64,000 bases of DNA from Clostridiales bacterium. Its GTDB lineage: Bacteria; Bacillota; Clostridia; Saccharofermentanales; Saccharofermentanaceae. This document shows positions 1 through 64,000 of this stretch, piece by piece. The position numbers were made by a program, and so were the translations under genes. Below the pieces are notes generated by a model that was not told where the DNA came from, made no database searches, and saw nothing but the letters and a program-made list of their open reading frames with translations. Each line of letters begins with the position of its first letter. Position 1 is the first letter of the stretch. The DNA lies in NCBI GenBank assembly GCA_017550385.1, contig JAFZPJ010000052.1:53684-117683 (forward strand), in the 5' to 3' direction.

Positions 1-33
1 TATATGTTGCAAATGTATCCTCTGCGGCCGTCA

Positions 34-1374
34 TTATTCAGATGTATCCTCACACACCGAGCAGTTTGCGACGATGTAAGGATCGGTCAGGCTGTCTGCG
101 TCTTCGGCTATGACAAGTACATAAGTGCCGGGCGTTATAACAGAAGAATAGTTGAACTCATAACACTTGGACATATCCGGGCATGTATAAGGGTCAATGC
201 TGCCTGATTCCAGCGCGTTGTATACATTGATATCAACGGTATCAGACGTAGTCATACCCAGGTAGTAGACCGCATAATACAGTGTCTCATCATAATCGTT
301 AAGGTATAACCAGAAACACAGATCCTGAGCATCGGCATAATAGGTGTTGTCACCGGTGAGCTTCTCACCTCCGCTCATATCAGTCCAAAGCATCGCATCG
401 ATATCTGCTAAGGAATCGTCATAGATCGTATATTCCTCTCCGATATCCACACCTTCCAGAAGTCCGTCACCATAATCAAATGAAGATACGGATACTGATG
501 CCGTCGCTTCTGCCAGCCATTGTCCGTCTTCGGTATATACTTGGAAAGTGTATTCTCCGGGCTCTATATAATCGCCGTAATCATCCGTTACGAGATACTC
601 GGCATACCACGCCATGAAGATGGTCCCTTCGACCAGATACATATCACTCGTAAAGATCTCCTCGCCGTCCTTGCTGACTACGTAATAGATGTTGGCATAT
701 ATATCTTCGGCAAAATAAACATCCAGTTCGATGTATGAGGTATTAACATAACCTCCGTTGCTGTTATACCAGCAGACATCCGAGACCGAAGGCTTGTCTG
801 TAAGGTCTGCGATATCGAATTCATAATCCACATAAGAGAACACCTTATCAAGGTCATCGAAACAATCGTCTGCGAGGTGCCACTCTCCGTCCTCACAAAC
901 AAAGCTCAAGGCAACGGTGTATTTGATAGTCGATTCGCTTATTGCGAGAGTAAGGTAGAAATCATCAACGGTGCCTGCCAGCTCTCCGGTCGCATCCCAG
1001 TAATTGACCATGGTGATATAGATGTCACAGGTGGCCGTATCGTCATCGATATCCACGGAATCCTCATCGACTTCGTATTCCATTGTGCTCGCTATGTATT
1101 CTTTGAGATAGACGTTGTCTTCGTCCTGATCTTCAAGCGAGATGTCTTCTCTGAACTTGTCTGCCTTCGAATCACTGATGTCATCGAAATTCTTAAGTAT
1201 CTTATCGGCATCCGCTGTAGTAACGCTCTTTGCAAAATCTTCCGCGATCTCGATGATGTCATCCGGATCTGCTTCTTTGTCCTTCTTGCCCTGTTCAAGC
1301 AAAGAACATGAACTTGCGGACAGCAGCATTATCCCCGCCAGAGCCGCGCTCATAAGTTTTCTCGTTTTGATCAT
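34..1374 (-). CDS. Putative secreted lipoprotein, unknown function
   Basis: A 446-residue protein with a lysine/arginine-rich start, a hydrophobic stretch (about residues 8-22) and a Cys after LSASS at about residue 23. This is a type II signal peptide, although SSC is a slightly loose lipobox. The mature part is very rich in Asp, Glu and Tyr and looks extracytoplasmic. Residues 35-180 resemble a small secreted helical/beta domain that often precedes such lipoproteins, but I recognise no family. The start is supported by GGAGGG seven bases upstream. It is divergent from the DJ-1-like gene, with about 60 bp between them. No function is assigned; that it is a lipoprotein is fairly sure. Confidence 0.75.
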   Translation of the reverse strand: MIKTRKLMSAALAGIMLLSASSCSLLEQGKKDKEADPDDIIEIAEDFAKSVTTADADKILKNFDDISDSKADKFREDISLEDQDEDNVYLKEYIASTMEYEVDEDSVDIDDDTATCDIYITMVNYWDATGELAGTVDDFYLTLAISESTIKYTVALSFVCEDGEWHLADDCFDDLDKVFSYVDYEFDIADLTDKPSVSDVCWYNSNGGYVNTSYIELDVYFAEDIYANIYYVVSKDGEEIFTSDMYLVEGTIFMAWYAEYLVTDDYGDYIEPGEYTFQVYTEDGQWLAEATASVSVSSFDYGDGLLEGVDIGEEYTIYDDSLADIDAMLWTDMSGGEKLTGDNTYYADAQDLCFWLYLNDYDETLYYAVYYLGMTTSDTVDINVYNALESGSIDPYTCPDMSKCYEFNYSSVITPGTYVLVIAEDADSLTDPYIVANCSVCEDTSE

Positions 1375-1433
1375 CGGGATCCCTCCATGATGTATAATTC
1401 AAGATAATTAATTATAAGACAGGAGTTACAGAA

Positions 1434-1988
1434 ATGGCAAAGATAGCGGTATTCATAGCAGACGGAACGGAAGAGGTCGAGGCAATAACTCCGGTCGATC
1501 TTCTCAGGCGCGCGAAGATAGACTGCGATGTCGTATCGGTAATGGAAAGCAATACCGTCACCGCTTCCAGAGGCATCGTCATCACGGCAGACAAGAACAT
1601 AAAGGATATCGACTTCGCAGACTACGACATGCTCGTGCTCCCGGGCGGCATCAAGGGCACAGAGAACCTCGGATCGACCGCGGCACTCACGGATGCAGTA
1701 GTTGATTTCGCTCGAAACGGAAAAGCAGTCGCAGCCATCTGCGCTGCCCCCACGATCTTCTCCGGTCTGGGACTTCTCAAGGGCGTTCCCGCCACATGCA
1801 ATCCGTCTTTCTTCGACAAGCTCGAAACAGACGGCGCACTGCTCGACAGGGATTCCGTGGTAGTAAGATCGGATAACATCATAACGAGCCAGGCGATGGG
1901 TACATCGGTTCCTTTCGGACTTGAGATCGTGAAGTATTTTGCAGGCGAAGAAGCAGCTTCATCACTTAAAAGTAACATCAGATTCTGA
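1434..1988 (+). CDS. DJ-1/PfpI family protein
   Basis: This 184-residue protein spans a complete DJ-1/ThiJ/PfpI domain. The nucleophile-elbow Cys lies in AAICAAP (about residue 103), and the conserved acidic residue sits near the N terminus in GTEEVEA. LPGG precedes the elbow, as in YajL/DJ-1. Family members act in the cytoplasm as glyoxalase/deglycase-like or redox-protective proteins; the exact substrate cannot be told from sequence. The start follows AGGAG at a normal distance, and a TATAAT box lies at 1393-1398. It is monocistronic: a 700-bp regulatory region follows. The family is certain, the reaction is not. Confidence 0.9.
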   Translation: MAKIAVFIADGTEEVEAITPVDLLRRAKIDCDVVSVMESNTVTASRGIVITADKNIKDIDFADYDMLVLPGGIKGTENLGSTAALTDAVVDFARNGKAVAAICAAPTIFSGLGLLKGVPATCNPSFFDKLETDGALLDRDSVVVRSDNIITSQAMGTSVPFGLEIVKYFAGEEAASSLKSNIRF

Positions 1989-2066
1989 TTCTTTACGTCC
2001 CTGTATAATTGTAATCTGAATGTCAGATATCGTTCATTTTTTATTAATGATTTCTGACCTTGCCGG

Positions 2067-2075
2067 TGCTATACT
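2067..2075 (+). promoter_or_regulatory. Extended -10 promoter of the candidate small RNA
   Basis: TG at 2067-2068, one base, then TATACT at 2070-2075 make an extended -10 element. The -35 region is poor. Predicted transcription start is about 2082. The short transcript downstream ends at a strong terminator. Confidence 0.55.
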
Positions 2076-2159
2076 GAAGCCATCAACAAAAGGAATCAAT
2101 CACTTGAAATATACAGTACGTTAAGGAAATCGAGTGATGGAAAGCAGGAGGTGAGACCA

Positions 2160-2216
2160 ATGGGAAGTATATCACGATCAAGTAAGCTGTTGGTCTTCCT
2201 TGGTTCGGTCATCTAG
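2160..2216 (+). CDS. 18-residue small peptide, unknown
   Basis: ATG at 2160 is preceded by AGGAGGTGA (2146-2154) at five bases, one of the best ribosome binding sites in the window. Translation reads MGSISRSSKLLVFLGSVI and then TAG. The peptide has a polar, basic N-terminal half and a hydrophobic C-terminal half, a size and character seen in some type I toxins and membrane-active leader peptides. It has no Trp, so it is not a classical trp attenuator peptide. The evidence for translation is the ribosome binding site and its position in a discrete transcript; there is no homology evidence. Confidence 0.45.
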   Translation: MGSISRSSKLLVFLGSVI

Positions 2217-2299
2217 AAACATACTGAAGTAATCTCAGCAAGTGAGCCGGAATCCCAATAGCAATTCTTGAGCTTACAAGTTAATATACAGAGCAAAAT

Positions 2300-2331
2300 C
2301 TCCCGCGCCAATTCCGCGGGAGTTCTTTTTT
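2300..2331 (+). terminator. Rho-independent terminator of the small RNA
   Basis: An eight-base perfect stem CTCCCGCG/CGCGGGAG (2300-2307 with 2315-2322) with a seven-base loop is followed by a U-rich run. It separates the small RNA unit from the trp promoter starting at 2343. Confidence 0.85.
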
Positions 2332-2342
2332 GCAAAAACTTC

Positions 2343-2371
2343 TTGACAACGGCCGTCATCAAGTTTATTTT
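2343..2371 (+). promoter_or_regulatory. trp operon promoter
   Basis: TTGACA (2343-2348) is followed after 17 bases by TATTTT (2366-2371). The -35 is perfect and the -10 is fair. It lies just after the small-RNA terminator and just before the T-box leader, so it is the natural trp promoter. Confidence 0.7.
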
Positions 2372-2379
2372 TATACCAA

Positions 2380-2640
2380 CAATTTTAAACCGTTGAAGCG
2401 GAGATAACGGTGATATATGATCCCACAGAGAGCCTTCGTTGCTGAGAGTAAGGCGGACAACAGATCATCAAATGGACCGCGGAGGGCGTATCAAATGTAC
2501 GACGTAAGGCTCGCGTAAGAAGCCGGGGATATGTTGGTATCCCGCAGAGATACATCAGCGATGATGTGAAGCCAGGGTGGCACCGCGAATTAGTTTATTC
2601 GTCCCCGGCAGGAAGTAATCCTGTCGGGGATTTTTGTTTT
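2380..2640 (+). promoter_or_regulatory. T-box riboswitch, tryptophan-specific
   Basis: The leader carries the canonical T-box sequence AGGGTGGCACCGCG at 2574-2587, which pairs with the uncharged tRNA acceptor end in the antiterminator. Stem I includes AGAGAG and GAGAGTAAGG elements, and the specifier region reads AAATGGAC with the TGG codon at 2473-2475, matching tRNA-Trp. A terminator hairpin follows. When Trp is scarce, uncharged tRNA-Trp should stabilise the antiterminator and allow transcription of trpE onward. The family and the specifier codon fit the downstream genes exactly. Confidence 0.95.
2601..2636 (+). terminator. T-box-controlled terminator
   Basis: TCCCCGGCAGGA pairs with TCCTGTCGGGGA (about 2602-2613 with 2619-2630) and is followed by TTTTTGTTTT. 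This is the regulated terminator that competes with the T-box antiterminator. Confidence 0.9.
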
Positions 2641-2695
2641 CCACGCAGGATCCGGAGCCGAAGGCAAGAGCCTTCAAAACAGAAAGGAGCACTGC

Positions 2696-4183
2696 ATGGA
2701 GTTTTTTCCTTCACAGCAGGAAGTATTGGAGATAGCACAGAAGGCCTCTGAGACAGGTTACCGCTGCGTACCCGTCAGCACGGAGATCTTATCTGACGTA
2801 AGAACGCCCATCGAGGTCTTAAGGATCTTAAAGGGCGAATCAGATCACGTATATATGCTCGAGTCTTGCGGAGATTCCGAGAAGTGGGGAAGATACACGT
2901 TCCTTGGAATGGAGCCGACGCTCGAGGTCACATGCCTCGACGGTATCGTATCCGTCAAAGATAAGGACGGCAACACGAAGTCAGAGATGACCAACGATCC
3001 GGACAAGATCTTAAGAGGCATACTCGAAGAGAACAAGAGCCCGAGGTTCGACTGCCTTCCTCCTTTTGCAGGCGGCCTTGTGGGCTACTTCTCTTACGAC
3101 TACATCAAGTACGCAGAACCCACATTGAATCTCAACGCCAAGGACGAGGAGTACTTCAAGGATTGCGACCTGATGCTCTTTGATAAGGTGATCGCTTTCG
3201 ATAACTTCAGACAGAAGATAATCCTCATCGCCAACATCAAGCTCGACGATCCGATGCGCGGATACGAAGAGGCAAAGGCGGATCTTGCCAAGATCGCTGC
3301 TCTCATCAGATATGGCAAGCCCGCTGCAGAGAAGACGGGGCGCCTTAAGTCCGATATCACTCCGCTGTTTACCAAGGAACAGTACTGCGACATGGTCGAG
3401 AAGGCCAAGGAGCACATCCGCCAGGGAGACATCTTCCAGATCGTTCTGTCCAACAGGCTCTCCGCAGATTACGAAGGCAGCATGCTCGGCGTATACAGGA
3501 TCCTGAGAACCATCAATCCTTCGCCCTATATGTTCTATTTCTCCGGAACGGACGTAGAGGTCGCAGGCGCTTCTCCCGAGACTCTCGTAAAGCTCGAGGA
3601 CGGCGTTCTTCACACATTCCCTCTCGCAGGTACCAGACCGCGCGGAAAGACGGATGAAGAAGACAAGGCGCTTGAAGCAGAACTGCTTCAGGACGAGAAG
3701 GAGCTTGCCGAGCACAACATGCTCGTAGATCTCGGCAGGAACGATCTGGGCAAGATCTCCGAGTTCGGCAGCGTAGTAGTAGAGAGCTTCCACGATATCT
3801 TAAGATACTCCCACGTCATGCATATCGGTTCTACCGTTAAGGGCATCATAAGAGAGGACCTCGGTGCTTTCGATGCAGTCGATGCAGTCCTTCCCGCAGG
3901 CACGCTCTCGGGCGCTCCGAAGATCCGTGCATGCCAGATCATCAACGATCTCGAGGACAACAAGAGAGGCATCTACGGCGGTGCCGTAGGATACATCGAT
4001 TTTACGGGCAACCTCGATACATGCATCGGCATCAGACTTGCATACAAGAAGAACAATAAGATATTCATCAGATCCGGCGCAGGTATCGTAGCCGATTCCG
4101 TTCCGGAGAAGGAATACCAGGAGTGCCTTAACAAGGCGGCATCCGTGGTCAAGGCGATCCGCGAGGCGGAAGAGGAGGTGTAA
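2696..4183 (+). CDS. trpE: Anthranilate synthase component I
   Basis: This enzyme makes anthranilate from chorismate using ammonia supplied by TrpG, the first step of Trp synthesis in the cytoplasm. The 495-residue length is normal. The N-terminal domain has the LES element of the Trp feedback site (about residues 55-57). The C-terminal chorismate-binding domain shows DLGRNDLG, GAVGYIDF and the end motif GAGIVADS followed by PEKEYQE. The start is ATG after AAAGGAG. It is the first gene after the T-box, with trpG one base after its stop. A PabB role is unlikely given the complete trp operon and the T-box. Confidence 0.97.
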   Translation: MEFFPSQQEVLEIAQKASETGYRCVPVSTEILSDVRTPIEVLRILKGESDHVYMLESCGDSEKWGRYTFLGMEPTLEVTCLDGIVSVKDKDGNTKSEMTNDPDKILRGILEENKSPRFDCLPPFAGGLVGYFSYDYIKYAEPTLNLNAKDEEYFKDCDLMLFDKVIAFDNFRQKIILIANIKLDDPMRGYEEAKADLAKIAALIRYGKPAAEKTGRLKSDITPLFTKEQYCDMVEKAKEHIRQGDIFQIVLSNRLSADYEGSMLGVYRILRTINPSPYMFYFSGTDVEVAGASPETLVKLEDGVLHTFPLAGTRPRGKTDEEDKALEAELLQDEKELAEHNMLVDLGRNDLGKISEFGSVVVESFHDILRYSHVMHIGSTVKGIIREDLGAFDAVDAVLPAGTLSGAPKIRACQIINDLEDNKRGIYGGAVGYIDFTGNLDTCIGIRLAYKKNNKIFIRSGAGIVADSVPEKEYQECLNKAASVVKAIREAEEEV

Positions 4184-4184
4184 G

Positions 4185-4769
4185 GTGATACTTCTCATAG
4201 ATAATTACGACAGCTTCTCATATAACCTCTACCAGTTCCTGGGCGTTAACGAGCCCGACATCAAGGTCATAAGGAACGACGAGATGACGGTAGACGAGAT
4301 CGAAGCTCTGAACCCCGCAGGCATCGTCATCTCTCCCGGCCCGGGACGCCCCGCTGATGCCGGCATCTGCGAAGAGGCAGTGCAGAAGTTGGGCGGCAAG
4401 TTCCCGATCCTTGGCGTTTGCCTCGGACATCAGGGTATCTGCGAAGCTTACGGCGCGACGATCACCTATGCGAAAGAGCTGATGCACGGCAAGCAGTCGA
4501 CGGTGAAGGTAGAAGGCGACAGCAAGCTTTTCGAGGGGCTCCCTGAAGAATTCAAGGTCGCAAGATACCACTCGCTCGCATGCGACGAGAGCACCCTTCC
4601 GAATTGTTTAGAAGTGTGTGCGAGAACGGATGACGGCGAGGTCATGGCGGTAAAGCACAAGGACTACGACGTATACGGAGTTCAGTTCCATCCGGAATCG
4701 ATAATGACACCGGACGGCATGAAGATGATAAAAAACTTTTTGAATATAACCAGGAGGACAACAACATGA
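4185..4769 (+). CDS. trpG: Anthranilate synthase component II (glutamine amidotransferase)
   Basis: TrpG hydrolyses glutamine and passes ammonia to TrpE. This 194-residue class I amidotransferase has the catalytic Cys in GVCLGHQ (C79) and the His/Glu pair in HPES (H169, E171). It starts at GTG (4185), one base after the trpE stop, with AGGAGG inside the trpE end. Its stop overlaps the trpD start as ATGA, so translation is probably coupled through trpE-G-D. It is a stand-alone subunit, not fused to trpD as in enteric bacteria. It could also serve folate synthesis (PabA role), as in Bacillus. Confidence 0.96.
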
Positions 4770-5791
4770 TCAAAGAAGCAATCGAGAAGATCGTAACAAA
4801 GGAAGACCTCACATACGATGAGGCATACGCTACGATGAACGAGATAATGAACGGCGAGTCCACTCCGACTCAGAACGCCGCTTTCCTCGCAGCACTCTCC
4901 ACGAAGAGCGCAAGGTTCGAGACGATCGACGAGATCTCCGGATGCGCTACAGCAATGAGAGAGCACGCACTGAAGGTTGACGTCGGCGACATGCAGGTCC
5001 TCGAGATCGTAGGAACGGGCGGAGACAGGGCAGGCAGCTTCAACATCTCCACGACATCGTCTTTCGTCGTGGCATCGGCAGGCGTCAAGGTCGCGAAACA
5101 CGGCAACCGCGCAGCATCTTCCAAGTCCGGTACGGCAGACTGCCTCGAGGCACTGGGAGCAAACATCAACCTGGAGCCTGAGCGCTGCGTAGAGCTTCTT
5201 GAAGAGTGCGGATTCTGCTTCTTCTTCGCTCAGAAGTATCACACATCGATGAAGTACGTAGGTGCGATCCGTAAGGAGCTCGGCTTCAGGACGGTATTCA
5301 ATATCTTAGGCCCCCTCACGAATCCTGCATCACCTGATTTCTATCTGCTCGGCGTATATGACCAGTACCTCGCTGAGCCCGTAGCTCACGTTCTCAAGTC
5401 GCTTGGTGCGAAGAGAGCGCTCGTAGTATACGGCGAGGACAAGCTCGATGAGGTATCACAGAGCGCTGAGACATACATCGCAGAGCTCAAGGCTGACGGC
5501 AACATCGTAACTTACGAGATCAAGCCTGAGGACTTCGGACTTACAAGAGGCACGAAGGCTGACATCGAAGGCGGCACACCCGCAGAGAATGCAGAGGTAA
5601 CAAGAGGCATCCTCGAGGGCAAGATCACAGATGCAAGAAGGAACGTCGTCCTTCTTAACTCCGGTGCTGCTCTCTATGCTGCAGGCAAGGCAGGCTCCAT
5701 CGCTGACGGCATTAACGTTGCCAAGGACCTGATTGACAGCGGCAAGGCACTTGATACAATGAACAGATTCATCGAGCTTTCGAATAAGTGA
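4766..5791 (+). CDS. trpD: Anthranilate phosphoribosyltransferase
   Basis: TrpD joins anthranilate to PRPP to give phosphoribosyl-anthranilate. The 341-residue protein has the PRPP-binding GTGGD (residues 83-87), NISTTSS, and [12 protein letters not shown] (111-122), all diagnostic of the family. It starts at the ATG overlapping the trpG stop (ATGA), with CAGGAGG upstream. Seven bases separate it from trpC. Length and motifs are typical and nothing is missing. Confidence 0.97.
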
Positions 5792-5798
5792 GAATAAA

Positions 5799-6587
5799 AT
5801 GGCAGATATCTTAGAGACGATCGCAGAATCCAACCGCGAGATAGTAAGAAAATGTAAAGAGATCAAGCCTCTTAACGCAGTCATCGACGAAGCGTATGCA
5901 AGGGGCAAGGGTGACTTCTCGTTTGAGAAGGCGCTTGCCAAAGACGGCATAAGCTTCATCTGCGAGTGCAAGAAGGCATCTCCTTCCAAGGGTATCATCT
6001 CTGAAGACTTTCCTTACATCGATATCGCGAAGGATTACGAGACGGCAGGTGCGGACTGCATCTCCGTCCTGACAGAACCCGTATGGTTCAAGGGCAGCAC
6101 GAAGATCTTAAGCGAGATCGCTTCCACGGTATCTGTTCCGTGCCTGAGGAAGGACTTCACGATCGACGAATACATGATCTACGAAGCGCTCGCAAACGGC
6201 GCATCCGCAGTCCTTCTCATCTGCTCGATCCTGGACGCCAAGACACTCGGCAAGTACATAAAACTCTGCGATGAGCTCGGACTTTCCGCACTGGTCGAAG
6301 CGCACGATAAGGAAGAAGCGGAGATGGGCTTAGGCGAAGGCGCTAGGATCATCGGCGTTAACAACCGCAACCTAAGAGACTTCACTGTCGATCCGACTAA
6401 CTGCTTGAGGCTTAGAGAGTATGTAGGAGACAGGGCACTCTTCGTTGCGGAGAGCGGAGTGAAGTCGCACGAAGACATTGTTAAGCTCGAGAATGAGAAG
6501 ACTGACGCCGTGCTCATCGGAGAGTCCATGATGAGAGCACAGGACAAGGTCGCGTTCTTAAAGGAACTCAGGTACGGCGATGTCTGA
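5799..6587 (+). CDS. trpC: Indole-3-glycerol phosphate synthase
   Basis: TrpC cyclises and decarboxylates CdRP to indole-glycerol phosphate on a TIM barrel. The 262-residue single-domain protein has the active-site strand ECKKASPSKG (E56, K58, K64), LRKDF on the next strand, VNNRNLRDF, and VAESGV near the C terminus. It is not fused to TrpF. Its end overlaps the trpF start by eight bases, so the two are probably translationally coupled. Confidence 0.97.
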   Translation: MADILETIAESNREIVRKCKEIKPLNAVIDEAYARGKGDFSFEKALAKDGISFICECKKASPSKGIISEDFPYIDIAKDYETAGADCISVLTEPVWFKGSTKILSEIASTVSVPCLRKDFTIDEYMIYEALANGASAVLLICSILDAKTLGKYIKLCDELGLSALVEAHDKEEAEMGLGEGARIIGVNNRNLRDFTVDPTNCLRLREYVGDRALFVAESGVKSHEDIVKLENEKTDAVLIGESMMRAQDKVAFLKELRYGDV

Positions 6588-7185
6588 TACGAAGATAAAG
6601 ATATGCGGCTTAAGGTCGGAAGCAGACGTAAAGCTTGTGAATGCATACAAGCCCGAGTACTGCGGATTCATCTTCTGGGAACCGAGCAAGAGATACATCG
6701 CGCCGGAGACCGTGAGAGGACTGGTAAGCCTTCTAGACGCAGATATCACTCCCGTCGGAGTGTTTCTGGACGAAGATATCGATAAGCTGGTTGAAGTCGT
6801 AATCACGAGCGGAGTTGCCATAGTACAGCTACACGGCAAAGAAGATGACGCATACATAGAAGCGGTCAAAGAGCGCACGGGCAAGAAGGTAATAAAATCA
6901 TTCAAGCCCGCTTCCGCTGAAGACGTAAGACTTGCGGAAAAGTCAGAAGCGGATATGATAATGTTTGACCCCGGCGCAGGTTCGGGCAAGACTTTTAACT
7001 GGGATATCCTTGCAGGCTGCACCAGGGACTACTTCCTCGCAGGAGGACTCGAACCCGGCAATGCATCGCTTGCGGTAAAGACACTTAAGCCGTACGCGTT
7101 GGACGTAAGTTCAGGCGTCGAGACGGACGGCATCAAAGACGGAAAGAAGATAGAAGAATTCATAAAGAACACGCGCAATGCGTGA
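6580..7185 (+). CDS. trpF: Phosphoribosylanthranilate isomerase
   Basis: TrpF performs the Amadori rearrangement of PRA to CdRP. The 201-residue TIM barrel has the general base Cys in KICGL (C9) and the general acid Asp in MFDPGAGSGKTFNW (D130). It overlaps trpC by eight bases and is followed by trpB after 15 bases with GAGAAAAGGAAA as ribosome binding region. Motifs and length match the family fully. Confidence 0.96.
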   Translation: MSDTKIKICGLRSEADVKLVNAYKPEYCGFIFWEPSKRYIAPETVRGLVSLLDADITPVGVFLDEDIDKLVEVVITSGVAIVQLHGKEDDAYIEAVKERTGKKVIKSFKPASAEDVRLAEKSEADMIMFDPGAGSGKTFNWDILAGCTRDYFLAGGLEPGNASLAVKTLKPYALDVSSGVETDGIKDGKKIEEFIKNTRNA

Positions 7186-7200
7186 GAAAAGGAAAACACT

Positions 7201-8391
7201 ATGGCTGATTCAAAAGGCAGATTCGGCATTCACGGCGGACAGTACATCCCCGAGACACTCATGAACGCCGTTACGGAACTCGAGGAAGCGTACAACCACT
7301 ATAAGGACGATCCGGAGTTCAACAAGGAACTCACATATCTGTTCGACGAATATGCGGGAAGACCTTCGAGACTCTACTTCGCTGAGAAGATGAGCAAGGA
7401 CCTTGGCGGCGCTAAGATCTATCTTAAGAGAGAAGATCTTAACCACACCGGTTCGCACAAGATCAATAACGTTCTTGGCCAGGCACTTCTTGCAAAGAAG
7501 ATGGGCAAGACCAGGCTCATCGCCGAGACGGGCGCAGGCCAGCACGGCGTTGCTACTGCGACTGCTGCAGCTCTCATGGGCATGGAGTGCGTAGTCTTCA
7601 TGGGCAAGGTCGATACGGAGCGTCAGGCGCTTAACGTGTACAGGATGAAACTCCTGGGTGCTTCCGTCGTACCCGTTGAAGACGGAACCGCGACCCTTAA
7701 GGATGCGGTATCTGCCACGATGCGCGAATGGGCTTCAAGGATCGACGATACGCATTACTGCTTAGGTTCTGTCATGGGTCCTCATCCGTTCCCGACTATC
7801 GTAAGGGATTTCCAGGCGGTCATCTCGAGAGAGTCCAGAGCGCAGATCCTGGAGAAAGAGGGAAGGCTTCCCGACTATGTTCTCGCATGCTGCGGCGGCG
7901 GTTCGAATGCGATCGGATCCTTCTATCACTACATCAATGACGAGGGCGTCAAGCTCATCGGCTGCGAGGCTGCGGGAAGAGGTATCGATACCTTCGAGAC
8001 GGCAGCTACTCTGAACACAGGTAAGCTCGGAATATTCCACGGCATGAAGTCTTACTTCTGCCAGAACGAGTACGGCCAGATTGCACCCGTATATTCGATC
8101 TCGGCTGGTCTCGACTATCCCGGCATCGGCCCCGAGCATGCGATGCTCCACGATACGGGAAGGGCTGAGTATGTTGCCGTTACGGATGACGAGGCAGTTG
8201 ATGCTTTCGAGTATCTGTCTAAGACAGAGGGCGTCATCCCCGCTATCGAGTCGGCACACGCTGTTGCACATGCCATGAAGCTCGCACCGACTCTCGACAA
8301 GGACAAGATAATGATCATCACCATCTCCGGCAGAGGCGACAAGGACGTTGCCGCCATCGCACGTTACAGAGGGGAGAACATCTATGAGTAA
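7201..8391 (+). CDS. trpB: Tryptophan synthase beta chain
   Basis: TrpB condenses indole with serine using PLP. The 396-residue protein is of the standard TrpB1 type. The PLP lysine lies in HTGSHKINN (K87), followed by ETGAGQHG and the phosphate loop CGGGSNAIG. The start begins [15 protein letters not shown], as in typical TrpB. Its last eight bases overlap the trpA start. It works as an alpha2-beta2 complex with the next gene product. Confidence 0.97.
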
Positions 8392-9160
8392 TATAGCTTC
8401 TGCTTTTGCAAACGGAAAAGCATTCATACCTTTTATCACATGCGGCGACCCCGACCTCGAGACGACCGAAGAATGCGTAGTAAGAATGGAGAAGGCAGGC
8501 GCCTCTCTGATCGAGCTCGGCATTCCGTTCTCTGACCCGACTGCCGAAGGTCCGGTAATCCAGTCCGCGAGCATCAGGGCGTTAGAGGCGGGTGCGACCA
8601 CGGACAAGATCTTCGAGATGGCAAAGCGCCTCCGTGAAGTGCGCGGCGTGAAGGTACCGATGGTTTTCATGACATATGCCAACGTCGTGTTCTCATACGG
8701 CGCAGAGAAGTTCTGCGAGAAGGCCAAGGCCTGCGATATCTCCGGTGTCATCCTGCCGGACGTTCCTTATGAGGAGAAGGGTGAGTTCGCGGATGTTTTC
8801 GCGAAGTACGATATGGACCTGATCTCGCTCGTATCGCCCGCATCGGAGGACAGGATCGCGATGATCGCATCGGAGGCCACGGGCTTCATCTACGTCGTAT
8901 CCAGCCTCGGCGTTACAGGCGTAAGGAGCAGCATCACGACAGACATACATGCACTCTGCGCGAAAATAAAAGAGTCTGCCAAGGTGCCCTGCGCGGTTGG
9001 TTTCGGCATATCCACGCCCGAGCAGGCACAGAAGATGGCAGCGGAAGCTGACGGATGCATCGTAGGTTCTGCGATAGTAAAGCTCCTCGCACAGTATGGC
9101 AAGGACGCGCCGGATCACATCGAAGAATACGTAAGGTCTATGGTGGAAGCGATCCGTTAA
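8384..9160 (+). CDS. trpA: Tryptophan synthase alpha chain (Glu in place of catalytic Asp60)
   Basis: TrpA cleaves indole-glycerol phosphate and channels indole to TrpB. The chosen ATG (8384) gives 258 residues and follows AGAGGGGAGA inside the trpB end; an in-frame ATG at 8348 would add 12 residues but lies deep in trpB. The catalytic Glu is E44 in IELGIPF (E. coli Glu49). The second acidic residue, Asp60 in E. coli (ADGP), is Glu here: DPTAEGP, E55. I recall this variant in other Clostridia, so the enzyme is likely active. The stop codon interlocks with the convergent transporter gene in a shared TTAA. Confidence 0.95.
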
Positions 9161-10077
9161 GGATCTTTCTTGATCCAGGGTTTGGGAATGCGGTCGAAGT
9201 AGCCGTTGTTGTACAGGAATGCGTAGACGGAAGATCCGATGATTATCACGTATCCGATGATGCTGAGATAATCGGGGACCTCGCCGAGGAAGAGCATTCC
9301 AAGGATGGCCGCGAAGATGACCGTCGAATAATCGTAGACGGATATCTCTTTTGCAGGACAAGCCGCATATGCAGCGGTTATGGTGAACTGGCCCGTGCAT
9401 GCCGCGATGCCGGCACCGATACAGCACAGGAGCTGCGCTATGGTCACGGGCTGGTAGGTCGCGATGATGAAAGGTATGCAGGCGATGCATGAGAACGCCG
9501 AGAAGAAGGCGACGATAAGTGCTTTGCGCTCGCCGTTAAGACTGAGTTTCCTGAGGAACGTATAAGCGATGCCCGCAGTCGCCCCGCCGATGAATCCGAT
9601 GATGCCCGGGAATACGCCTTCGCTCGACATCCCTCCGAGAAGGAAGGTCGGCTTGATGACGAATACCGCACCGATGAGAGCGGTGATGATGGCGAGCCAC
9701 TGGTGGCCGTTCGCGATCTCCTTCAACACGAATATGGATGCGATTATCGCGAAGAAGGGTGAGAGCTTGTTCAGGATGAGCGCATCTGCGATGTTGATCT
9801 TCGAGATCGCATAGAAGTTGCAGATGATGCCCACGGTGCCGAACGCGGCGCGCAGGAACAGATACTTGAAGCTGCCCTTCTTCATATGGAACTTCTCGGG
9901 CGATCTGATCAGCATCGGGATGGTGATGATGCAGGCGACGACGTTCCTGAAGAAAGCCTTCATGAAGACCGGCATGTCTCCGGCGAGGTTGATAAAGAGC
10001 GCCATTACGGCGAATGCGAAGGCTGATATGAGAAGGTATATAATACCCTTTTTCCTAGGCGCCATATCCTTGAACAT
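9157..10077 (-). CDS. EamA/DMT superfamily transporter
   Basis: This 306-residue membrane protein has about ten hydrophobic segments in two repeated halves (EamA repeats), as in drug/metabolite exporters such as RhaT/YdcZ relatives. Substrate is unknown; export of an amino acid or aromatic compound is possible next to trp genes, but that is inference. Two starts are possible: ATG at 10077 with no ribosome binding site, only eight bases after a TAAAAT -10 box, which would make a leaderless mRNA; or ATG at 10065 with AAGGA very close. Its stop overlaps that of trpA on the other strand, with no separate terminator between them. Confidence 0.9.
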   Translation of the reverse strand: MFKDMAPRKKGIIYLLISAFAFAVMALFINLAGDMPVFMKAFFRNVVACIITIPMLIRSPEKFHMKKGSFKYLFLRAAFGTVGIICNFYAISKINIADALILNKLSPFFAIIASIFVLKEIANGHQWLAIITALIGAVFVIKPTFLLGGMSSEGVFPGIIGFIGGATAGIAYTFLRKLSLNGERKALIVAFFSAFSCIACIPFIIATYQPVTIAQLLCCIGAGIAACTGQFTITAAYAACPAKEISVYDYSTVIFAAILGMLFLGEVPDYLSIIGYVIIIGSSVYAFLYNNGYFDRIPKPWIKKDP

Positions 10078-10085
10078 GATGTTAG

Positions 10086-10114
10086 ATTTTATTATTAGGG
10101 CGCATAATCTTCAA
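10086..10114 (-). promoter_or_regulatory. Promoter of the DMT transporter gene
   Basis: On the minus strand TTGAAG (10114-10109) and TAAAAT (10091-10086) are 17 bases apart. The predicted start falls at or next to the ATG at 10077, suggesting a leaderless message. Confidence 0.55.
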
Positions 10115-10142
10115 GTGCGGCCAAATATCAGAAAACTGTGAT

Positions 10143-10171
10143 TTGACACTTGAGCCCGCCCCCAATACAAT
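10143..10171 (+). promoter_or_regulatory. Strong promoter for the oxidoreductase-queT operon
   Basis: TTGACA (10143-10148), 17 bases, TACAAT (10166-10171). This near-consensus promoter lies about 40 bases before the ribosome binding site of the next gene. Confidence 0.8.
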
Positions 10172-10208
10172 GGGTTGTGCTTATATTTTATATATAAGGG
10201 GGCGAAGT

Positions 10209-11168
10209 ATGTTCAACATAGGTATTATCGGATGCGGAACGATGTCTGCCAGGATGGCGGATGCACTTAAAGGTAATCCTGATATTTGTATCGCAGGTGT
10301 TGCATCCCGCGACAGGAACAAGGGTAAGAAATTCGCGAAGGCTCATTGTCCTGATGCCAAGGTCTATACCGGCTACGAGAAGCTCGCAGCGGCAAAGGAC
10401 ATCGACCTCATCTATATAGCTACTCCCAACACATGCCACTATGAGAATGCCATCACATGCATAAAGGAACACAAGAACGTTCTCATCGAGAAGCCGTTCG
10501 CCATGAGCAATGCGGAGACTGACAGCATCTTTACCGAAGCCAAGAACCGCGGCATCTTCGTCTGCGAAGGCATGTGGCCCAACTTCATGCCCCTCCACAA
10601 GAAGATCGGCGAGTGGATCGCTGACGGAAAGATCGGTGCGGTCAAGTATATCTCCGCCAATCTCGGTTATGACCTGACGGAAGTAAAAAGACTCTACGAT
10701 CCTGTACTGGGCGGCGGTGCATATCTTGATCTCGGCGTGTATACCACGAACCTAGCACTGTCCTTCATGGGCGACAACCTGAACGTAACGAGAGTGTTCG
10801 CCAGAAGGCTGTCCACAGGATGCGACAGGGATACGACTTATATCCTCGAGACTGAAGGCGGAGAGGCTATGGCCAACCTCTATGTCACCATGGATGCGAA
10901 TACCGATAAGAACGGTGCGGTAGTTGGCGAGAAGGGCAAGATAGTCATTACGAACATCAACAACTACAGACGCATCGAACTGCTTGACGGCAATGACGAG
11001 CTCATTGAAGCCGCAGATGCGGAAGGAGAGTTCTATGCAGGACTCGTATATGAGATGGAGGCCTGCAAGAAGGCTATAGAGAAGGGTCGCATACAGTGCC
11101 CTGAGATGCCCTGGCAGAGAACTTCTAAGATAGCTCAGATCAACGACACAGTTCGTTCGATGATGTAA
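10209..11168 (+). CDS. Gfo/Idh/MocA family oxidoreductase
   Basis: The protein has an N-terminal Rossmann fold (GIIGCGTMSARMA, residues 6-18) for NAD(P), the EKPFAMSNAE motif with the conserved Lys of the family, and a C-terminal alpha/beta domain with LDLGVY. Members oxidise or reduce sugars, inositols or related compounds; the substrate here is not evident. ATG at 10209 is chosen because GGGGGCGAAG precedes it and the Rossmann strand begins at once; an upstream in-frame ATG lies inside the promoter. The product is 319 residues. It leads an operon with queT, a methyltransferase and a CmpB-like protein. Confidence 0.93.
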   Translation: MFNIGIIGCGTMSARMADALKGNPDICIAGVASRDRNKGKKFAKAHCPDAKVYTGYEKLAAAKDIDLIYIATPNTCHYENAITCIKEHKNVLIEKPFAMSNAETDSIFTEAKNRGIFVCEGMWPNFMPLHKKIGEWIADGKIGAVKYISANLGYDLTEVKRLYDPVLGGGAYLDLGVYTTNLALSFMGDNLNVTRVFARRLSTGCDRDTTYILETEGGEAMANLYVTMDANTDKNGAVVGEKGKIVITNINNYRRIELLDGNDELIEAADAEGEFYAGLVYEMEACKKAIEKGRIQCPEMPWQRTSKIAQINDTVRSMM

Positions 11169-11192
11169 TAAAGAAATGGAGAAATACAGGAA

Positions 11193-11723
11193 ATGAGTGA
11201 GATCTCAGAATCAGCTAAGAACAAGCGCAGGATAAGGTTTATCGTCAACAACGGTATCATCGCAGCGCTCTACGTTGTGCTTACCCTGCCCTTTGCGCAG
11301 ATAGCATACGGCCCCATTCAGGTAAGACTTGCGGAAGTGCTTACGGTGCTCCCGATTTTCTCGCTGGGGACTATCCCGGGCGTAACTCTCGGATGCTTTT
11401 TGGCAAACCTCTTTAACCCGGGCAATCTGGGCCCCATCGATATCATCTTCGGAACACTCGCGACTCTCATCGCGGGATTCCTGTCATACTGGATCGGCAA
11501 GGTAAGCCCTTACCTCGGAATCATTCCGCCGGTTATTGCAAACGGACTTATCGTAGGCGGTTATCTGCCGTTCCTGCTTGCAGACGGATCAAGTGCGATC
11601 ACGGCTCAGGTCGTGCTCATCAGCATGCTCGAAGTAGCAGGTTCTGAGGCGGCGCTTCTCGTTATCCTCGGACTGCCTCTGATCGTGCTCATCAAGAAGA
11701 CCAAGATAAAGGACATGCTCTGA
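11193..11723 (+). CDS. queT: QueT-family ECF transporter S component
   Basis: This 176-residue protein with five to six hydrophobic segments matches the QueT/DUF988 family: PIQVRLAEVLTVLPIF followed by a Gly/Pro-rich loop and NLFNPGNLGPIDIIFGT. QueT proteins are the substrate-binding membrane subunits of ECF transporters for queuosine precursors; the energising EcfA/A'/T subunits are not in this window and are probably shared. I see no preQ1 riboswitch in the 24-base gap before it. The stop overlaps the next start in TGATG. Confidence 0.88.
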   Translation: MSEISESAKNKRRIRFIVNNGIIAALYVVLTLPFAQIAYGPIQVRLAEVLTVLPIFSLGTIPGVTLGCFLANLFNPGNLGPIDIIFGTLATLIAGFLSYWIGKVSPYLGIIPPVIANGLIVGGYLPFLLADGSSAITAQVVLISMLEVAGSEAALLVILGLPLIVLIKKTKIKDML

Positions 11724-12337
11724 TGCCGCAGTATTTCGAATCAGTACCTACAACGGCGAGCGACCGCAAGACCTTCAAGTACACGGGTCTTAACCGCAAC
11801 CTCATGTTCACCACGGATACGTCGGTGTTCTCGAGGAACGGCGTTGATTTCGGAACTGATCTGCTCATCGAAGAGTCCGTGAAGGACATCAAGGAGCGCG
11901 GAGTAAAGCCCATGCATATGCTCGACTTAGGATGCGGCGTGGGCATAGTCGGAGTTACGTTCAAGAGCTACTTTGCAAGATGTGAGGTCTACGGTACCGA
12001 CGTGAACACGCGTGCGGTGGCACTTGCCGAAGAGAATGCCGTAAACAACAACGCGGACTGCAAGTTCATATCAGGTGACGTGACATCATCTTTGCCTGAA
12101 GGCCTGCTCTTTGATACGATACTAACGAATCCTCCCGTCAGGGCAGGCAAGAAGACAGTGTTCCGGTTCTACGAAGAATCTTTCGAGAGGCTCGAGAAGG
12201 GCGGAAGCCTTTACGTGGTGCTCCAGCGCAAGCAGGGCGCACCTTCCACGAAAGCCAAGCTGACAGAACTCTTCGGCAACTGCACGAATGTTGCTACCGA
12301 CGGCGGATACCACATAATGAGAGCAGACAAGACATGA
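11723..12337 (+). CDS. Class I SAM-dependent methyltransferase, RsmC-like
   Basis: The 204-residue protein has the SAM-binding motif LDLGCGVGIVG, the acidic motif GTDVNTRAV, and a catalytic NPPVRAGK, which is the N-P-P-[FY/V] signature of amino-methylating rRNA guanine methyltransferases of the RsmC type. The C-terminal VVLQRKQGAPS also matches short single-domain RsmC-like proteins of Firmicutes (YbxB). A role in 16S rRNA m2G formation is likely but not proven. It overlaps queT by one base and the next gene by four (ATGA). Confidence 0.87.
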   Translation: MPQYFESVPTTASDRKTFKYTGLNRNLMFTTDTSVFSRNGVDFGTDLLIEESVKDIKERGVKPMHMLDLGCGVGIVGVTFKSYFARCEVYGTDVNTRAVALAEENAVNNNADCKFISGDVTSSLPEGLLFDTILTNPPVRAGKKTVFRFYEESFERLEKGGSLYVVLQRKQGAPSTKAKLTELFGNCTNVATDGGYHIMRADKT

Positions 12338-13332
12338 TATTGCCGTATCCTTTCCTCGAGTCCTATACGATGTTCTTCATCTACAGCTTTATCGGCTGGA
12401 TAGTGGAGGTCGTCTACTACGGCGTAACGGAAGGAAAGTTCATCAACAGAGGATTCCTCGCAGGTCCCCTGTGCCCCGTGTACGGTCTCGGATTCTATGC
12501 GGCAGTATGGCTGTTCAGACCATTTGTCGGCAACTTCTTCGTGATATTCTTCGGCATGGCTTCGGCAGCTACTCTGGTCGAACTAATAGCAGGCATCATC
12601 CTGTATCACACCTTCCACATGAGATGGTGGGATTACTCCGAATACAAGCTCAACTTCCGCGGCTACATCTGCCTCAGGTTCTTCATCTACTGGGGCATCG
12701 CGTGCTCCCTCGGAATCTATGTGCTTCATCCGGCAGTGCTCTGGCTGGTCGATCAGATCCCCTATATCGCGAAGATCGTCGTCCTCTCACTGTTCACGCT
12801 GCTCATGATCATCGACATCATCACCACGATTGGTACGATCATCGGCTTCAGGAAGAAGCTCGCCGCGTTTGCGAGAGTAACATCAGGCGTTAAGGTCGTG
12901 TCGGATAAGATCGGCGAGCAGATATACAGCGGCGTCGATACGGTCGTCACGGTATCAGAACCGACCAAGAAACACTACGACGAATACAGGAAACTGGTGC
13001 TCGAGAACAGGAAGGCGGAGCGCGAACTTGCCGCTACTCACAGGGCGGAGGAGAAGGCGTTTGCCGAGCAGTTTACCGCTGCTGAGATGGAGAGCATCAG
13101 GATAGCCAAGAAGGCTGCGGCAGGCGCCAGGGATAATTTCATACATTCGTTCAAGCATTCGGAGCAGCGTGTGCTCGCGATAGTATCGAACGTAAGCGAT
13201 CTTCCTGCTTCTGCATTGGGAAGGCTTAAGAAGCTCGTAAGATACAACGAGCCCGGCATCTATCCCGACGACCAGACTGACATCCCCGAACTCGATATCG
13301 AAACGGATCCGCTCGATACGACGGGTCTGTAA
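12334..13332 (+). CDS. Putative CmpB-type membrane protein (ABC-transporter type IV family)
   Basis: The N-terminal half (about residues 1-170) has five or six hydrophobic segments and the motif FIYSFIGWIVEVVYYG followed by NRGFLAGPLCPVYG, typical of the Clostridial family annotated as putative ABC-transporter type IV (CmpB). The C-terminal 160 residues are charged and probably helical and cytoplasmic, ending acidic (about residues 205-332). No ATPase partner is adjacent and the biochemical role of the family is unproven. It is coupled to the methyltransferase by ATGA. Confidence 0.82.
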   Translation: MILPYPFLESYTMFFIYSFIGWIVEVVYYGVTEGKFINRGFLAGPLCPVYGLGFYAAVWLFRPFVGNFFVIFFGMASAATLVELIAGIILYHTFHMRWWDYSEYKLNFRGYICLRFFIYWGIACSLGIYVLHPAVLWLVDQIPYIAKIVVLSLFTLLMIIDIITTIGTIIGFRKKLAAFARVTSGVKVVSDKIGEQIYSGVDTVVTVSEPTKKHYDEYRKLVLENRKAERELAATHRAEEKAFAEQFTAAEMESIRIAKKAAAGARDNFIHSFKHSEQRVLAIVSNVSDLPASALGRLKKLVRYNEPGIYPDDQTDIPELDIETDPLDTTGL

Positions 13333-13384
13333 TAAAGCACTCTCATCGGTTATAATATGCGCGAGTTTTTAAGGAGGCATTTAT

Positions 13385-14236
13385 ATGTCATCAGCATGTG
13401 ATTCGTGCCCGTCAAAGGACGGCTGCACATCCCAGGATACCTGTCCCACCGCAAACGGTGCTCCTGCCAAGGAGCCTCTTGCACAAGGGTCAAACATCAA
13501 GAAGGTAATAGGAATAGCCAGCGGTAAGGGCGGCGTAGGAAAGTCTTTCGTCACTTCTGCCCTTGCAGTATCTCTGGCACGCAAAGGCCTTAAGGTAGGC
13601 ATAATGGATGCGGACGTTACCGGTCCTTCTATCCCTCAGTCATTCGGACTTACGGAAAACCTTCAGGCAAATGCCGACGGTCTCATCATCCCTGCCGAGA
13701 CAAAGACCGGCATCAAGGCGGTCAGCGTCAATCTGCTCCTCGAGAACAAGGAAGCTCCGGTCATCTGGAGAGGTCCCGTTCTCAATTCACTGGTAAGACA
13801 GTTCTGGGGACAGACAGACTGGGGCACATTGGATGTCCTTCTCATCGACATGCCTCCGGGCACAGGAGACGTACCCCTTACGGTATTCCAGGCGATCCCG
13901 ATCGACGGCATCGTTCTCGTTGCAACGTCTCAGGATCTCGTATCCATGATCGTCAACAAGGCCCGCAACATGGCTTCCATGATGAACGTCAAGGTATTGG
14001 GACTCGTCGAGAACATGAGCTACATCAAGTGCCCTGACTGCGGCAAGGAGATAAGGCTCTACGGCGACGGATCAAATCTCGAGAAGTCTGCTTCCGAGAT
14101 CGGCGCATCTGTCCTTGACAGCATTCCGCTCGATCCCGAGGTTACCAAGCTCGTTGATTCGGGCAACACGGAGCAGACGGCAGAGGATATCCTCAAGGGC
14201 ACGACAGACATGTGCCTGAAGCTTACAGGTTCATGA
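13385..14236 (+). CDS. Mrp/NBP35-type Fe-S carrier ATPase
   Basis: This 283-residue P-loop protein is of the Mrp/ApbC family, which binds and transfers Fe-S clusters in the cytoplasm. The deviant Walker A GKGGVGKS lies at 47-54 and DMPPGTGD is present. The C-terminal CPDCGK is the conserved CxxC that bridges a cluster in the dimer. An N-terminal tail with four Cys (5, 8, 14, 20) resembles the ferredoxin-like tail of Nbp35. AAGGAGG precedes the ATG, and TATAAT at 13351-13356 may be its -10. Its stop overlaps the following lipoprotein start (ATGA). Confidence 0.94.
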   Translation: MSSACDSCPSKDGCTSQDTCPTANGAPAKEPLAQGSNIKKVIGIASGKGGVGKSFVTSALAVSLARKGLKVGIMDADVTGPSIPQSFGLTENLQANADGLIIPAETKTGIKAVSVNLLLENKEAPVIWRGPVLNSLVRQFWGQTDWGTLDVLLIDMPPGTGDVPLTVFQAIPIDGIVLVATSQDLVSMIVNKARNMASMMNVKVLGLVENMSYIKCPDCGKEIRLYGDGSNLEKSASEIGASVLDSIPLDPEVTKLVDSGNTEQTAEDILKGTTDMCLKLTGS

Positions 14237-14751
14237 GAAGAGCGTTAAGTCTTGTTCTGTCGACGATAGTAAGCGCAGCGCTGGTGTGCTCATGCACAGG
14301 TGCCGCCAAGGTGGAAGACTACCTCGGCGAATACGACTACGAAGCACCCGCCATCTGCATGGTCTATGAACCTGTCGAAGGCGAGTTCGACGAAGAGGGC
14401 AATGCCCTGTACGGAATTCAGTACCGCGAGGTGACCGATCTCGACGGACTCCTTAAGGTTCCGGACACGACGTTCCTTCTGTACTTTTACAACTCTCTCG
14501 ATTCTTCCGGCTGGGCGATAACCGCCGTGGTCGAAGATATAGCAGAAGCCGAAGAAGGCAAGCTTACCGTGATCGCGCTCGACCAGAGCCAGTACACGAA
14601 CCTTACTACGCAGTTCGGCATTAACGCAGTGCCGGATTTTGCCCTGGTAAGGAACTATGCCGAGATATCGGTCTTCGGAAGTGCGGATTACTATGAATGG
14701 GGCGCGGACGAAATAGTCATCTGGCTCGACGCTAACGGCTATCCGATATAG
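14233..14751 (+). CDS. Thioredoxin-fold-like lipoprotein lacking the CXXC motif
   Basis: ATG at 14233 overlaps the Mrp stop and gives 172 residues, starting with Arg-Arg and a hydrophobic stretch that ends at VCSC (about residues 17-20), a probable type II signal peptide. The mature part looks like a thioredoxin fold: a strand FLLYFYN, a helix, KLTVIALDQ, then FGINAVPDFALV, which matches the cis-Pro region of thioredoxins. Where CXXC should be there is SLDSSG, so a redox role is unlikely and a structural or binding role is more so. It sits between mrp and the ispF-like gene. The fold call is my reading of the pattern. Confidence 0.65.
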   Translation: MRRALSLVLSTIVSAALVCSCTGAAKVEDYLGEYDYEAPAICMVYEPVEGEFDEEGNALYGIQYREVTDLDGLLKVPDTTFLLYFYNSLDSSGWAITAVVEDIAEAEEGKLTVIALDQSQYTNLTTQFGINAVPDFALVRNYAEISVFGSADYYEWGADEIVIWLDANGYPI

Positions 14752-14762
14752 GAGGTGGATCA

Positions 14763-15257
14763 ATGAGTGAATATGCTTACATCAGCACGATAGGACAGGA
14801 CAGTCACGCATTTGTCGAAGAGACCGGCGAATGCACCATCAAACTGTGCGGCGTTGACATTCCTCATGACAGGGCGTTCAGAGCCAACAGCGACGGAGAC
14901 GTCGCACTCCATGCGATAACCAATGCAATATCGGGTTATACCGGTGTAAACATACTGGGCGGCGCAGCAGATAAGATCTGCCTCGAGCAGGGCATCAAGG
15001 ACAGTACGGTCTACCTTGCCGAAGCTCTCAAGTTTATGGAAGGAGCCAAGATCGTTCACTGCTCGATGACAATAGAATGCTTAAGACCGAAGCTCAAGGA
15101 GTTCATCTCTTCCATGAAGGAGAAGACCGGCGAGCTTCTCGGCATACCCGCATCTTCCGTGGGAATAACCGCAACGACCGGTGAAGGCCTCACGGGATTC
15201 GGCAAAGGCGAAGGCGTTCAGGTCTTCGTCATCCTTACCATTAAGAAGGAACTCTGA
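14763..15257 (+). CDS. ispF: IspF-like protein (2-C-methyl-D-erythritol 2,4-cyclodiphosphate synthase), divergent
   Basis: IspF cyclises CDP-ME 2-phosphate in the MEP isoprenoid pathway as a zinc-dependent trimer. This 164-residue protein keeps the metal ligands (D13 and H15 in GQDSHAF, H50 in DVALHA) and the C-terminal ATTGE with GFGKGEG. Several usual residues are changed: HSDGD is NSDGD (N42), the Asp four residues after the ligand His is N54, and the GDIG followed by FPDTD segment is replaced. Convergence with ispD supports an isoprenoid role, but a paralogue with altered function is possible. AGGAGGT precedes the start. Confidence 0.75.
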   Translation: MSEYAYISTIGQDSHAFVEETGECTIKLCGVDIPHDRAFRANSDGDVALHAITNAISGYTGVNILGGAADKICLEQGIKDSTVYLAEALKFMEGAKIVHCSMTIECLRPKLKEFISSMKEKTGELLGIPASSVGITATTGEGLTGFGKGEGVQVFVILTIKKEL

Positions 15258-16001
15258 TCAGTCCTCGAAAGGCTCCAGTTCGCCTCTGGACCTGATTATC
15301 TCGTAAGCGACTGCTATATCTTCGGGCGTCGTTATCTTGATGTTCGAATAACTTCCCTTAGCAAGAAATACTTCAATGCCGAGCTCTTCTGCGAGCGCGG
15401 TATCATCCGTTGCCGTGATGTTATTGGCAGCGGCATGCTCATAGCACTGAACGAGCTCTTTGTATCTGAATCCCTGCGGCGTCTGGACTGCATAGTAGTC
15501 CTCGCGGACGGGCGTTGATTCGACGATCACGTCGCCGCCTCTGACGTTCACCTTCTTGAGAGTATCCTTGACGGGAGTTGCGCTGCAGGATACCGCGTGA
15601 TCCGTAAGACCTTCGTAAACGGCATCGATATCTGCGGCGGTAACAAGGCATCTCGCACCGTCGTGGATGAGGACCGCATCCGTATCGTCCGCGCCTTCTA
15701 TGGCCTTGATGCCGTTATAGACCGACTCTGTCCTGGACGCGCCGCCGAGGGTATAGGTTATGTCCATGTCCGGGAAGGATTCTCCGCACATCTTCCTAAG
15801 CTTCGGAATCAGGTCTTCGGTCGACACCAGTATGATGTGCACCTTGAGTCCTTCGTGCATCTGCGCGAAAGAGGATATGGCGGTGAGCGTTCTTACGATA
15901 ACGGGGATACCGCCTATCGGCAGGATTATCTTTGGGATATCACCGCCCATGCGCGTTCCCGAACCTGCAGCAGGTATTACAAAGAAACAATCGGAACCCA
16001 T
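15258..16001 (-). CDS. ispD: 2-C-methyl-D-erythritol 4-phosphate cytidylyltransferase
   Basis: IspD couples CTP with MEP in the isoprenoid pathway. The 247-residue nucleotidyltransferase has the N-terminal loop AAGSGTRMGGDIPK (R17, K24), HDGARCLV in place of the usual HDAARP, and VKDT and TPQGFRY further on. It begins one base after the radA stop, with GGAGG inside the radA end, so radA-ispD form an operon. Its stop abuts that of the convergent ispF-like gene with no base between. Confidence 0.93.
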   Translation of the reverse strand: MGSDCFFVIPAAGSGTRMGGDIPKIILPIGGIPVIVRTLTAISSFAQMHEGLKVHIILVSTEDLIPKLRKMCGESFPDMDITYTLGGASRTESVYNGIKAIEGADDTDAVLIHDGARCLVTAADIDAVYEGLTDHAVSCSATPVKDTLKKVNVRGGDVIVESTPVREDYYAVQTPQGFRYKELVQCYEHAAANNITATDDTALAEELGIEVFLAKGSYSNIKITTPEDIAVAYEIIRSRGELEPFED

Positions 16002-16002
16002 A

Positions 16003-17436
16003 TTACTTTCCTCCCGTGAACAGCATGTCGAACGAATCCTTGATGTTGTCTATATAGAGCCTTGTTATGTTGTCGAATCCCGCACGGTCCGCGCCCGACA
16101 GATCGCTGATCTCCTTCTCGAGTCCGTTCTCGCATGAGCCGGGAAGGACGATCGTGGTGATGCCGAGCTTGACTGCTTCAAGGCAGCGCTTGAGGATCCT
16201 TGTGACAGGCCTTACTTCGCCGGAGAGGCCGACCTCGCCGATGATGAGCGTGTTGGGCTTGACCGGAACGTTCCTGGCAGAAGACACGATCGCTGCGCAG
16301 ATGGCAAGATCCGAAGCAGGATCGCTGACCTTGAGTCCGCCTATGATGTTGACGAAACAATCACAAGAAGACAGGTTAAGCTTCTGCACCTTATCGCACA
16401 CTGCAAGGAGCATCATGACCCTGTTCCTGTCGGGACCCGAAGTCATCCTCTGCGGGGTGGGGTATGCGCTCTCTGCGACCAGTGCCTGCACCTCGCATGT
16501 AAGTGCTTCGTTGCCTTCCAGGACAGACGTGAGCACTGAGCCTGGACTGTTGATCGGTCTTCCCGCTACGAGAAGCGCCTTGGAACTTGCGACGGGCTTC
16601 AATCCCTTGTCGCCCATCTCGAAGAAAGCGAGTTCGTTGCTCTTGCCGAACCTGTTCTTGGCAGATCTTAGTATCCTGTAGCCGCCGGTGCTGTCGCCTT
16701 CAAACGTGAGCACCGTATCGACCATGTGCTCGATCGTCTTGGGCCCTGCGATGGAACCTTCCTTGGTGATGTGTCCGACCATGATTATCGAGATGCCGTT
16801 GGTCTTGGCGATCCTTATGAGTCCTGCCGTGACCTCTCTGGTCTGCGTGACGCTTCCGGGCGTGCCCGTGATCTCTTCGGAGTACAGGGTCTGCATCGAA
16901 TCGATTATGCACAGTGCGGGCTTGTTCTTCTTGATCTCTTCTGCGATGACCTCGAACCTCGTCTCTCCGCAGATCAGTATGTCGCGGCTGATGCCGAGCC
17001 TGGAAGCGCGCATTCCTATCTGCGCGGGAGACTCTTCTCCCGATACATAGAGCACTTCTCCGTCGCCCTTGAAGCTGTCAGCCAGCTGCAGGAGGATCGT
17101 GGACTTACCGATGCCCGGTTCGCCTACGACGAGCGTCAGTGATCCTCTTGTTATGCCGCCGCCGAAGAGCTGGTCCAATACAGGAATGCCGGTGCTCTCC
17201 CTGACATAGTTCTCCTTGCCTGCATCCTTGAGGCGCAGGGTAACGGCCGAATCAGTCCAGGAGAAAGTATTTGCCTTGTATACGGGTGATTCTGACTTGG
17301 GGTTAGACGATGCCGGCTTCTCGTCGGGCGCTTCAACGAAGGTGTTGAACTGTCCGCACCCGGGGCATTTGCCCAGCCAGCCGGTGGATTCATAACCGCA
17401 TTCCTTGCAGTAAAATGTTGATTTTTTCTTTGCCAT
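16003..17436 (-). CDS. radA: DNA repair protein RadA (Sms)
   Basis: RadA is a DnaB-like/RecA-like branch-migration helicase in recombination and repair. The 477-residue protein has the N-terminal C4 zinc finger (C10, C13, C24, C27), Walker A GEPGIGKST (105-113), the family-specific KNRFG motif, and a C-terminal Lon-protease-like domain (GEVGLSGEVRPV). Length and order are standard. ispD follows at once. A minus-strand TATACT (17469-17464) may be its -10. Confidence 0.97.
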   Translation of the reverse strand: MAKKKSTFYCKECGYESTGWLGKCPGCGQFNTFVEAPDEKPASSNPKSESPVYKANTFSWTDSAVTLRLKDAGKENYVRESTGIPVLDQLFGGGITRGSLTLVVGEPGIGKSTILLQLADSFKGDGEVLYVSGEESPAQIGMRASRLGISRDILICGETRFEVIAEEIKKNKPALCIIDSMQTLYSEEITGTPGSVTQTREVTAGLIRIAKTNGISIIMVGHITKEGSIAGPKTIEHMVDTVLTFEGDSTGGYRILRSAKNRFGKSNELAFFEMGDKGLKPVASSKALLVAGRPINSPGSVLTSVLEGNEALTCEVQALVAESAYPTPQRMTSGPDRNRVMMLLAVCDKVQKLNLSSCDCFVNIIGGLKVSDPASDLAICAAIVSSARNVPVKPNTLIIGEVGLSGEVRPVTRILKRCLEAVKLGITTIVLPGSCENGLEKEISDLSGADRAGFDNITRLYIDNIKDSFDMLFTGGK

Positions 17437-17582
17437 ATCCTATTGCTCCGTCTTTTTAATGTAAGTATAGCAAATAGAACAGTTAAAGTAGTCCCATTTA
17501 TGGAACTGAAGCAGAAAGTGAGACTTTTGGGCTCCAATGGTTCTGTTATAATTACGGCAATACCATTAGAAAGCAAGATCGC

Positions 17583-18725
17583 ATGACAGAGGGTATTACT
17601 TTAAAGACCAAAAAGAGCAACAAGAAGTTTATGGTCTTGTCGGCCATAGGCATTATCATGGTCGTGGATGCACACAGTTGGACTTCGCTGAATCTTTTTG
17701 CTTCGCATATTCCATACAACTCGTTCTTCATGCCGATGTTTGTATTCATATCCGGATACTTCAACAAGGTTGATCCTGATACTGACCTCAGAACTTATAT
17801 TTTTAAGAAGTTTCGCAACCTGATGGTGCCTTATATTACCTTCTCTTTATTGTTGTTGGTTCTTGAACAGTTGATCAACCTTCTCTTAAGAGGAGGAAGC
17901 GAGCGGTCCTTGTATGAAGAGGTTCTTTTTAACTTATTCGGCATCATCATAGGAACACCTTCCTCAATCGCTTCTCCGTTGTGGTTTGTTCACTCGTTGT
18001 TTTTGGTTCAGATCATATATGCCGTGATCAAAAAACTACTGTATAAAAGATGGAATAGCATTGTCATGATGATTATCTTTTGCATTCTAAATCTATTCTC
18101 TGTGTTTTTTGCAAAAACAGTTGATATTGGGGGCGCTTTTTATTTCATTTTGAGTGCTCCTCTCAAATGCATGTTCTTTATCCTTTTTATTGAACTTGGA
18201 GTAATATACAGAGAAAAGATAGAATCTAAACTACATTCTTTGACGGCAGGCGGGAATCTGATACTCATTATATTATTGATGATAGCAAATGTTTTCCGCA
18301 TGATGATCCTGCCGGAGGCCAATAATATTGCTTTCGTATCTCTCGAGTATATGAGTGGCTTTCCAAGTCCGTTTGTCGCAACGCCATTGATATCATCTAT
18401 CATAGGAATACTGCTATGGTTGACGATCGTAGATGCCATCGGGAATGCTTTTTATGATAACCGGATCATTAACTACATTTCTGAGAACACTTTGTGGGTA
18501 ATGAGCCTTCATGTACTCTTCTTCAATGTCTTGAACAGCATATTACTGTTTATCAACAAGTTCATTGTCCCTCTTCATGACTTTTCATATAGTGAAGCCT
18601 CTTGGTATCGGTGGGAACCTATTCCACAATTTAGTATCTTGTATTTTGCCTTTGGCCTGACAGGCCCCCTATTAGTGAAAATGTTATTTGATAAGGTGAC
18701 TTCGTTTTCTGCGTTGCGCAAATAA
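17583..18725 (+). CDS. Acyltransferase 3 family membrane protein
   Basis: The 380-residue protein has about ten membrane segments and the acyltransferase-3 pattern: IIMVVDAHSW near residue 30 (the conserved His), FVFISGYF, and PLWFVHSLFLV. Such enzymes O-acetylate cell-surface sugars or peptidoglycan, or modify antibiotics. Base and codon use are clearly more AT-rich than the neighbouring genes, which suggests recent acquisition. The ribosome binding site is weak; an extended -10 (TG, one base, TATAAT ending 17552) lies about 30 bases upstream. The substrate is unknown. Confidence 0.85.
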   Translation: MTEGITLKTKKSNKKFMVLSAIGIIMVVDAHSWTSLNLFASHIPYNSFFMPMFVFISGYFNKVDPDTDLRTYIFKKFRNLMVPYITFSLLLLVLEQLINLLLRGGSERSLYEEVLFNLFGIIIGTPSSIASPLWFVHSLFLVQIIYAVIKKLLYKRWNSIVMMIIFCILNLFSVFFAKTVDIGGAFYFILSAPLKCMFFILFIELGVIYREKIESKLHSLTAGGNLILIILLMIANVFRMMILPEANNIAFVSLEYMSGFPSPFVATPLISSIIGILLWLTIVDAIGNAFYDNRIINYISENTLWVMSLHVLFFNVLNSILLFINKFIVPLHDFSYSEASWYRWEPIPQFSILYFAFGLTGPLLVKMLFDKVTSFSALRK

Positions 18726-18930
18726 CAGAACGCAACTGTCTGCGCAAAACACCTCAAATTGCGCAGCCTCTCCAAGAGGGAACGCGCACACAAAAACGGC
18801 AGAATACGCCGCAGGTGCTGGTTTTCGAGGAGAGAAGGAGGGCGCGGACACACCGCGAAAGAGGGTTTGACATACTGCGCAATTCTTTGTAAACTGTTCT
18901 TATATGCACAACCGCTTGCGCATGTTGTGC
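18715..18930 (+). promoter_or_regulatory. Cluster of TGCGCA palindromes and an inverted repeat, possible LacI operators
   Basis: The palindrome TGCGCA occurs at 18715, 18741, 18760, 18875 and 18917, five times in about 210 bases. The copy at 18875 lies between the -35 and -10 of the regulator's promoter. The last copy is the centre of GCACAAC (18906-18912) and GTTGTGC (18924-18930). LacI-family proteins bind such CG-centred palindromes and often repress themselves. The pattern is seen; its use as operator is inferred. Confidence 0.45.
18866..18894 (+). promoter_or_regulatory. Promoter of the LacI-family gene
   Basis: TTGACA (18866-18871), 17 bases, TAAACT (18889-18894). A TGCGCA palindrome lies in the spacer. 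Confidence 0.7.
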
Positions 18931-18957
18931 GAATCTCATAAGGCAGGCGTTACAAGG

Positions 18958-19950
18958 GTGAACAAGATAACAATAGACGACATCGCGAGAGATCTCGGCA
19001 TATCCAAGACTACAGTATCCAGGTCGATCTCCGGCAAGGGCAGGATCAGCAGGAAGACCCGCCGGATGGTGCTCGACTACATCAAGGAGCACGACTATAC
19101 GCCGAATCCGATTGCGAGAGGTCTTGCGCAATCCAAGACATACAACATCGGCTGGGTAGTGCCCGGCGACTCTGAGAATTTCTCCCTGCCGTACTTCCAG
19201 CTGACCATGTTCGGCATGTGCGAAGCGGCTCAGACGGAGAACTACGACGTACTGCTGATAATGAGCTATGACAGCGATATCTCAAGACTCGAGAACATGC
19301 TCAGGAACCGTAAGGTTGACGGCGTTGTCCTCGGCAGAACTTGGGAGAACGACATGAATATCAAGGCGCTCAAGGATAACGGGCTTCCCTTCGTGGTCAT
19401 CGGCGGCACGAATGAACCCGACGTCGTCCAGATCGATAACGACCACATCAGCGCCTGCAGCGAACTTACGTCGATCATACTGATGAAGGGAACGGATAAG
19501 CTCGCATTTATCTGCGGCAACTCTGCCCAGGTGGTCAACCAGACCCGCAAGGAAGGCTTCATCAAGGGCCTCGAGAAGTGCGGAAAGAGCGCGAAGGATG
19601 CCCTGTTCTACATGGACTGCGACTCGGCAGCCCAGATCGAGAGGGCGACGGATGAAGCGATAAGGAACGGCGCGGAATGTCTCGTCTGCGCGGATGACTA
19701 TATAGCGAACTCAGTGCTCGTCAAGCTCTCGCGTGACGGCAAAGAGGTACCGAAGGATATAAAGATAGCCTCCTTCTATAACAGCGCTCTCCTCGAACAC
19801 AACCGGCCGCCTGTGACGTCTATCCAGTACGATCCCAGACAGCTCGGCTTCGAGGCGGCGCGCACCCTGATCGCCATGATCGGAGGCGAGAAGGTACAGC
19901 CCAAGAAGCTTCTCGGATACGAAGTCGTTCTCAAGGGTTCCACGCTGTAA
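18958..19950 (+). CDS. LacI-family transcriptional regulator
   Basis: The protein begins MNKITIDDIARDLGISKTTV when GTG 18958 is used, the classical N-terminal helix-turn-helix of the family with the hinge about 30 residues later (330 residues total). The rest is a periplasmic-binding-like sugar-sensor domain. The ribosome binding site before this GTG is poor. ATG at 18904, nine bases after the -10, would add 18 residues and give an almost leaderless message, so the start is open. No sugar genes are adjacent; clustered TGCGCA sites upstream suggest self-control. A good terminator follows. Confidence 0.9.
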   Translation: MNKITIDDIARDLGISKTTVSRSISGKGRISRKTRRMVLDYIKEHDYTPNPIARGLAQSKTYNIGWVVPGDSENFSLPYFQLTMFGMCEAAQTENYDVLLIMSYDSDISRLENMLRNRKVDGVVLGRTWENDMNIKALKDNGLPFVVIGGTNEPDVVQIDNDHISACSELTSIILMKGTDKLAFICGNSAQVVNQTRKEGFIKGLEKCGKSAKDALFYMDCDSAAQIERATDEAIRNGAECLVCADDYIANSVLVKLSRDGKEVPKDIKIASFYNSALLEHNRPPVTSIQYDPRQLGFEAARTLIAMIGGEKVQPKKLLGYEVVLKGSTL

Positions 19951-19972
19951 CGAAGATCAATAACTTAATTTT

Positions 19973-20016
19973 GACTGTCCCGGATGCTTCCTCCCGTCCG
20001 GGGCAGTCTTGTTTTT
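19973..20016 (+). terminator. Terminator after the LacI-family gene
   Basis: GACTGTCCCGGA (19973-19984) pairs with TCCGGGGCAGTC (19997-20008), followed by TTGTTTTT. Confidence 0.85.
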
Positions 20017-20065
20017 GTCCGTTTTTTTATTACAAAGCCGTCACTTTGTTTTGCTAAAATAGCAA

Positions 20066-20094
20066 TTGATAACTGCCATTAAAAGATATAGAAT
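20066..20094 (+). promoter_or_regulatory. Promoter of the acetyltransferase-peptidase operon
   Basis: TTGATA (20066-20071), 17 bases, TAGAAT (20089-20094). The GTG start with AAGGAGGA lies about 30 bases downstream. Confidence 0.6.
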
Positions 20095-20126
20095 TTTCGC
20101 GTAAAGCTTAAAAAGGAGGAGCGCGC

Positions 20127-20777
20127 GTGACTGACGAGCTTAAGGACATAGTATACGCTGATCTGTTCAGATACACGGGCAACACCCGCCGCTTTAAGAA
20201 CATCTACGCGTGCTATCTTGAAGAGCGCCGCTCTTCTCCTGAATTCTGCTATATCAGCACGATGAGAAGGGTCAGATATTACTATGACCAGATCCCCAAG
20301 TACGACGGAATAAGAAGGCTGTTCAACAAGTTCCTGTTCACGATCTGGAATACGAGACTCGATCAGCTCTCCAGGAAGTACCACTTCCAGATCCCTTACG
20401 ATACTGAGATCGGCAAGGGCTTCTATCTGGCGCATTTCGGACGCGTCATCATCCATCCTAAGGCAGTTATCGGTCATAACGTCAACGTATCGACCGGCGT
20501 CGTCATCGGCACGCAGTTCAGAGGCAAGCGCAAGGGCTCGCCGCATATCGGCAATTATGTCTGGATTGGCGCCAATGCCATTCTCGTCGGCAATATCACC
20601 ATAGGCAATAATGTTCTTATCGCTCCCGGAGCGTATGTCAATTTTGATGTACCTGACGGTTCAATCGTTATCGGCAACCCGGGTCTCATCAGAAGATCAC
20701 AGGGCGCTACGCTCAACTACATCAACAACACGATACTGTTCGACGAGTACAATGTACGTTCGGATGGTGTCAGCTGA
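20127..20777 (+). CDS. Serine O-acetyltransferase-like hexapeptide protein
   Basis: A GTG start follows AAAAAGGAGGAGC. The 216-residue protein has a helical N-terminal half and a left-handed beta-helix of hexapeptide repeats (about 95-195): HFGRVIIHPKAVIG, NVSTGVVIG, PHIGNYVWIGANAILVG. The layout matches serine acetyltransferases, but the usual HGTGVVIG is replaced and the N-terminal domain is short, as in relatives that acetylate sugars or make O-acetylserine. There is no cysteine synthase next door. It overlaps the peptidase gene by one base (TGATG). Confidence 0.8.
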   Translation: MTDELKDIVYADLFRYTGNTRRFKNIYACYLEERRSSPEFCYISTMRRVRYYYDQIPKYDGIRRLFNKFLFTIWNTRLDQLSRKYHFQIPYDTEIGKGFYLAHFGRVIIHPKAVIGHNVNVSTGVVIGTQFRGKRKGSPHIGNYVWIGANAILVGNITIGNNVLIAPGAYVNFDVPDGSIVIGNPGLIRRSQGATLNYINNTILFDEYNVRSDGVS

Positions 20778-22012
20778 TGGCACTTACAAGTTCTTTTTTC
20801 TCTGACAACAGAAGAAGATTTGCAGACAGACTGCCGGATAACACGGTGGTGTATCTTTTTGCGGGCGAAGCCAGGAGGATGAGCGGCGATACCGATTACC
20901 GCTTCCTGCCTGACCGTAACTTCTACTATATGACGGGCCTCGAGCGCGCAGGCCTGATCCTCGTTATCGAGAAGAAGGCGGGCACCGCACACGACATCTT
21001 ATACGCTCCCGCACACGATAAGATCGCAGAGCGCTGGGGCGGCAAGAGACCGGATTTTGAATCTCTCACGGCCATATCCGGCATAGAGGACGTCAGGAAT
21101 GAAGACCTGTTCGATGAAGAGGCGATGGCCGAAGCCAAAGACGGCAACACGGGCCTCGCGGTAGACGGCAGCTCCATTATGGAAGCACCGAGGTCCTTCA
21201 CCGACAAGATAACCACGTTCGGAGTAAAGCCTGCGAACATCGCGCCGATCATAACGGACCTGCGCCTCATCAAGGGCGAAGACGAACTCGACTGCATCAG
21301 ACAGGCGGCAAAGATCACCGAGGAAGCGATCGCGGAGCTTAAGCCGTACGTAAAGCCGGGCGTAACCGAGTATGAGCTGTACACGAAGCTCGAGTACGAG
21401 ATGGCGAGAAGAGGCTCTCTAGTCAACGCTTTCGAGACGATAGTGTCATGCGGCACCAACGCGTTCTATCTGCACCATGCCGATCCCGAGAAGTCGGGCG
21501 ACGGTGTTGCGCAGGAAGGATCCGTCATTCAGATAGACGTCGGTGCGAGGTGTCAGGGCTACTGCGCGGACATCTCGAGGGTGTTCTTCGTAGGCGCGCC
21601 GGCAGAAGGCGACAGACGTGTTGCGCTGCACGGCATCATCAGGCGCCTGAGGCAGGAGGCGTTCTCCTACATAGCTCCGGGCAGGACTTTCGCCGGGCTT
21701 AATTCACAAATGTATGACATATGCGGCAGATGGCTTGCGGCGCAGGGACTTATATCCGATAATTTTTGCGTTGGTGATGTGCAGAAATATTACTGGCACA
21801 ACACCTCACATTATCTCGGGCTGGATGTCCACGATACGGGTCCCAAGGACCGCGCTTTCACTGAAGGCAACTGCCTCGCGGTCGAACCCGGAATCTACAT
21901 CCCCGAATGGGGCATCGGATTCCGTATTGAGGACGATGTCGTCGTGACTTCCGGCGGGTGCGAGCTCCTGAGTTCAGGCACCGATGAGCTGGAGGGAATA
22001 ATTGCCGACTGA
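20777..22012 (+). CDS. Xaa-Pro aminopeptidase (M24B)
   Basis: The 411-residue protein has an N-terminal aminopeptidase-P domain (DYRFLPDRNFYYMTGL) and a C-terminal pita-bread metallopeptidase domain. The five metal ligands are visible: two Asp in IDVGARCQGYCADISR, His in HYLGLDVHD, and Glu in EPGIY and in FRIEDDVV. It removes N-terminal residues before proline in cytoplasmic peptide recycling. The end overlaps the next gene by 11 bases. Confidence 0.94.
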   Translation: MALTSSFFSDNRRRFADRLPDNTVVYLFAGEARRMSGDTDYRFLPDRNFYYMTGLERAGLILVIEKKAGTAHDILYAPAHDKIAERWGGKRPDFESLTAISGIEDVRNEDLFDEEAMAEAKDGNTGLAVDGSSIMEAPRSFTDKITTFGVKPANIAPIITDLRLIKGEDELDCIRQAAKITEEAIAELKPYVKPGVTEYELYTKLEYEMARRGSLVNAFETIVSCGTNAFYLHHADPEKSGDGVAQEGSVIQIDVGARCQGYCADISRVFFVGAPAEGDRRVALHGIIRRLRQEAFSYIAPGRTFAGLNSQMYDICGRWLAAQGLISDNFCVGDVQKYYWHNTSHYLGLDVHDTGPKDRAFTEGNCLAVEPGIYIPEWGIGFRIEDDVVVTSGGCELLSSGTDELEGIIAD

Positions 22013-23015
22013 TCTGGCCATAAGCACACCATTTCTCATAACCGTTCTGGCTGTCGTCATGCTCCTTCTTGCCGGCGGAGCTTTCTTTGCCGTCTACGTG
22101 TCGTTCTGCGACAGGCTCTTCAAGAGGATATTCCACAGACCCAAGCCAATCCCGCAGGTGGACCGTTCTCCCATGGAGATCGACCGTAAGACCATCTTCG
22201 GCCGCGGGAAGAACTGGTTCTATACATACAGGACCGAGTGGCTGAACGTCAGGGTGAAAGCTTTCGACGATACGCCGCTGTCTGCTTACTTCAGGCCGTC
22301 TTCGGACAGGTCGTGCAGGAACATCGCGATATTTGTCCACGGATATGACGAACACCCCTCGGAGATGGCGGCATATGCCAAGCTCCTCATGAAAAAGATC
22401 CAGTGCCACTGCCTGATCGTGCACCAGAGAGCGCACGGCATCAGCGGAGGCAGGGATTACACGTACGGACTCAAGGAGAGCGTCGACCTTGAGACCTGGT
22501 TCGAATTTGCAAGGAACAGGATCGGCCCGAACTGCAGGATCTACGTGGTCGGCAGGGGTACCGGTGCGACCGCCGCTCTTCTCGCCGCCGAGCAGGAAGG
22601 CTTCTGCCCGAACGTCTGCGGCATCATCGCGGATTCTCCCGCGGAGTCGCTCACGGCCCTTCTCAAGGCTGTTGCGCACAAGGAGTCTTCCATGAAGCCC
22701 GAGGCCTTCATCTACCGCATAAGACAGCTCGCCTCGAAAAGGTTCGGCTTCGACATCAACATGTGCGACTGCGCACTGTACGCAGGACGCATCAAGATCC
22801 CGGTGCTGCTCTTCCAGGGCGGAGACGACGATGTCTGCCTGCCTTCGGGCACCAGGAACATCTACGACAACATGCGCTGCAAGAAGAGGATGGTAGTAAT
22901 AGATTCCGCAAAGCATCTCATGGCTTACGAAGCGGCGCAGGCTACCTACGAGCGCGAGGTGCAGAAATTCATCGAATCCTGCGTCATGCGTCTTGTAAAG
23001 ATCGGAGCCATGTAG
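22002..23015 (+). CDS. Membrane-anchored alpha/beta-hydrolase-fold protein without the nucleophile serine
   Basis: A TTG start (22002) follows CTGGAGGGA at a good distance and no other start fits. The 337-residue protein has one N-terminal membrane segment (about 10-34) and an alpha/beta-hydrolase domain of the extended-esterase type: FVHGYDEHP for the oxyanion strand and VHQRAHGISGG. The nucleophile elbow reads G-R-G-T-G (184-188), so the expected Ser is Gly186, while Asp in GGDDD (275-277) and His305 remain. It may be catalytically dead. It overlaps the peptidase end by 11 bases. Confidence 0.85.
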   Translation: MPTDLAISTPFLITVLAVVMLLLAGGAFFAVYVSFCDRLFKRIFHRPKPIPQVDRSPMEIDRKTIFGRGKNWFYTYRTEWLNVRVKAFDDTPLSAYFRPSSDRSCRNIAIFVHGYDEHPSEMAAYAKLLMKKIQCHCLIVHQRAHGISGGRDYTYGLKESVDLETWFEFARNRIGPNCRIYVVGRGTGATAALLAAEQEGFCPNVCGIIADSPAESLTALLKAVAHKESSMKPEAFIYRIRQLASKRFGFDINMCDCALYAGRIKIPVLLFQGGDDDVCLPSGTRNIYDNMRCKKRMVVIDSAKHLMAYEAAQATYEREVQKFIESCVMRLVKIGAM

Positions 23016-23021
23016 TATATT
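22993..23021 (+). promoter_or_regulatory. Promoter of the thiT leader
   Basis: TTGTAA (22993-22998), 17 bases, TATATT (23016-23021), just at the end of the upstream gene. Predicted start about 23028, shortly before the TPP aptamer. Confidence 0.6.
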
Positions 23022-23041
23022 TTGCACGACAAAAGGAAATA

Positions 23042-23121
23042 ACGGGGAGCTGCACTGCGGCTGAGAGGGCTTGATAGCCGACCCGCTGAACCTGACGGAT
23101 AATGCCGGCGAAGGGATTGAT
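23042..23121 (+). promoter_or_regulatory. TPP riboswitch (THI element)
   Basis: The aptamer shows all conserved parts in order: ACGGGGAGC, GGCTGAGAGGG, GACCC, GAACCTGA, GGATAATGCC and GGCGAAGGGA. It senses thiamine pyrophosphate and lies 67 bases before a ThiT-like transporter gene, as expected. High TPP should shut off transporter expression. Confidence 0.96.
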
Positions 23122-23140
23122 TCTTACCATAGTATTGGCT

Positions 23141-23187
23141 CCTCTGAACGGCGAAGACGCAGGTCGGTTTCCGGACGGAGGTTTTTT
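23141..23187 (+). promoter_or_regulatory. TPP expression platform: hairpin over the ribosome binding site with a U6 tail
   Basis: CCTCTGAACGG (23141-23151) can pair with CCGGACGGAGG (23171-23181) with two internal mismatches. The right arm contains the GGAGG ribosome binding site of thiT and is followed directly by TTTTTT and the ATG at 23188. The hairpin can therefore hide the ribosome binding site and could also act as a terminator. Confidence 0.65.
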
Positions 23188-23772
23188 ATGTCATCCAATA
23201 AGGAAAAGATCTTAACGATAACTTGCGGCGGCGTCTGCCTCGCACTCGCGTTCGTGCTCTCGAGGATCGTCCTCTTCGAGATGCCCATGGGCGGTTCAGT
23301 AACACCTGCTTCTTGCCTTCCGATCGTTGTTTTCGGTATGGCTTTCGGACCTGTGTGGGGATTCGCGGCAGCGTTCATCTTCAGCCTTCTGCAGCTCATC
23401 GGCGGCTGGCTCGTAACGCCTTTCCAGGTGCTGCTCGACTATACCCTTGGTTACACGATGCTCGGCATCGCAGGCTTTGCAGGAATCAAGGCCGCCGAGA
23501 GACAGGCGATCTCCAACCCGCTCAAGAGATTCCGCAGCGCTAACCTTGTTAAGGCCGTCATCTTCACGGTGCTCGCATATGCGGCAAGATGGTTCTGCTC
23601 GGTACTGTCCGGCGTCATCTTCTATGCGGAATATGCAGCTGAAGCAGGTTACGACAATGCGTGGATCTACTCGATGGTCTACAACGGAGGCTTCCTGATC
23701 TTTGACCTGACGATATGCCTTGTTGCACTCGTCGTCCTGTACTTGGTCATCCCGGGTAAGAAAAAGGCGTAA
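23188..23772 (+). CDS. thiT: ThiT, thiamine ECF transporter S component
   Basis: This 194-residue protein has six hydrophobic segments and matches ThiT: LPIVVFGMAFGPVWGF, and the aromatic-rich DYTLGYTMLG and ARWFCSVLSG parts that form the thiamine pocket. It binds thiamine at the membrane and works with a shared ECF energising module not in this window. ATG 23188 is chosen because GGAGG precedes it; upstream in-frame ATGs lie within the riboswitch. Control by the TPP element confirms the substrate. Confidence 0.95.
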   Translation: MSSNKEKILTITCGGVCLALAFVLSRIVLFEMPMGGSVTPASCLPIVVFGMAFGPVWGFAAAFIFSLLQLIGGWLVTPFQVLLDYTLGYTMLGIAGFAGIKAAERQAISNPLKRFRSANLVKAVIFTVLAYAARWFCSVLSGVIFYAEYAAEAGYDNAWIYSMVYNGGFLIFDLTICLVALVVLYLVIPGKKKA

Positions 23773-23813
23773 TTGTTCTTAAAACGAAACAATTAACCAT
23801 AAGTTAATAATAT

Positions 23814-23878
23814 TCCCTTCCGTACTGATTTATAATGATTAAAAGGTCTTGACCTTTTGAAATATCATACGGAAGGGA
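23814..23878 (+). promoter_or_regulatory. Nested inverted repeats around the hpf promoter and ribosome binding site
   Basis: TCCCTTCCGTA (23814-23824) is the exact complement of TACGGAAGGGA (23868-23878), which contains the hpf ribosome binding site. Between them lie TATAAT (23831-23836) and a second palindrome AAAAGGTC/GACCTTTT (23841-23848 with 23851-23858) at the predicted transcription start. A message started at the internal promoter lacks the left arm; a read-through message from thiT would have it and could mask the ribosome binding site. Confidence 0.6.
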
Positions 23879-23886
23879 GTGATTTT

Positions 23887-24429
23887 ATGAAGATCACTAC
23901 ACAGGGCAACGGGATCAGAATCGGTACCAGGCTCGAACAGAAGATCGCCGATAAGGTAGGTAAGTTCGACAAGTATTTCGGTGATGAGGGCTCCCTCAAT
24001 GTTCGTATCAGACCCGAAGGCAACAAGATGGTCGTCGAGATAACGATGAAGCTCGACGGAAAGATCTTAAGAGCGGAGGCTCGTGACGAAGATATTCTCA
24101 CAGCTGTCGACAGGACGGTCGACAAGCTTGAATCGCAGATAAGAAGGCAGAAGACCAAGTTCCTCAAGAAGAAGAAGGAATATCCGGGAATCGTTAACTT
24201 CCTTGAAGACGACGGCGGCGCGGACTTCGATTTTGAGGACGAGCAGGAAGAGAAGATCACCAAGACAAAGAAGTTCCCTCTGCGCCCGATGAGCGCTGAA
24301 GATGCCATCCTGCAGCTCGAGATGCTCGGCCACGACTTCTTCGTATACTTGGACAGCGATACGGATTCCGTATGCATCGTCTACAAGAGAAATGACGGCG
24401 GCTACGGTCTGCTCGAACCCGAGTATTGA
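23887..24429 (+). CDS. hpf: Long-form ribosome hibernation promoting factor
   Basis: The 180-residue protein has the N-terminal S30AE domain (about 1-100: MKITTQGNGIRIG, helical segment with LEQKIADKVGKFDKYF) and the C-terminal dimerisation domain (about 130-180: FPLRPMSAEDAILQLEMLGHDFFVY) that marks the long form forming 100S ribosomes in stationary phase. ATG 23887 follows GGAAGGGAG. It is monocistronic, bounded by a strong terminator and preceded by nested inverted repeats. Confidence 0.96.
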   Translation: MKITTQGNGIRIGTRLEQKIADKVGKFDKYFGDEGSLNVRIRPEGNKMVVEITMKLDGKILRAEARDEDILTAVDRTVDKLESQIRRQKTKFLKKKKEYPGIVNFLEDDGGADFDFEDEQEEKITKTKKFPLRPMSAEDAILQLEMLGHDFFVYLDSDTDSVCIVYKRNDGGYGLLEPEY

Positions 24430-24454
24430 TCTTACGGTTTTAAGTGAATCTGAG

Positions 24455-24482
24455 GCGGACCCTTCGCGGGGTCCGCTTTTTT
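24455..24482 (+). terminator. Terminator after hpf
   Basis: GCGGACCC (24455-24462) pairs with GGGTCCGC (24469-24476) around a TTCGCG loop and is followed by six T. Confidence 0.92.
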
Positions 24483-24483
24483 G

Positions 24484-24512
24484 TTGACTTAAAGCCGTTC
24501 AGCCGTTATAAT
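24484..24512 (+). promoter_or_regulatory. rpsU promoter
   Basis: TTGACT (24484-24489), 17 bases, TATAAT (24507-24512), starting two bases after the hpf terminator tail. Confidence 0.88.
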
Positions 24513-24560
24513 ACTCGCGTTCAATTCAACAAACCTGAGCACGAGAGGAGGGATGAAAAG

Positions 24561-24734
24561 ATGTCTGAGATCAGAGTTAAGGAGAATGAGTCCCTTGACA
24601 GTGCACTTCGCAGGTTCAAGCGTTCTTGCGCAAAGTCCGGCGTTCTCGCTGAGGTACGCAAGAGAGAGCACTATGAGAAGCCTTCAGTTCGTCGTAAGAA
24701 GAAGTCAGAGGCAGCTCGCAAGAGAAAGCATTGA
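24561..24734 (+). CDS. rpsU: 30S ribosomal protein S21
   Basis: The 57-residue basic protein reads [20 protein letters not shown] and ends in a run of Arg/Lys ([15 protein letters not shown]), the standard S21 pattern. S21 binds the small subunit near the anti-Shine-Dalgarno region. ATG 24561 follows AGGAGGG. It is monocistronic with a strong promoter and terminator. Confidence 0.97.
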
Positions 24735-24743
24735 TTCCAACCG

Positions 24744-24776
24744 ACCGGTTCCGCAAGGAGCCGGTTGTTTTTTGTC
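24744..24776 (+). terminator. Terminator after rpsU
   Basis: ACCGGTTCC pairs with GGAGCCGGT around GCAA, followed by TGTTTTTTG. Confidence 0.88.
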
Positions 24777-24810
24777 GGTATTTGTCGGTTTTTGTCGGGT
24801 TTTCGCGGTG
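24771..24810 (+). repeat. Tandem 10-bp repeats TTTGTCGGKW
   Basis: TTTGTCGG begins at 24771, 24781 and 24791, and a degenerate TTTCGCGG at 24801, all on an exact 10-bp pitch. They lie between the rpsU terminator and the ribosome binding site of the nuclease-like gene, about one helix turn apart each. Confidence 0.6.
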
Positions 24811-24852
24811 TTATGGCGAGTATGATTAAGAGAACTATTCTCGGAGGATCAT

Positions 24853-25605
24853 ATGAAGCTTAAGTATTGTGATAGTTATCTGATGCTGCAGTTATTGTCA
24901 TTAAAGGCTGAATTGGCCGGTCTGCCTAATGTCAAGATCGGTACCCTGCGTGGCCGGACAGTTGCAAGAGTATATAGCAAGAATCCGGACGGAAGGATCA
25001 TCTACAGAACTTATTTTGCAGATACTTCAGATGGTCAGAAGTATTGCGGAATGGCGGGAAGGCGGTTCGAGATCAAAAAGGAGATCAAGAGCCTTGAAAA
25101 TCTGATAGGAAAGCGCATTGCCAATCTGATGGATAATTGTAAGATCACCTTGAACGGAACTATCCTGAATGATGATCTTTGGTTCGTGCTTGGAAATGAC
25201 GAGAACCCGAGAGCAAAGAACGGAAACTATTATCATAACGGCATTCAGATGCGGTCCAGGGGTGAAGTCCTGATTGCCGAGATCCTTGACGAACTTAAGC
25301 TGGAATATAAATACGAGCCGGGACTGCAGTTCGGCAGAGATGTGGTCTACCCGGATTTCCTGGTTCACATAGCGTGCCTTAAACGATGCATGATAATCGA
25401 ATTCTTCGGTATGAGCGACAATGAGAAGTATGCTTTTGACACGCTGAATAAAATGACTCTCTATGCCGGCAATGGCCTTTTGATGAACAGGGATATCCTT
25501 GGACTGTTTGGGACAAAGGATACTATGGTTAGTAACGAAGACATTTACAATAACATAGTGATGATCCTTAATTTGCAGGCTCTGGAGGCGGTGCAGTTAA
25601 AGTAA
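24853..25605 (+). CDS. Putative PD-(D/E)XK-superfamily nuclease-like protein
   Basis: The 250-residue protein is AT-rich compared with rpsU and recJ. Residues about 135-200 follow the restriction-endonuclease-like layout: SRGEVLIAEIL (acidic residue in the first helix), a KYEPGLQF strand, YPDF (catalytic Asp), and IIEFFGM, where E-F-F replaces E-X-K; HFG/FFG variants of this kind are common in small nuclease-like proteins of phages and islands. The N-terminal half is unrecognised. GGAGGATCAT precedes the ATG. An array of inverted repeats begins one base after the stop. Function unknown; activity not assured. Confidence 0.6.
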   Translation: MKLKYCDSYLMLQLLSLKAELAGLPNVKIGTLRGRTVARVYSKNPDGRIIYRTYFADTSDGQKYCGMAGRRFEIKKEIKSLENLIGKRIANLMDNCKITLNGTILNDDLWFVLGNDENPRAKNGNYYHNGIQMRSRGEVLIAEILDELKLEYKYEPGLQFGRDVVYPDFLVHIACLKRCMIIEFFGMSDNEKYAFDTLNKMTLYAGNGLLMNRDILGLFGTKDTMVSNEDIYNNIVMILNLQALEAVQLK

Positions 25606-25606
25606 C

Positions 25607-25696
25607 AGTTAGAGTTTTGCATAAACTTCAACCAAAACTTGATAAAAAACATGTTTCGGTTAGAGTTTCTCGAAAACACTAACCAAAACTCTAACT
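25607..25696 (+). repeat. ~90-bp array of alternating half-sites after the nuclease-like gene
   Basis: AGTTAGAGTTTTG (25607-25619) is the exact complement of CAAAACTCTAACT (25684-25696). Between them lie AACCAAAACT (25630-25639) and GGTTAGAGTTT (25658-25668), giving the order forward, reverse, forward, reverse. GGTTAG also pairs with the CTAACC just downstream. There is no U-tract, so it is not a simple terminator. Confidence 0.75.
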
Positions 25697-25802
25697 ACTG
25701 CCTCCACATGAGACATAACACACGCCAATTTCCCCTCAAGTATTCTAATCCGCTGTATTTGCTGATAAAATAAGCACAAAAATATAAGTTGAGATTAGAA
25801 TT

Positions 25803-27941
25803 ATGCTGCTAACTGGTAAGAGCTGGCGTATGCCCGCATCCGGGAGTATTACGGATGCGACGTCGATAATTGACGTGCTGCTCAAGAACCGAGACATTAC
25901 CGATCCCGAACTTGCCCGCACCTTCCTGTCGGAGGACGGCGGAGTTTGGCATGATCCGTTCCTGTACAAAGACATGAGGGAAGCCGTCGACCTTATCAAT
26001 CAGGTCATGGACAGCAAAGGCAAGATCCTCATCTACGGCGACTATGACTGCGACGGCGTTACCGCCACGGCCATACTCGTAAGATATTTCAGATCCCATC
26101 ACGCAGACGTAAGCTACCTCGTTCCGCAGCGTGCCGAGCACGGCTACGGCCTGTCCGAGAAGATAATGGACAAGGTCATAAGCGAAGGCCCCGACCTCGT
26201 CATCACGGTAGACTGCGGCATCACCAACATAGACACCGTCGAAGAGCTTAAGCACAGGGGCATCAAGGTCATCGTCTCCGACCACCACAACGTCAAGGAC
26301 GAGATACCTTCCGCCGACTGCGTCATCTGTTCCAAGAGAGAAGACAACACATATCCGTTCACGGATCTCTGCGGCGCGGGCGTCGCGCTCAAGATATTGG
26401 AGGCATTAGGCAAGGACGGAAGGCACAAGGTCAGTGCCAACCTGTGGCATCAGGCTATCGAGCTCGCAGGCATCGCTACCATTGCGGATCTGGTCTCGAT
26501 GACCGATGAGAACAGGACGATAATCAAGCAGGCGTTTAGGAGCATGCAAAGCCCGGCCAATACCGGCGTCAGGGTCATGAACGAGATGCTCCTTACGCAC
26601 GGCAAGGCTCTCGATGAGACATATATCTCATTCAACTTCGTACCGAGAGTAAACGCAGCCGGAAGGCTCTACGATTCTGCTGATGCGCTCGATCTTTTCC
26701 TCGAGAACAATCCTGCCGAAGCAAAGACGGCGGCGATGAACCTTACCAGAGAGAACGATGAGCGCAAGGAGATAGAGGCGAAGGTTTTCGAGGAGGCGTT
26801 ATCGCAGCTCGAGAGCCCGGACCGTCCCGAGAAGTGGAGCCTTGCAAACATCTGCGGCCCCATCGTCGTATACGGCAGGAACTGGCACCAGGGCGTGCTT
26901 GGCATAGTTGCCGGCAAGCTCTCGCAGTTCTATAACAGGTCCGCGATCGTACTTACGGACGATGCCGTCGAGCCCGAGTTCGTCAAGGGTTCGGGAAGGT
27001 CCTTTGGTGACTTCGACCTGTACGGCGCGCTCACGGATGCGGCCGATACCCTGGCTAACTTCGGCGGTCACAAGAAGGCTGCCGGCATGATGGTCCGCAA
27101 GGAAGACATAGAGAAGTTCATAGACAGGCTCGAGGAGGTCTCGAAGAAGAGGCTTGAAGAGGGCACGGAAGAAGAGCAGGAGGATATCCTGAACATCGAC
27201 TGCGAGCTCGATCCCGGGACAGTTACTTTCGATACGTACCGCAAGGTCAGGACGATGAAGCCGTTTGGCATCGGCAACCCGAAGCCGGTATTCGCGACGA
27301 AGGATCTGATCGTAAGTGCGGTATATCCCATGAGCGAAGGCGCGCACATAAGGCTCGACCTGACTGACTGCGAAGGCAAGGTGAGCCTGTCCGCGGTAGG
27401 CTTCGGCATGGGCGCATATCTGGATCTGGTGGTGCCCGGAGACAAGGTGGACATCGCATATACCATGAACGAGTTCTGTTTCAGGGGAGAGACGTCTCTG
27501 AGCCTGCACCTGAACGACATCAAGATCCATAACGGCACGGGCTTCATGTGGTCGAAAGCGGGCGTCGCCGAGAAACTCTACTCCAACGGCCTCTCCGTCA
27601 AGCAGATCGCCAAGATGGCACCTGGAGAGGACGTGCTTCCGGACATGATCCCGCACCCCGAAGACTTCGGCACATGCTACCGCGCTGCGACCAAACTCGC
27701 GGGTGACGGCACGGCCACGGTCGACTGCGATCTGTTCGCAAAACTTGTAAATGTTACTTCAAATGATAAAATTACCCCGTTCAGGGTAAAACGCTGTCTC
27801 GAGATCTTCGCCGACAGCGGACTGCTGAGACTTGGTTCCACCGGACCCATGAGAGTCTGCTTCAGCATGATGAATGTCGAGCAGAAGGTTAAGCTGTCGG
27901 AGTCCGCGGCTTACAAGAGGATAATGAATGAGCAGGAATGA
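25803..27941 (+). CDS. recJ: Single-stranded-DNA-specific exonuclease RecJ
   Basis: RecJ degrades single-stranded DNA 5' to 3' in recombination and repair. The 712-residue protein has the DHH phosphoesterase motifs: DYDCDGVTA (from residue 80), VDCGI (137-141), SDHHN (DHH 160-162), and the DHHA1 motif GRSFGDFDLYGAL followed by GGHKKAAGM. An OB domain and a C-terminal extension of about 100 residues follow (from about 590), longer than the core enzyme. The ribosome binding site is weak. The end overlaps rel by 14 bases. Confidence 0.96.
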   Translation: MLLTGKSWRMPASGSITDATSIIDVLLKNRDITDPELARTFLSEDGGVWHDPFLYKDMREAVDLINQVMDSKGKILIYGDYDCDGVTATAILVRYFRSHHADVSYLVPQRAEHGYGLSEKIMDKVISEGPDLVITVDCGITNIDTVEELKHRGIKVIVSDHHNVKDEIPSADCVICSKREDNTYPFTDLCGAGVALKILEALGKDGRHKVSANLWHQAIELAGIATIADLVSMTDENRTIIKQAFRSMQSPANTGVRVMNEMLLTHGKALDETYISFNFVPRVNAAGRLYDSADALDLFLENNPAEAKTAAMNLTRENDERKEIEAKVFEEALSQLESPDRPEKWSLANICGPIVVYGRNWHQGVLGIVAGKLSQFYNRSAIVLTDDAVEPEFVKGSGRSFGDFDLYGALTDAADTLANFGGHKKAAGMMVRKEDIEKFIDRLEEVSKKRLEEGTEEEQEDILNIDCELDPGTVTFDTYRKVRTMKPFGIGNPKPVFATKDLIVSAVYPMSEGAHIRLDLTDCEGKVSLSAVGFGMGAYLDLVVPGDKVDIAYTMNEFCFRGETSLSLHLNDIKIHNGTGFMWSKAGVAEKLYSNGLSVKQIAKMAPGEDVLPDMIPHPEDFGTCYRAATKLAGDGTATVDCDLFAKLVNVTSNDKITPFRVKRCLEIFADSGLLRLGSTGPMRVCFSMMNVEQKVKLSESAAYKRIMNEQE

Positions 27942-30513
27942 CGGGACGATCTATTATACGGAAGAAGAACTGCAGGAGCGTGCGTATCTTGCGGATGTTA
28001 CTCTCATTCCCGATATTCCCGAAGACATAACGGAACAGTTCGAAGAAGTCCTCGAGACTTACAAGGAGTATTCGCGTAAGGACAGCCAGTCTGAAGAAGA
28101 GGACGGATTGTCCAAGCAGGAAGAGTTCCTCAGGAAAGCTTTTGTTTTCGCATTCAAGGCGCACCGCAACCAGAAGAGGAAGACGGGCGAGCCTTACATA
28201 ATCCACCCGATCGCAGTCGCTAAGATCCTTGCGGACCTTAAGGTGGATTCCCAGACGCTTGCCGCATCGCTCCTGCACGATACCATCGAAGATACCGTCG
28301 CAGACAGCATGATGCTCACGGACGAATTCGGTGCGACCGTCACATCGCTGGTCGAAGGCGTTACAAAACTCAACACCAAGCTCGAAGATGTTGTCTACGA
28401 TACCAAGACCGATATCCAGGCGTCCAACGTACGTAAGATGCTCCTGGCGATGACCAACGATATCCGCATCATCTTCATCAAGCTCGCAGACCGTCTGCAC
28501 AACATGAGAACGCTTAAGTTCCAGTCTCCCGATAAGCAGATAGAGAAGGCTCAGGAGACTCTCGATATCTATGTTCCTCTCGCGGGAAGGTTCGGTATCT
28601 ACAGGATCAAGTGGGAGCTCGAGGACCTCTGCCTCATGTACCTGCATCCCGATGACTACAACATGCTCATCAAGCTCGTATCAGGAGACCGTAACGAGCG
28701 TGAGGACTTCATGGAGCAGGTCATCTCCGAGATCCGCACCAAGCTCAACGAGAACGGCATCACTCACTTCGACATCGAAGGAAGGCCCAAGCATTTCTAC
28801 AGCATCTACAAGAAGATGCACGACAAGGGCAAGACGATAGACGAGATCTACGACCTGTATGCATGCAGGATAATCGTTGACGAAGTTACCGAGTGCTATC
28901 AGGTCCTCGGCATCATACACGAGATCTACAAGCACGTTCCCGGCAGGTTCAAGGATTACATCGCGATGCCAAAGGAGAACAAGTACCAGTCCATCCACAC
29001 AACGGTCGTATCGCACGTCGGCATTCCGTTCGAAGTCCAGATAAGGACCTACAGGATGCACCAGACCGCAGAGTACGGCATCGCCGCGCACTGGCACTAT
29101 AAGGAAGAAGGTTCGTCGACCGAGTTCAAGGCCGACAAGTTCGACGAGAAGATCGACGAGGTGCGTCAGATCATCGAGACACAGACAGAGCTCTCGGATT
29201 CGTCCGAGTTCCTCGAGTCTCTGAAGATGAGCATCGCTCCGGACGAGATCTTCGTATATACGCCCAAACATGAGCTCATCAAGCTGCCGATAGGTTCGTG
29301 TCCGATCGACTTCGCATATGCGATCCACTCAGGCATCGGCAATCACATGCACGGCGCCAAGGTCAACGGCAGGATAGTCCCGCTCTCATATACGCTCAAG
29401 AACAGCGACATCGTCGAGGTCTTAAGCTCGGAGAAGCTCGTCAAGGGACCTTCCAGAGACTGGCTCAAGATCGTAACGACTCCGAATGCGCGCTCCAAGA
29501 TCAACGCGTGGTTCAAGAAAGAGGCGAGAGGCGAGAACATAGAGGCGGGCAAGAACGAACTCACAAGAGAGATCGAGCGTAACGGCTTCGATCCCGCTAA
29601 ACTGCTCATGCACCGCTCGCTCGAGACCATCCTCAAGCGCAATAATTTCCAGGGCATAGACGATATGTATGCTGCGATCGGCTACGGTTCGATCAGCGTC
29701 ATCAAGGTCTTCTCAAGGCTCAGGGACGACTACATCAGGTCGTGTACGGAAGAAGAGAGAGCTGCTCTCGGCTACAGGGTAACTGCAGACGGCAACGTCG
29801 CATACAACCCCAAGGATCTGCCCATCCAGCTCGGCAAGTTCGACCAGTCCCACTCCAAGGGCAAGAACGAGCCTGCAAAGGGCCGCGATTCTTCGTCCAA
29901 GCAGGTACAGTCCTACGACGTGGACCTCATCAATGCGATGAATGCCGATCCTCACCAGATCGCCAACAAGGCAAGAGCCGGCGACATCGAGGAGGCACAG
30001 TCGCGCAACGCGAAGATCCTCGCAGGCAAGCGTGCACACGCCGCAAGCGAAGTCATCGTCGACGGACTCGAGGGCGTTGCCACGCATCTGGCAAACTGCT
30101 GCCACCCCGTCTTCGGTGACGAGATCGTCGGTTATGTCACGCAGGAGAACGGCGTAGGCATCCACAAGAAGACCTGCAACAACATTCAGAATATCTTTAA
30201 GAACCGCAACAACTCTCAGAAGGATCTCGAGAAGTTCCAGCGCCTCGTCAACACCAAGTGGCTTGCCAAGGCACAGTTCGCCAACTACGACGTAAGGCTC
30301 GTAGTAGTCTGCACCGACAGGCAGAAGCTCCTGCTCGACGTGCTCGACAAGATCAACGAGGAGAGGATCAACGTCAAGGCTCTTAAGACCGTCGTAGACG
30401 GCCAGACCGCAAGGATCTTCATCACCGTAAACATCTCCGGCAAGGAGCAGTACGACAGGCTCGTATCGCGCATCCTGACCGTAAGGGATGTAACTGACGT
30501 TATCAGGGACTGA
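27928..30513 (+). CDS. rel: Bifunctional (p)ppGpp synthetase/hydrolase
   Basis: Rel makes and degrades (p)ppGpp in the stringent response. The 861-residue protein has an HD hydrolase domain (HPIAVAK and LLHDTIEDT, HD at 117-118; KLADRLHNMRTL), a synthetase domain (KHFYSIYKK, KENKYQSIHT, EYGIAAHWHYK), a TGS domain (about 445-500), a zinc-finger-like part (THLANCCHPV) and a C-terminal ACT domain. It is about 100 residues longer than common Rel proteins owing to an acidic N-terminal tail and inserts. The recJ-rel overlap suggests coupled translation. Confidence 0.96.
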   Translation: MSRNDGTIYYTEEELQERAYLADVTLIPDIPEDITEQFEEVLETYKEYSRKDSQSEEEDGLSKQEEFLRKAFVFAFKAHRNQKRKTGEPYIIHPIAVAKILADLKVDSQTLAASLLHDTIEDTVADSMMLTDEFGATVTSLVEGVTKLNTKLEDVVYDTKTDIQASNVRKMLLAMTNDIRIIFIKLADRLHNMRTLKFQSPDKQIEKAQETLDIYVPLAGRFGIYRIKWELEDLCLMYLHPDDYNMLIKLVSGDRNEREDFMEQVISEIRTKLNENGITHFDIEGRPKHFYSIYKKMHDKGKTIDEIYDLYACRIIVDEVTECYQVLGIIHEIYKHVPGRFKDYIAMPKENKYQSIHTTVVSHVGIPFEVQIRTYRMHQTAEYGIAAHWHYKEEGSSTEFKADKFDEKIDEVRQIIETQTELSDSSEFLESLKMSIAPDEIFVYTPKHELIKLPIGSCPIDFAYAIHSGIGNHMHGAKVNGRIVPLSYTLKNSDIVEVLSSEKLVKGPSRDWLKIVTTPNARSKINAWFKKEARGENIEAGKNELTREIERNGFDPAKLLMHRSLETILKRNNFQGIDDMYAAIGYGSISVIKVFSRLRDDYIRSCTEEERAALGYRVTADGNVAYNPKDLPIQLGKFDQSHSKGKNEPAKGRDSSSKQVQSYDVDLINAMNADPHQIANKARAGDIEEAQSRNAKILAGKRAHAASEVIVDGLEGVATHLANCCHPVFGDEIVGYVTQENGVGIHKKTCNNIQNIFKNRNNSQKDLEKFQRLVNTKWLAKAQFANYDVRLVVVCTDRQKLLLDVLDKINEERINVKALKTVVDGQTARIFITVNISGKEQYDRLVSRILTVRDVTDVIRD

Positions 30514-30575
30514 TCTGCAACAAATCCGGCAGAACAACTGTATAAAGAGCAGATGCCCATTGGCGGGAGGTTTGA

Positions 30576-31139
30576 ATGATGAGAAGTATCTTCAGAAAAC
30601 TTACAACTGCTCTGGTTGTGATCGCGTTAAGTGTATGTGCGTTTGCAGGCTGTGCATCTGTTGATGAGACGGGCGCAGTTAACGTCTATAAATGTTCCAA
30701 GCAAAACATTATCGGCCTGAAGGAGGTCGTGCTGTACGAGGATAAGGCGGTTGTTGTTTTCGATAAGTTTGCAGGTATCGGTGCGCAGAAGGGTTATGAT
30801 TATTTTGGATTAGATGATGACAGTATTGAGAATTCCGGTGGTATCCGGGCGTCGGTCAAGACGGACGGCAAATGGTGCCCGGTAACGGATGCGGACCTTA
30901 AGGATACATTCGCCGATTACATTGTGACCATCCCTTTTGAAGATGTTGATGATATCGAGACCATATCCGTTCAGGGAAGGTATATCACCATCAATGACGG
31001 AGACTTTGAACTCAGTTATATGGAAATGGGCGGAGAGTGTTCTATGGATTACACACAGAAGTATGATGCCGCCAGCAGTGAGTGGAGCGAGATGAAGATC
31101 AAAACAACGCTGTATCCGATGACAGACAAAGCAGAATGA
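30576..31139 (+). CDS. Putative lipoprotein, unknown function
   Basis: The 187-residue protein starts with a basic stretch and a hydrophobic segment ending in AFAGC, a clear lipobox (Cys about residue 25). The mature part is mostly beta-rich with repeated Asp/Val patterns and no recognised domain. GGGAGG precedes the ATG; a second ATG follows directly. Base use is more AT-rich than rel or rnj. A 113-bp dispersed repeat follows it, as it does several other AT-rich genes here. Confidence 0.7.
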   Translation: MMRSIFRKLTTALVVIALSVCAFAGCASVDETGAVNVYKCSKQNIIGLKEVVLYEDKAVVVFDKFAGIGAQKGYDYFGLDDDSIENSGGIRASVKTDGKWCPVTDADLKDTFADYIVTIPFEDVDDIETISVQGRYITINDGDFELSYMEMGGECSMDYTQKYDAASSEWSEMKIKTTLYPMTDKAE

Positions 31140-31164
31140 ATCAGGCCCCGTCAGAAAAGATAAC

Positions 31165-31277
31165 TGTTCCATAAACAGTTCTGTTTTTAAGATAATCGCA
31201 ACTATAAACGCTACTATTGGATCAATAGTAGCGTTTTCAGTAGTGAAATAAGCGAATGTAGTACTACAAATAGAACA
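31165..31277 (+). repeat. 113-bp dispersed repeat, copy A (divergent)
   Basis: It runs from TGTTCC to AGAACA, exactly 113 bp, and its middle matches copies B-D position for position (ACTATAAA, then TACTATT, ATAGTAG and CAGTAGTG). The two ends have diverged from the others. It lies in the gap after the lipoprotein gene. Confidence 0.75.
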
Positions 31278-31320
31278 CCCGGCTAATGCTGTTCAGTGTG
31301 AGCGGTTATGCGAGCGATTT

Positions 31321-31345
31321 CCGCACAAGCGAAGCGCGGAGGACC
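31321..31345 (-). repeat. 25-bp 3'-end hairpin element, copy 1
   Basis: These 25 bases are the exact reverse complement of 41929-41953. The core folds as CCTCCGC/GCGGAGG. In the direction of rnj it begins 28 bases after the stop codon, the same orientation and distance as the other copy after the FtsX gene. Confidence 0.8.
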
Positions 31346-31372
31346 TAAGCGAGCATGAGTGCTCTCACGTCT

Positions 31373-33187
31373 TCACACGTCACCGTAGTAAGCATCTTCG
31401 TCGTATGGCGAGATGTGGCTCACGTTGCAGATGATCATCGGGCGGCGGCTTGTTTTGGACGCGACGAAGTTCTTGAGCTGCTCGCGGAAGGCGCGCTTCT
31501 CGACGAAGGCCTCAACGCTGCCTGCCTTGCTTCCGGCAGACTTGAGGAGGTTGGCGCACTTGGCGGAGATGGCCTCGTGGACTGCCTCCGTGCTCTCGCC
31601 GTCAAAGCAGCCTATCGAGTTAATGGAGGGCGGGCATGCGAGGTCCCCTGTGGAATCGTCCACGGTGATCGCTATCGCCAGACATCCGTCTTCGCTCAAA
31701 TGTATACGGTCGTTGAGCACGCGGTCTTCGGCATCGACTGTACCGGAACCGTCGATGAGGACGGCCTGTGCGGGCACGTGATCCGTGACCTCGGCGCTGT
31801 TCCTGCCGAGTGAGAGGACGTCGCCGTTACCTAAGATGAAGCAGTTCTCCTCCGGTGTGCCGAGAGATACCGCCATCTCCTTGTGGAGATAGAGCATCCT
31901 GTACTCGCCGTGGATCGGAATGAAGAACTTGGGCTTGATGAGGTTGTGGAGCATCATGAGCTCCTTCTGATATGCGTGGCCCGATACGTGTACGCTTGCC
32001 ATCGACTGGTAGATGACGTGCGCGCCCTTCTTATAGAGCTCGTTGATGACTCTGTAGATAGGCTTCTCGTTGCCCGGGATCGGGTCTGCCGAGATGATGA
32101 CCGTATCGCCCTGCCTGATGTCGACACTGCGGTGCGAGTCGAACGCCATACGCGTCAGCGCACTCATCGGCTCTGCCTGGCTTCCCGTCGTCAGGATGAC
32201 GATCTTGTTGTCGTCGTAGTTGTCGATAGCGCTGATGTCAATAAGCGTGTCGGGCTTCATGTCGATGTAGCCCAGAGAGTTCGCGATCTTGAAGACGGAT
32301 ACCATCGAACGGCCGGAGAGGCATACGTGTCTGCCGTAGTGCTCTGCCGCGGCGATGATCTGCTGCATCCTGTGGATGTGCGACGAGAAGGTCGCGACGA
32401 TGATGCGGCCGTTTGCCTTGCGGAAGATCTGCTTGAAAGACTCGCCTACCTGTTTCTCTGAAGGAGAGAAGCCTTCGATCTCGACGTTCGTGCTCTCGCA
32501 CATGAACATCAATACGCCCTCGAGGCCGAGCTCGCCCAGTCTCTGAAGGTTGATCGTCTTGCCGTTGATCGGCGTGAAATCTATCTTGAAGTCGCCCGAA
32601 TGCACGATCGTCCCGACGGGTGTCTTGAGTGCGATCGCGTATGCGTCGGCGATGCTGTGATTCACTCTGATGAACTCGACGTCGAAGTTGCTGCCGAGCT
32701 TGATGTGGTCGCCGTTCTTGCACTTCTCGAGCCTGATGCCTTCGAGGCCGACGCGCTCTTCTTCGAGCTTGTGGCGGACGAGTTCGATCGTCAGGGTGCC
32801 GCTGTAGATCGGGCACTTGAACTCTCTTAAGAAGTAGGGAAGGGATCCGATATGATCCTCGTGGCCGTGGGTTAGCACGATGCCGCGGAGCTTGGAGATG
32901 TTATTCCTTACATACGTAAAATCCGGGATGACGCAGTCGATGCCGGGCATGTTCTCCTCGGGGAAGCTCATGCCGACGTCTATGATTATCATGTCGTTCC
33001 CGTACTCGAAAACGGTCATGTTCTTACCGATCTCGGTAAGGCCGCCGAGGGGAATTATCTTCAGCTTCGATTCGGGCTTCTCGGGCCTCTTGCGAGCTGC
33101 TCTGTATGGTTTTTTCTGTGGTTGTTCTTTCTTAGGTTCGATCTGTCTGTGTGTTACTTTTCTTCTAGCATTTTCCTGTTGTGCCAT
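31373..33187 (-). CDS. rnj: Ribonuclease J
   Basis: RNase J is an endo- and 5' exonuclease of mRNA decay and rRNA maturation. The 604-residue protein has the metallo-beta-lactamase motif HGHEDH (107-112), SGDFKIDF, and the beta-CASP motif with TTGSQAEPMSALTRMA, plus the C-terminal domain. A basic tail of about 40 residues precedes the core, a common feature in Clostridia. AAAGGAT precedes the ATG. It lies 17 bases after the SH3/3D gene in the same direction. Confidence 0.97.
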   Translation of the reverse strand: MAQQENARRKVTHRQIEPKKEQPQKKPYRAARKRPEKPESKLKIIPLGGLTEIGKNMTVFEYGNDMIIIDVGMSFPEENMPGIDCVIPDFTYVRNNISKLRGIVLTHGHEDHIGSLPYFLREFKCPIYSGTLTIELVRHKLEEERVGLEGIRLEKCKNGDHIKLGSNFDVEFIRVNHSIADAYAIALKTPVGTIVHSGDFKIDFTPINGKTINLQRLGELGLEGVLMFMCESTNVEIEGFSPSEKQVGESFKQIFRKANGRIIVATFSSHIHRMQQIIAAAEHYGRHVCLSGRSMVSVFKIANSLGYIDMKPDTLIDISAIDNYDDNKIVILTTGSQAEPMSALTRMAFDSHRSVDIRQGDTVIISADPIPGNEKPIYRVINELYKKGAHVIYQSMASVHVSGHAYQKELMMLHNLIKPKFFIPIHGEYRMLYLHKEMAVSLGTPEENCFILGNGDVLSLGRNSAEVTDHVPAQAVLIDGSGTVDAEDRVLNDRIHLSEDGCLAIAITVDDSTGDLACPPSINSIGCFDGESTEAVHEAISAKCANLLKSAGSKAGSVEAFVEKRAFREQLKNFVASKTSRRPMIICNVSHISPYDEDAYYGDV

Positions 33188-33204
33188 GTCAAATCCTTTA
33201 ACTG

Positions 33205-34137
33205 TTATCCAAGGTAAACAGTCCTGGTCGTGGTGGAGTACTGGCTCGTATCTTCGACAAAGATGTCGATCATGGCTCCCTTGACTCCGGAGCCCTTGTC
33301 CTGGACTGTATAATATCCGTCTCCTCCGAGCGGATCGTTCTCAATGTAGATTACCGTGCCTGCAGGGTACACTGACCAGTCTGCGGCAACGGTGACTCCC
33401 TGCGTGCATGTCGCACCGGTAGCCGTGGTAAGGCTGTACGAACCGTCGCCGTTGTCCTGCGGTCCGTAGAAGGTTATCTTGCAGGATACGCCCGATGAAG
33501 TATCGATGGCAGCCGTTGTCGAAGCAGGCGTGGTCTGCTTGGGTGCCGGCGTAGGGGTAGCTGCAGGCGCGGGAGTAGGTGTCGGCGTAGGCGGAGTCTG
33601 TGTTGTCAGATCTGCGCTTACATAGTTGCCGTTGTATGTCTTGTACCAGCCGTTGCTCGTTACTGCGACAACGTCGATCTGGTCTCCGGGGTTGACCTGC
33701 TTGACTACGTCGTAGCCTGTGCCGGGACCGGATCTTACGTTAAGTACCGTCGTTGCATATACTGCGAGCTGAAGATCGCTCTCTGTTATGGCCGCGGTCG
33801 TTGCGGCGGTGGTTGCCTTTGTGGTCTCTTCAGTCTCTGACTCTGAAGTCTCGGATGTCTCAGACGTCTCGGAGACGGCGGCAGTCTCTGTCGTGGTCTC
33901 GGTCTCGACAACGGAAGCTTCGGTGATCTCCGTCTCGGAAGGCTCGGGTACGACGGCAGCGGGATCTGCTACCGCGGCAAGGACTATCTGTTCGCTCGTT
34001 CCTCTCTTGAGGATTATCTGGACAGCGAAACCGGCCAGCGCACACAGTACTATGACGATGCCCGTCGTAAGCGCCTTAAGGATCTGCTCCCTCGTGGGGA
34101 TGAAGCCCTGCTTAATGTCTTTTAACTGCAAAAGCAT
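33205..34137 (-). CDS. Membrane-anchored SH3-3D domain cell-wall protein
   Basis: From ATG 34137 the product is 310 residues: a membrane segment (about 22-42), a Thr/Glu/Ser-rich spacer, an SH3b domain (TTVLNVRSGPGTGYDVVKQV), a Pro/Thr-rich linker and a C-terminal 3D domain with TVQDKGSGVKGAMIDIFV, whose Asp residues resemble the double-psi barrel of MltA/YocH/Rpf-type wall enzymes. It probably acts on peptidoglycan outside the membrane. GGAGGT touches the ATG; TTG two codons later (34131) has better spacing and may be the true start. It is followed by rnj. Confidence 0.88.
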   Translation of the reverse strand: MLLQLKDIKQGFIPTREQILKALTTGIVIVLCALAGFAVQIILKRGTSEQIVLAAVADPAAVVPEPSETEITEASVVETETTTETAAVSETSETSETSESETEETTKATTAATTAAITESDLQLAVYATTVLNVRSGPGTGYDVVKQVNPGDQIDVVAVTSNGWYKTYNGNYVSADLTTQTPPTPTPTPAPAATPTPAPKQTTPASTTAAIDTSSGVSCKITFYGPQDNGDGSYSLTTATGATCTQGVTVAADWSVYPAGTVIYIENDPLGGDGYYTVQDKGSGVKGAMIDIFVEDTSQYSTTTRTVYLG

Positions 34138-34243
34138 ACCTCCGTATGTAAGCCCACAATTTCCAACTTTATTATACCACAAGCGCTTTTTGCACCGTCC
34201 GTGCGGGGCTCGGGCGCCTTGTTTCCTACCGCTAAAACAAAAG

Positions 34244-34272
34244 TTTGTAAAGCCGTTCCCTGCTTTTGTCAA
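34244..34272 (-). promoter_or_regulatory. Promoter of the SH3-3D gene
   Basis: On the minus strand TTGACA (34272-34267), 17 bases, TACAAA (34249-34244). It implies a leader of roughly 100 bases. Confidence 0.75.
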
Positions 34273-34367
34273 GTGAATGTCACACGGCTGCAAAGCATGA
34301 CATATTACATGCGTCTATAATCTAATCACACGCATCACTATCGCAAACACAAGGGGAGAAATATAAA

Positions 34368-34532
34368 GTGTCGCTCGGCAGTGTCAGAAAACCGCCCAAA
34401 AAGGCTGTTTACGGTACAACTGAACATGACGTTGAGAAACGCAGGAACCGCATATACATCATATGCGCCCTGATCCTCATTGTTTGCGGCATTCTTGACG
34501 TAATCTTCCTCAAGGGCATCCTCGGCCTTTAA
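34368..34532 (+). CDS. Small single-span membrane protein, 54 residues
   Basis: A GTG at 34368 follows AAGGGGAGAAATATAAA. The product starts with a basic, polar stretch (about residues 1-28: SVRKPPKK, EKRRNR) and has one hydrophobic segment (IYIICALILIVCGILDVIF, about 29-47). It ends at a TAA just before the proS promoter. TATAAT at 34316-34321 may be its -10. Similar one-span proteins occur before proS or rnj in Clostridia by my recollection, but no function is known. The ribosome binding site and amphipathic layout support it as a real gene. Confidence 0.65.
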   Translation: MSLGSVRKPPKKAVYGTTEHDVEKRRNRIYIICALILIVCGILDVIFLKGILGL

Positions 34533-34561
34533 TTGCAAATCACCGCTTATTCATTTATACT
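34533..34561 (+). promoter_or_regulatory. proS promoter
   Basis: TTGCAA (34533-34538), 17 bases, TATACT (34556-34561). TTAGGAG lies before the proS ATG at 34599. Confidence 0.7.
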
Positions 34562-34598
34562 ATTCTGCGACTTTATTATTTATTAGGAGCAGATGTAA

Positions 34599-36293
34599 AT
34601 GAGAGTTTCCAAACTGTTTATGGCTACACAGCGTGAGATCCCGGCTGATGCCGAGATCCCTTCACACCAGCTGATGCTTCGTGCGGGTCTTATCCGCAAG
34701 GTAGCATCGGGTATATATTCGTTCATGCCTCTGGGCTACCGCACTTACAGGAAGGTCGAGAACGTCATCCGCGAGGAGATGGACAAGGCAGGAGCACAGG
34801 AGCTCATCATGCCCGCACTGCTTCCCGCTGAGGTTTACCAGGAATCGGGAAGATGGGAGAAGTTCGGTCCCGAGATGTTCCGTCTGTCTGACCGTGGCGG
34901 CAGAAGCTTCTGCTTAGGCCCGACGCACGAAGAGCCCTTCACTGAGGCAGTAAGAGACACCATCAGCTCTTACAAGCAGCTGCCTGTAACTCTCTATCAG
35001 ATCCAGCATAAGTATAGAGACGAGAAGAGACCGAGATTCGGAATCATGAGAGGAAGAGAGTTCGTCATGAAGGACGCTTACTCCTTCGACGTTGACGAAG
35101 CAGGTCTCGACGAGTCCTACGACACAATGTATAAGGCATACAGATCAACCTTCGACAGGCTCGGCCTCGATTACACCGTAGTCGATGCAGACTCCGGCGC
35201 GATGGGCGGCTCCGGCTCACAGGAGTTCATGGTCAAGAGCGAAGTCGGCGAAGACGGCATCTGCTACTGCGACGAGTGCGGCTATGCTGCAAATGAGGAG
35301 AAGGCAGGCTGCGTTACTCCGGCACAGGACAATGCGGAGATGCTCGAGATAGAGAAGATCCACACACCCGACGTCAAGACGATCGAAGAGCTCGTAGGCT
35401 ACATGAACTGCGGCGCAGACAAGTTCGTCAAGACGATCCTGTATAACATCGACGGCAAGATCGTTGCAGCAATGTGCCGCGGCGACCGCGACATCAACGA
35501 GACGAAGCTTGCCAACCTCTACGACGCTACCGAGATGGAGCTCGCAGCTTTCGTTGACGTGGAGAGAGTAACAGGCGCGAAGGTAGGCTTTGCAGGCCCT
35601 GTCGGACTCAAGGAGAAGATCGACATCGTAGTAGACAGCGAAGTGTCCGTGATGAGGAATTTCGTTGTCGGTGCGGATGAGACCGACTACCACCTCAAGA
35701 ACGTAAACATCGGAAGGGATTTCGAAGCTACGACTATCGCAGACATAAGAAACGCCGTAGAGGGCGATACCTGCCCCAAGTGCGGCAAGGGCAAGATGAA
35801 GATGGCAAGAGGCGTCGAAGTAGGCCACATCTTCAAGCTCGGCACAAAGTATTCCAAGGCGCTGAACTGCGTCTATCTCGATAAGGACGGCAAGTCCAAC
35901 CTCGTTGTAATGGGCTGCTACGGCATCGGCGTCGGAAGAACGCTCGCTGCCATCATCGAGCAGCACCACGACGACAACGGCATCATCTGGCCCGCAGAGG
36001 TCGCACCTTACAAGGTCATCGTCGTTCCCACAAAGGTTAACGACGAGGAGAACATGGGCCTCGCAGAGAAGATCTACAAGGATCTTCAGGACGCAGGCGT
36101 TGAAGTCCTGATCGACGACAGGAACGAGAGACCAGGCGTCAAGTTCAAGGACGCTGACCTCATCGGCATCCCGCTCCGCATAACTGTCGGAAGACGTGCA
36201 GGCGAGGGCATCGTTGAAGTAAAGAGAAGGGATTCCGCCGAAGCATTCGAGATGACGGCTGACGAAGCCATTGCTGCTGCAAAGGAGATCTGA
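34599..36293 (+). CDS. proS: Prolyl-tRNA synthetase, bacterial type
   Basis: ProRS charges tRNA-Pro. The 564-residue protein has class II motif 2 ([18 protein letters not shown]), motif 3 ([17 protein letters not shown]), [10 protein letters not shown], and between them the YbaK-like editing domain (about 220-390) that clears Ala-tRNA-Pro. The C-terminal anticodon-binding domain begins near IIVPTK-like strands ([11 protein letters not shown]). Length and order are typical. Its stop overlaps the transglutaminase gene in TGATG. Confidence 0.97.
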
Positions 36294-37834
36294 TGATCCT
36301 TACGAAGATAACATCTGCTGTTCTGACACTGACGTTCGGCATGGGCATGAACCTTGCCGATATCGATCTGGCGGCTAAGCAGGCGGCGGAACAGGTCAAG
36401 GCCTCTTCCAAATACCTGGATTTCGAGCCTGCCGACTTTACCTCCTACGATCTCACCACGTTCCGCGGCGACAAGATCACGGTAAGCGTCGACGGTCCGA
36501 ACTTCTGTGTCGACTGTGACTGCAGCGATGACATTATCTTAGGACTCTACGATGCCGAGTACTTCGAACTCATCACGAAGACTGACATATTTACCGAAGG
36601 CACGTTCTCGGTGGATTTTACGGATGACATGGAAGAGGACGTTCTCTACATGATCAACGTCTCCTACGTTATTGAAGGCGTCATCATCGACGCTTACAGC
36701 AACTACGTCATCCTCTACGACGGAGACATCGAATTCTTCAAGACTCCCAACTACGACTACAATCTCGAATCTACCAAGGAGCTCTGGACGGACGATGCGT
36801 CTCTGCTCGAGCTCACCAAGCCCCAGAACGACGTCGAGAGCGACGACCCGGTCGTTATCGGCTACTCCAACGACATCGTCGGCAATGCGAAGGACGACTG
36901 GGAGAAGGTATTCAGGATCTATTCGTTCATCACGACGCAGATGTCCTACGACGACATCCAGATCGAAGACGATCTTACCTGCTATCAGGACGGCGCGAAA
37001 TGTCTCATCCGCCGCCGCATCGCGATCTGCGAAGGCTTCGCTAACGTCTTCGTCGCACTCTGCAGGGCGCAGGGCATCCCGGCTGCCGTTCAGTTCGGCA
37101 TCGGCTGCGGTACATACGAGAGCCTCATCGACGTCGACGAACTCGAATCGACCGATTCGGATCACGCCTGGGCTGCGGTATGCCTTGACGGCGAGTGGTA
37201 CTACCTGGATCCGACTTTCGATATCGGCAGTTACTACGAAGGCGATTCCTGGGATGACGGATACATCGACGAAGTCAACTCGGGTTATGCTTTCTATCTC
37301 CTGCCGCTCGAAGCGTTCTCGTTCGACCATAAGATCCTCGATGCCGATACGATGCACGGAGTGGAGGAGACGGGTTCCTGCGGTACCAACGCCACATACG
37401 AGATCTCCAGGGACGGCACCCTTACGATATACGGCAGCGGCGAGATCAAGATGCCCGAAGGATGCAACGGCTTTAACAAGGTCGTTTTCGACCCGGATTC
37501 GAACATAACATGCATAGGAGAAGATTGCTTCATAGACTGCGATCTCATTACCATGGTCATACTTCCGGACACGGTCACGAAGATCGATGACGGGGCCTTC
37601 TATACCTGTGAAGACCTGGAGTATGTCTATATCCCCGAAGGAGTTACATACATCGGACAGGAGGCCTTTGATTTCTGCGACGAGCTCGCATACATCAGGG
37701 TGCCTGATTCGTGTACCGAGATAGGCAACTGGGCTTTTGACGACTGCGGCAGGCTCTACATAAGCGTCCCTGCAAGCCTCAAGGATTTCAATGACAACTA
37801 CTATCTTGATCCGATGTACGTTGAAGTACGATAG
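36293..37834 (+). CDS. Transglutaminase-like protein with leucine-rich repeats
   Basis: The 513-residue protein begins with a short hydrophobic segment (possible uncleaved signal, about 1-20). Residues about 200-310 form a transglutaminase-like domain with the triad Cys246 (AICEGF), His291 (SDHAW) and Asp306 (YLDPTFD). A bridge domain follows, then BspA-type leucine-rich repeats (about 400-490: LPDTVTKIDDGAF, EGVTYIGQEAF, CTEIGNWAF). Such surface proteins act as peptidases or protein cross-linkers. It lies directly between proS (overlap) and an ABC ATPase gene (no gap). Confidence 0.9.
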   Translation: MILTKITSAVLTLTFGMGMNLADIDLAAKQAAEQVKASSKYLDFEPADFTSYDLTTFRGDKITVSVDGPNFCVDCDCSDDIILGLYDAEYFELITKTDIFTEGTFSVDFTDDMEEDVLYMINVSYVIEGVIIDAYSNYVILYDGDIEFFKTPNYDYNLESTKELWTDDASLLELTKPQNDVESDDPVVIGYSNDIVGNAKDDWEKVFRIYSFITTQMSYDDIQIEDDLTCYQDGAKCLIRRRIAICEGFANVFVALCRAQGIPAAVQFGIGCGTYESLIDVDELESTDSDHAWAAVCLDGEWYYLDPTFDIGSYYEGDSWDDGYIDEVNSGYAFYLLPLEAFSFDHKILDADTMHGVEETGSCGTNATYEISRDGTLTIYGSGEIKMPEGCNGFNKVVFDPDSNITCIGEDCFIDCDLITMVILPDTVTKIDDGAFYTCEDLEYVYIPEGVTYIGQEAFDFCDELAYIRVPDSCTEIGNWAFDDCGRLYISVPASLKDFNDNYYLDPMYVEVR

Positions 37835-38536
37835 ATGTCATACATAGAATTCCGCAACGTATCCAAGATATATAAGACGGGTTCGGTCGAGGTCCACGCC
37901 CTCGATAACTGCGAGTTCTTCATCGAGAAGGGCGAGCTCTGCGTCATCGTAGGACAGTCGGGTGCGGGCAAGACCACGCTCCTGAACATCCTTGGCGGCA
38001 TGGATCATCTTACGACCGGCCAGGTCTTCCTGGACGGCAGGGAGATCTCCGCTCTGCAGACAAAAGAGCTTGCTAAGTTCAGAAGAGAGAACGTCGGGTT
38101 CGTGTTCCAGTTCTACAACCTGATATCCAATCTCACGGCTTATGAGAACGTCGAGATGGCGGCGCAGCTCGTCAAGGATCCGATCGACTGCGACCTTCTC
38201 ATGAACGAAGTGGGCCTGGCTGACAGAAGGAACAATTTCCCCGCGCAGCTGTCGGGCGGCGAGCAGCAGAGAGTCGCGATAGCAAGAGCGATAGCCAAGA
38301 ACCCCAAGCTTCTTCTCTGCGATGAGCCTACCGGCGCTCTGGATTACCAGACGGGCAAGCAGATCCTTCACATGCTCCAGCATCTGTCGACGGACAAGAA
38401 GATGACGGTCGTCATCATTACCCATAACTCGGCGCTGACCGCGATGGCAGACAGGGTCATCAGGGTAAAGAACGGCAAGGTCATAAGCAACGTTATCAAC
38501 ACCAACCCCGTGAACGTGGATAACATCGAGTGGTAA
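37835..38536 (+). CDS. ABC transporter ATP-binding protein, MacB/LolD type
   Basis: The 233-residue ATPase has Walker [10 protein letters not shown] (40-48), the signature [14 protein letters not shown], Walker [13 protein letters not shown] and the H-loop IITHN. The sequence class is that of MacB/FtsE/LolD ATPases that pair with FtsX-like permeases, and the next gene, four bases on, is such a permease. The pair probably moves or acts on cell-envelope substrates mechanically rather than importing solutes. The start abuts the previous stop. Confidence 0.95.
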
Positions 38537-38540
38537 GCTC

Positions 38541-41500
38541 ATGGGCCTTTACTGGAAACTCATATTCAGATCGATCAAGGACAGCCTCCCGAGGTTCCTC
38601 GCGATATTTGCCATCATATGTCTCGGAGTAGGTTTTTTCTCGGGACTCAAGGCTACCACGCCGTCATTCTATAAGACGGCCGAAGAATACATAACGGACA
38701 CCAATCTCTACGACTTCAGACTGCTCTCGACGATAGGCTTCGACGAAGACGACATAACGAGGCTCAAGGCTTCGACCGGCGCCGACGTATGCGCGGGTTC
38801 TGTCTACTGCGACGCGTTCGTCTACATGGACAACAAGCCCGACGGAGTCACGATAAGATTCCAGTCGATCACACCCGGCATCAACGACGTCGTGCTGACG
38901 GCGGGACGCATGCCCTCCGCTCCGAACGAGATCTTAGGCGACGCGTTCCAGATGAGCGAGGACTACATCGGATCTACTGTAACCATCGCCACCGAAAACA
39001 AATCCGGCGCCATCAAGGAGATGTATCTGGGCGAGTACAAGATCGTAGGTCTTGCAAGATCGCCCCTGTTCATGAACTTCCAGAGAGGCACCACGAGCGC
39101 GGGTACTGGTAAGCTCGTGTTTGTCGTTTTCGCGCAGGAGGATGCGTTCGACTTCGAGTATTACTCGGAGGTCTACCTGGGTTACAACAATTCTCCCGTA
39201 CCGTATTCCGACGAGTACGATGCATGGGCTGATGCGAAGGCGGACGAGATAGAACCGGTACTCGATCAGATAATCATGCAGAGATTTACCGGCCTCATCG
39301 AAGACGGCAGGGAAGAGATAGACGACGCGCAGGCTGAGTTCGATCAGGAGCAGTCAGATGCCAAGGATGAACTGGCGGATGCGAAGGTCGAACTGGACGA
39401 TGCGCTCAAGGAATTGGAAGACGGCCAGAAAGAATACGACGACGGCGTCGCAGAACTGAATGACGCTTGGAAGCAGCTTCAGGATGCAAAGTCCGAACTC
39501 ACTTCCAACAGCGTGCTTCTGGGCGCCGCGAAGAATAAACTCGACAGCGCCAAGTCGGTATTGGACAGCACGAAGCAGCAGCTGGATGATGCAGCGACGC
39601 AACTTGATGCAGGCAAACAGGAGTTGGATAATGCGCAGGCTTTAATCGACTCCGGTCTTGCCCAAATTGGAATAACCGCTGACCAGCTTCCCGCGCAGAT
39701 TGAGACGCTTAATGCATCCAGGGAACTGGTGGAAGGCCAGATACTTCAGCTCATGCAGTACGAGGCGCAGGGCGTCGACGTAAGCGTCGAGATGAGCCAG
39801 GCCAATAAGAATCTCGAACAGATCGAAACTATGCTTGATATATGCAATGACTTGTCTTCCGGTATAACAGCACTTGAGGAAAACAAAGCCGCTTACGAAG
39901 ATGCCAAGGCGCAGTACGAAGACGGCCTCGCGCAGTATAACCAGGGCTATGCCGAATACCTGCAAGGTGAAGCTGAATATCAGGCGGGTCTCGCACTCTA
40001 TAACGACGGACTCGACAAGTACAACAAAGGTCTCGAAGACTATAACGAAGGCAAGGCAAAGCTCGATGAAGCGGCGCAGGAATTGGAAGACGGCTGGGCT
40101 GAATACTACGACGGTCTCACGCAGTATAACAACGGCGTGAGCGCGCTCAATTCAGAAGCAGTCATCCAGGCTTCGATGCAGATCGACAACGCTTATGTCC
40201 TTCTCGATGCTGTCAAGGATCCGGATACGTACGTGCTCGGAAGAGACACCAATGTGGGTTATGTCTGCTTCGATAACGACGCGCAGATAGTCGACGGCGT
40301 CGCGTCAGTGTTCCCGGTGTTCTTTTTCGCGATAGCGGCGCTGGTATGCTCGACTACAATGAGCCGCATGGTAGCAGACGAACGAAGCCTGATAGGAACG
40401 ATGCGAGGCTTGGGTTACACCGAACTTGCGATCGTCATGAAGTATGTTATCTACTCCGGCAGCGCCGCGGTACTCGGATGCGTGCTGGGCTATCTCGGAG
40501 GCGTAAAGCTGTTCCCGTGGGTCATCTGGGAAGTGTACAGGATGATGTACGGCTTTGCCGACGTTACCTTCAGGAGCAGCACGCTGATGTTCGTGATCGC
40601 GTTCATCTTCGCGCTCATCTGCACGGTCGGCGTCACGGTCATGACCTGCGTATCCGAGCTCAAGGGAATGCCCGCGGAACTCATCAGACCGAAGGCACCG
40701 CCGCCGGGCAAGAGGATCTTCCTCGAGTACATCGGCTTCATCTGGTCGAAAATGCGTTTCCTCCACAAGGTCTCCGCACGTAACGTCTTCCGCTTCAAGA
40801 GGAGGATGTTCATGATGATCGTCGGCATCTCGGGATGCACCGCGCTGCTCATCACTGCGTTCGGTCTGTACGATTCCATATGCAACGTGGTCGACGACCA
40901 GTACGACAACATAATGAAGTTCGATATCGACATCACATACGAAGACACGTGTACTGAAGCTCAGATCAAAGAGTCTGCCGAAGCTGCGAATGCGAAGTAC
41001 GGCATCAATGCGGTCTCAGGTCTCGTCATGGTCGAATCCGCGAAGAACGACGGCGGCGGATACATTAGAGACGTCAGCCTGTTCGTATCTGACGAAGAGA
41101 CGATGAACGATATCTTCGGCCTGCGCGATTACAAGACGGACGAACTGATGACGTGGCCTGCCGACGGCGAGGTAGCGGTAAGCTCCAAGATGGCCGAGAA
41201 GAACGACATCAAGGTCGGCGACGAGATCAAGATCCTGATTGGCGACGACGAGACGCCGGTTTACTTCAAGGTCGGCAAGATCTTCATCAACTACACGTAC
41301 CACTACGTCATGATGACCCCCGCGACTTATACACAGGTTACGGGTCTGGTGTACAAGCCTGACGAACTCCTCGTCGAGTTTGACGACAGCATAACGGCTT
41401 CGCCTTACGATTATGCAAACTATATCGCAAGCAATTACGACGTCAAGATATGGTCGGTAACGGATGATTCGCGCCTGAGCTTTGCGAACACGATCGAGAG

Positions 41501-41903
41501 AATGAACTACGTCATCATCCTCGTCGTATCCTGCGCTGCGGCACTCGCGTTCATCGTGCTGTTCAACCTCAACAACATCAATATCACAGAACGTATCAGG
41601 GAGATCGCGACGCTCAAGGTCATGGGCTTCTACAGGAACGAGACCGGCGCATACGTCACACGCGAGAACTTCATCCTCGTTCTCATGGGATACCTCGCGG
41701 GAATACCTCTGGGCATCGCTCTGCACCGCTTCGTCATGGCACAGATCGAGATGGACATCGTAACGTACGACGTCAGGATATCCGTGCCGAGTTTCTTCTA
41801 TGCACTGGGAATGGTATTGCTGTTCTCGTTCATAGTCGATGTCATCATGCGAGGCAAGATCGAGCAGATCGACATGACGGAGTCACTCAAGAGCATTGAA
41901 TAG
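38541..41903 (+). CDS. FtsX-like ABC permease with a long extracellular coiled coil
   Basis: The 1120-residue protein has one membrane span near the N terminus (about 15-38), an extracellular domain, a coiled-coil region of nearly 300 residues (about 250-545: repeated DDA, KELEDGQKEYDDG, YNEGKAKLDEAAQELEDG), three spans (about 590-700), a second extracellular domain, and three spans at the C terminus. This is the architecture of large Clostridial FtsX/YknZ-like exporter permeases that may reach into the cell wall. It pairs with the ATPase four bases upstream. A palindromic 3' element follows. Confidence 0.92.
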   Translation: MGLYWKLIFRSIKDSLPRFLAIFAIICLGVGFFSGLKATTPSFYKTAEEYITDTNLYDFRLLSTIGFDEDDITRLKASTGADVCAGSVYCDAFVYMDNKPDGVTIRFQSITPGINDVVLTAGRMPSAPNEILGDAFQMSEDYIGSTVTIATENKSGAIKEMYLGEYKIVGLARSPLFMNFQRGTTSAGTGKLVFVVFAQEDAFDFEYYSEVYLGYNNSPVPYSDEYDAWADAKADEIEPVLDQIIMQRFTGLIEDGREEIDDAQAEFDQEQSDAKDELADAKVELDDALKELEDGQKEYDDGVAELNDAWKQLQDAKSELTSNSVLLGAAKNKLDSAKSVLDSTKQQLDDAATQLDAGKQELDNAQALIDSGLAQIGITADQLPAQIETLNASRELVEGQILQLMQYEAQGVDVSVEMSQANKNLEQIETMLDICNDLSSGITALEENKAAYEDAKAQYEDGLAQYNQGYAEYLQGEAEYQAGLALYNDGLDKYNKGLEDYNEGKAKLDEAAQELEDGWAEYYDGLTQYNNGVSALNSEAVIQASMQIDNAYVLLDAVKDPDTYVLGRDTNVGYVCFDNDAQIVDGVASVFPVFFFAIAALVCSTTMSRMVADERSLIGTMRGLGYTELAIVMKYVIYSGSAAVLGCVLGYLGGVKLFPWVIWEVYRMMYGFADVTFRSSTLMFVIAFIFALICTVGVTVMTCVSELKGMPAELIRPKAPPPGKRIFLEYIGFIWSKMRFLHKVSARNVFRFKRRMFMMIVGISGCTALLITAFGLYDSICNVVDDQYDNIMKFDIDITYEDTCTEAQIKESAEAANAKYGINAVSGLVMVESAKNDGGGYIRDVSLFVSDEETMNDIFGLRDYKTDELMTWPADGEVAVSSKMAEKNDIKVGDEIKILIGDDETPVYFKVGKIFINYTYHYVMMTPATYTQVTGLVYKPDELLVEFDDSITASPYDYANYIASNYDVKIWSVTDDSRLSFANTIERMNYVIILVVSCAAALAFIVLFNLNNINITERIREIATLKVMGFYRNETGAYVTRENFILVLMGYLAGIPLGIALHRFVMAQIEMDIVTYDVRISVPSFFYALGMVLLFSFIVDVIMRGKIEQIDMTESLKSIE

Positions 41904-41981
41904 GCGAGTTACGGCCTTGCTCGTAGCTGGTCCTCCGCGCTTCGCTTGTGCGGAGGCTTACTCGTAAGACCGTTTACTCGC
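41903..41981 (+). repeat. 3'-end palindromic element, copy 2, with a 25-bp core
   Basis: GGCGAGT at the left end pairs with ACTCGCC at the right, and inside lies the 25-bp core (41929-41953) that repeats, inverted, at 31321-31345. The core folds as CCTCCGC/GCGGAGG. There is no T-run, so it is not a classical terminator. It starts right after the FtsX stop. Confidence 0.75.
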
Positions 41982-42010
41982 CTGAGATTTAATCAAGCTG
42001 CGAGAAAGTA

Positions 42011-42760
42011 TTATGACTCGCTATTCATCCAAGTCTGGTGATAATTTTTCCTTCTGTACTCTTCAGGAGTCATACCGGTAGTCTTCTTGAACACCTGGAT
42101 AAAGTGCGACTGCGAAGAGAAGCCGAGATAGTTCGCGATGGACAGGGAAGACTCATCGAGGTGCCTTAACATGCTGCACGCGACGTCGATCTTCTGATTC
42201 CTGATGTAGCGGCTCAATGTAATTCCCATCTCCTGCTTGAACAGCTTCGACAGATAGCTTGAATTAAGAGACAGCGCATCCGCGATCGATTCGACCGTGA
42301 GGCTCTCCTGGATGTGCGAGCGGATGTAGTCTATCGCCATTACGTTGTGACGCGATACGACGTTGCTCTTTGTAAGCTCGTTCATCTTACGGCAGTAGTG
42401 CCTCAAGAGCTCCATCTGAAGCGATACGATCTCAGTATTGGATGTTGCCGAATCGATGAGCTCGATATAGATATCGCTGAGAGTGTATGCGACTGATATC
42501 TCCATTCCGGCTTCGATGCAGAAACGGCTTACGAGAGCTGCGAGAATGGTAGCGTGATATTTGTTGTTCTGAAGATCGTTCGCGCTGAGCTTGCCGAGCT
42601 TCTGTGCCTGGCCGAAGTTCTTCAGCTTCTCTTCGAGTGCTTTTGTATTGCCGCTCGCGACGATCTCGTAGAAATTGATCTCTCTGTTATATGCATCCTG
42701 GCGCGCAGTGGTCTCGCCGTCATCCATAAGCCTCTTTGCAAGTTCTTTCTCTATGTTCAT
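42011..42760 (-). CDS. AraC-family transcriptional regulator
   Basis: The C-terminal 100 residues are two helix-turn-helix units of AraC type (ESLTVESIADALSLNSSYLS, then the signature with SIANYLGFSSQSHFIQVFKKTTGMTPEEYR). The N-terminal 140 residues are helical and not a cupin or receiver domain. It is 249 residues long and follows GGAGGGCGTCGTC. It is divergent from the GH3 gene, so it probably senses a sugar and controls that gene; this is inference from position. A minus-strand TATAAT (42812-42807) is its likely -10. Confidence 0.92.
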   Translation of the reverse strand: MNIEKELAKRLMDDGETTARQDAYNREINFYEIVASGNTKALEEKLKNFGQAQKLGKLSANDLQNNKYHATILAALVSRFCIEAGMEISVAYTLSDIYIELIDSATSNTEIVSLQMELLRHYCRKMNELTKSNVVSRHNVMAIDYIRSHIQESLTVESIADALSLNSSYLSKLFKQEMGITLSRYIRNQKIDVACSMLRHLDESSLSIANYLGFSSQSHFIQVFKKTTGMTPEEYRRKNYHQTWMNSES

Positions 42761-42860
42761 GACGACGCCCTCCGATAGTCAAAAACTCATGTTGTATTAC
42801 CAATAATTATATCGTTTTTTTGATATTTGGGAAAAACATTTGATTAATTTATTTTTTCTG

Positions 42861-42892
42861 AACAAAAAATACAGTTTTTGTTTTACTATAAA
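42861..42892 (+). promoter_or_regulatory. Palindrome and -10 box upstream of the GH3 gene
   Basis: AACAAAAA (42861-42868) and TTTTTGTT (42875-42882) form an inverted repeat over the -35 region, followed by TATAAA (42887-42892). It lies between the divergent AraC and GH3 genes and may be an operator. Confidence 0.45.
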
Positions 42893-42922
42893 GGAAACTC
42901 ACTCAAGAGGGGGATTCTCGAG

Positions 42923-45499
42923 ATGGCATTTAAGGCAACTACCTCAAACGAAATAACAGCCAGAGAGATCGATAACAGCAATCTGGTCAAGCAGCTCGCC
43001 GTAGAATGTGCGGTGCTTCTCGAGAATGACGGAACGCTTCCCCTTAAGCAGACGGGGAAGATCGCCGTATTCGGCAACGGCGCACGCCATACCGTAAGGG
43101 GCGGTACGGGCTCCGGCGAAGTCAATACAAGACGCGTGGTATCAGTATGCGAAGGCCTTGAAGAAGCAGGCTTTGAGATCACTTCCTCGTCATGGCTCGA
43201 GCGCTACGATGCCATCCTCGCGGCTCATACCGCTGAGTACAAGCAGCGCGTGGAAGACTATGCAAAGGAGAAGGAAGTTGCCCTCGCGAATGCGTATTTC
43301 GAGAACAGCTTCGGTACGCCCGAGCTTCCGAGGATCGAAGAAGGCGACATCGACGCTTCCGCTGATACCGCGATCTACGTTATCGCGAGAGACTCCGGCG
43401 AAGGTGCTGACCGTAAGCCCGAAGCCGGAGATTACTACCTGACCGAAGACGAAGAATACAACTTGGATTTTGTCTGCGAGCACTACGCGAAAGTCATCGT
43501 TCTCCTCAACGTAGGCGGCGTTATCGACATGACATATCTCAAGAGGGAGCACCGCATCGGCGCGATCCTTCTCATATCCCAGACCGGCAGCAACGGCGGT
43601 TATGTCGCAGCAGACCTCATCACCGGCAAGGCAACGCCTTCGGGCAAGCTCACCGACACATGGGCAAGGACCTTCGAGGATTATCCTTCGAGCGAAGACT
43701 TCATGAGCGGTGACGAGGACGACAGGTTCTACCGCGAAGGCATCTATGTAGGATACAGATACTTTGATTCGTTCGGCATCGCGCCGGTATATCCCTTCGG
43801 CTACGGCAAGTCCTACACGACTTTCGGCATGAACATCGATTCGTGCGAGCTCACGGGAGACCTGTTCACGGTCAACGTCACCGTTACCAACACGGGCGCG
43901 GAATACTCCGGCAAGCAGGTCGTGCAGGTATACTTCTCCGCACCTGAAGGCAGGAATGACAGGCCCTATCAGGAACTCATCGCTTTCGCGAAAACGTCCC
44001 TTCTCGCACCCGGCGAGAGCCAGAACCTCGCTCTCAAGTTCAAGCCGTCAGACATGTCCTGCTACGACAGCTATCTGACGTCCAAGGTCCTCGAAGCGGG
44101 CGACTATCTCGTAAGGGTTGGCGTAAGCTCAAGAGAGACCAAGATCTGCGCAGTCATCAGAGTAAATGATGAGATCGTAATAGAGAAGCTTAACAACCAT
44201 TTCCCTGACGAACCCCAGTACAGATTCGAAGACATGAAGAATCCCGGAACCGGCAAGGAGATGAGAGCAAACCTCGACGGCAGACAGCTCGCTGAAGCTC
44301 CCGTATACGAACTCGAAGGCAGGATGATAAGAAGAAGGACCGTCAGATACGGCGGCGTCAAGGAAGAGCTCGTTGACGGAAGCTTCGAAGAAGATCTCAC
44401 GCTTAGAGGCGTTCTCGGACATCACTGCGGCCTGACCCAGGTCGTTGCCAAGTTCTCAGTCGAAGAACTTGCCGAACTCTGCGTAGGCAAATACAGCGTA
44501 AACATCGAGAACGGAGTAGTATTCTCCGCTTCCACAAGAGTCCCGGGCGCGGCTTCCGAGACCAGCGATAAGTTCATAGTTAAGCGCGGCGTAGACCCGA
44601 TAGTCATGGCTGACGGTCCTGCAGGCTTGAGGCTCCAGCCGCACTTTAAGGCAGCACCCGAGACATCCGACGAGGACGAGAAGCTCCTGCCCGGAGGTGA
44701 AGTTTTCGGCATGATCGATAATCCGTTCCCGGAAGATACTCCTGCCGATGCGATAGATTACTACCAGTACTGCACGGATATCCCGATCGCTACCGCGCTC
44801 GCGCAGACATGGAACATGGACATCATCGAGAAGCTCGGACACATGGTCGGAACCGAGATGGAACTGTTCGGCGTTCAGCTCTGGCTCGCGCCCGGCATGA
44901 ACATCCACAGGAACCCGCTGTGCGGAAGGAATTTCGAGTACTATTCGGAAGATCCGCTCCTGACCGGACGCTGCGCTGCGGCTGATACCAGAGGCGTACA
45001 GTCCGTCGAGGGCAGAGGCGTTACCATCAAGCACTTTGCATGCAACAACAATGAGCTCAACAGGATGTTCTGCAATGCACACATCTCCGAGAAAGCACTG
45101 AGGGACCTCTATCTCAAGGGCTTCGAGATCTGCGTCAAGGAAGAGCAGCCGTGGGCGCTCATGGCTTCGTATAACCTCATCAACGGCACGCATACGGCTA
45201 ACAACTACGAACTCCTGACGAATGTTCTTAGGGACGAGTGGGATTTTGAGGGCGTCGTAATGACCGACTGGTATTCATCCTTTGCAGATGTGAATTTCCT
45301 CGGCTATAATAAGCCCTACTATAAGTACCCGACCGCGTCATCCAGGACTTGCGTGTATGCGGGATGCGATCTGCAAATGCCGGGTTGCCCCGATAACGTC
45401 AGTGATATAATTGATGCGGTCAGAGACAACAAGATATCCAAGGCCGACCTGCAGGGCTGCGCCATGAACATCTTGAGACTCTGCTTAAAATGCATCTGA
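42923..45499 (+). CDS. Glycoside hydrolase family 3 enzyme with reversed domain order
   Basis: The 858-residue protein cleaves beta-linked glucosides or similar sugars. It starts with the alpha/beta sandwich domain that is C-terminal in most GH3 enzymes (ENDGTLPLKQTGKIAVFG), then a fibronectin-III-like domain (VTVTNTGAEYSGKQVVQVY), and only then the TIM barrel (MADGPAGLRLQ, GRNFEYYSEDP, IKHFACNN). The nucleophile is the Asp of VVMTDWYS, near residue 782. This order is known from Butyrivibrio and Ruminococcus beta-glucosidases. There is no signal peptide, so it is cytoplasmic. ATG 42923 follows AAGAGGGGG. Confidence 0.94.
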   Translation: MAFKATTSNEITAREIDNSNLVKQLAVECAVLLENDGTLPLKQTGKIAVFGNGARHTVRGGTGSGEVNTRRVVSVCEGLEEAGFEITSSSWLERYDAILAAHTAEYKQRVEDYAKEKEVALANAYFENSFGTPELPRIEEGDIDASADTAIYVIARDSGEGADRKPEAGDYYLTEDEEYNLDFVCEHYAKVIVLLNVGGVIDMTYLKREHRIGAILLISQTGSNGGYVAADLITGKATPSGKLTDTWARTFEDYPSSEDFMSGDEDDRFYREGIYVGYRYFDSFGIAPVYPFGYGKSYTTFGMNIDSCELTGDLFTVNVTVTNTGAEYSGKQVVQVYFSAPEGRNDRPYQELIAFAKTSLLAPGESQNLALKFKPSDMSCYDSYLTSKVLEAGDYLVRVGVSSRETKICAVIRVNDEIVIEKLNNHFPDEPQYRFEDMKNPGTGKEMRANLDGRQLAEAPVYELEGRMIRRRTVRYGGVKEELVDGSFEEDLTLRGVLGHHCGLTQVVAKFSVEELAELCVGKYSVNIENGVVFSASTRVPGAASETSDKFIVKRGVDPIVMADGPAGLRLQPHFKAAPETSDEDEKLLPGGEVFGMIDNPFPEDTPADAIDYYQYCTDIPIATALAQTWNMDIIEKLGHMVGTEMELFGVQLWLAPGMNIHRNPLCGRNFEYYSEDPLLTGRCAAADTRGVQSVEGRGVTIKHFACNNNELNRMFCNAHISEKALRDLYLKGFEICVKEEQPWALMASYNLINGTHTANNYELLTNVLRDEWDFEGVVMTDWYSSFADVNFLGYNKPYYKYPTASSRTCVYAGCDLQMPGCPDNVSDIIDAVRDNKISKADLQGCAMNILRLCLKCI

Positions 45500-45516
45500 A
45501 GGAAATAAGATCTTAA

Positions 45517-46839
45517 ATGTACGAAGAGTATGATTCAGAGACAATGCTCGCACGCTACGACAAAGGTGCGAACACTGTAAAGCTTGAATGGAAAAAGGAA
45601 GCGTCCGGAGACGCATACAGGACCCCGTTAATGCACGCCGCCGAGCTCATCAGGAAGCACGGCTGCGACACGATGATAATAGATGCCACGAAGCTCGGCA
45701 AAGTTCCCGAAGCTGACAAGACATGGACGGTGAAAGTCTTCGAGCCCGTGCTCAAGAAGGCCGGCGTGGAAGAAGTCATCTTCGTAGGCAAGGACTTAGG
45801 CGGCGACTTCAAGGGCAAGATCAAAAAGAAGAACGTCGAGACCATGGAAGAGGCTGAGCAGCTCATCAAGAAAGAAGCTCACCCTTCGGCAGGCATCACC
45901 GACATGACAAGGGAGCAGGCGATAGAATATCTCGGCCTGCCCGCCGATGCCGACAATGCCGCGATCGACGACAAGTTCTACCAGCTCGCCAAGAGATACC
46001 GCAAGTCCACGGACGATGACGCCGAGCAGAAGCTCGCAGACCTGTCCGCAGCATACAACATCGCCAGCGGAAGGCGCGACGAGGAAGAGCAGCGCGAATT
46101 AGAGCACGATCAGGCAAAGAAGATCCTGGGCAAGACCGCAGAAGACTGGAAGACTTTCTTCGGCTACAACTGGATCAAGTTAGTTCTGGGTGCGGGCGTG
46201 CTCATCTTCGCTATCAGCCTCATCAATTTCTTCGCGGCCGGCGGCAATTCCTGCACGGTAATATCTTTCGGCAACTTCGGCCACACGACGTCTTATATCT
46301 CGTCGGTCCTCGACCTCTACGGATATTCGAATCCTTACGTCGCGACCGTAAACTATATCGTTCCGAACCAGGAAGGCCTCGAGAACCAGCAGTATGCCGA
46401 CCAGACCCTCGCGGCATTCTTCTCGGCAGATCCCAACGTCCTCATCACGGACGAGATGACATACGTATATTACTTCAGCCAGTTCTATGATCTTACGGAT
46501 GTGTACGACATCATCATCGAAGACATCCCGGAGGACGTCGCCGCTGCCATCACGCCCGTATACCTCAGCGAGAAGGAAGCATACTATCTCACGAAAACAT
46601 ACTACGAGCAGATCTACGACATCCAGGACTACGACGCGGAGATCGACGAGAACGAACTGTCGGACAAGGAGATAATGGTCGGTCTTGAGATCAAGGATCC
46701 CGACATGATCGAGAAGCTCGGCTTCGAGAACTGGTGGCATAAGCAGCCCCCGACGCTTGTTTTCGGAATATACTCGAACACGTCCAGCCTGGCCGACAGC
46801 GTCCAGGTCCTGATAACGATCCTGAAGGCTGCAGGTTAA
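45517..46839 (+). CDS. Membrane protein with a degenerate J-domain, unknown function
   Basis: The 440-residue protein has three parts. Residues 1-120 form an alpha/beta domain unlike anything I can name (a strand TMIIDATKL, a helix, EEVIFVGKD), resembling a STAS-like fold. Residues 130-190 follow the J-domain pattern (REQAIEYLGLPADADNAAIDD and AAYNIASG) but the HPD is missing (KRYRKSTDDD instead). A single membrane span lies at 219-241 and an acidic domain of about 200 residues follows on the other side. It lies 17 bases after the GH3 gene. It cannot be a normal DnaK co-chaperone. Confidence 0.65.
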   Translation: MYEEYDSETMLARYDKGANTVKLEWKKEASGDAYRTPLMHAAELIRKHGCDTMIIDATKLGKVPEADKTWTVKVFEPVLKKAGVEEVIFVGKDLGGDFKGKIKKKNVETMEEAEQLIKKEAHPSAGITDMTREQAIEYLGLPADADNAAIDDKFYQLAKRYRKSTDDDAEQKLADLSAAYNIASGRRDEEEQRELEHDQAKKILGKTAEDWKTFFGYNWIKLVLGAGVLIFAISLINFFAAGGNSCTVISFGNFGHTTSYISSVLDLYGYSNPYVATVNYIVPNQEGLENQQYADQTLAAFFSADPNVLITDEMTYVYYFSQFYDLTDVYDIIIEDIPEDVAAAITPVYLSEKEAYYLTKTYYEQIYDIQDYDAEIDENELSDKEIMVGLEIKDPDMIEKLGFENWWHKQPPTLVFGIYSNTSSLADSVQVLITILKAAG

Positions 46840-47558
46840 AGTCCGGTAAGGCGCTTCAGGCCTTCCGCTTCATCTTTGGTAAGTTCACGCAAGGCACCGC
46901 AGTCCGCGGTGCCTTCTTTAATGCTGATGTTGCCGAGAGTGATGCGGCGGAGCGCGGTGACTTCCTTGCCGAACTTCGCGAAGATCCTTCTGACCTCGTG
47001 GGTCTTGCCCTCGGTGAGGGTGATGTATGCTTTGCCGTCTTCGGCGGGGCGCACTTCGGAGGAAGAGAGCTTGACGGGCTGATCCATGTCGGTGAGAGTG
47101 ACGCCTGCTGCTACGTCTTCTATCTCCGCGCCGGTCCAAGCCGGGCCGTCGTAGTTAACCAGGTATATCTTCTTTATCTTATATTTGGGTGACTGCAGTC
47201 TGTGCGACAGGGTGCCGTCGTTCGTTATGATGAGAAGCCCGGTCGTGTGATAGTCGAGCCTTCCTACGGGAGAGAGCTTTCTTCCTCTTAGATTATCCGG
47301 GATGAACTCGCCGACGTGAGGCAGGCGCGGATCTTCCATCGCCGTCAGCACTTCGTCGGGTTTGTCGAGCAGGAAGTAGAGGTGCTCGTCGGAGCTGACA
47401 GGGTTGCCGTTGCAGATCACCTCGTCTTCTTCCGAGACCTGCATGTCGGCCTTACGCGCTACGGTACCGTTAACGCTGACAGCGCCGCCCGCGATGAGCG
47501 CGCGCACTTCGGATCTTGTGCCGAGTCCTGAATTTGCCAGCATTTTGTCGAGTCTCAT
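46836..47558 (-). CDS. RsuA-family pseudouridine synthase
   Basis: The protein has an N-terminal S4 RNA-binding domain (MRLDKMLANSGLGTRSE) and a synthase domain with the catalytic Asp in GRLDYHTTG (D102) and a typical EGKTHEVRRIF. It makes pseudouridine in rRNA, probably large-subunit (RluB/RluE-like), though which site is unclear. From ATG 47558 it has 240 residues. That ATG lies six bases from a minus-strand TATAAT, with no ribosome binding site, so the message may be leaderless; an in-frame ATG at 47576 lies upstream of that -10. Its stop overlaps the end of the previous gene on the opposite strand. Confidence 0.93.
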   Translation of the reverse strand: MRLDKMLANSGLGTRSEVRALIAGGAVSVNGTVARKADMQVSEEDEVICNGNPVSSDEHLYFLLDKPDEVLTAMEDPRLPHVGEFIPDNLRGRKLSPVGRLDYHTTGLLIITNDGTLSHRLQSPKYKIKKIYLVNYDGPAWTGAEIEDVAAGVTLTDMDQPVKLSSSEVRPAEDGKAYITLTEGKTHEVRRIFAKFGKEVTALRRITLGNISIKEGTADCGALRELTKDEAEGLKRLTGL

Positions 47559-47564
47559 GAGATG

Positions 47565-47589
47565 ATTATAAACCAATATGAGGTATAAT
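47565..47589. promoter_or_regulatory. Divergent -10 boxes with predicted leaderless starts
   Basis: On the minus strand TATAAT (47570-47565) ends six bases before the ATG of the pseudouridine synthase gene. On the plus strand TATAAT (47584-47589) ends seven bases before the ATG of the glycosylase gene. Neither gene has a ribosome binding site. Confidence 0.55.
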
Positions 47590-47596
47590 TTGTCCT

Positions 47597-48181
47597 ATGG
47601 AAGATTTTGATGCCAAGTGGAGTGAATTCGAGAACAAGTGCCGCGCGTGCAATAACTGCGGCCTCCGTGCTGGTGCCCAGAACGTCGTCATCTACAGGGG
47701 CGGCAGACAGGCGCCTCTCATGATCGTCGGCGAAGCGCCGGGCGAGCAGGAGGACATCAAGGGCATACCCTTCTGCGGCAGGTCGGGCCAGCTCCTGCAG
47801 AACCTTCTGGCTTCTTACGGGTTCGGCGACAACGATTACCACATCTGCAACATAGCCAAGTGCCGTCCCCCGCAGAACCGCCGTCCGACCCCGGACGAGA
47901 TCCGCGCATGCAAGCCGCTCCTGGCTGAGCAGTTCATGATGGTCCGCCCGAAAGTAATACTTCTCTGCGGGTCGACTGCGTACGAAGGTTTCTTCGGAAC
48001 CAAGCCCGTGATGCGCGACGTGCGCGGCAAGTTCATCGAGAAGAACGGCTATTACATAATGACCACGTACCACCCGGCGTTTGCTCTTCGTAATCCCAAG
48101 AACAAGATGCCGATATACGAAGACATGGGCAAGGTGAGAGCCAAGCTCGAGGAGATCGGAGCACTTCCACCGCTCGAATAA
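47597..48181 (+). CDS. Uracil-DNA glycosylase, family 4 (Fe-S type)
   Basis: This 194-residue enzyme removes uracil from DNA. It has the Cys cluster C15-x2-C18-x2-C21 and the Cys of NIAKCRPPQNR for a 4Fe-4S cluster, the active-site motif GEAPGEQED, and YHPAFALRN near the C terminus, all of the UdgA family. The ATG is seven bases after a TATAAT with no ribosome binding site, so it is probably leaderless. tRNA-Gln follows with its own promoter. Confidence 0.93.
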   Translation: MEDFDAKWSEFENKCRACNNCGLRAGAQNVVIYRGGRQAPLMIVGEAPGEQEDIKGIPFCGRSGQLLQNLLASYGFGDNDYHICNIAKCRPPQNRRPTPDEIRACKPLLAEQFMMVRPKVILLCGSTAYEGFFGTKPVMRDVRGKFIEKNGYYIMTTYHPAFALRNPKNKMPIYEDMGKVRAKLEEIGALPPLE

Positions 48182-48189
48182 AGAATATA

Positions 48190-48218
48190 TTGATTTTAGA
48201 TTTTGCGTGTGGTATATT
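48190..48218 (+). promoter_or_regulatory. tRNA-Gln promoter
   Basis: TTGATT (48190-48195), 17 bases, TATATT (48213-48218), about 20 bases before the tRNA. Confidence 0.65.
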
Positions 48219-48237
48219 TGCCTAGTCGCAAAAACAC

Positions 48238-48311
48238 TGCCGAATGGTGTAACGGTAGCACATCGGCCTCTGACACCGCTAGTCAAGGTTCGAATCCTTG
48301 TTCGGCAGCCA
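48238..48311 (+). tRNA. tRNA-Gln (anticodon CTG)
   Basis: The 7-bp acceptor stem TGCCGAA/TTCGGCA is perfect, the T arm CAAGG-TTCGAAT-CCTTG is canonical, and CCA is encoded (48309-48311). The anticodon loop is CTCTGAC, giving anticodon CTG for the Gln codon CAG. The anticodon stem is weak: TCGGC facing ACCGC gives only three standard pairs, with mismatches at 27-43 and 31-39. A terminator starts four bases after the CCA. It is probably functional but unusual in this stem. Confidence 0.88.
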
Positions 48312-48314
48312 AGC

Positions 48315-48353
48315 AAACCGCAGATTCCTTATGGAGTTTGCGGTTTTTTATTG
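48315..48353 (+). terminator. Terminator after tRNA-Gln, also the left 39-bp direct repeat
   Basis: AAACCGCAGATTCC (48315-48328) pairs with the 14 bases at 48333-48346, with wobbles, and runs into T6. The 39 bases from 48315 to 48353 are repeated exactly at 53571-53609. Confidence 0.88.
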
Positions 48354-48356
48354 ATC

Positions 48357-48469
48357 TGTTCCATTTTCAGTAGCGGTTTTGCCGTTTTCACTACTATAAA
48401 TACTATTATTTGACCGATAGTAGTTTCTGCAGTAGTGTTTTTGATGCTTTTGGAACGCAAAACGGAACA
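48357..48469 (+). repeat. 113-bp dispersed repeat, copy B
   Basis: It runs from TGTTCC to GGAACA with terminal inverted repeats. Inside are GCGG...CCG and ACTACT/AGTAGT half-sites in alternating direction. It is the same length as copies A, C and D and follows the tRNA terminator directly. Confidence 0.88.
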
Positions 48470-48545
48470 GGACTGTCGATCCTGAGTAGTGTTGATCTGC
48501 AAAAATGTTATTATTATCAAGGGACTGAAGAATCGAGGGCTTGTT

Positions 48546-49262
48546 ATGCTGAAGTGCACGATCTGTGATGACAACTCACAGACAGTATCCGATATTCATG
48601 ATATGATCTGCCGGCTGTTTCCGGACAGGTTTGTATACAAGTTTGCATTTGGAACTGATGATTTTGAGGATAATGATTGCGCTGACTGCGATGTGTTGAT
48701 CATAGATATCGATCTTGATAATTCTGACGGAGTGGATTCCGGCGGAATAGAGATCGCGGGCAGGATCAAAGAGAATAAGCCGGATGTTCAGGTCATCTTT
48801 GTAAGTGCTTTTCATGAATATGCGCAGGATATCTTCAGAGCTGATCCGGTGTACTATCTCCAGAAACCGGTCTCGGAATCCAAACTTAAAGTGGCTGTGG
48901 ATAAAGCCCTGTCAGTGTTGGAACACGATCATAATGACAAGTTTACGTATGTATCCGGATCGGATATAGTCAGCATCCCAATGCGTGAGATCCTGTTTTT
49001 CGAAAGTGACAAAAGACGGATGAATGCTGTTACTAACGGTAATAAGCAAAGCTTTTATTCGCGGGTCAAGGATGTTGAGACCGAACTCGATGACAGGTTT
49101 ATCAGATGTCATCAGAGCTTCATAGTTAATATGGATCACGTGAGCAGCATGAGGAAGGACAACCTTTTGCTGGATGACGGAAGCGCGGTGCCGGTCAGTC
49201 AGTCCAGACGCAAAGAGGTCCGTATTGCTCTGACTAAGCATCTTGGCAGGAAGCTGGTATGA
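48546..49262 (+). CDS. LytTR-type response regulator (AgrA-like)
   Basis: The 238-residue protein has a receiver domain with acidic D8/D9 (ICDDN), phospho-acceptor D54 (VLIIDIDLD) and the Lys in YLQKPV, then a LytTR DNA-binding domain (about 140-238: EILFFESDKRRMN, RCHQSFIVNMDHV). LytTR regulators bind paired 9-bp direct repeats. ATG 48546 follows GAGGG; an upstream in-frame ATG lies further away. It is AT-rich, overlaps the next gene by four bases (ATGA), and a half-site AAATGTTATTA lies at 48503-48513, so self-control is possible. Confidence 0.93.
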   Translation: MLKCTICDDNSQTVSDIHDMICRLFPDRFVYKFAFGTDDFEDNDCADCDVLIIDIDLDNSDGVDSGGIEIAGRIKENKPDVQVIFVSAFHEYAQDIFRADPVYYLQKPVSESKLKVAVDKALSVLEHDHNDKFTYVSGSDIVSIPMREILFFESDKRRMNAVTNGNKQSFYSRVKDVETELDDRFIRCHQSFIVNMDHVSSMRKDNLLLDDGSAVPVSQSRRKEVRIALTKHLGRKLV

Positions 49263-50170
49263 ACAAGCCTTATTTAAGAAGAGAAGGAACTAGAACGCTC
49301 TTAATTCCCATCCTGATCTTTGCTCTGTTCATAATGATGCAGATGATCTATGTCTTTCTGCTCCTTGCCCGAAGTTCCGAAGTAAGCATAATGCACTCCA
49401 TGGCTGCCAGTATCGGAGCGTTGGTATTCAACACTGCGGTCAATATCCTCTTTATCCGTTATATCTATGACAGCAACAGACTCTATGAAAGGCAGAAAGA
49501 GGAAGAATTAAAGGCGAATCTTGAACACCTTGATAAGAAGTATTTCGAGATCATGGATAAGGAATTAGCAGAATCCCGTGAGATCAATGCCGGGTTGTTA
49601 AAGCATATAGAAGAAATCAGGGCGAGTATCGAGACGGGAGAACTGAACTCAAAGGCGGTGCCTGTCGACAAGATAAGCGAGAGCATAGAAGGACTACGCA
49701 GTCTCAGGTTCTGTGAAGACCCTACGGTGGACATGGTCCTGACACTCAAAAAGAACAGGGCGGACAGGGAATCGATTCCGATGAATACAAAGGCCGTGGT
49801 TCCATCCGATACAGGCATAGCTGAATTGGATCTGTCATCTGCGGTCTCCAATCTTATTGATAATGCGATAGAAGCTGCGTTATGCGTTAAGGAAGCAGGC
49901 AAAGACGCTTATGTTAATGTCAATATTTCCATGAAGGGTAAGATGCTCATAATAAGGACTGAAAACCCAACATTATCGGATGTGACAGTTGACAGCATCG
50001 AAGATCTGAGAACGACCAAGACCGATATCCCGGGATCACACGGTTACGGACTGAAGATACTACAGGCTATTGCCGGAAGATACGACGGAGAACTCACCGT
50101 TGATATGAAGGACCATATATCTGTTTTTACTATGATGCTGAACTGCAGACGCAGGGAGAATGCAAGATGA
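49259..50170 (+). CDS. GHKL-type histidine kinase subunit lacking the phospho-acceptor histidine
   Basis: The 303-residue protein has two membrane segments (about 13-36 and 45-68), a coiled linker and a C-terminal GHKL ATPase domain (N-box NLIDNAIEAAL at 198-208, and HGYGLKI). It resembles AgrC-type kinases but its dimerisation region reads REINAGLLKHIEEI where such kinases have FRHDYKNHL; the phospho-acceptor position is Ala (about 111), and the only His (116) fits the second His of that motif. It could bind ATP and phosphorylate a partner in trans. The overlap with the next gene (ATGA) suggests co-translation. Confidence 0.88.
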   Translation: MNKPYLRREGTRTLLIPILIFALFIMMQMIYVFLLLARSSEVSIMHSMAASIGALVFNTAVNILFIRYIYDSNRLYERQKEEELKANLEHLDKKYFEIMDKELAESREINAGLLKHIEEIRASIETGELNSKAVPVDKISESIEGLRSLRFCEDPTVDMVLTLKKNRADRESIPMNTKAVVPSDTGIAELDLSSAVSNLIDNAIEAALCVKEAGKDAYVNVNISMKGKMLIIRTENPTLSDVTVDSIEDLRTTKTDIPGSHGYGLKILQAIAGRYDGELTVDMKDHISVFTMMLNCRRRENAR

Positions 50171-51012
50171 ATCCTGTCTGGAGTATTATCGAGGGTACGA
50201 TACTCGGATTCGTAGTGATCTATTCGCTGCTTGGTGTCATTGACAAAAAGAGATTTCCAGACTGGTTAAGCTATGTTATAGGAATCACCCTGAGCGTCTT
50301 AAGCGGGCTGAATAACACTTTTGTAAGCGTCATCGATCCGACTGTGTTCTTCTTCGGTTCGTTCATCTTTATGTTTTTTGTCTTCAGCAAAGACCGGATC
50401 GCCAAAAGGATCATCACCTTTGTCGTATTTATAGTTACTACGGTAGCAATAGAGATCACCACTGAAGCTATGGCTGTAGTGATGGGGATCCCACCGGATG
50501 GTTATGATATCTATGTAGAACTGTTCAGATCATATTCGACGATATTTCTTTGCGATGCTTTCCTGATAGAAGTGCTGATATACAGGAGCAGGAAGATTAC
50601 AAAACCAGTATTCCCCATAATGATACTTCTGACTATACCGGTCTTGATGTTGATCTATACATTATCGATCGTTCTGGATAAGGGTGATCATAACGGATTC
50701 ATATTGACCCGGACGGCAGTCACAGCCGGTGTGATCAATATCGCTTTTGTGGTCTTGTTCATTGCGTATATGAGAGTCAGCAAAAGAGTGCAGGCATTAA
50801 GACAAGAAAAAGAACTGATGCAGCAAAATGCGGTGTATGACAAAGACTATTATGAACTGGTTCAAAAAGAGATCAACGGATCGCGTTTTATCAGACACGA
50901 TGTCGTGAATTACATAGAACAGATAAAGACCTTAACGAAAAAGGGAGATAACGAGTCTTTGGAATTGGCAGTTAAGATATCAACCGAATTGGAAGAAAGG
51001 CTCAAAGAATAG
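50167..51012 (+). CDS. Histidine kinase-like membrane sensor with H-box but no ATPase domain
   Basis: The 281-residue protein has six or seven hydrophobic segments (about residues 5-200), like AgrC-type sensors, a short coiled linker, and then SRFIRHDVVNYIEQIKTL with the phospho-acceptor His244. It ends 37 residues later, before any N or G box. It is thus the mirror image of the previous gene product, and together they would make one complete kinase. The stop is genuine: non-coding DNA with a LytTR-like site follows. It is AT-rich and shares the operon with the regulator. Confidence 0.85.
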   Translation: MNPVWSIIEGTILGFVVIYSLLGVIDKKRFPDWLSYVIGITLSVLSGLNNTFVSVIDPTVFFFGSFIFMFFVFSKDRIAKRIITFVVFIVTTVAIEITTEAMAVVMGIPPDGYDIYVELFRSYSTIFLCDAFLIEVLIYRSRKITKPVFPIMILLTIPVLMLIYTLSIVLDKGDHNGFILTRTAVTAGVINIAFVVLFIAYMRVSKRVQALRQEKELMQQNAVYDKDYYELVQKEINGSRFIRHDVVNYIEQIKTLTKKGDNESLELAVKISTELEERLKE

Positions 51013-51024
51013 AAGAACTGCCAT

Positions 51025-51071
51025 AAATGTAATAACTGACACTGAAAATGTAATAATCTACAACCTTGCAA
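51025..51071 (+). promoter_or_regulatory. LytTR-type direct-repeat site and -35 box
   Basis: AAATGTAATAA occurs at 51025-51035 and exactly again at 51046-51056, a 21-bp period, as in AgrA-type sites. A TTGCAA (51066-51071) that may be the -35 follows nine bases later, a normal position for activation. The next gene starts at 51126. Confidence 0.6.
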
Positions 51072-51125
51072 CTCTCCGGATTTGAAATAATCAAATCATA
51101 GCTTTTGTTTTTTGGGAGGCAGGTT

Positions 51126-52124
51126 ATGGGAAAGAAGATGGATCAGTTATGTATTTTTTGCGGAAAGCCGATACCGGTAGGTTCTCGCTATTGCAATTAT
51201 TGCGGCAAGGATCAGACAGGTGCTTCAGGACCAGTGCAATCCGGAACCAACACCGTAATCTATGCAAATCCTAATCCGATCCCGCCGTTCAGCGGCTTCT
51301 GTGTTGCCGGATTTGTTACGGCGATCTTTCAGTTGTCTCCGTTCAACTTGTTGTTCTCGATCATAGGCGTCCATGAATGTAATAAGTATGGAAAACGAGG
51401 AAAGGGACTGGGAATACTGGGTATCATACTGAGTCTTTTCGATGTTATTGTTTTGACTCTTTTCTTCGGAATAATATTCCTCGGCTGGTTCTCTGATTAT
51501 GTCGGAACCCACAATATGGATTACTTCGAGCAGGCAAAGACTAACCAGGAAGCGATCGAAGATCACAATGCCAAGACTCAGGAAGTAGTTAATGTGATCG
51601 AAGCTGAGTTGGGCGAGACCGAGAAGAAGTCATTTTGGGATACGGACCCGAATTCAGCGAGCAGTAAAACAAACAGTTACTTATCACGTGAAGATGCGTA
51701 CTCCGTTAATGACTGGTGTGCAGTCAATTCATATTATACGGATGATATTTGCAGAGACGGGTTTAATAACACTTATGAATCAAAATATGTATTCACCGTA
51801 ACTGATGCGTGGATGGAAGACCAGCCCGCCAGGGCACAATTCTATACCGCCGGAGATTATAAAAACATATCCGGTACTATTTATGTTCCGTATTGTTCGT
51901 TGGCTTCAAATGATAATGGAGGCTCATATGTACGGATATATGGGGATGATGTTCTTCTTTATGAAAGTACGAATCCTGTTGGTACTGAGGAGCCGATAGA
52001 TTTTTCCGTTGATATTTCCGGTAATAGTTTTGTTGTAATTGAAGTTTTCGGCAGTTGGTACTACGGAGACGGAACGGGTGCGTTGCCGTATCTTTGCGTA
52101 ACCAATGTGGAATTGAGCAAATAA
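51126..52124 (+). CDS. Zinc-ribbon membrane protein with NPCBM-like C-terminal domain
   Basis: ATG 51126 follows GGGAGG. The 332-residue protein starts with a zinc ribbon (CIFCGKPIPVGSRYCNYCG), has two membrane segments with a conserved HECNKYGKRGKG loop between them (about 45-115, DUF4190-like), a coiled linker, and a C-terminal beta domain resembling NPCBM/NEW2 carbohydrate-binding modules (SGTIYVPYCS, VRIYGDDVLLYES, DFSVDISG). It lies after the LytTR-like site and so is the likely target of the regulator. The NPCBM match is my reading. Confidence 0.7.
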   Translation: MGKKMDQLCIFCGKPIPVGSRYCNYCGKDQTGASGPVQSGTNTVIYANPNPIPPFSGFCVAGFVTAIFQLSPFNLLFSIIGVHECNKYGKRGKGLGILGIILSLFDVIVLTLFFGIIFLGWFSDYVGTHNMDYFEQAKTNQEAIEDHNAKTQEVVNVIEAELGETEKKSFWDTDPNSASSKTNSYLSREDAYSVNDWCAVNSYYTDDICRDGFNNTYESKYVFTVTDAWMEDQPARAQFYTAGDYKNISGTIYVPYCSLASNDNGGSYVRIYGDDVLLYESTNPVGTEEPIDFSVDISGNSFVVIEVFGSWYYGDGTGALPYLCVTNVELSK

Positions 52125-52139
52125 CAACAGGAGAATACT

Positions 52140-53558
52140 ATGACTGGAATCAAGAGAGCGCTGGTATCAGTAGTGATGATTTCCATCCTATTATCGGCAA
52201 CTGGTTGTGCAGTGATACAACATATTACAAACAATTATTATAATTTCTTCGGTGGTGAGAAACCTACCGAGGCATCTGCTCAGACCGAGACACAAAAGTC
52301 GTCCGACGGTTCAACAAGCTCGAAAAAGGCTACGCCGACGCCAAAGCCGACTGCAACCCCTACCCCTACACCTACTCCTGTGCCGTCTTTACCTGAACTG
52401 AGAGTCGTAACAAATGCGTATTTCCCGCCATTTGAGTATTATGAAGATAGTCAGATGGTCGGTGTTGAGATCGATCTGTTAGAAGTTTTATTTGAAGATA
52501 GCTATGATCTTAATTATGAAGATCTTGAGTTCTATGTTCTGTTGGATGAAGTTCAGGCTGATGAGAACTGCATCTGCGTTGCAGGCATTACCGAGAACGA
52601 CGAACGTAAGGAAAAAGCTTATTTTGTTCCCTACTATACAAACGTTTTGTGGTTTGTTGTAAGAAAGGATTCCGGTATTTGTACGAATGACGATATCATT
52701 AATGGAAACTGTCAGGTGGGTGTTAAGCTGAATACTACTGCTGATATCTATCTCACAGATGATATAGGCGAGGAGAGATTAACGAGGTATCCGGATGTAA
52801 ACGCGGCTATTGAAGCGTTGGCAACCGGTGAGATCGATGCGGTCCTGACTAATATTGAAGATATTAATAGAATTGAAGCTGATTATCCGGATCTTACAGG
52901 CGTAGAGTGCGCCTATACTTGTGAAGAGTTCGCTATTGCTGTTAACAAAGATTCGGATGAACTTATACAATTCCTTGAGAATGCCATGGATGTCATGCAG
53001 ATGAGTAATGAAGGCACTCTGAATTCGATCCTGGCAAAATACGGTGTCGGAAGTTATTCTTCTCCTTCTGATCCTATTCAGAATAAAGACGGAATCTTCT
53101 GGATTGACGGGTCGCTTTTAGACTGTCCCGAGGCAGAATTAACCGAATGTCTGAAGGGATTATATTACGATATCTATTATACTAATGCGCTTGCAGTATA
53201 TGATGATCCGTATGTGTGGGATTACAAAGCGTGGACGTATTCGGATACGTTTGATTCATACCTTGATTATTATTTCCTGGGAAACAAATACACCTTTTTC
53301 ATCATGGAAGGAGATGTATCCGCAGTGAGGTATGAGATAGAAGGTGCTTCTTTAGATAGTATTGTCTCACAATACACGAATGTTTATGGTGAGCCGATTC
53401 ATTCATGTATTTATGCCAATGGAAATTCTATTCCTGCCGGTAATTCCGGATACGGATATGTTTGGGCGGTAGATGGCGGCTATCTGTCGATTTTCGAGAA
53501 CCCATATGACAATGTTCAGCATATTGCGATCCAGTATCAGGTGAACGAGTATCAGTGA
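52140..53558 (+). CDS. Lipoprotein with type 3 solute-binding domain and extra C-terminal domain
   Basis: The 472-residue protein has a signal peptide with lipobox SATGC (about residues 19-23), a Pro/Thr-rich linker (TPTPKPTATPTPTPTPVP), then an amino-acid-type periplasmic-binding domain (about 83-300: ELRVVTNAYFPPFEYY, GVEIDLLEVLF, AGITENDERKEK, GEIDAVLTN). A C-terminal domain of about 150 residues is unrecognised. No transporter permease or ATPase is near, so it may act as a sensor or scavenger for the adjacent system rather than in uptake. It lies 15 bases after the zinc-ribbon gene. Confidence 0.88.
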   Translation: MTGIKRALVSVVMISILLSATGCAVIQHITNNYYNFFGGEKPTEASAQTETQKSSDGSTSSKKATPTPKPTATPTPTPTPVPSLPELRVVTNAYFPPFEYYEDSQMVGVEIDLLEVLFEDSYDLNYEDLEFYVLLDEVQADENCICVAGITENDERKEKAYFVPYYTNVLWFVVRKDSGICTNDDIINGNCQVGVKLNTTADIYLTDDIGEERLTRYPDVNAAIEALATGEIDAVLTNIEDINRIEADYPDLTGVECAYTCEEFAIAVNKDSDELIQFLENAMDVMQMSNEGTLNSILAKYGVGSYSSPSDPIQNKDGIFWIDGSLLDCPEAELTECLKGLYYDIYYTNALAVYDDPYVWDYKAWTYSDTFDSYLDYYFLGNKYTFFIMEGDVSAVRYEIEGASLDSIVSQYTNVYGEPIHSCIYANGNSIPAGNSGYGYVWAVDGGYLSIFENPYDNVQHIAIQYQVNEYQ

Positions 53559-53570
53559 TCTTATCAGATT

Positions 53571-53609
53571 AAACCGCAGATTCCTTATGGAGTTTGCGGT
53601 TTTTTATTG
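53571..53609 (+). repeat. Right 39-bp direct repeat of the island, also a terminator
   Basis: These 39 bases are identical to 48315-48353, after tRNA-Gln. They fold as a hairpin with T6 and end the lipoprotein message. The two copies bracket about 5.2 kb of AT-rich genes. Confidence 0.9.
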
Positions 53610-53644
53610 CCCGTGTTCACGCAGGTGACGGGCGTCATGCCTCA

Positions 53645-53758
53645 GGCTACCAAATAGGCTACCGATTTGGCGGTTTTGGTAGCCGTTTTGGTAGATTTTG
53701 GCCGAATGCTACCGATCAGGCTACCGTTTTCGCGATTTTGGTAGCCCGAATGGTAGCC
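53645..53758 (+). repeat. 114-bp palindromic element with GGCTACC/GGTAGCC half-sites
   Basis: Starting with GGCTACC and ending with GGTAGCC, it holds eight copies of this half-site (some shortened) in the order two forward, two reverse, two forward, two reverse. Its length is nearly that of the 113-bp family but the half-site is different. Confidence 0.8.
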
Positions 53759-53810
53759 ACCCGCCGGAATGACGCAGATTCCTCTCGGAATTTGGTGTTT
53801 TTTATTGATC

Positions 53811-53923
53811 TGTTCCAATTGCAGTAGCGGTTTTGCCGTTTTCGCTACTACAAACGCAACTATTCGCCCGGCAGTAGTTTTCTCAGTAGTGTTTTTGATG
53901 TTTCCGGAACCAAAAATGGAACA
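53811..53923 (+). repeat. 113-bp dispersed repeat, copy C
   Basis: Exactly 113 bp from TGTTCC to GGAACA, closely matching copy B. Both are preceded by a small hairpin and the bases TTTTTTATTGATC. Confidence 0.88.
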
Positions 53924-53940
53924 CCTGCCCGCCCGAGTGT

Positions 53941-53946
53941 TATAAT
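53941..53946 (+). promoter_or_regulatory. -10 box of the GNAT gene, predicted leaderless
   Basis: TATAAT ends seven bases before the ATG at 53954 and there is no ribosome binding site. The end of copy C supplies GGAACA at the -35 position. Confidence 0.5.
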
Positions 53947-53953
53947 TCACCGC

Positions 53954-54451
53954 ATGGATACAGTATTTGAATCAGAGAACATACGCTTCGTGAAGTTTAC
54001 CGAAGAACTCGCACAAGACTATCTCACAATGGTCAACGACATCGAGCATGTCGCGAGGTTCATCGGCGAGAGGCGCACGCCTTACACGATGGAAGAAGAG
54101 CTCGAGTTCATAAGGAACCAGAAGCTCATGCAGCCGTATACATACTCGATGATGGAGAAATCCACCGGCGAGTTCATCGGCAACACCGGCTTCATGAACG
54201 TCAAGGACGGCGAGGCAGAGCTCGGAATCGTAATCACATATGCAAAGCAGAACGCGGGCTACGGCGCGGAAGCGATAAGGAGCCTGCTCACGTACGGCTG
54301 GAACAACCTTCCGATCAACCGCGTGTATCTCGAAGTGTACATCGATAACGACAGGGCGATCCATCTCTACGAGAAGTGCGGGTTCACCGAATTCAAGAGG
54401 ACCGACAAGGACATCTTCATGGAGATAATCTCTCCGGCAAGGGAGGGCTGA
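53954..54451 (+). CDS. GNAT-family N-acetyltransferase
   Basis: The 165-residue protein shows the RimJ/RimL-type fold: the strand pattern ELGIVITYAKQNAGYGAEAIRSLL, with the acetyl-CoA loop, and RVYLEVYIDNDRAIHLYEKCGF. It transfers acetyl groups to an amine; the target is unknown. There is no ribosome binding site and TATAAT ends seven bases upstream, so the message is probably leaderless. The next gene begins three bases after its stop. Confidence 0.9.
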   Translation: MDTVFESENIRFVKFTEELAQDYLTMVNDIEHVARFIGERRTPYTMEEELEFIRNQKLMQPYTYSMMEKSTGEFIGNTGFMNVKDGEAELGIVITYAKQNAGYGAEAIRSLLTYGWNNLPINRVYLEVYIDNDRAIHLYEKCGFTEFKRTDKDIFMEIISPAREG

Positions 54452-54454
54452 GCC

Positions 54455-55714
54455 ATGCCGCACAGTTCAGGAGGAGGTTCACACGGCGGCGGTACGCATG
54501 GAGGCGGATCGCACGGAGGCAGCTCCGGCAACCACATATCGCATCACTATTTCCCGGGTTCTAGAAGATACCGCAAGCATCGTCCGGGCTATCCCGACGA
54601 ATACATCTACGCCAGCAGCAAGCCGCAGAAACCGAGCATTTTCGTCCTTATCCTGATGGCTCTCATCGGAGGCTTCATCGGATACGGTACGTTCAGTTCG
54701 GTAGCGGACGAGATGGCGGTCAAGCTCAAGCCCGTATACGATACGCCCGACACCCACATCGAAGACAGCATCGGCGTCATCGAAAACTACGACGACCTGG
54801 AAGAAGCGCTCACAGACTTCGAGGATATCACCGGTATCTGCCCGGTCGTCTATACGGTATACAACGAAGACTGGCAGGATGGTTATGCGGATCTCGAGAG
54901 CTATGCCTTCTCCACGTATGTGGATAACTACGAGGACGAGCAGCACTTCGTGATCGTGTATTCGATCCCAGAAGACCAGGCGGAGGACTTCATCTCGGGC
55001 GATCTCGAGGTGCCGGATTTCTCCTGGGAAGCTATACAGGGCGACGAGACGGATCCCATCCTGACGGAGGGCATGTTCCGCAACTTCTCCAAGGTATTCC
55101 ACAACAACCTCGAAGATGGTGTCCGCCCGGGACAGGCCTTCCAAGAAGCATTCGAAGTGATCACGCGCAGCGCGGATGAGACATTGAATCTCAAGTCGCC
55201 AATGTCCGTTATATCCATGGTGCTCAAGTGCATGCCGTTTATAGTAGTCGTCGGATTCTTCGCGCTTGCGTTCTTCCTTGTCATCAGAACGTTTATCCGT
55301 GACAAGGACGTCGAATATGAGGAAGTGCCCATCGATCTGGAAGCCGAGCGTGCGTCGCTTACCGGTGCAGGCGCTTCGGCCGAACTGACAGAGACTGTCC
55401 GTAAGATCGGCAAGATAGCAGCGCCGATAATAATGGTAGTATCGGTATTATTCTTAGTGCCCTTTATTTTTATCGGCATCTTGATCCTTATCGCGGGCAT
55501 AGGCATGCTGAGCACCAATGGACCTGAAGCAGGTTTTATGATCGTGTTCGGCATAGTCTGGACCTTGATCTCCGGCGGATTCATGGCGGGGGCCATAGTT
55601 GCTGCTCATAAGCTGAAAAAGAAGGCGGAAGATCAGGACGACGATGACTACAGGCCGTCTTCAAAGTATGATGACGACGATTGGGACGGAAGGCGCTTCG
55701 ACGATTACGAGTAA
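54455..55714 (+). CDS. Gly/His-rich membrane protein, unknown function
   Basis: The 419-residue protein starts with a Gly/Ser/His-rich segment (SSGGGSHGGGTHGGGSHGG, about residues 4-25), then a basic patch, a membrane segment (about 62-80), an acidic domain of about 160 residues resembling TPM-like folds (EDLEEALTDFEDITGICP, QHFVIVYSIPEDQ), a second membrane segment (about 260-280), two more (about 320-380), and a very acidic tail (DDDDYRPSSKYDDDDWDG). The His-rich start could bind metal. It follows the GNAT gene by three bases. No function is recognised. Confidence 0.65.
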   Translation: MPHSSGGGSHGGGTHGGGSHGGSSGNHISHHYFPGSRRYRKHRPGYPDEYIYASSKPQKPSIFVLILMALIGGFIGYGTFSSVADEMAVKLKPVYDTPDTHIEDSIGVIENYDDLEEALTDFEDITGICPVVYTVYNEDWQDGYADLESYAFSTYVDNYEDEQHFVIVYSIPEDQAEDFISGDLEVPDFSWEAIQGDETDPILTEGMFRNFSKVFHNNLEDGVRPGQAFQEAFEVITRSADETLNLKSPMSVISMVLKCMPFIVVVGFFALAFFLVIRTFIRDKDVEYEEVPIDLEAERASLTGAGASAELTETVRKIGKIAAPIIMVVSVLFLVPFIFIGILILIAGIGMLSTNGPEAGFMIVFGIVWTLISGGFMAGAIVAAHKLKKKAEDQDDDDYRPSSKYDDDDWDGRRFDDYE

Positions 55715-55728
55715 GATACGCCGTTACT

Positions 55729-55841
55729 TTGTTCTTTTTGCAGTAGTGTTTTTACCGATTTCGCTACTAAAAATACTACTGTTAGCTTGATAGTAGTGTT
55801 TTCAGTAGTGTTTTTGATGCTTCTGGAACTCAAAATGGAAC
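55729..55841 (+). repeat. 113-bp dispersed repeat, copy D
   Basis: Exactly 113 bp from TGTTCT to GGAACG, aligning without gaps with copies B and C (GCAGTAGTG..., CGCTACTA, ATAGTAGT, CAGTAGTG followed by TTTTTGATGCTT). It begins 15 bases after the stop of the preceding membrane-protein gene. Confidence 0.85.
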
Positions 55842-55919
55842 GACATCCGCGCTTGCCTCGCTTTCGCCTTGAAAAGAGTGCCAAGTAAGGTAGAATATGC
55901 ACCAACAAAGGAAAACAAC

Positions 55920-56924
55920 ATGCGTAAGTTCACGGTTACATCCGATATGAGTGGCAAGCACGTCGTAAAGGCGTGCATTGAGGCGTTCCCGATGCTGAAG
56001 CCGGCGGAGCTCTTCCACGCCCTGAAGCGCAAGGACATCAGGGTAGACGGCAAGAAGACTTCACAGGACATCGCGGTGAAGGAAGGCCAGGAGGTAGAGG
56101 TCTGGCTGCCGGATGAGCTTTTCGAGAGGAAGGCGGCGAAGGCAGGCGGAGAGAAGAAGGACAAGAAGCAGTCGTATAAGATCGCTTTCGAGACCAAGGG
56201 ATTGCTCATCATCAACAAGCCTCAGGGTCTCGCGGTACATACGGGCAAGACGGTAGCTGACGGCACGCTGATAGATCTCATCAGGCGCGAGACGGGTTAT
56301 GCCCAGGCCGAGCTCTGCCACCGCATCGACATGAACACCGGCGGTCTCGTCATGGTCGCCAAGAACAAGAAGGCGCTGGAAGATGCAGTCGCGCTGTTCA
56401 AAGATAACCTCATTACCAAGAGATACCGCGCGATCGTGCTGGGCACTCCGGATGAGGGCGAGCCTGTGGTGTACGACGACGGAACGGTCATGTACGAGAT
56501 CAAGGCTTTCCTCGAGAAGACCAAGTCGGGCGAGGTGTACATCCACGACGACAAGCAGCCGCACGACCTGCCCATCGCGACCAGATACAGGGTGATCAAG
56601 ACGTACAAGCCCGCGGAGTACGGCATGCCGGAGATCTCCGAGATCGAGTGCGAACTTGTAACAGGAAGGACACATCAGATAAGAGCGCAGTTCGCGCATT
56701 TGGGGTATCCTGTTATAGGCGACGGCAATTACGGCAGGAACAAGATCAACGTCGGCTTCAAGGCGGTCGGAGGCGCAAAGCTCAGACACCAGCAGCTCTA
56801 CTCGACCGAGATCCTGGTCGGTAAGGTTCCTTCCGGCAACGTGCACGCCGATATATCAGGCAAGACTTTCAAGATAGCTCCCGAGTATGAGCTGGACTTC
56901 AAAGAACTCGGGATCAAGAGGTGA
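55920..56924 (+). CDS. RluA-family pseudouridine synthase (RluD-like)
   Basis: The 334-residue protein has an S4-like N-terminal domain (about 1-65), a basic linker, and a synthase domain with the catalytic Asp in CHRIDMNTGG (D137) and the C-terminal VTGRTHQIRAQFAHLGYPVIGD. It modifies large-subunit rRNA or tRNA; the exact site is not clear. ATG 55920 follows AAAGGAAAAC. TTGAAA (55869) and TAGAAT (55891) 16 bases apart are a likely promoter, just after repeat D. It is followed by murI with overlap. Confidence 0.93.
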   Translation: MRKFTVTSDMSGKHVVKACIEAFPMLKPAELFHALKRKDIRVDGKKTSQDIAVKEGQEVEVWLPDELFERKAAKAGGEKKDKKQSYKIAFETKGLLIINKPQGLAVHTGKTVADGTLIDLIRRETGYAQAELCHRIDMNTGGLVMVAKNKKALEDAVALFKDNLITKRYRAIVLGTPDEGEPVVYDDGTVMYEIKAFLEKTKSGEVYIHDDKQPHDLPIATRYRVIKTYKPAEYGMPEISEIECELVTGRTHQIRAQFAHLGYPVIGDGNYGRNKINVGFKAVGGAKLRHQQLYSTEILVGKVPSGNVHADISGKTFKIAPEYELDFKELGIKR

Positions 56925-56926
56925 AT

Positions 56927-57757
56927 ATGGCAGACACAAGACCGATCGGAGTATTTGATTCGGGTATCGGAGGACTTACTGTCCTGCGTGAGATCTGGAG
57001 GGCGTGCCCCGACGAGAGCACCGTCTACTTCGGAGACAATTCGAGAGCTCCTTACGGCACCAAGTCCAAGAGCACCGTCATCAGGTACTCGCTCCAGAAC
57101 ATGAAGTTCCTGGAGTCCAAGGACGTCAAGATGATAGTGATAGCCTGCAACACGGCAAGCGCTTATGCGTATGAGACACTGGCTGACAAGACCGGCGTTC
57201 CCGTCATCGAAGTGGTCACGCCCGGCGCAGATGCTGCATGCAAAGCCACCAAGAACGGCAAGATAGGAATAATCGCCACCAAGGGTACTATATCCACTGC
57301 GACATACCGCCATGCGGTAGAACGCCGCGCGGCAGAACTGGGGCTCGGAGGCATCGAGATCACCGAGCAGGCGTGCCCGCTGTTCGTCTCGCTCGCCGAG
57401 GAAGGCTGGTGGGACAACGAAGTAGCGAGGATCACCGCACACGAGTATCTGGCACCCCTCAAGGCGGCCGGCGTCGATACGCTCGTCCTGGGCTGCACGC
57501 ACTACCCGCTCCTGACCAAGGTCATCCAGGAGGAGATGGGCGACGGCGTCAAGCTCGTCAACACGGGCGTAGCAACGGCAGAGGTCGTCAAGGAAGCACT
57601 CGCGAGGGAAGGCATCGCATCGGACGGTTCTTCGAGCTCGAAAGAGTTCTACACCAGCGACGATCCGCACCTCTTCGAGAGCGTGGCATCACCCTTCCTG
57701 GGATCGGGCCTGCCTGCCGGAACAAAGCATTTCAATACCGACAGATACGAGATATAA
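56927..57757 (+). CDS. murI: Glutamate racemase
   Basis: MurI makes D-glutamate for peptidoglycan. The 276-residue protein has both catalytic cysteines, in ACNTAS (C74) and GCTHYPLL (C190), the N-terminal GVFDSGIGGLTVL and GDNSRAPYG. ATG 56927 follows AAGAGGTGA; a GTG two codons earlier (56921) overlaps the previous stop and is less likely because it lies inside the ribosome binding site. Length is normal. Confidence 0.95.
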   Translation: MADTRPIGVFDSGIGGLTVLREIWRACPDESTVYFGDNSRAPYGTKSKSTVIRYSLQNMKFLESKDVKMIVIACNTASAYAYETLADKTGVPVIEVVTPGADAACKATKNGKIGIIATKGTISTATYRHAVERRAAELGLGGIEITEQACPLFVSLAEEGWWDNEVARITAHEYLAPLKAAGVDTLVLGCTHYPLLTKVIQEEMGDGVKLVNTGVATAEVVKEALAREGIASDGSSSSKEFYTSDDPHLFESVASPFLGSGLPAGTKHFNTDRYEI

Positions 57758-57769
57758 GGAATAAAGATA

Positions 57770-58177
57770 ATGAAAGAATGTGTTTTTGCGGTTCATTCCG
57801 GAATGTACGAAGACCCCTTCTATGCGAGCGGCACTTATGAGGAGTCCGAAGACTTCATCAAGTACATGTGGCGCGAGAAGCACAGCGAGAAGGAGCAGGT
57901 ATCCGATTTCTCGTTGATGCTCGACAAGAAGACGAGAGTCTGCTCGGTCACCAGGAACGGCGATATCAATTCTATTATGAACTTCGATCCCGAGAACGAG
58001 ACCCGCGGCGCGCTCAATACCGTCTACGGCGTAATCGACGTCAAGATCAGGACTGAGTACGTAAACGTCCCCAATGCGCTTGCCGACGGCATCGAGATAA
58101 GCTATGTGATCGACGCGGGAAGCACGGAACCCGTCAAAAACACCTTTTTGATAAAAAGGCTCTTGCAAAGTCCTTGA
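57770..58177 (+). CDS. DUF1934 (YwiB-like) protein
   Basis: The 135-residue protein matches the Firmicutes DUF1934/YwiB pattern: VTRNGDINSIMNFDPENE, then TVYGVIDVKIRTEYV and the GIEISYVIDAG strand, forming a calycin-like barrel. The function is unknown. It follows murI by 12 bases with AAGGAATAAAG. Its 3' end contains the rpmF promoter. Confidence 0.78.
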   Translation: MKECVFAVHSGMYEDPFYASGTYEESEDFIKYMWREKHSEKEQVSDFSLMLDKKTRVCSVTRNGDINSIMNFDPENETRGALNTVYGVIDVKIRTEYVNVPNALADGIEISYVIDAGSTEPVKNTFLIKRLLQSP

Positions 58178-58191
58178 GATTATTGTATTAT
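58163..58191 (+). promoter_or_regulatory. rpmF promoter
   Basis: TTGCAA (58163-58168), 17 bases, TATTAT (58186-58191), overlapping the end of the DUF1934 gene. Confidence 0.7.
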
Positions 58192-58231
58192 CTTCAAGCA
58201 TTGTTGTAAGAAAGGACGGAGGTGAAGACGA

Positions 58232-58417
58232 ATGGCACATCCGAAGCGTAAATGGTCGAAGGCAAGGACTTCTCGTCACAGAAGCGCATGGAAGCTTAAC
58301 ATGCCGGGTTTTGTAGAATGTCCCCAGTGTCATGCTAAGATGCTTCGCCGCACTGTTTGCAAGAACTGCGGTTACCTGGATAAGAGACAGGTTATCAAAG
58401 TCGGCGAAGAAGTCTGA
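58232..58417 (+). CDS. rpmF: 50S ribosomal protein L32
   Basis: The 61-residue protein reads AHPKRKWSKARTSRHRSAWK and has a zinc ribbon CPQC...CKNC (C31/C34 and C44/C47 region), the Zn-binding form of L32. GGAGGTGAAGACGA precedes the ATG. It is usually linked to the DUF177 gene, absent here. A strong terminator follows. Confidence 0.97.
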   Translation: MAHPKRKWSKARTSRHRSAWKLNMPGFVECPQCHAKMLRRTVCKNCGYLDKRQVIKVGEEV

Positions 58418-58440
58418 GATTAAGACATTTGATTACACGA

Positions 58441-58478
58441 AGGCAGTGCTAGGGTAACATGGCGCTGCCTCTTTTTTT
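58441..58478 (+). terminator. Terminator after rpmF
   Basis: AGGCAGTGC (58441-58449) pairs with GCGCTGCCT (58462-58470) and is followed by seven T. Confidence 0.9.
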
Positions 58479-58498
58479 GCCAGGAGAGGTCACTTAGA

Positions 58499-59830
58499 AT
58501 GAGCAAACCCGTAGTAGCAATAGTCGGACGCCCGAACGTGGGCAAGTCGAGCTTGTTCAACACACTTTACGGAGAGAGGATATCGATCGTACACGATACC
58601 CCCGGCGTTACGCGTGACCGCATCTATGCCGATGCCGAGTGGCGCGGCAGGCAGTTCATCATGATAGATACCGGCGGAATCGAGCCCGGCGACAACGAGG
58701 ACTACATCCTTAAGCAGATGAGAGTCCAGGCCGAGATAGCTATCGAGACCGCCGATGTTATTTTGTTCATCACGGACCTCCACGCAGGTCTTACCGCTGC
58801 AGACGAAGAGATCGCAGTCATGCTCAGAAAAGCAGGCCGCCCGGTAGTCGTCGCAGTCAACAAGGTCGATACCGTAGGCGATCCTCCGGCAGAGTACTAT
58901 GAATTCTACCAGCTGGGCCTCGAGAACGTATGCAGCATCTCCGCTGCGCACAGACTGGGCCTCGGCGAGATGCTCGACATGATATTCGAGCAGTTCCCCG
59001 ATACCGAAGACGAGGAAGAAGAGGAAGGCTCGATAAGAGTCGCTCTCATCGGCCGTCCTAATGCCGGCAAGTCTTCTCTTGCCAACAAGATGATCGGCCA
59101 GGACAGGAGCATCGTATCGGACATCGCAGGCACAACACGTGACACTATAGACTCCGACATCGAGAACGAGCATGGCAAGTTCACGATCGTCGATACCGCA
59201 GGCATGCGTAAGAAGGGCAAGATCGAAGACGTCATCGAGCGTTATTCGATGGTAAGGGCGCTGTCCGCGATAGAGCGTGCAGACGTCTGCGTCATCCTTA
59301 TCGACGCCACACAGGGCGTTACCGAGCAGGATACGAGGATAGCAGGCCTGGCGCACGATTCGGGCAAGGCTTCGGTCTTCGTCATCAACAAGTGGGATCT
59401 CGTTGAGAAAGAGACAGGCACGATGGAGGCCATGGAGAGGATCGTGAAGGACAAGTTCGCCTTCATGGATTACGCTCCGGTCATCTTCATCTCGGCCAAG
59501 ACCGGCCAGCGCGTCGACAAGCTCTTCAAACTCATCGTGACCGTCAACGAGAACGCACAAAAGCGCCTCACGACGGGCATCTTGAACCAGATGATAAGCC
59601 AGGCGGTAACGCTGGTCCCCACGCCCCAGGACAAGGGCAGACACTTGAAGATCTACTACGGCACGCAGGTCAGCGTAAAGCCGCCAACGTTCGCGCTCTT
59701 CGTCAACGACAAGAAGCTGTCGCACTTCTCGTACGAGAGATATCTCGAGAACCAGCTGCGCTCTAACTTCGGCTTCGAGGGCGTTCCCATACGTTTGCTA
59801 CTTAGAAACAAAAACGGCAGCGACGAGTAA
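58499..59830 (+). CDS. der: GTPase Der (EngA), 50S assembly
   Basis: Der has two GTPase domains in tandem and a KH-like C-terminal domain and is essential for 50S subunit assembly. The 443-residue protein shows GRPNVGKSS (first domain) and GRPNAGKSS (second, about residue 184), with DTGGI and DTAGM switch motifs, NKVD and NKWD. The C-terminal domain ends with a basic stretch. AGGAGAGGT precedes the ATG eight bases away. The rpmF terminator lies just upstream, and I see no clear promoter between them. Confidence 0.97.
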   Translation: MSKPVVAIVGRPNVGKSSLFNTLYGERISIVHDTPGVTRDRIYADAEWRGRQFIMIDTGGIEPGDNEDYILKQMRVQAEIAIETADVILFITDLHAGLTAADEEIAVMLRKAGRPVVVAVNKVDTVGDPPAEYYEFYQLGLENVCSISAAHRLGLGEMLDMIFEQFPDTEDEEEEEGSIRVALIGRPNAGKSSLANKMIGQDRSIVSDIAGTTRDTIDSDIENEHGKFTIVDTAGMRKKGKIEDVIERYSMVRALSAIERADVCVILIDATQGVTEQDTRIAGLAHDSGKASVFVINKWDLVEKETGTMEAMERIVKDKFAFMDYAPVIFISAKTGQRVDKLFKLIVTVNENAQKRLTTGILNQMISQAVTLVPTPQDKGRHLKIYYGTQVSVKPPTFALFVNDKKLSHFSYERYLENQLRSNFGFEGVPIRLLLRNKNGSDE

Positions 59831-59927
59831 TTATTTTGGTAAAAATGACAGTGAGTAATTGACCTTCGCAAGTAGTTAAATATTACTCGGTTTATTTTGC
59901 TTTTTTATTTATATACAGGAGATCCTT

Positions 59928-61772
59928 ATGGCAGTACAAAAGATCGAGAACATGCGCAACATAGCGATCATCGCTCACGTTGACCACGGCAAGACCACGA
60001 TAGTCGACTCCATGCTCAAGCAGGCCGGCGTCTACCGCGAGAACGAGGAAGTCGTCGAGCAGGTAATGGACAGCAACGACCTCGAGCGCGAGCGCGGCAT
60101 CACGATCCTTGCCAAGAACACTGCCATCGATTACAAGGGCATCCGCATCAATGTCGTAGATACTCCGGGCCACGCTGATTTCGGCGGCGAGGTAGAGCGT
60201 GTACTCAAGATGGTAGACGCGGTACTTCTGGTAGTAGACGCTTTCGACGGCCCGATGCCCCAGACGAGATTCGTTCTGCACAAAGCGCTCGGTCTCGGCC
60301 TCAAGCCCATCGTATGCATCAACAAGATCGACCGTCCCGACGCACGTCCCTTAGAGGTCGTCGACATGGTCCTGGATCTCTTCATCGAGCTCGGCGCTGA
60401 CGAAGACCAGCTCGAGTTCCCCATCGTATACACATCAGGCAAGGTCGGTCTCGCGACCACCGACATCAAGGAGTTCGAAGAGGGCAAGCAGCTTGACTTC
60501 ACTCCGCTCCTCGATGCAGTCGTAGAGTACACACCCTGCCCCGAGGGCGACCCGGAAGGCCCCATGCAGCTGCTCGTATCCAACATCGACTCCGACCCGT
60601 ACGTCGGCCGTATCGGTATCGGCAGAGTCGAGCGCGGCACGATCAAGCAGGGCGAGAACGTCGCACTCGTTACTTACGGCACCGAGGACAAGCGTAACGC
60701 GAAAGTAGTCAAGCTCATGCGTTTCCACAACCTCGGCAGGGAAGAGATCAAGGAAGCATCGATCGGCGAGATCGTATGTGTCGCAGGTATCGCAGACATC
60801 AACATCGGCGACACTCTCTGCGATGCTGCCAACCCCGAGGCGCTCCCGTTCGTTGCGATCGACGAGCCTACCATCGCGATGACGTTCTCCGTCAACGATT
60901 CACCCTTCGCAGGACAGGAAGGCAAGTACGTAACTTCAAGACACTTAAGAGAGAGGCTCTTCAAGGAGATCGAGACAAACGTCTCCATGAGAGTCGAAGA
61001 GACGGATACGACAGAGGCGTTCATCGTAAAGGGCAGAGGAGAGCTTCACCTGTCCGTCCTCATCGAGACGATGAGACGTGAAGGATACGAGTTCCAGGTA
61101 TCCAAGCCGAAGGTCATCATGAAGGAGATCGACGGCGTTCTGAACGAGCCTGTCGAGAACCTCGTCATCGACGTTCCGGAGGACTTCGTCGGCCCCGTTA
61201 TGGAGAAGATCGGTAAGAGAAGAGGAGAGCTCATCAACATGCTTCCTCCGACCAAAGGATATACGAGACTTGAGTTCAGGATTCCGTCCAGAGGCCTGCT
61301 CGGATACCGTACCGAGTTTTTGACCGACACTAAGGGCAATGGTATAATGAACAGCGTCATAGACGGCTATATACCCTTCGCGGGAGAGATCGAGACCAGA
61401 GGTCAGGGCGTGCTCGTTGCTTTCGAGACGGGAACCGCCGTAACCTACGGATTATACAATGCCCAGGACAGAGGTCCGCTCTTTATCGGAGCAGGAACGC
61501 CCGTGTACGAAGGCATGATAGTCGGTGTCAATCCCAAACCCGATGATATTACCGTTAATGTCTGCAAGAAGAAGCATGTAACCAACATGCGTTCTGCAGG
61601 TGCTGATGAAGCCATGCGCCTCACGCCGCCACTTCACTACTCGCTCGAGCAGTGCCTCGAGTTCGTTGAAGACGATGAGCTGTGCGAGGTAACGCCGGAG
61701 TCCATCAGATTGAGGAAGAAGATCCTCAACAACGACCTCAGAGCCAAGACTCTTGCAAAGCTCAAGAAGTAA
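59928..61772 (+). CDS. typA: Ribosome-associated GTPase TypA/BipA
   Basis: TypA is a translational GTPase related to EF-G that acts in ribosome assembly and stress. The 614-residue protein has AHVDHGKTT (17-25), RERGITI and [25 protein letters not shown], and a C-terminal domain typical of BipA ([10 protein letters not shown] near the end). Length is normal. TTGACC (59859) and TATTAC (59881) 16 bases apart are a possible promoter. AGGAG precedes the ATG. mltG follows after 65 bases. Confidence 0.97.
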
Positions 61773-61837
61773 TACGGACGCCACTTCCCGCTTGCGTGGC
61801 AGGGCGGCGTTCTCCGGTATAAAGGTGGAATTAGCTG

Positions 61838-63022
61838 ATGCTGCCAAAGAAGATTAGGATCGCACTCAGGATACTCATAGTACTTGTCCTGTTGTTCGCT
61901 TTTGCCGTGGCGGGCGTCATTTTCGGATACAACTACGTCATCTCGCAGGAAGAGCGCTTCGACGCGCTCCAGGAGCAGATCGACAACGGCACCCTCGTGA
62001 TCGACAAGAACACCGAAGGTGCGGTCGTGCTCGTGGTCGAGATGGGCGACTCCACCGGCGACATCGCGGACAAGCTCCTCGAGATGGGGCTTATCAACAA
62101 TACTTTCGTATTCTCCCTGATGAGTAAGGTCAACGGCTTCGACGGCGCGTACGTCGCAGGTACGCACTACCTCATACCGGGCCTGTCCTACGACGAGATA
62201 ATGTACTTCCTGACGCTCGAGCCTTCCCAGGTAACCGTCACGATCCCCGAGGGTACGACGTATGTCGAGCTCAAGGAGATACTGCATGAGGCGGGCCTGA
62301 ACTTCGATGACGCGGAGTTCGACGAGTGCATGAATTCGCCTGACCTGTTCGTCGATTACGATTTCATCTCCGCGATCGAGATCGATCCTGACCGTGACTA
62401 CATCCTTGCGGGATATCTCTATCCCGATACATATAAGTTCGACGTCAATGCGAGCCCCGAGACCATCATCCGCAAGTTCCTCAACAACATGGAGAACAAG
62501 CTCTACGACGAGTACTATGTGCGCGCAGAGCAGATCGGTATGAGTATGGACGAGGTAATCACTTTGGCGTCCATCATCCAGCAGGAGTCCGGCAAGGTGT
62601 CCGACATGATGTACATCTCCGCGGTATTCCATAACCGTCTTGATTCCGACGACGAGTCGATGAACTATCTGGGTTCTTCCGCTACGATCAATTACTTGGT
62701 CGAGCTGCAGGGAGGCACGCCTTCGCTGCTGCACACCGAGGCAGAGACGAGCATCGACAGCCCTTACAATACGTATACGCATCCGGGTCTGCCGCCGGGA
62801 CCTATCTGTATGCCCGGTCTCGATGCGATCTCCGCTGCTCTGTATCCTGAGCCGAACTGCGGATACATGTATTTCTGCGCTACCGGCGACGGCGGAACAG
62901 CCTTTGCCGTAACGCTCTCCGAGCACGAACAGAACGTCGCCACATACTCCGCTAACTGGTCAGTCGGTGCGGACATGAGCGATACGTACGACACAGGCGA
63001 CGACGAGGGCGAAGGCGAGTAA
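61838..63022 (+). CDS. mltG: Endolytic murein transglycosylase MltG (YceG)
   Basis: MltG cuts glycan strands next to the elongation/division machinery and sets their length. The 394-residue protein has a cytoplasmic basic start, one membrane segment (about 10-33), a LysM-like region (about 62-130: VEMGDSTGDIADKLLEMGL), and the YceG domain with catalytic Glu250 (ASIIQQESG) and LPPGPICMPGL. The C-terminal tail is acidic. AAAGGTGG precedes the ATG, and its stop overlaps the U32 gene start by one base. Confidence 0.94.
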   Translation: MLPKKIRIALRILIVLVLLFAFAVAGVIFGYNYVISQEERFDALQEQIDNGTLVIDKNTEGAVVLVVEMGDSTGDIADKLLEMGLINNTFVFSLMSKVNGFDGAYVAGTHYLIPGLSYDEIMYFLTLEPSQVTVTIPEGTTYVELKEILHEAGLNFDDAEFDECMNSPDLFVDYDFISAIEIDPDRDYILAGYLYPDTYKFDVNASPETIIRKFLNNMENKLYDEYYVRAEQIGMSMDEVITLASIIQQESGKVSDMMYISAVFHNRLDSDDESMNYLGSSATINYLVELQGGTPSLLHTEAETSIDSPYNTYTHPGLPPGPICMPGLDAISAALYPEPNCGYMYFCATGDGGTAFAVTLSEHEQNVATYSANWSVGADMSDTYDTGDDEGEGE

Positions 63023-64000
63023 TGGACAGATCCCGCGTTGAAGTATTGAGTCCCGCGGGTGATCCCGCCAAGCTCCGCACCGCAGTCACTTACGGCGCCG
63101 ATGCGGTCTACATGGCAGGCAAGAATTACGGCCTGCGCGCGTTGTCTGATAATTTCACTGAAGAAGAGATGGTGGAGAGTATCGCGTTCGCGCACGCACG
63201 CGGCGTAAAGTGCTATGTCACGCTGAACGTCATGCCCACCGAAGACGAGCTGGGCGGTCTTGATCAAGCAATTAAGTTCATAGGGGGCGAGTCCGGCGCG
63301 GATGCCGTTCTCGTGTCCGATCCGGGTATTTTCGTCCGTGTGCGCGAGCTGTGCCCCGACCTCGAGATCCACATCTCGACGCAGGCTTCCGTCACCAACA
63401 GTGCTGCCTGCAAGTTCTGGGCAGACCAGGGCGCTAAGAGGATAGTTTTGGCGCGCGAAGTTACGCTGTCGCAGATACGCAAGATCCGCGACGCCATTCC
63501 CGACGATGTCGAACTGGAGTGCTTCGTCCACGGCGCGATGTGCGTCGCATATTCCGGCAGATGCCTGCTCAGCAACTACTTTACCGGCAGAAGGTCCAAC
63601 GGCGGTGCGTGCGCGCAGCCCTGCAGATGGGGCTACCATGTCGTCGAGGAGAAACGTCCCGACCTCGCGATGCCCGTCGAGGAAGACGAGCGCGGAACGT
63701 ACGTCTTCGGCAGCAAGGACATCTGCATGATCGACCACATCCCGGAGCTCATCGATGCCGGCGTAAACTCGTTCAAGATCGAGGGCCGCATCAAGGGCGA
63801 GTACTATGCCGCAGCCGTTACCAAGGTATACCGCGAGGCTGTCGACCGCTACTGCGCAGATCCTGCGTCATATGCCGTCGACCCGCACTGGCACTACGTT
63901 CTGGACAAGGTCGTGGCCGAAGTCGGCGGCGGGTTCTCCCCGGTCGCTGACGGCGAGGTCCTTCCCGCCGACGGCTTCTTCAAGGACGACGTGGCCAAGA
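63022..64000 (+). CDS. U32-family peptidase, partial (cut by window end)
   Basis: Open to the end of the window, 326 codons seen. It starts MDRSRVEVLSPAGDPAKL, has EIHISTQASVTN, and the Cys-rich U32 signature ELECFVHGAMCVAYSGRC followed by NGGACAQPCRW. Members include RlhA and TrhP, which hydroxylate rRNA or tRNA, and collagenase-like PrtC. The four Cys probably hold a Fe-S cluster. The C terminus lies outside. ATG 63022 overlaps the mltG stop, so the pair is co-translated. Confidence 0.93.
   Translation, partial: MDRSRVEVLSPAGDPAKLRTAVTYGADAVYMAGKNYGLRALSDNFTEEEMVESIAFAHARGVKCYVTLNVMPTEDELGGLDQAIKFIGGESGADAVLVSDPGIFVRVRELCPDLEIHISTQASVTNSAACKFWADQGAKRIVLAREVTLSQIRKIRDAIPDDVELECFVHGAMCVAYSGRCLLSNYFTGRRSNGGACAQPCRWGYHVVEEKRPDLAMPVEEDERGTYVFGSKDICMIDHIPELIDAGVNSFKIEGRIKGEYYAAAVTKVYREAVDRYCADPASYAVDPHWHYVLDKVVAEVGGGFSPVADGEVLPADGFFKDDVAK

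Follow-up and report, generated by a model that had tools for sequence, protein, structure and literature searches.

A putative AgrC-like histidine kinase divided between two co-encoded proteins in a rumen bacterium and its relatives

Histidine kinases are usually treated as homodimers, with sensor, phospho-acceptor and engine in one chain. A locus of a rumen bacterium raises the question of whether these parts can be divided between two membrane proteins. In the 64,000-nucleotide stretch of DNA that was analysed (hereafter the window), ORF calling places three genes at positions 48546-51012: a LytTR response regulator (RR) and two kinase-like genes, HK1 and HK2. A first-pass annotation had proposed that the latter encode complementary halves of an AgrC-like kinase, one without the acceptor His and the other without the ATPase domain, which together with the regulator make one complete signalling chain.

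Two genes with complementary losses

The three genes, and all features within them given below, lie on the forward strand. ATGA overlaps join RR to HK1 and HK1 to HK2, in the window as well as in two operons of a congener (genome G031), and ORFs confirm the gene positions and the HK1/HK2 overlap that had been annotated. RR (48546-49262) has a LytTR domain and a receiver domain (Pfam LytTR, 9.9e-22; Response_reg, 8.2e-10); its start is the ATG at 48546, and the mechanical ORF opens earlier, at GTG 48489. The receiver alignment shows that its phospho-acceptor Asp is retained (motif LIIDIDL). By profile and alignment, the kinase pair is thus accompanied by an adjacent LytTR regulator with its acceptor, the third member of the proposed chain.

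HK1 (49259-50170, 303 aa) is the ATPase subunit, with two membrane spans, a coiled coil, a DHp region without acceptor His and an intact GHKL ATPase domain. Residues 188-294 match PF14501 (GHKL, HATPase_c_5 type; E 3.8e-17), and profile match and alignment place the domain at 49820-50140, with the motifs NLIDNA and HGYGLK. In the coil and pseudo-DHp (49469-49708), Ala111 (codon GCC, 49589-49591) stands at the site of the acceptor His, and Lys at that of the Asn of HDxxN. HK2 (50167-51012, 281 aa) is the sensor/His subunit, with a multi-span sensor, a coil and an RHDVVN box. By alignment, its coil and DHp hairpin (50782-51009) form the protein's end; the His244 codon is at 50896-50898 and the stop codon follows 37 residues past this His. 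His244 aligns with Ala111 of HK1 (IRHDVVNY against INAGLLKH). HK1 thus has NAG where RHD is expected, HK2 has RHD and no ATPase domain, and neither combines the two in a single chain as AgrC-type kinases do; acceptor His and ATPase lie on separate polypeptides, which by domain content makes the pair a candidate split kinase in the CheA3/CheA4 sense.

On these central points the first-pass annotation was right: alignment finds no intact H-box in HK1, and neither ORFs nor Pfam reveal a full ATPase domain beyond a frameshift in HK2. Its description of the HK1 membrane segments needs correction in extent, given that segments are present and only two hydrophobic spans remain. The HK1 proteins of G031 are 449 aa long and carry the full sensor; hence, window HK1 has lost its N-terminal sensor, a loss that had gone unremarked.

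A sequencing error or frameshift was considered for the window pair and rejected. A public rumen contig (L074), which differs at 2 positions over 8354 nt, has identical reading frames, and both G031 operons have the same layout, their four HK2 and HK3 genes ending 36-37 residues after their His. Because L074 may represent the same genome or a sibling, its independent support against a frameshift is weak.

HK2 has no PF14501 match, its Pfam scan gave nothing above the curated cut-off and no ATPase match at E 1, and an NCBIfam scan gave no match at E 1, so that sensor/His subunits of this kind are easily missed. A search of solved structures with HK1 returned nothing at E 0.01. With a profile of 13 His subunits, the search returned 14 sequences in total: 12 pentatricopeptide or alpha-solenoid chains, one rhodopsin and, as a weak match, the AgrC kinase module 6e52 (E 0.012). 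The 12 pentatricopeptide or alpha-solenoid matches (best E 8.7e-11) were taken as chance, given that no single stretch passes alone.

The two genes 3' of HK2 encode a protein with a weak zinc-ribbon match (below cut-off) and one with a solute-binding domain, and their link to the kinase pair is not evident. An exact 39-nt terminator-like repeat lies at 48315-48353, directly after tRNA-Gln (48238-48311), and again 5.26 kb downstream at 53571-53609; a second direct repeat (151 nt at 82%) is found at 48319-48469 and 53773-53923. Given that direct repeats flank the segment from the kinase cassette to the second gene after it, this segment looks as if inserted or excisable.

Conservation in the genus and recurrence in other lineages

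G031 has two contigs with an operon of the order RR - HK1 - HK2 - HK3, each encoding one ATPase protein without His and two sensor/His proteins. The HK1 proteins have the ATPase domain and Lys or Gln in place of the acceptor His, and HK2 and HK3, at about 280-290 aa, are of the sensor/His kind and have no ATPase. In a tree of sensor plus DHp, HK1 (3 rows), HK2 (3) and HK3 (2) form one clade each with bootstrap 100; hence, the split predates the three operons. The eight ordinary relatives in that tree have His and ATPase together, and a regulator adjoins all of them (six by profile, two by eye in ORF listings). Between the window and G031, HK1 identity is 64-65% in the ATPase region, 68-71% in the coil and 30-32% in the pseudo-DHp, its least conserved part; for HK2 it is 65% in the H-box and 35-36% in the sensor. 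We left out dN/dS for most of these comparisons because synonymous divergence is saturated. Short sensor/His frames occur in 2 of 85 genomes of the window's genus (G000 and G031; E 1e-5), and a search of 188 genomes of the order (E 1e-8) added no others. HK3 was searched for elsewhere in the window's genome, which is 85% complete, and not found.

Near one of the G031 split operons (L090 6513-7199, G031:C215) is a second LytTR protein, without acceptor Asp (LIITGIK) or receiver match, followed downstream by a WXG100 gene and a PP2C gene. An AgrB gene (PF04647) lies beside an ordinary AgrC-like kinase of this genome (L025 3111-3701, G031:C172). Inspection by eye of the ORF listings, rather than a systematic search, showed no AgrB-like protein near the window locus or either split operon of G031.

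The wider census covered 391 genomes of the class and 398 of the phylum, plus the families of genomes with matches. No single query covered all genomes, and the number of split systems is therefore a lower bound from which we claim no overall frequency. Nine further places were examined among the matches listed for the class, and five places of more than 100 match rows for the phylum. Both parts are held by at least 11 genomes, with G585 included under the reservation that its HK1 keeps the His. The pair is thus conserved in one congener and recurs in three other lineages, and in related operons two or three His subunits often accompany each ATPase subunit; this and the sensor loss of HK1 go beyond what had been annotated. 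Each part lacks what its partner holds in the window, both G031 operons, G441, G586, G595, G243 and G1007 with its three congeners; the exception is G585. By Pfam, an ATPase match was found in 0 of 11 sensor/His proteins scanned and HATPase in 8 of 8 ATPase proteins.

Gene order varies among the lineages. G586 and G441 have sensor/His - RR - ATPase/no-His, the ATPase protein having two spans and Asp in place of His; the regulator frame is intact in G586 and broken in G441. G586 also has an AgrB gene (PF04647, E 1e-21; L142 7724-8308), which lies about 1.6 kb from HK1 and adjoins an ordinary kinase. In G595, three sensor/His genes in tandem are followed by an aldolase gene, by the gene for a 443 aa ATPase protein whose acceptor site has Asp, and then by a regulator, which was found beside HK1 by profile scan and runs to the edge of the examined stretch. 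Two of the tandem genes (L139 3256-5950) agree at 860 of the 894 nt aligned, which suggests that the sensor subunit was recently amplified. G585 has two sensor/His genes and RR together with an ATPase protein; the latter was read across two overlapping contigs and retains the His, with the following Asp changed to Arg. G243 has RR - ATPase/no-His (Arg at the site) - sensor/His, and its ATPase domain contains a long Ala/Gly-rich insertion and matches only PF14501 profile positions 1-25.

G1007, from another class of the phylum, has RR - ATPase/no-His (Gln, two spans) followed by two sensor/His genes. Its congeners G1123, G1125 and G1126 retain RR and HK1, with two operon sensor/His genes in G1123 and one each in G1126 and G1125. 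The last two each have a further DHp tail away from the operon, about 77-81% identical to the split sensor/His tails: in G1125 a 74-aa frame on another contig (L240 3243-3464), and in G1126 within a 221-residue open frame about 6.5 kb off (L238 3072-3320). G408 has two tandem sensor/His genes, and no ATPase/no-His partner was found; of its four candidate matches, the three that were opened all keep RHD. Beside these genes (L106 5374-6086), the regulator's receiver and LytTR-like parts lie in two overlapping frames.

Several candidates were set aside. The short-frame candidates in G354, G473, G433, G221, G304, G406, G784 and G532 turned out to be ordinary kinases whose His and ATPase share a frame, as did second loci in G274 and G1007, and a G791 kinase spread over several frames was not counted. 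Nor were the kinases of G274 (312 + 116 aa) and G1028 (272 + 154 aa), which are cut in the DHp-ATPase linker with no loss of His and may represent either a frameshift or a different form of split. These LytTR-linked, linker-cut kinases (L144 3182-4473 and L226 3176-4452) come from single-contig genomes, and an AgrB gene lies beside the L226 one.

Repeated origin and retained motifs

In a tree of the last spans and DHp (53 rows), the ATPase/no-His label changes 4 times relative to sensor/His rows, as forced by the starred branches (bootstrap range 4-5), and a single clade of the 9 ATPase rows is rejected by the AU test (p-AU 3.6e-70). A tree of the ATPase domain (32 rows, without G1007) gives 4 changes against all other rows, 3 of them forced. 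Lineage by lineage, the ATPase rows group with the local sensor/His rows. The label count by itself cannot separate gain from loss; given that repeated regain of a lost acceptor His is unlikely, we infer from the trees that the ATPase/no-His form arose at least four separate times. Both trees are to be read with their long branches in mind, including G1007_HK1 and G595_HK1, and the grouping was defined only once the pattern was known. Support for joining G1007 HK1 with just its own partners is weak (89/55), and reaches 98/91 with two ordinary kinases included. The trees leave aside G1123, G1125, G1126, the third G595 subunit and most of the ordinary kinases found.

The retained residues differ between the two kinds of subunit. 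All 16 sensor/His rows have His, Asp at +1 and Asn at +4, whereas the 9 ATPase rows have His in 1, Asp or Glu at +1 in 6 and Asn or Thr at +4 in 1. The 28 comparison rows, two of which (G274a and G1028a) have no ATPase in the same frame, have His in 28 and Asn or Thr at +4 in 22. When 13 sensor/His proteins from three lineages are aligned, five columns are invariant, and three of these are the His, Asp and Asn of HDxxN. For possible split kinases of the bifunctional kind, HE/DxxN/T has been named as the motif for phosphatase activity (PMC3591291).

Where it could be measured, dN/dS is below 1 on both sides of the split: 0.15-0.20 for the ATPase subunit and 0.13-0.19 for the sensor/His subunit of G441/G586, 0.15-0.30 for the ATPase subunits of the G1007 genus, and 0.31-0.43 between two G595 sensor/His paralogues. 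An ordinary kinase adjoining the G441/G586 set is lower, at 0.07-0.11 against 0.13-0.20 for the split subunits. Four comparisons between different sensor/His subunits of the G1007 genus show protein identity of 30-45% in the sensors and of 80-92% in a 66-residue coil-plus-DHp stretch, whose DNA identity is 84-95%, a pattern that fits sensors exchanged on a kept tail, or tail conversion. Sensor against coil-plus-DHp identity is 73% against 89% in G595, 50% against 62% in G585 and 56% against 74% in G408. For HK2 and HK3 of G031 both are low (20-23% against 35-47%); hence, constant tails are not universal.

Proposed mechanism, rival explanations and known systems

We consider it probable that a single heteromeric kinase is made of HK1 and HK2, and that HK2 is phosphorylated in trans by HK1. 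Beside the reciprocal loss, co-encoding, conservation and recurrence described above, complex formation and phosphotransfer are what we infer. An AgrC-like kinase would have been duplicated, followed by reciprocal loss. By sequence, HK2 retains the full membrane sensor, the coil and the DHp with His244 and HDxxN and has no ATPase domain, and HK1 retains the last two spans, the coil and an intact ATPase domain and is missing most of the sensor as well as the acceptor His and the Asn of HDxxN. Coils and DHp helices would hold the two together, a signal detected by HK2 would lead the HK1 ATPase domain to phosphorylate His244, and the phosphate would pass to the acceptor Asp of the LytTR regulator, the first gene of the operon. 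HK2 may also dephosphorylate the regulator via HDxxN. Reciprocal retention and loss, dN/dS below 1 where measurable and at least four tree positions support such a heteromer. AgrC autophosphorylation is itself described as taking place between two monomers, and a truncated AgrC with TM5-6 and the cytoplasmic part, which two-span window HK1 resembles, is reported to keep autokinase activity (PMC3841183). We count against the heteromer the His of G585 HK1, the insertion in G243, the partner not found in G408, the rarity in the genus (2 of 85), the higher dN/dS than in an ordinary kinase, the dN/dS of the two G595 paralogues and the low tail identity of HK2 and HK3 in G031.

Three other explanations were weighed. 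HK2 could be a membrane phosphotransferase or phosphatase like Spo0B that serves other kinases, with HK1 a regulator that no longer phosphorylates. HK2 does retain HDxxN, and the SPOB_a profile matches two G1007 sensor/His proteins above cut-off, with matches below cut-off in G595 and G585 and none by Pfam in window HK2; SPOB_a also covers DHp domains in ordinary kinases. There are also reports of clostridial phosphotransfer proteins that act as phosphatases (PMC11210211). Such a protein would not, however, need a partner, and in at least four separate lineages an ATPase/no-His protein comes together with a His/no-ATPase paralogue; the ATPase-domain motifs are kept in all 11 both-part genomes, with dN/dS of 0.15-0.30 where measurable, and we regard the Spo0B-like explanation as unlikely.

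Less probable still is a decaying locus, in which HK1 lost His and sensor, HK2 was truncated and neither functions. The sensor loss of window HK1 relative to G031 and the rarity of the layout in the genus would agree with decay, but each half retains its own motif in two G031 operons, the frames are intact with ATGA overlaps, dN/dS is well below 1 in other lineages and the form has at least four separate tree positions. Equally improbable is a heteromer of HK1 and HK2 in which HK1 does not serve as donor for HK2 and instead acts on other homodimeric kinases as an inhibitor or decoy, as RetS does on GacS. Inhibitory kinase heterodimers are described in the literature (PMC12189002), yet HK2 without its own ATPase needs a donor, of which the co-encoded HK1 is the nearest, and HK1 retains its ATP-binding motifs.

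If HK1 phosphorylates HK2 in trans, one ATPase subunit serving several sensor/His subunits, as with HK3 and the tandem HK2 genes, would let several signals converge on one regulator. We lean slightly towards a broader reading, in which these are recurrent and convergent modular membrane kinases, made of a dead-DHp catalytic subunit and a changeable set of sensor/His subunits, their sensors drifting apart or being exchanged on a constant DHp tail that has to fit the catalytic subunit and the regulator. A bacterium could then change its inputs with kinase and output untouched. Judged from sequence, sensing and acceptance seem to have been separated from ATP use repeatedly in AgrC-like kinases of related bacteria. 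Such systems would give natural, obligatory heteromers for direct study of trans-phosphorylation and multi-sensor integration. Bifunctional split kinases have been modelled as able to give ultrasensitivity and bistability (PMC3591291), and this predicted switch-like behaviour would become testable in them.

The closest known parallel is CheA3/CheA4 of Rhodobacter sphaeroides, in which acceptor His and ATPase are likewise on different proteins, described as active only when mixed (PMC3591291). That pair works in chemotaxis, has a P1 phosphorylation domain and is found in a cytoplasmic cluster (PMC3591291), whereas the window system is a membrane AgrC-type kinase with DHp helices, a LytTR regulator and, in its relatives, often several sensor/His subunits. 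With AgrC/AgrA of Staphylococcus aureus (an HPK10 kinase) it shares the PF14501 GHKL domain, the weak DHp match to 6e52, the LytTR regulator and the multi-span sensor; AgrC, however, has His and ATPase in the same polypeptide. Hik36/Hik43 (PilL-N/PilL-C) of Synechocystis is a described split histidine kinase with interaction in a bacterial two-hybrid assay, and differs in being a CheA homologue, encoded at distant positions, rather than an AgrC-type membrane sensor (PMC7656254). HisKA proteins without HATPase, 1556 of 42417 in SMART, also have the His domain without ATPase, but belong to another DHp family and are given as a database count that names no partners in the passage cited (PMC3591291), whereas the window's partner is co-encoded and His-less. 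Among the matches listed in the literature searched, none describes a split AgrC/LytTR kinase, its repeated origin or a layout of one engine with several sensors. Split kinases as a kind (CheA3/CheA4, Hik36/Hik43) and HisKA proteins without ATPase are already known (PMC3591291, PMC7656254), and what is new here is that the form is a membrane AgrC/LytTR one, that it has a repeated origin and that one engine is combined with several sensors.
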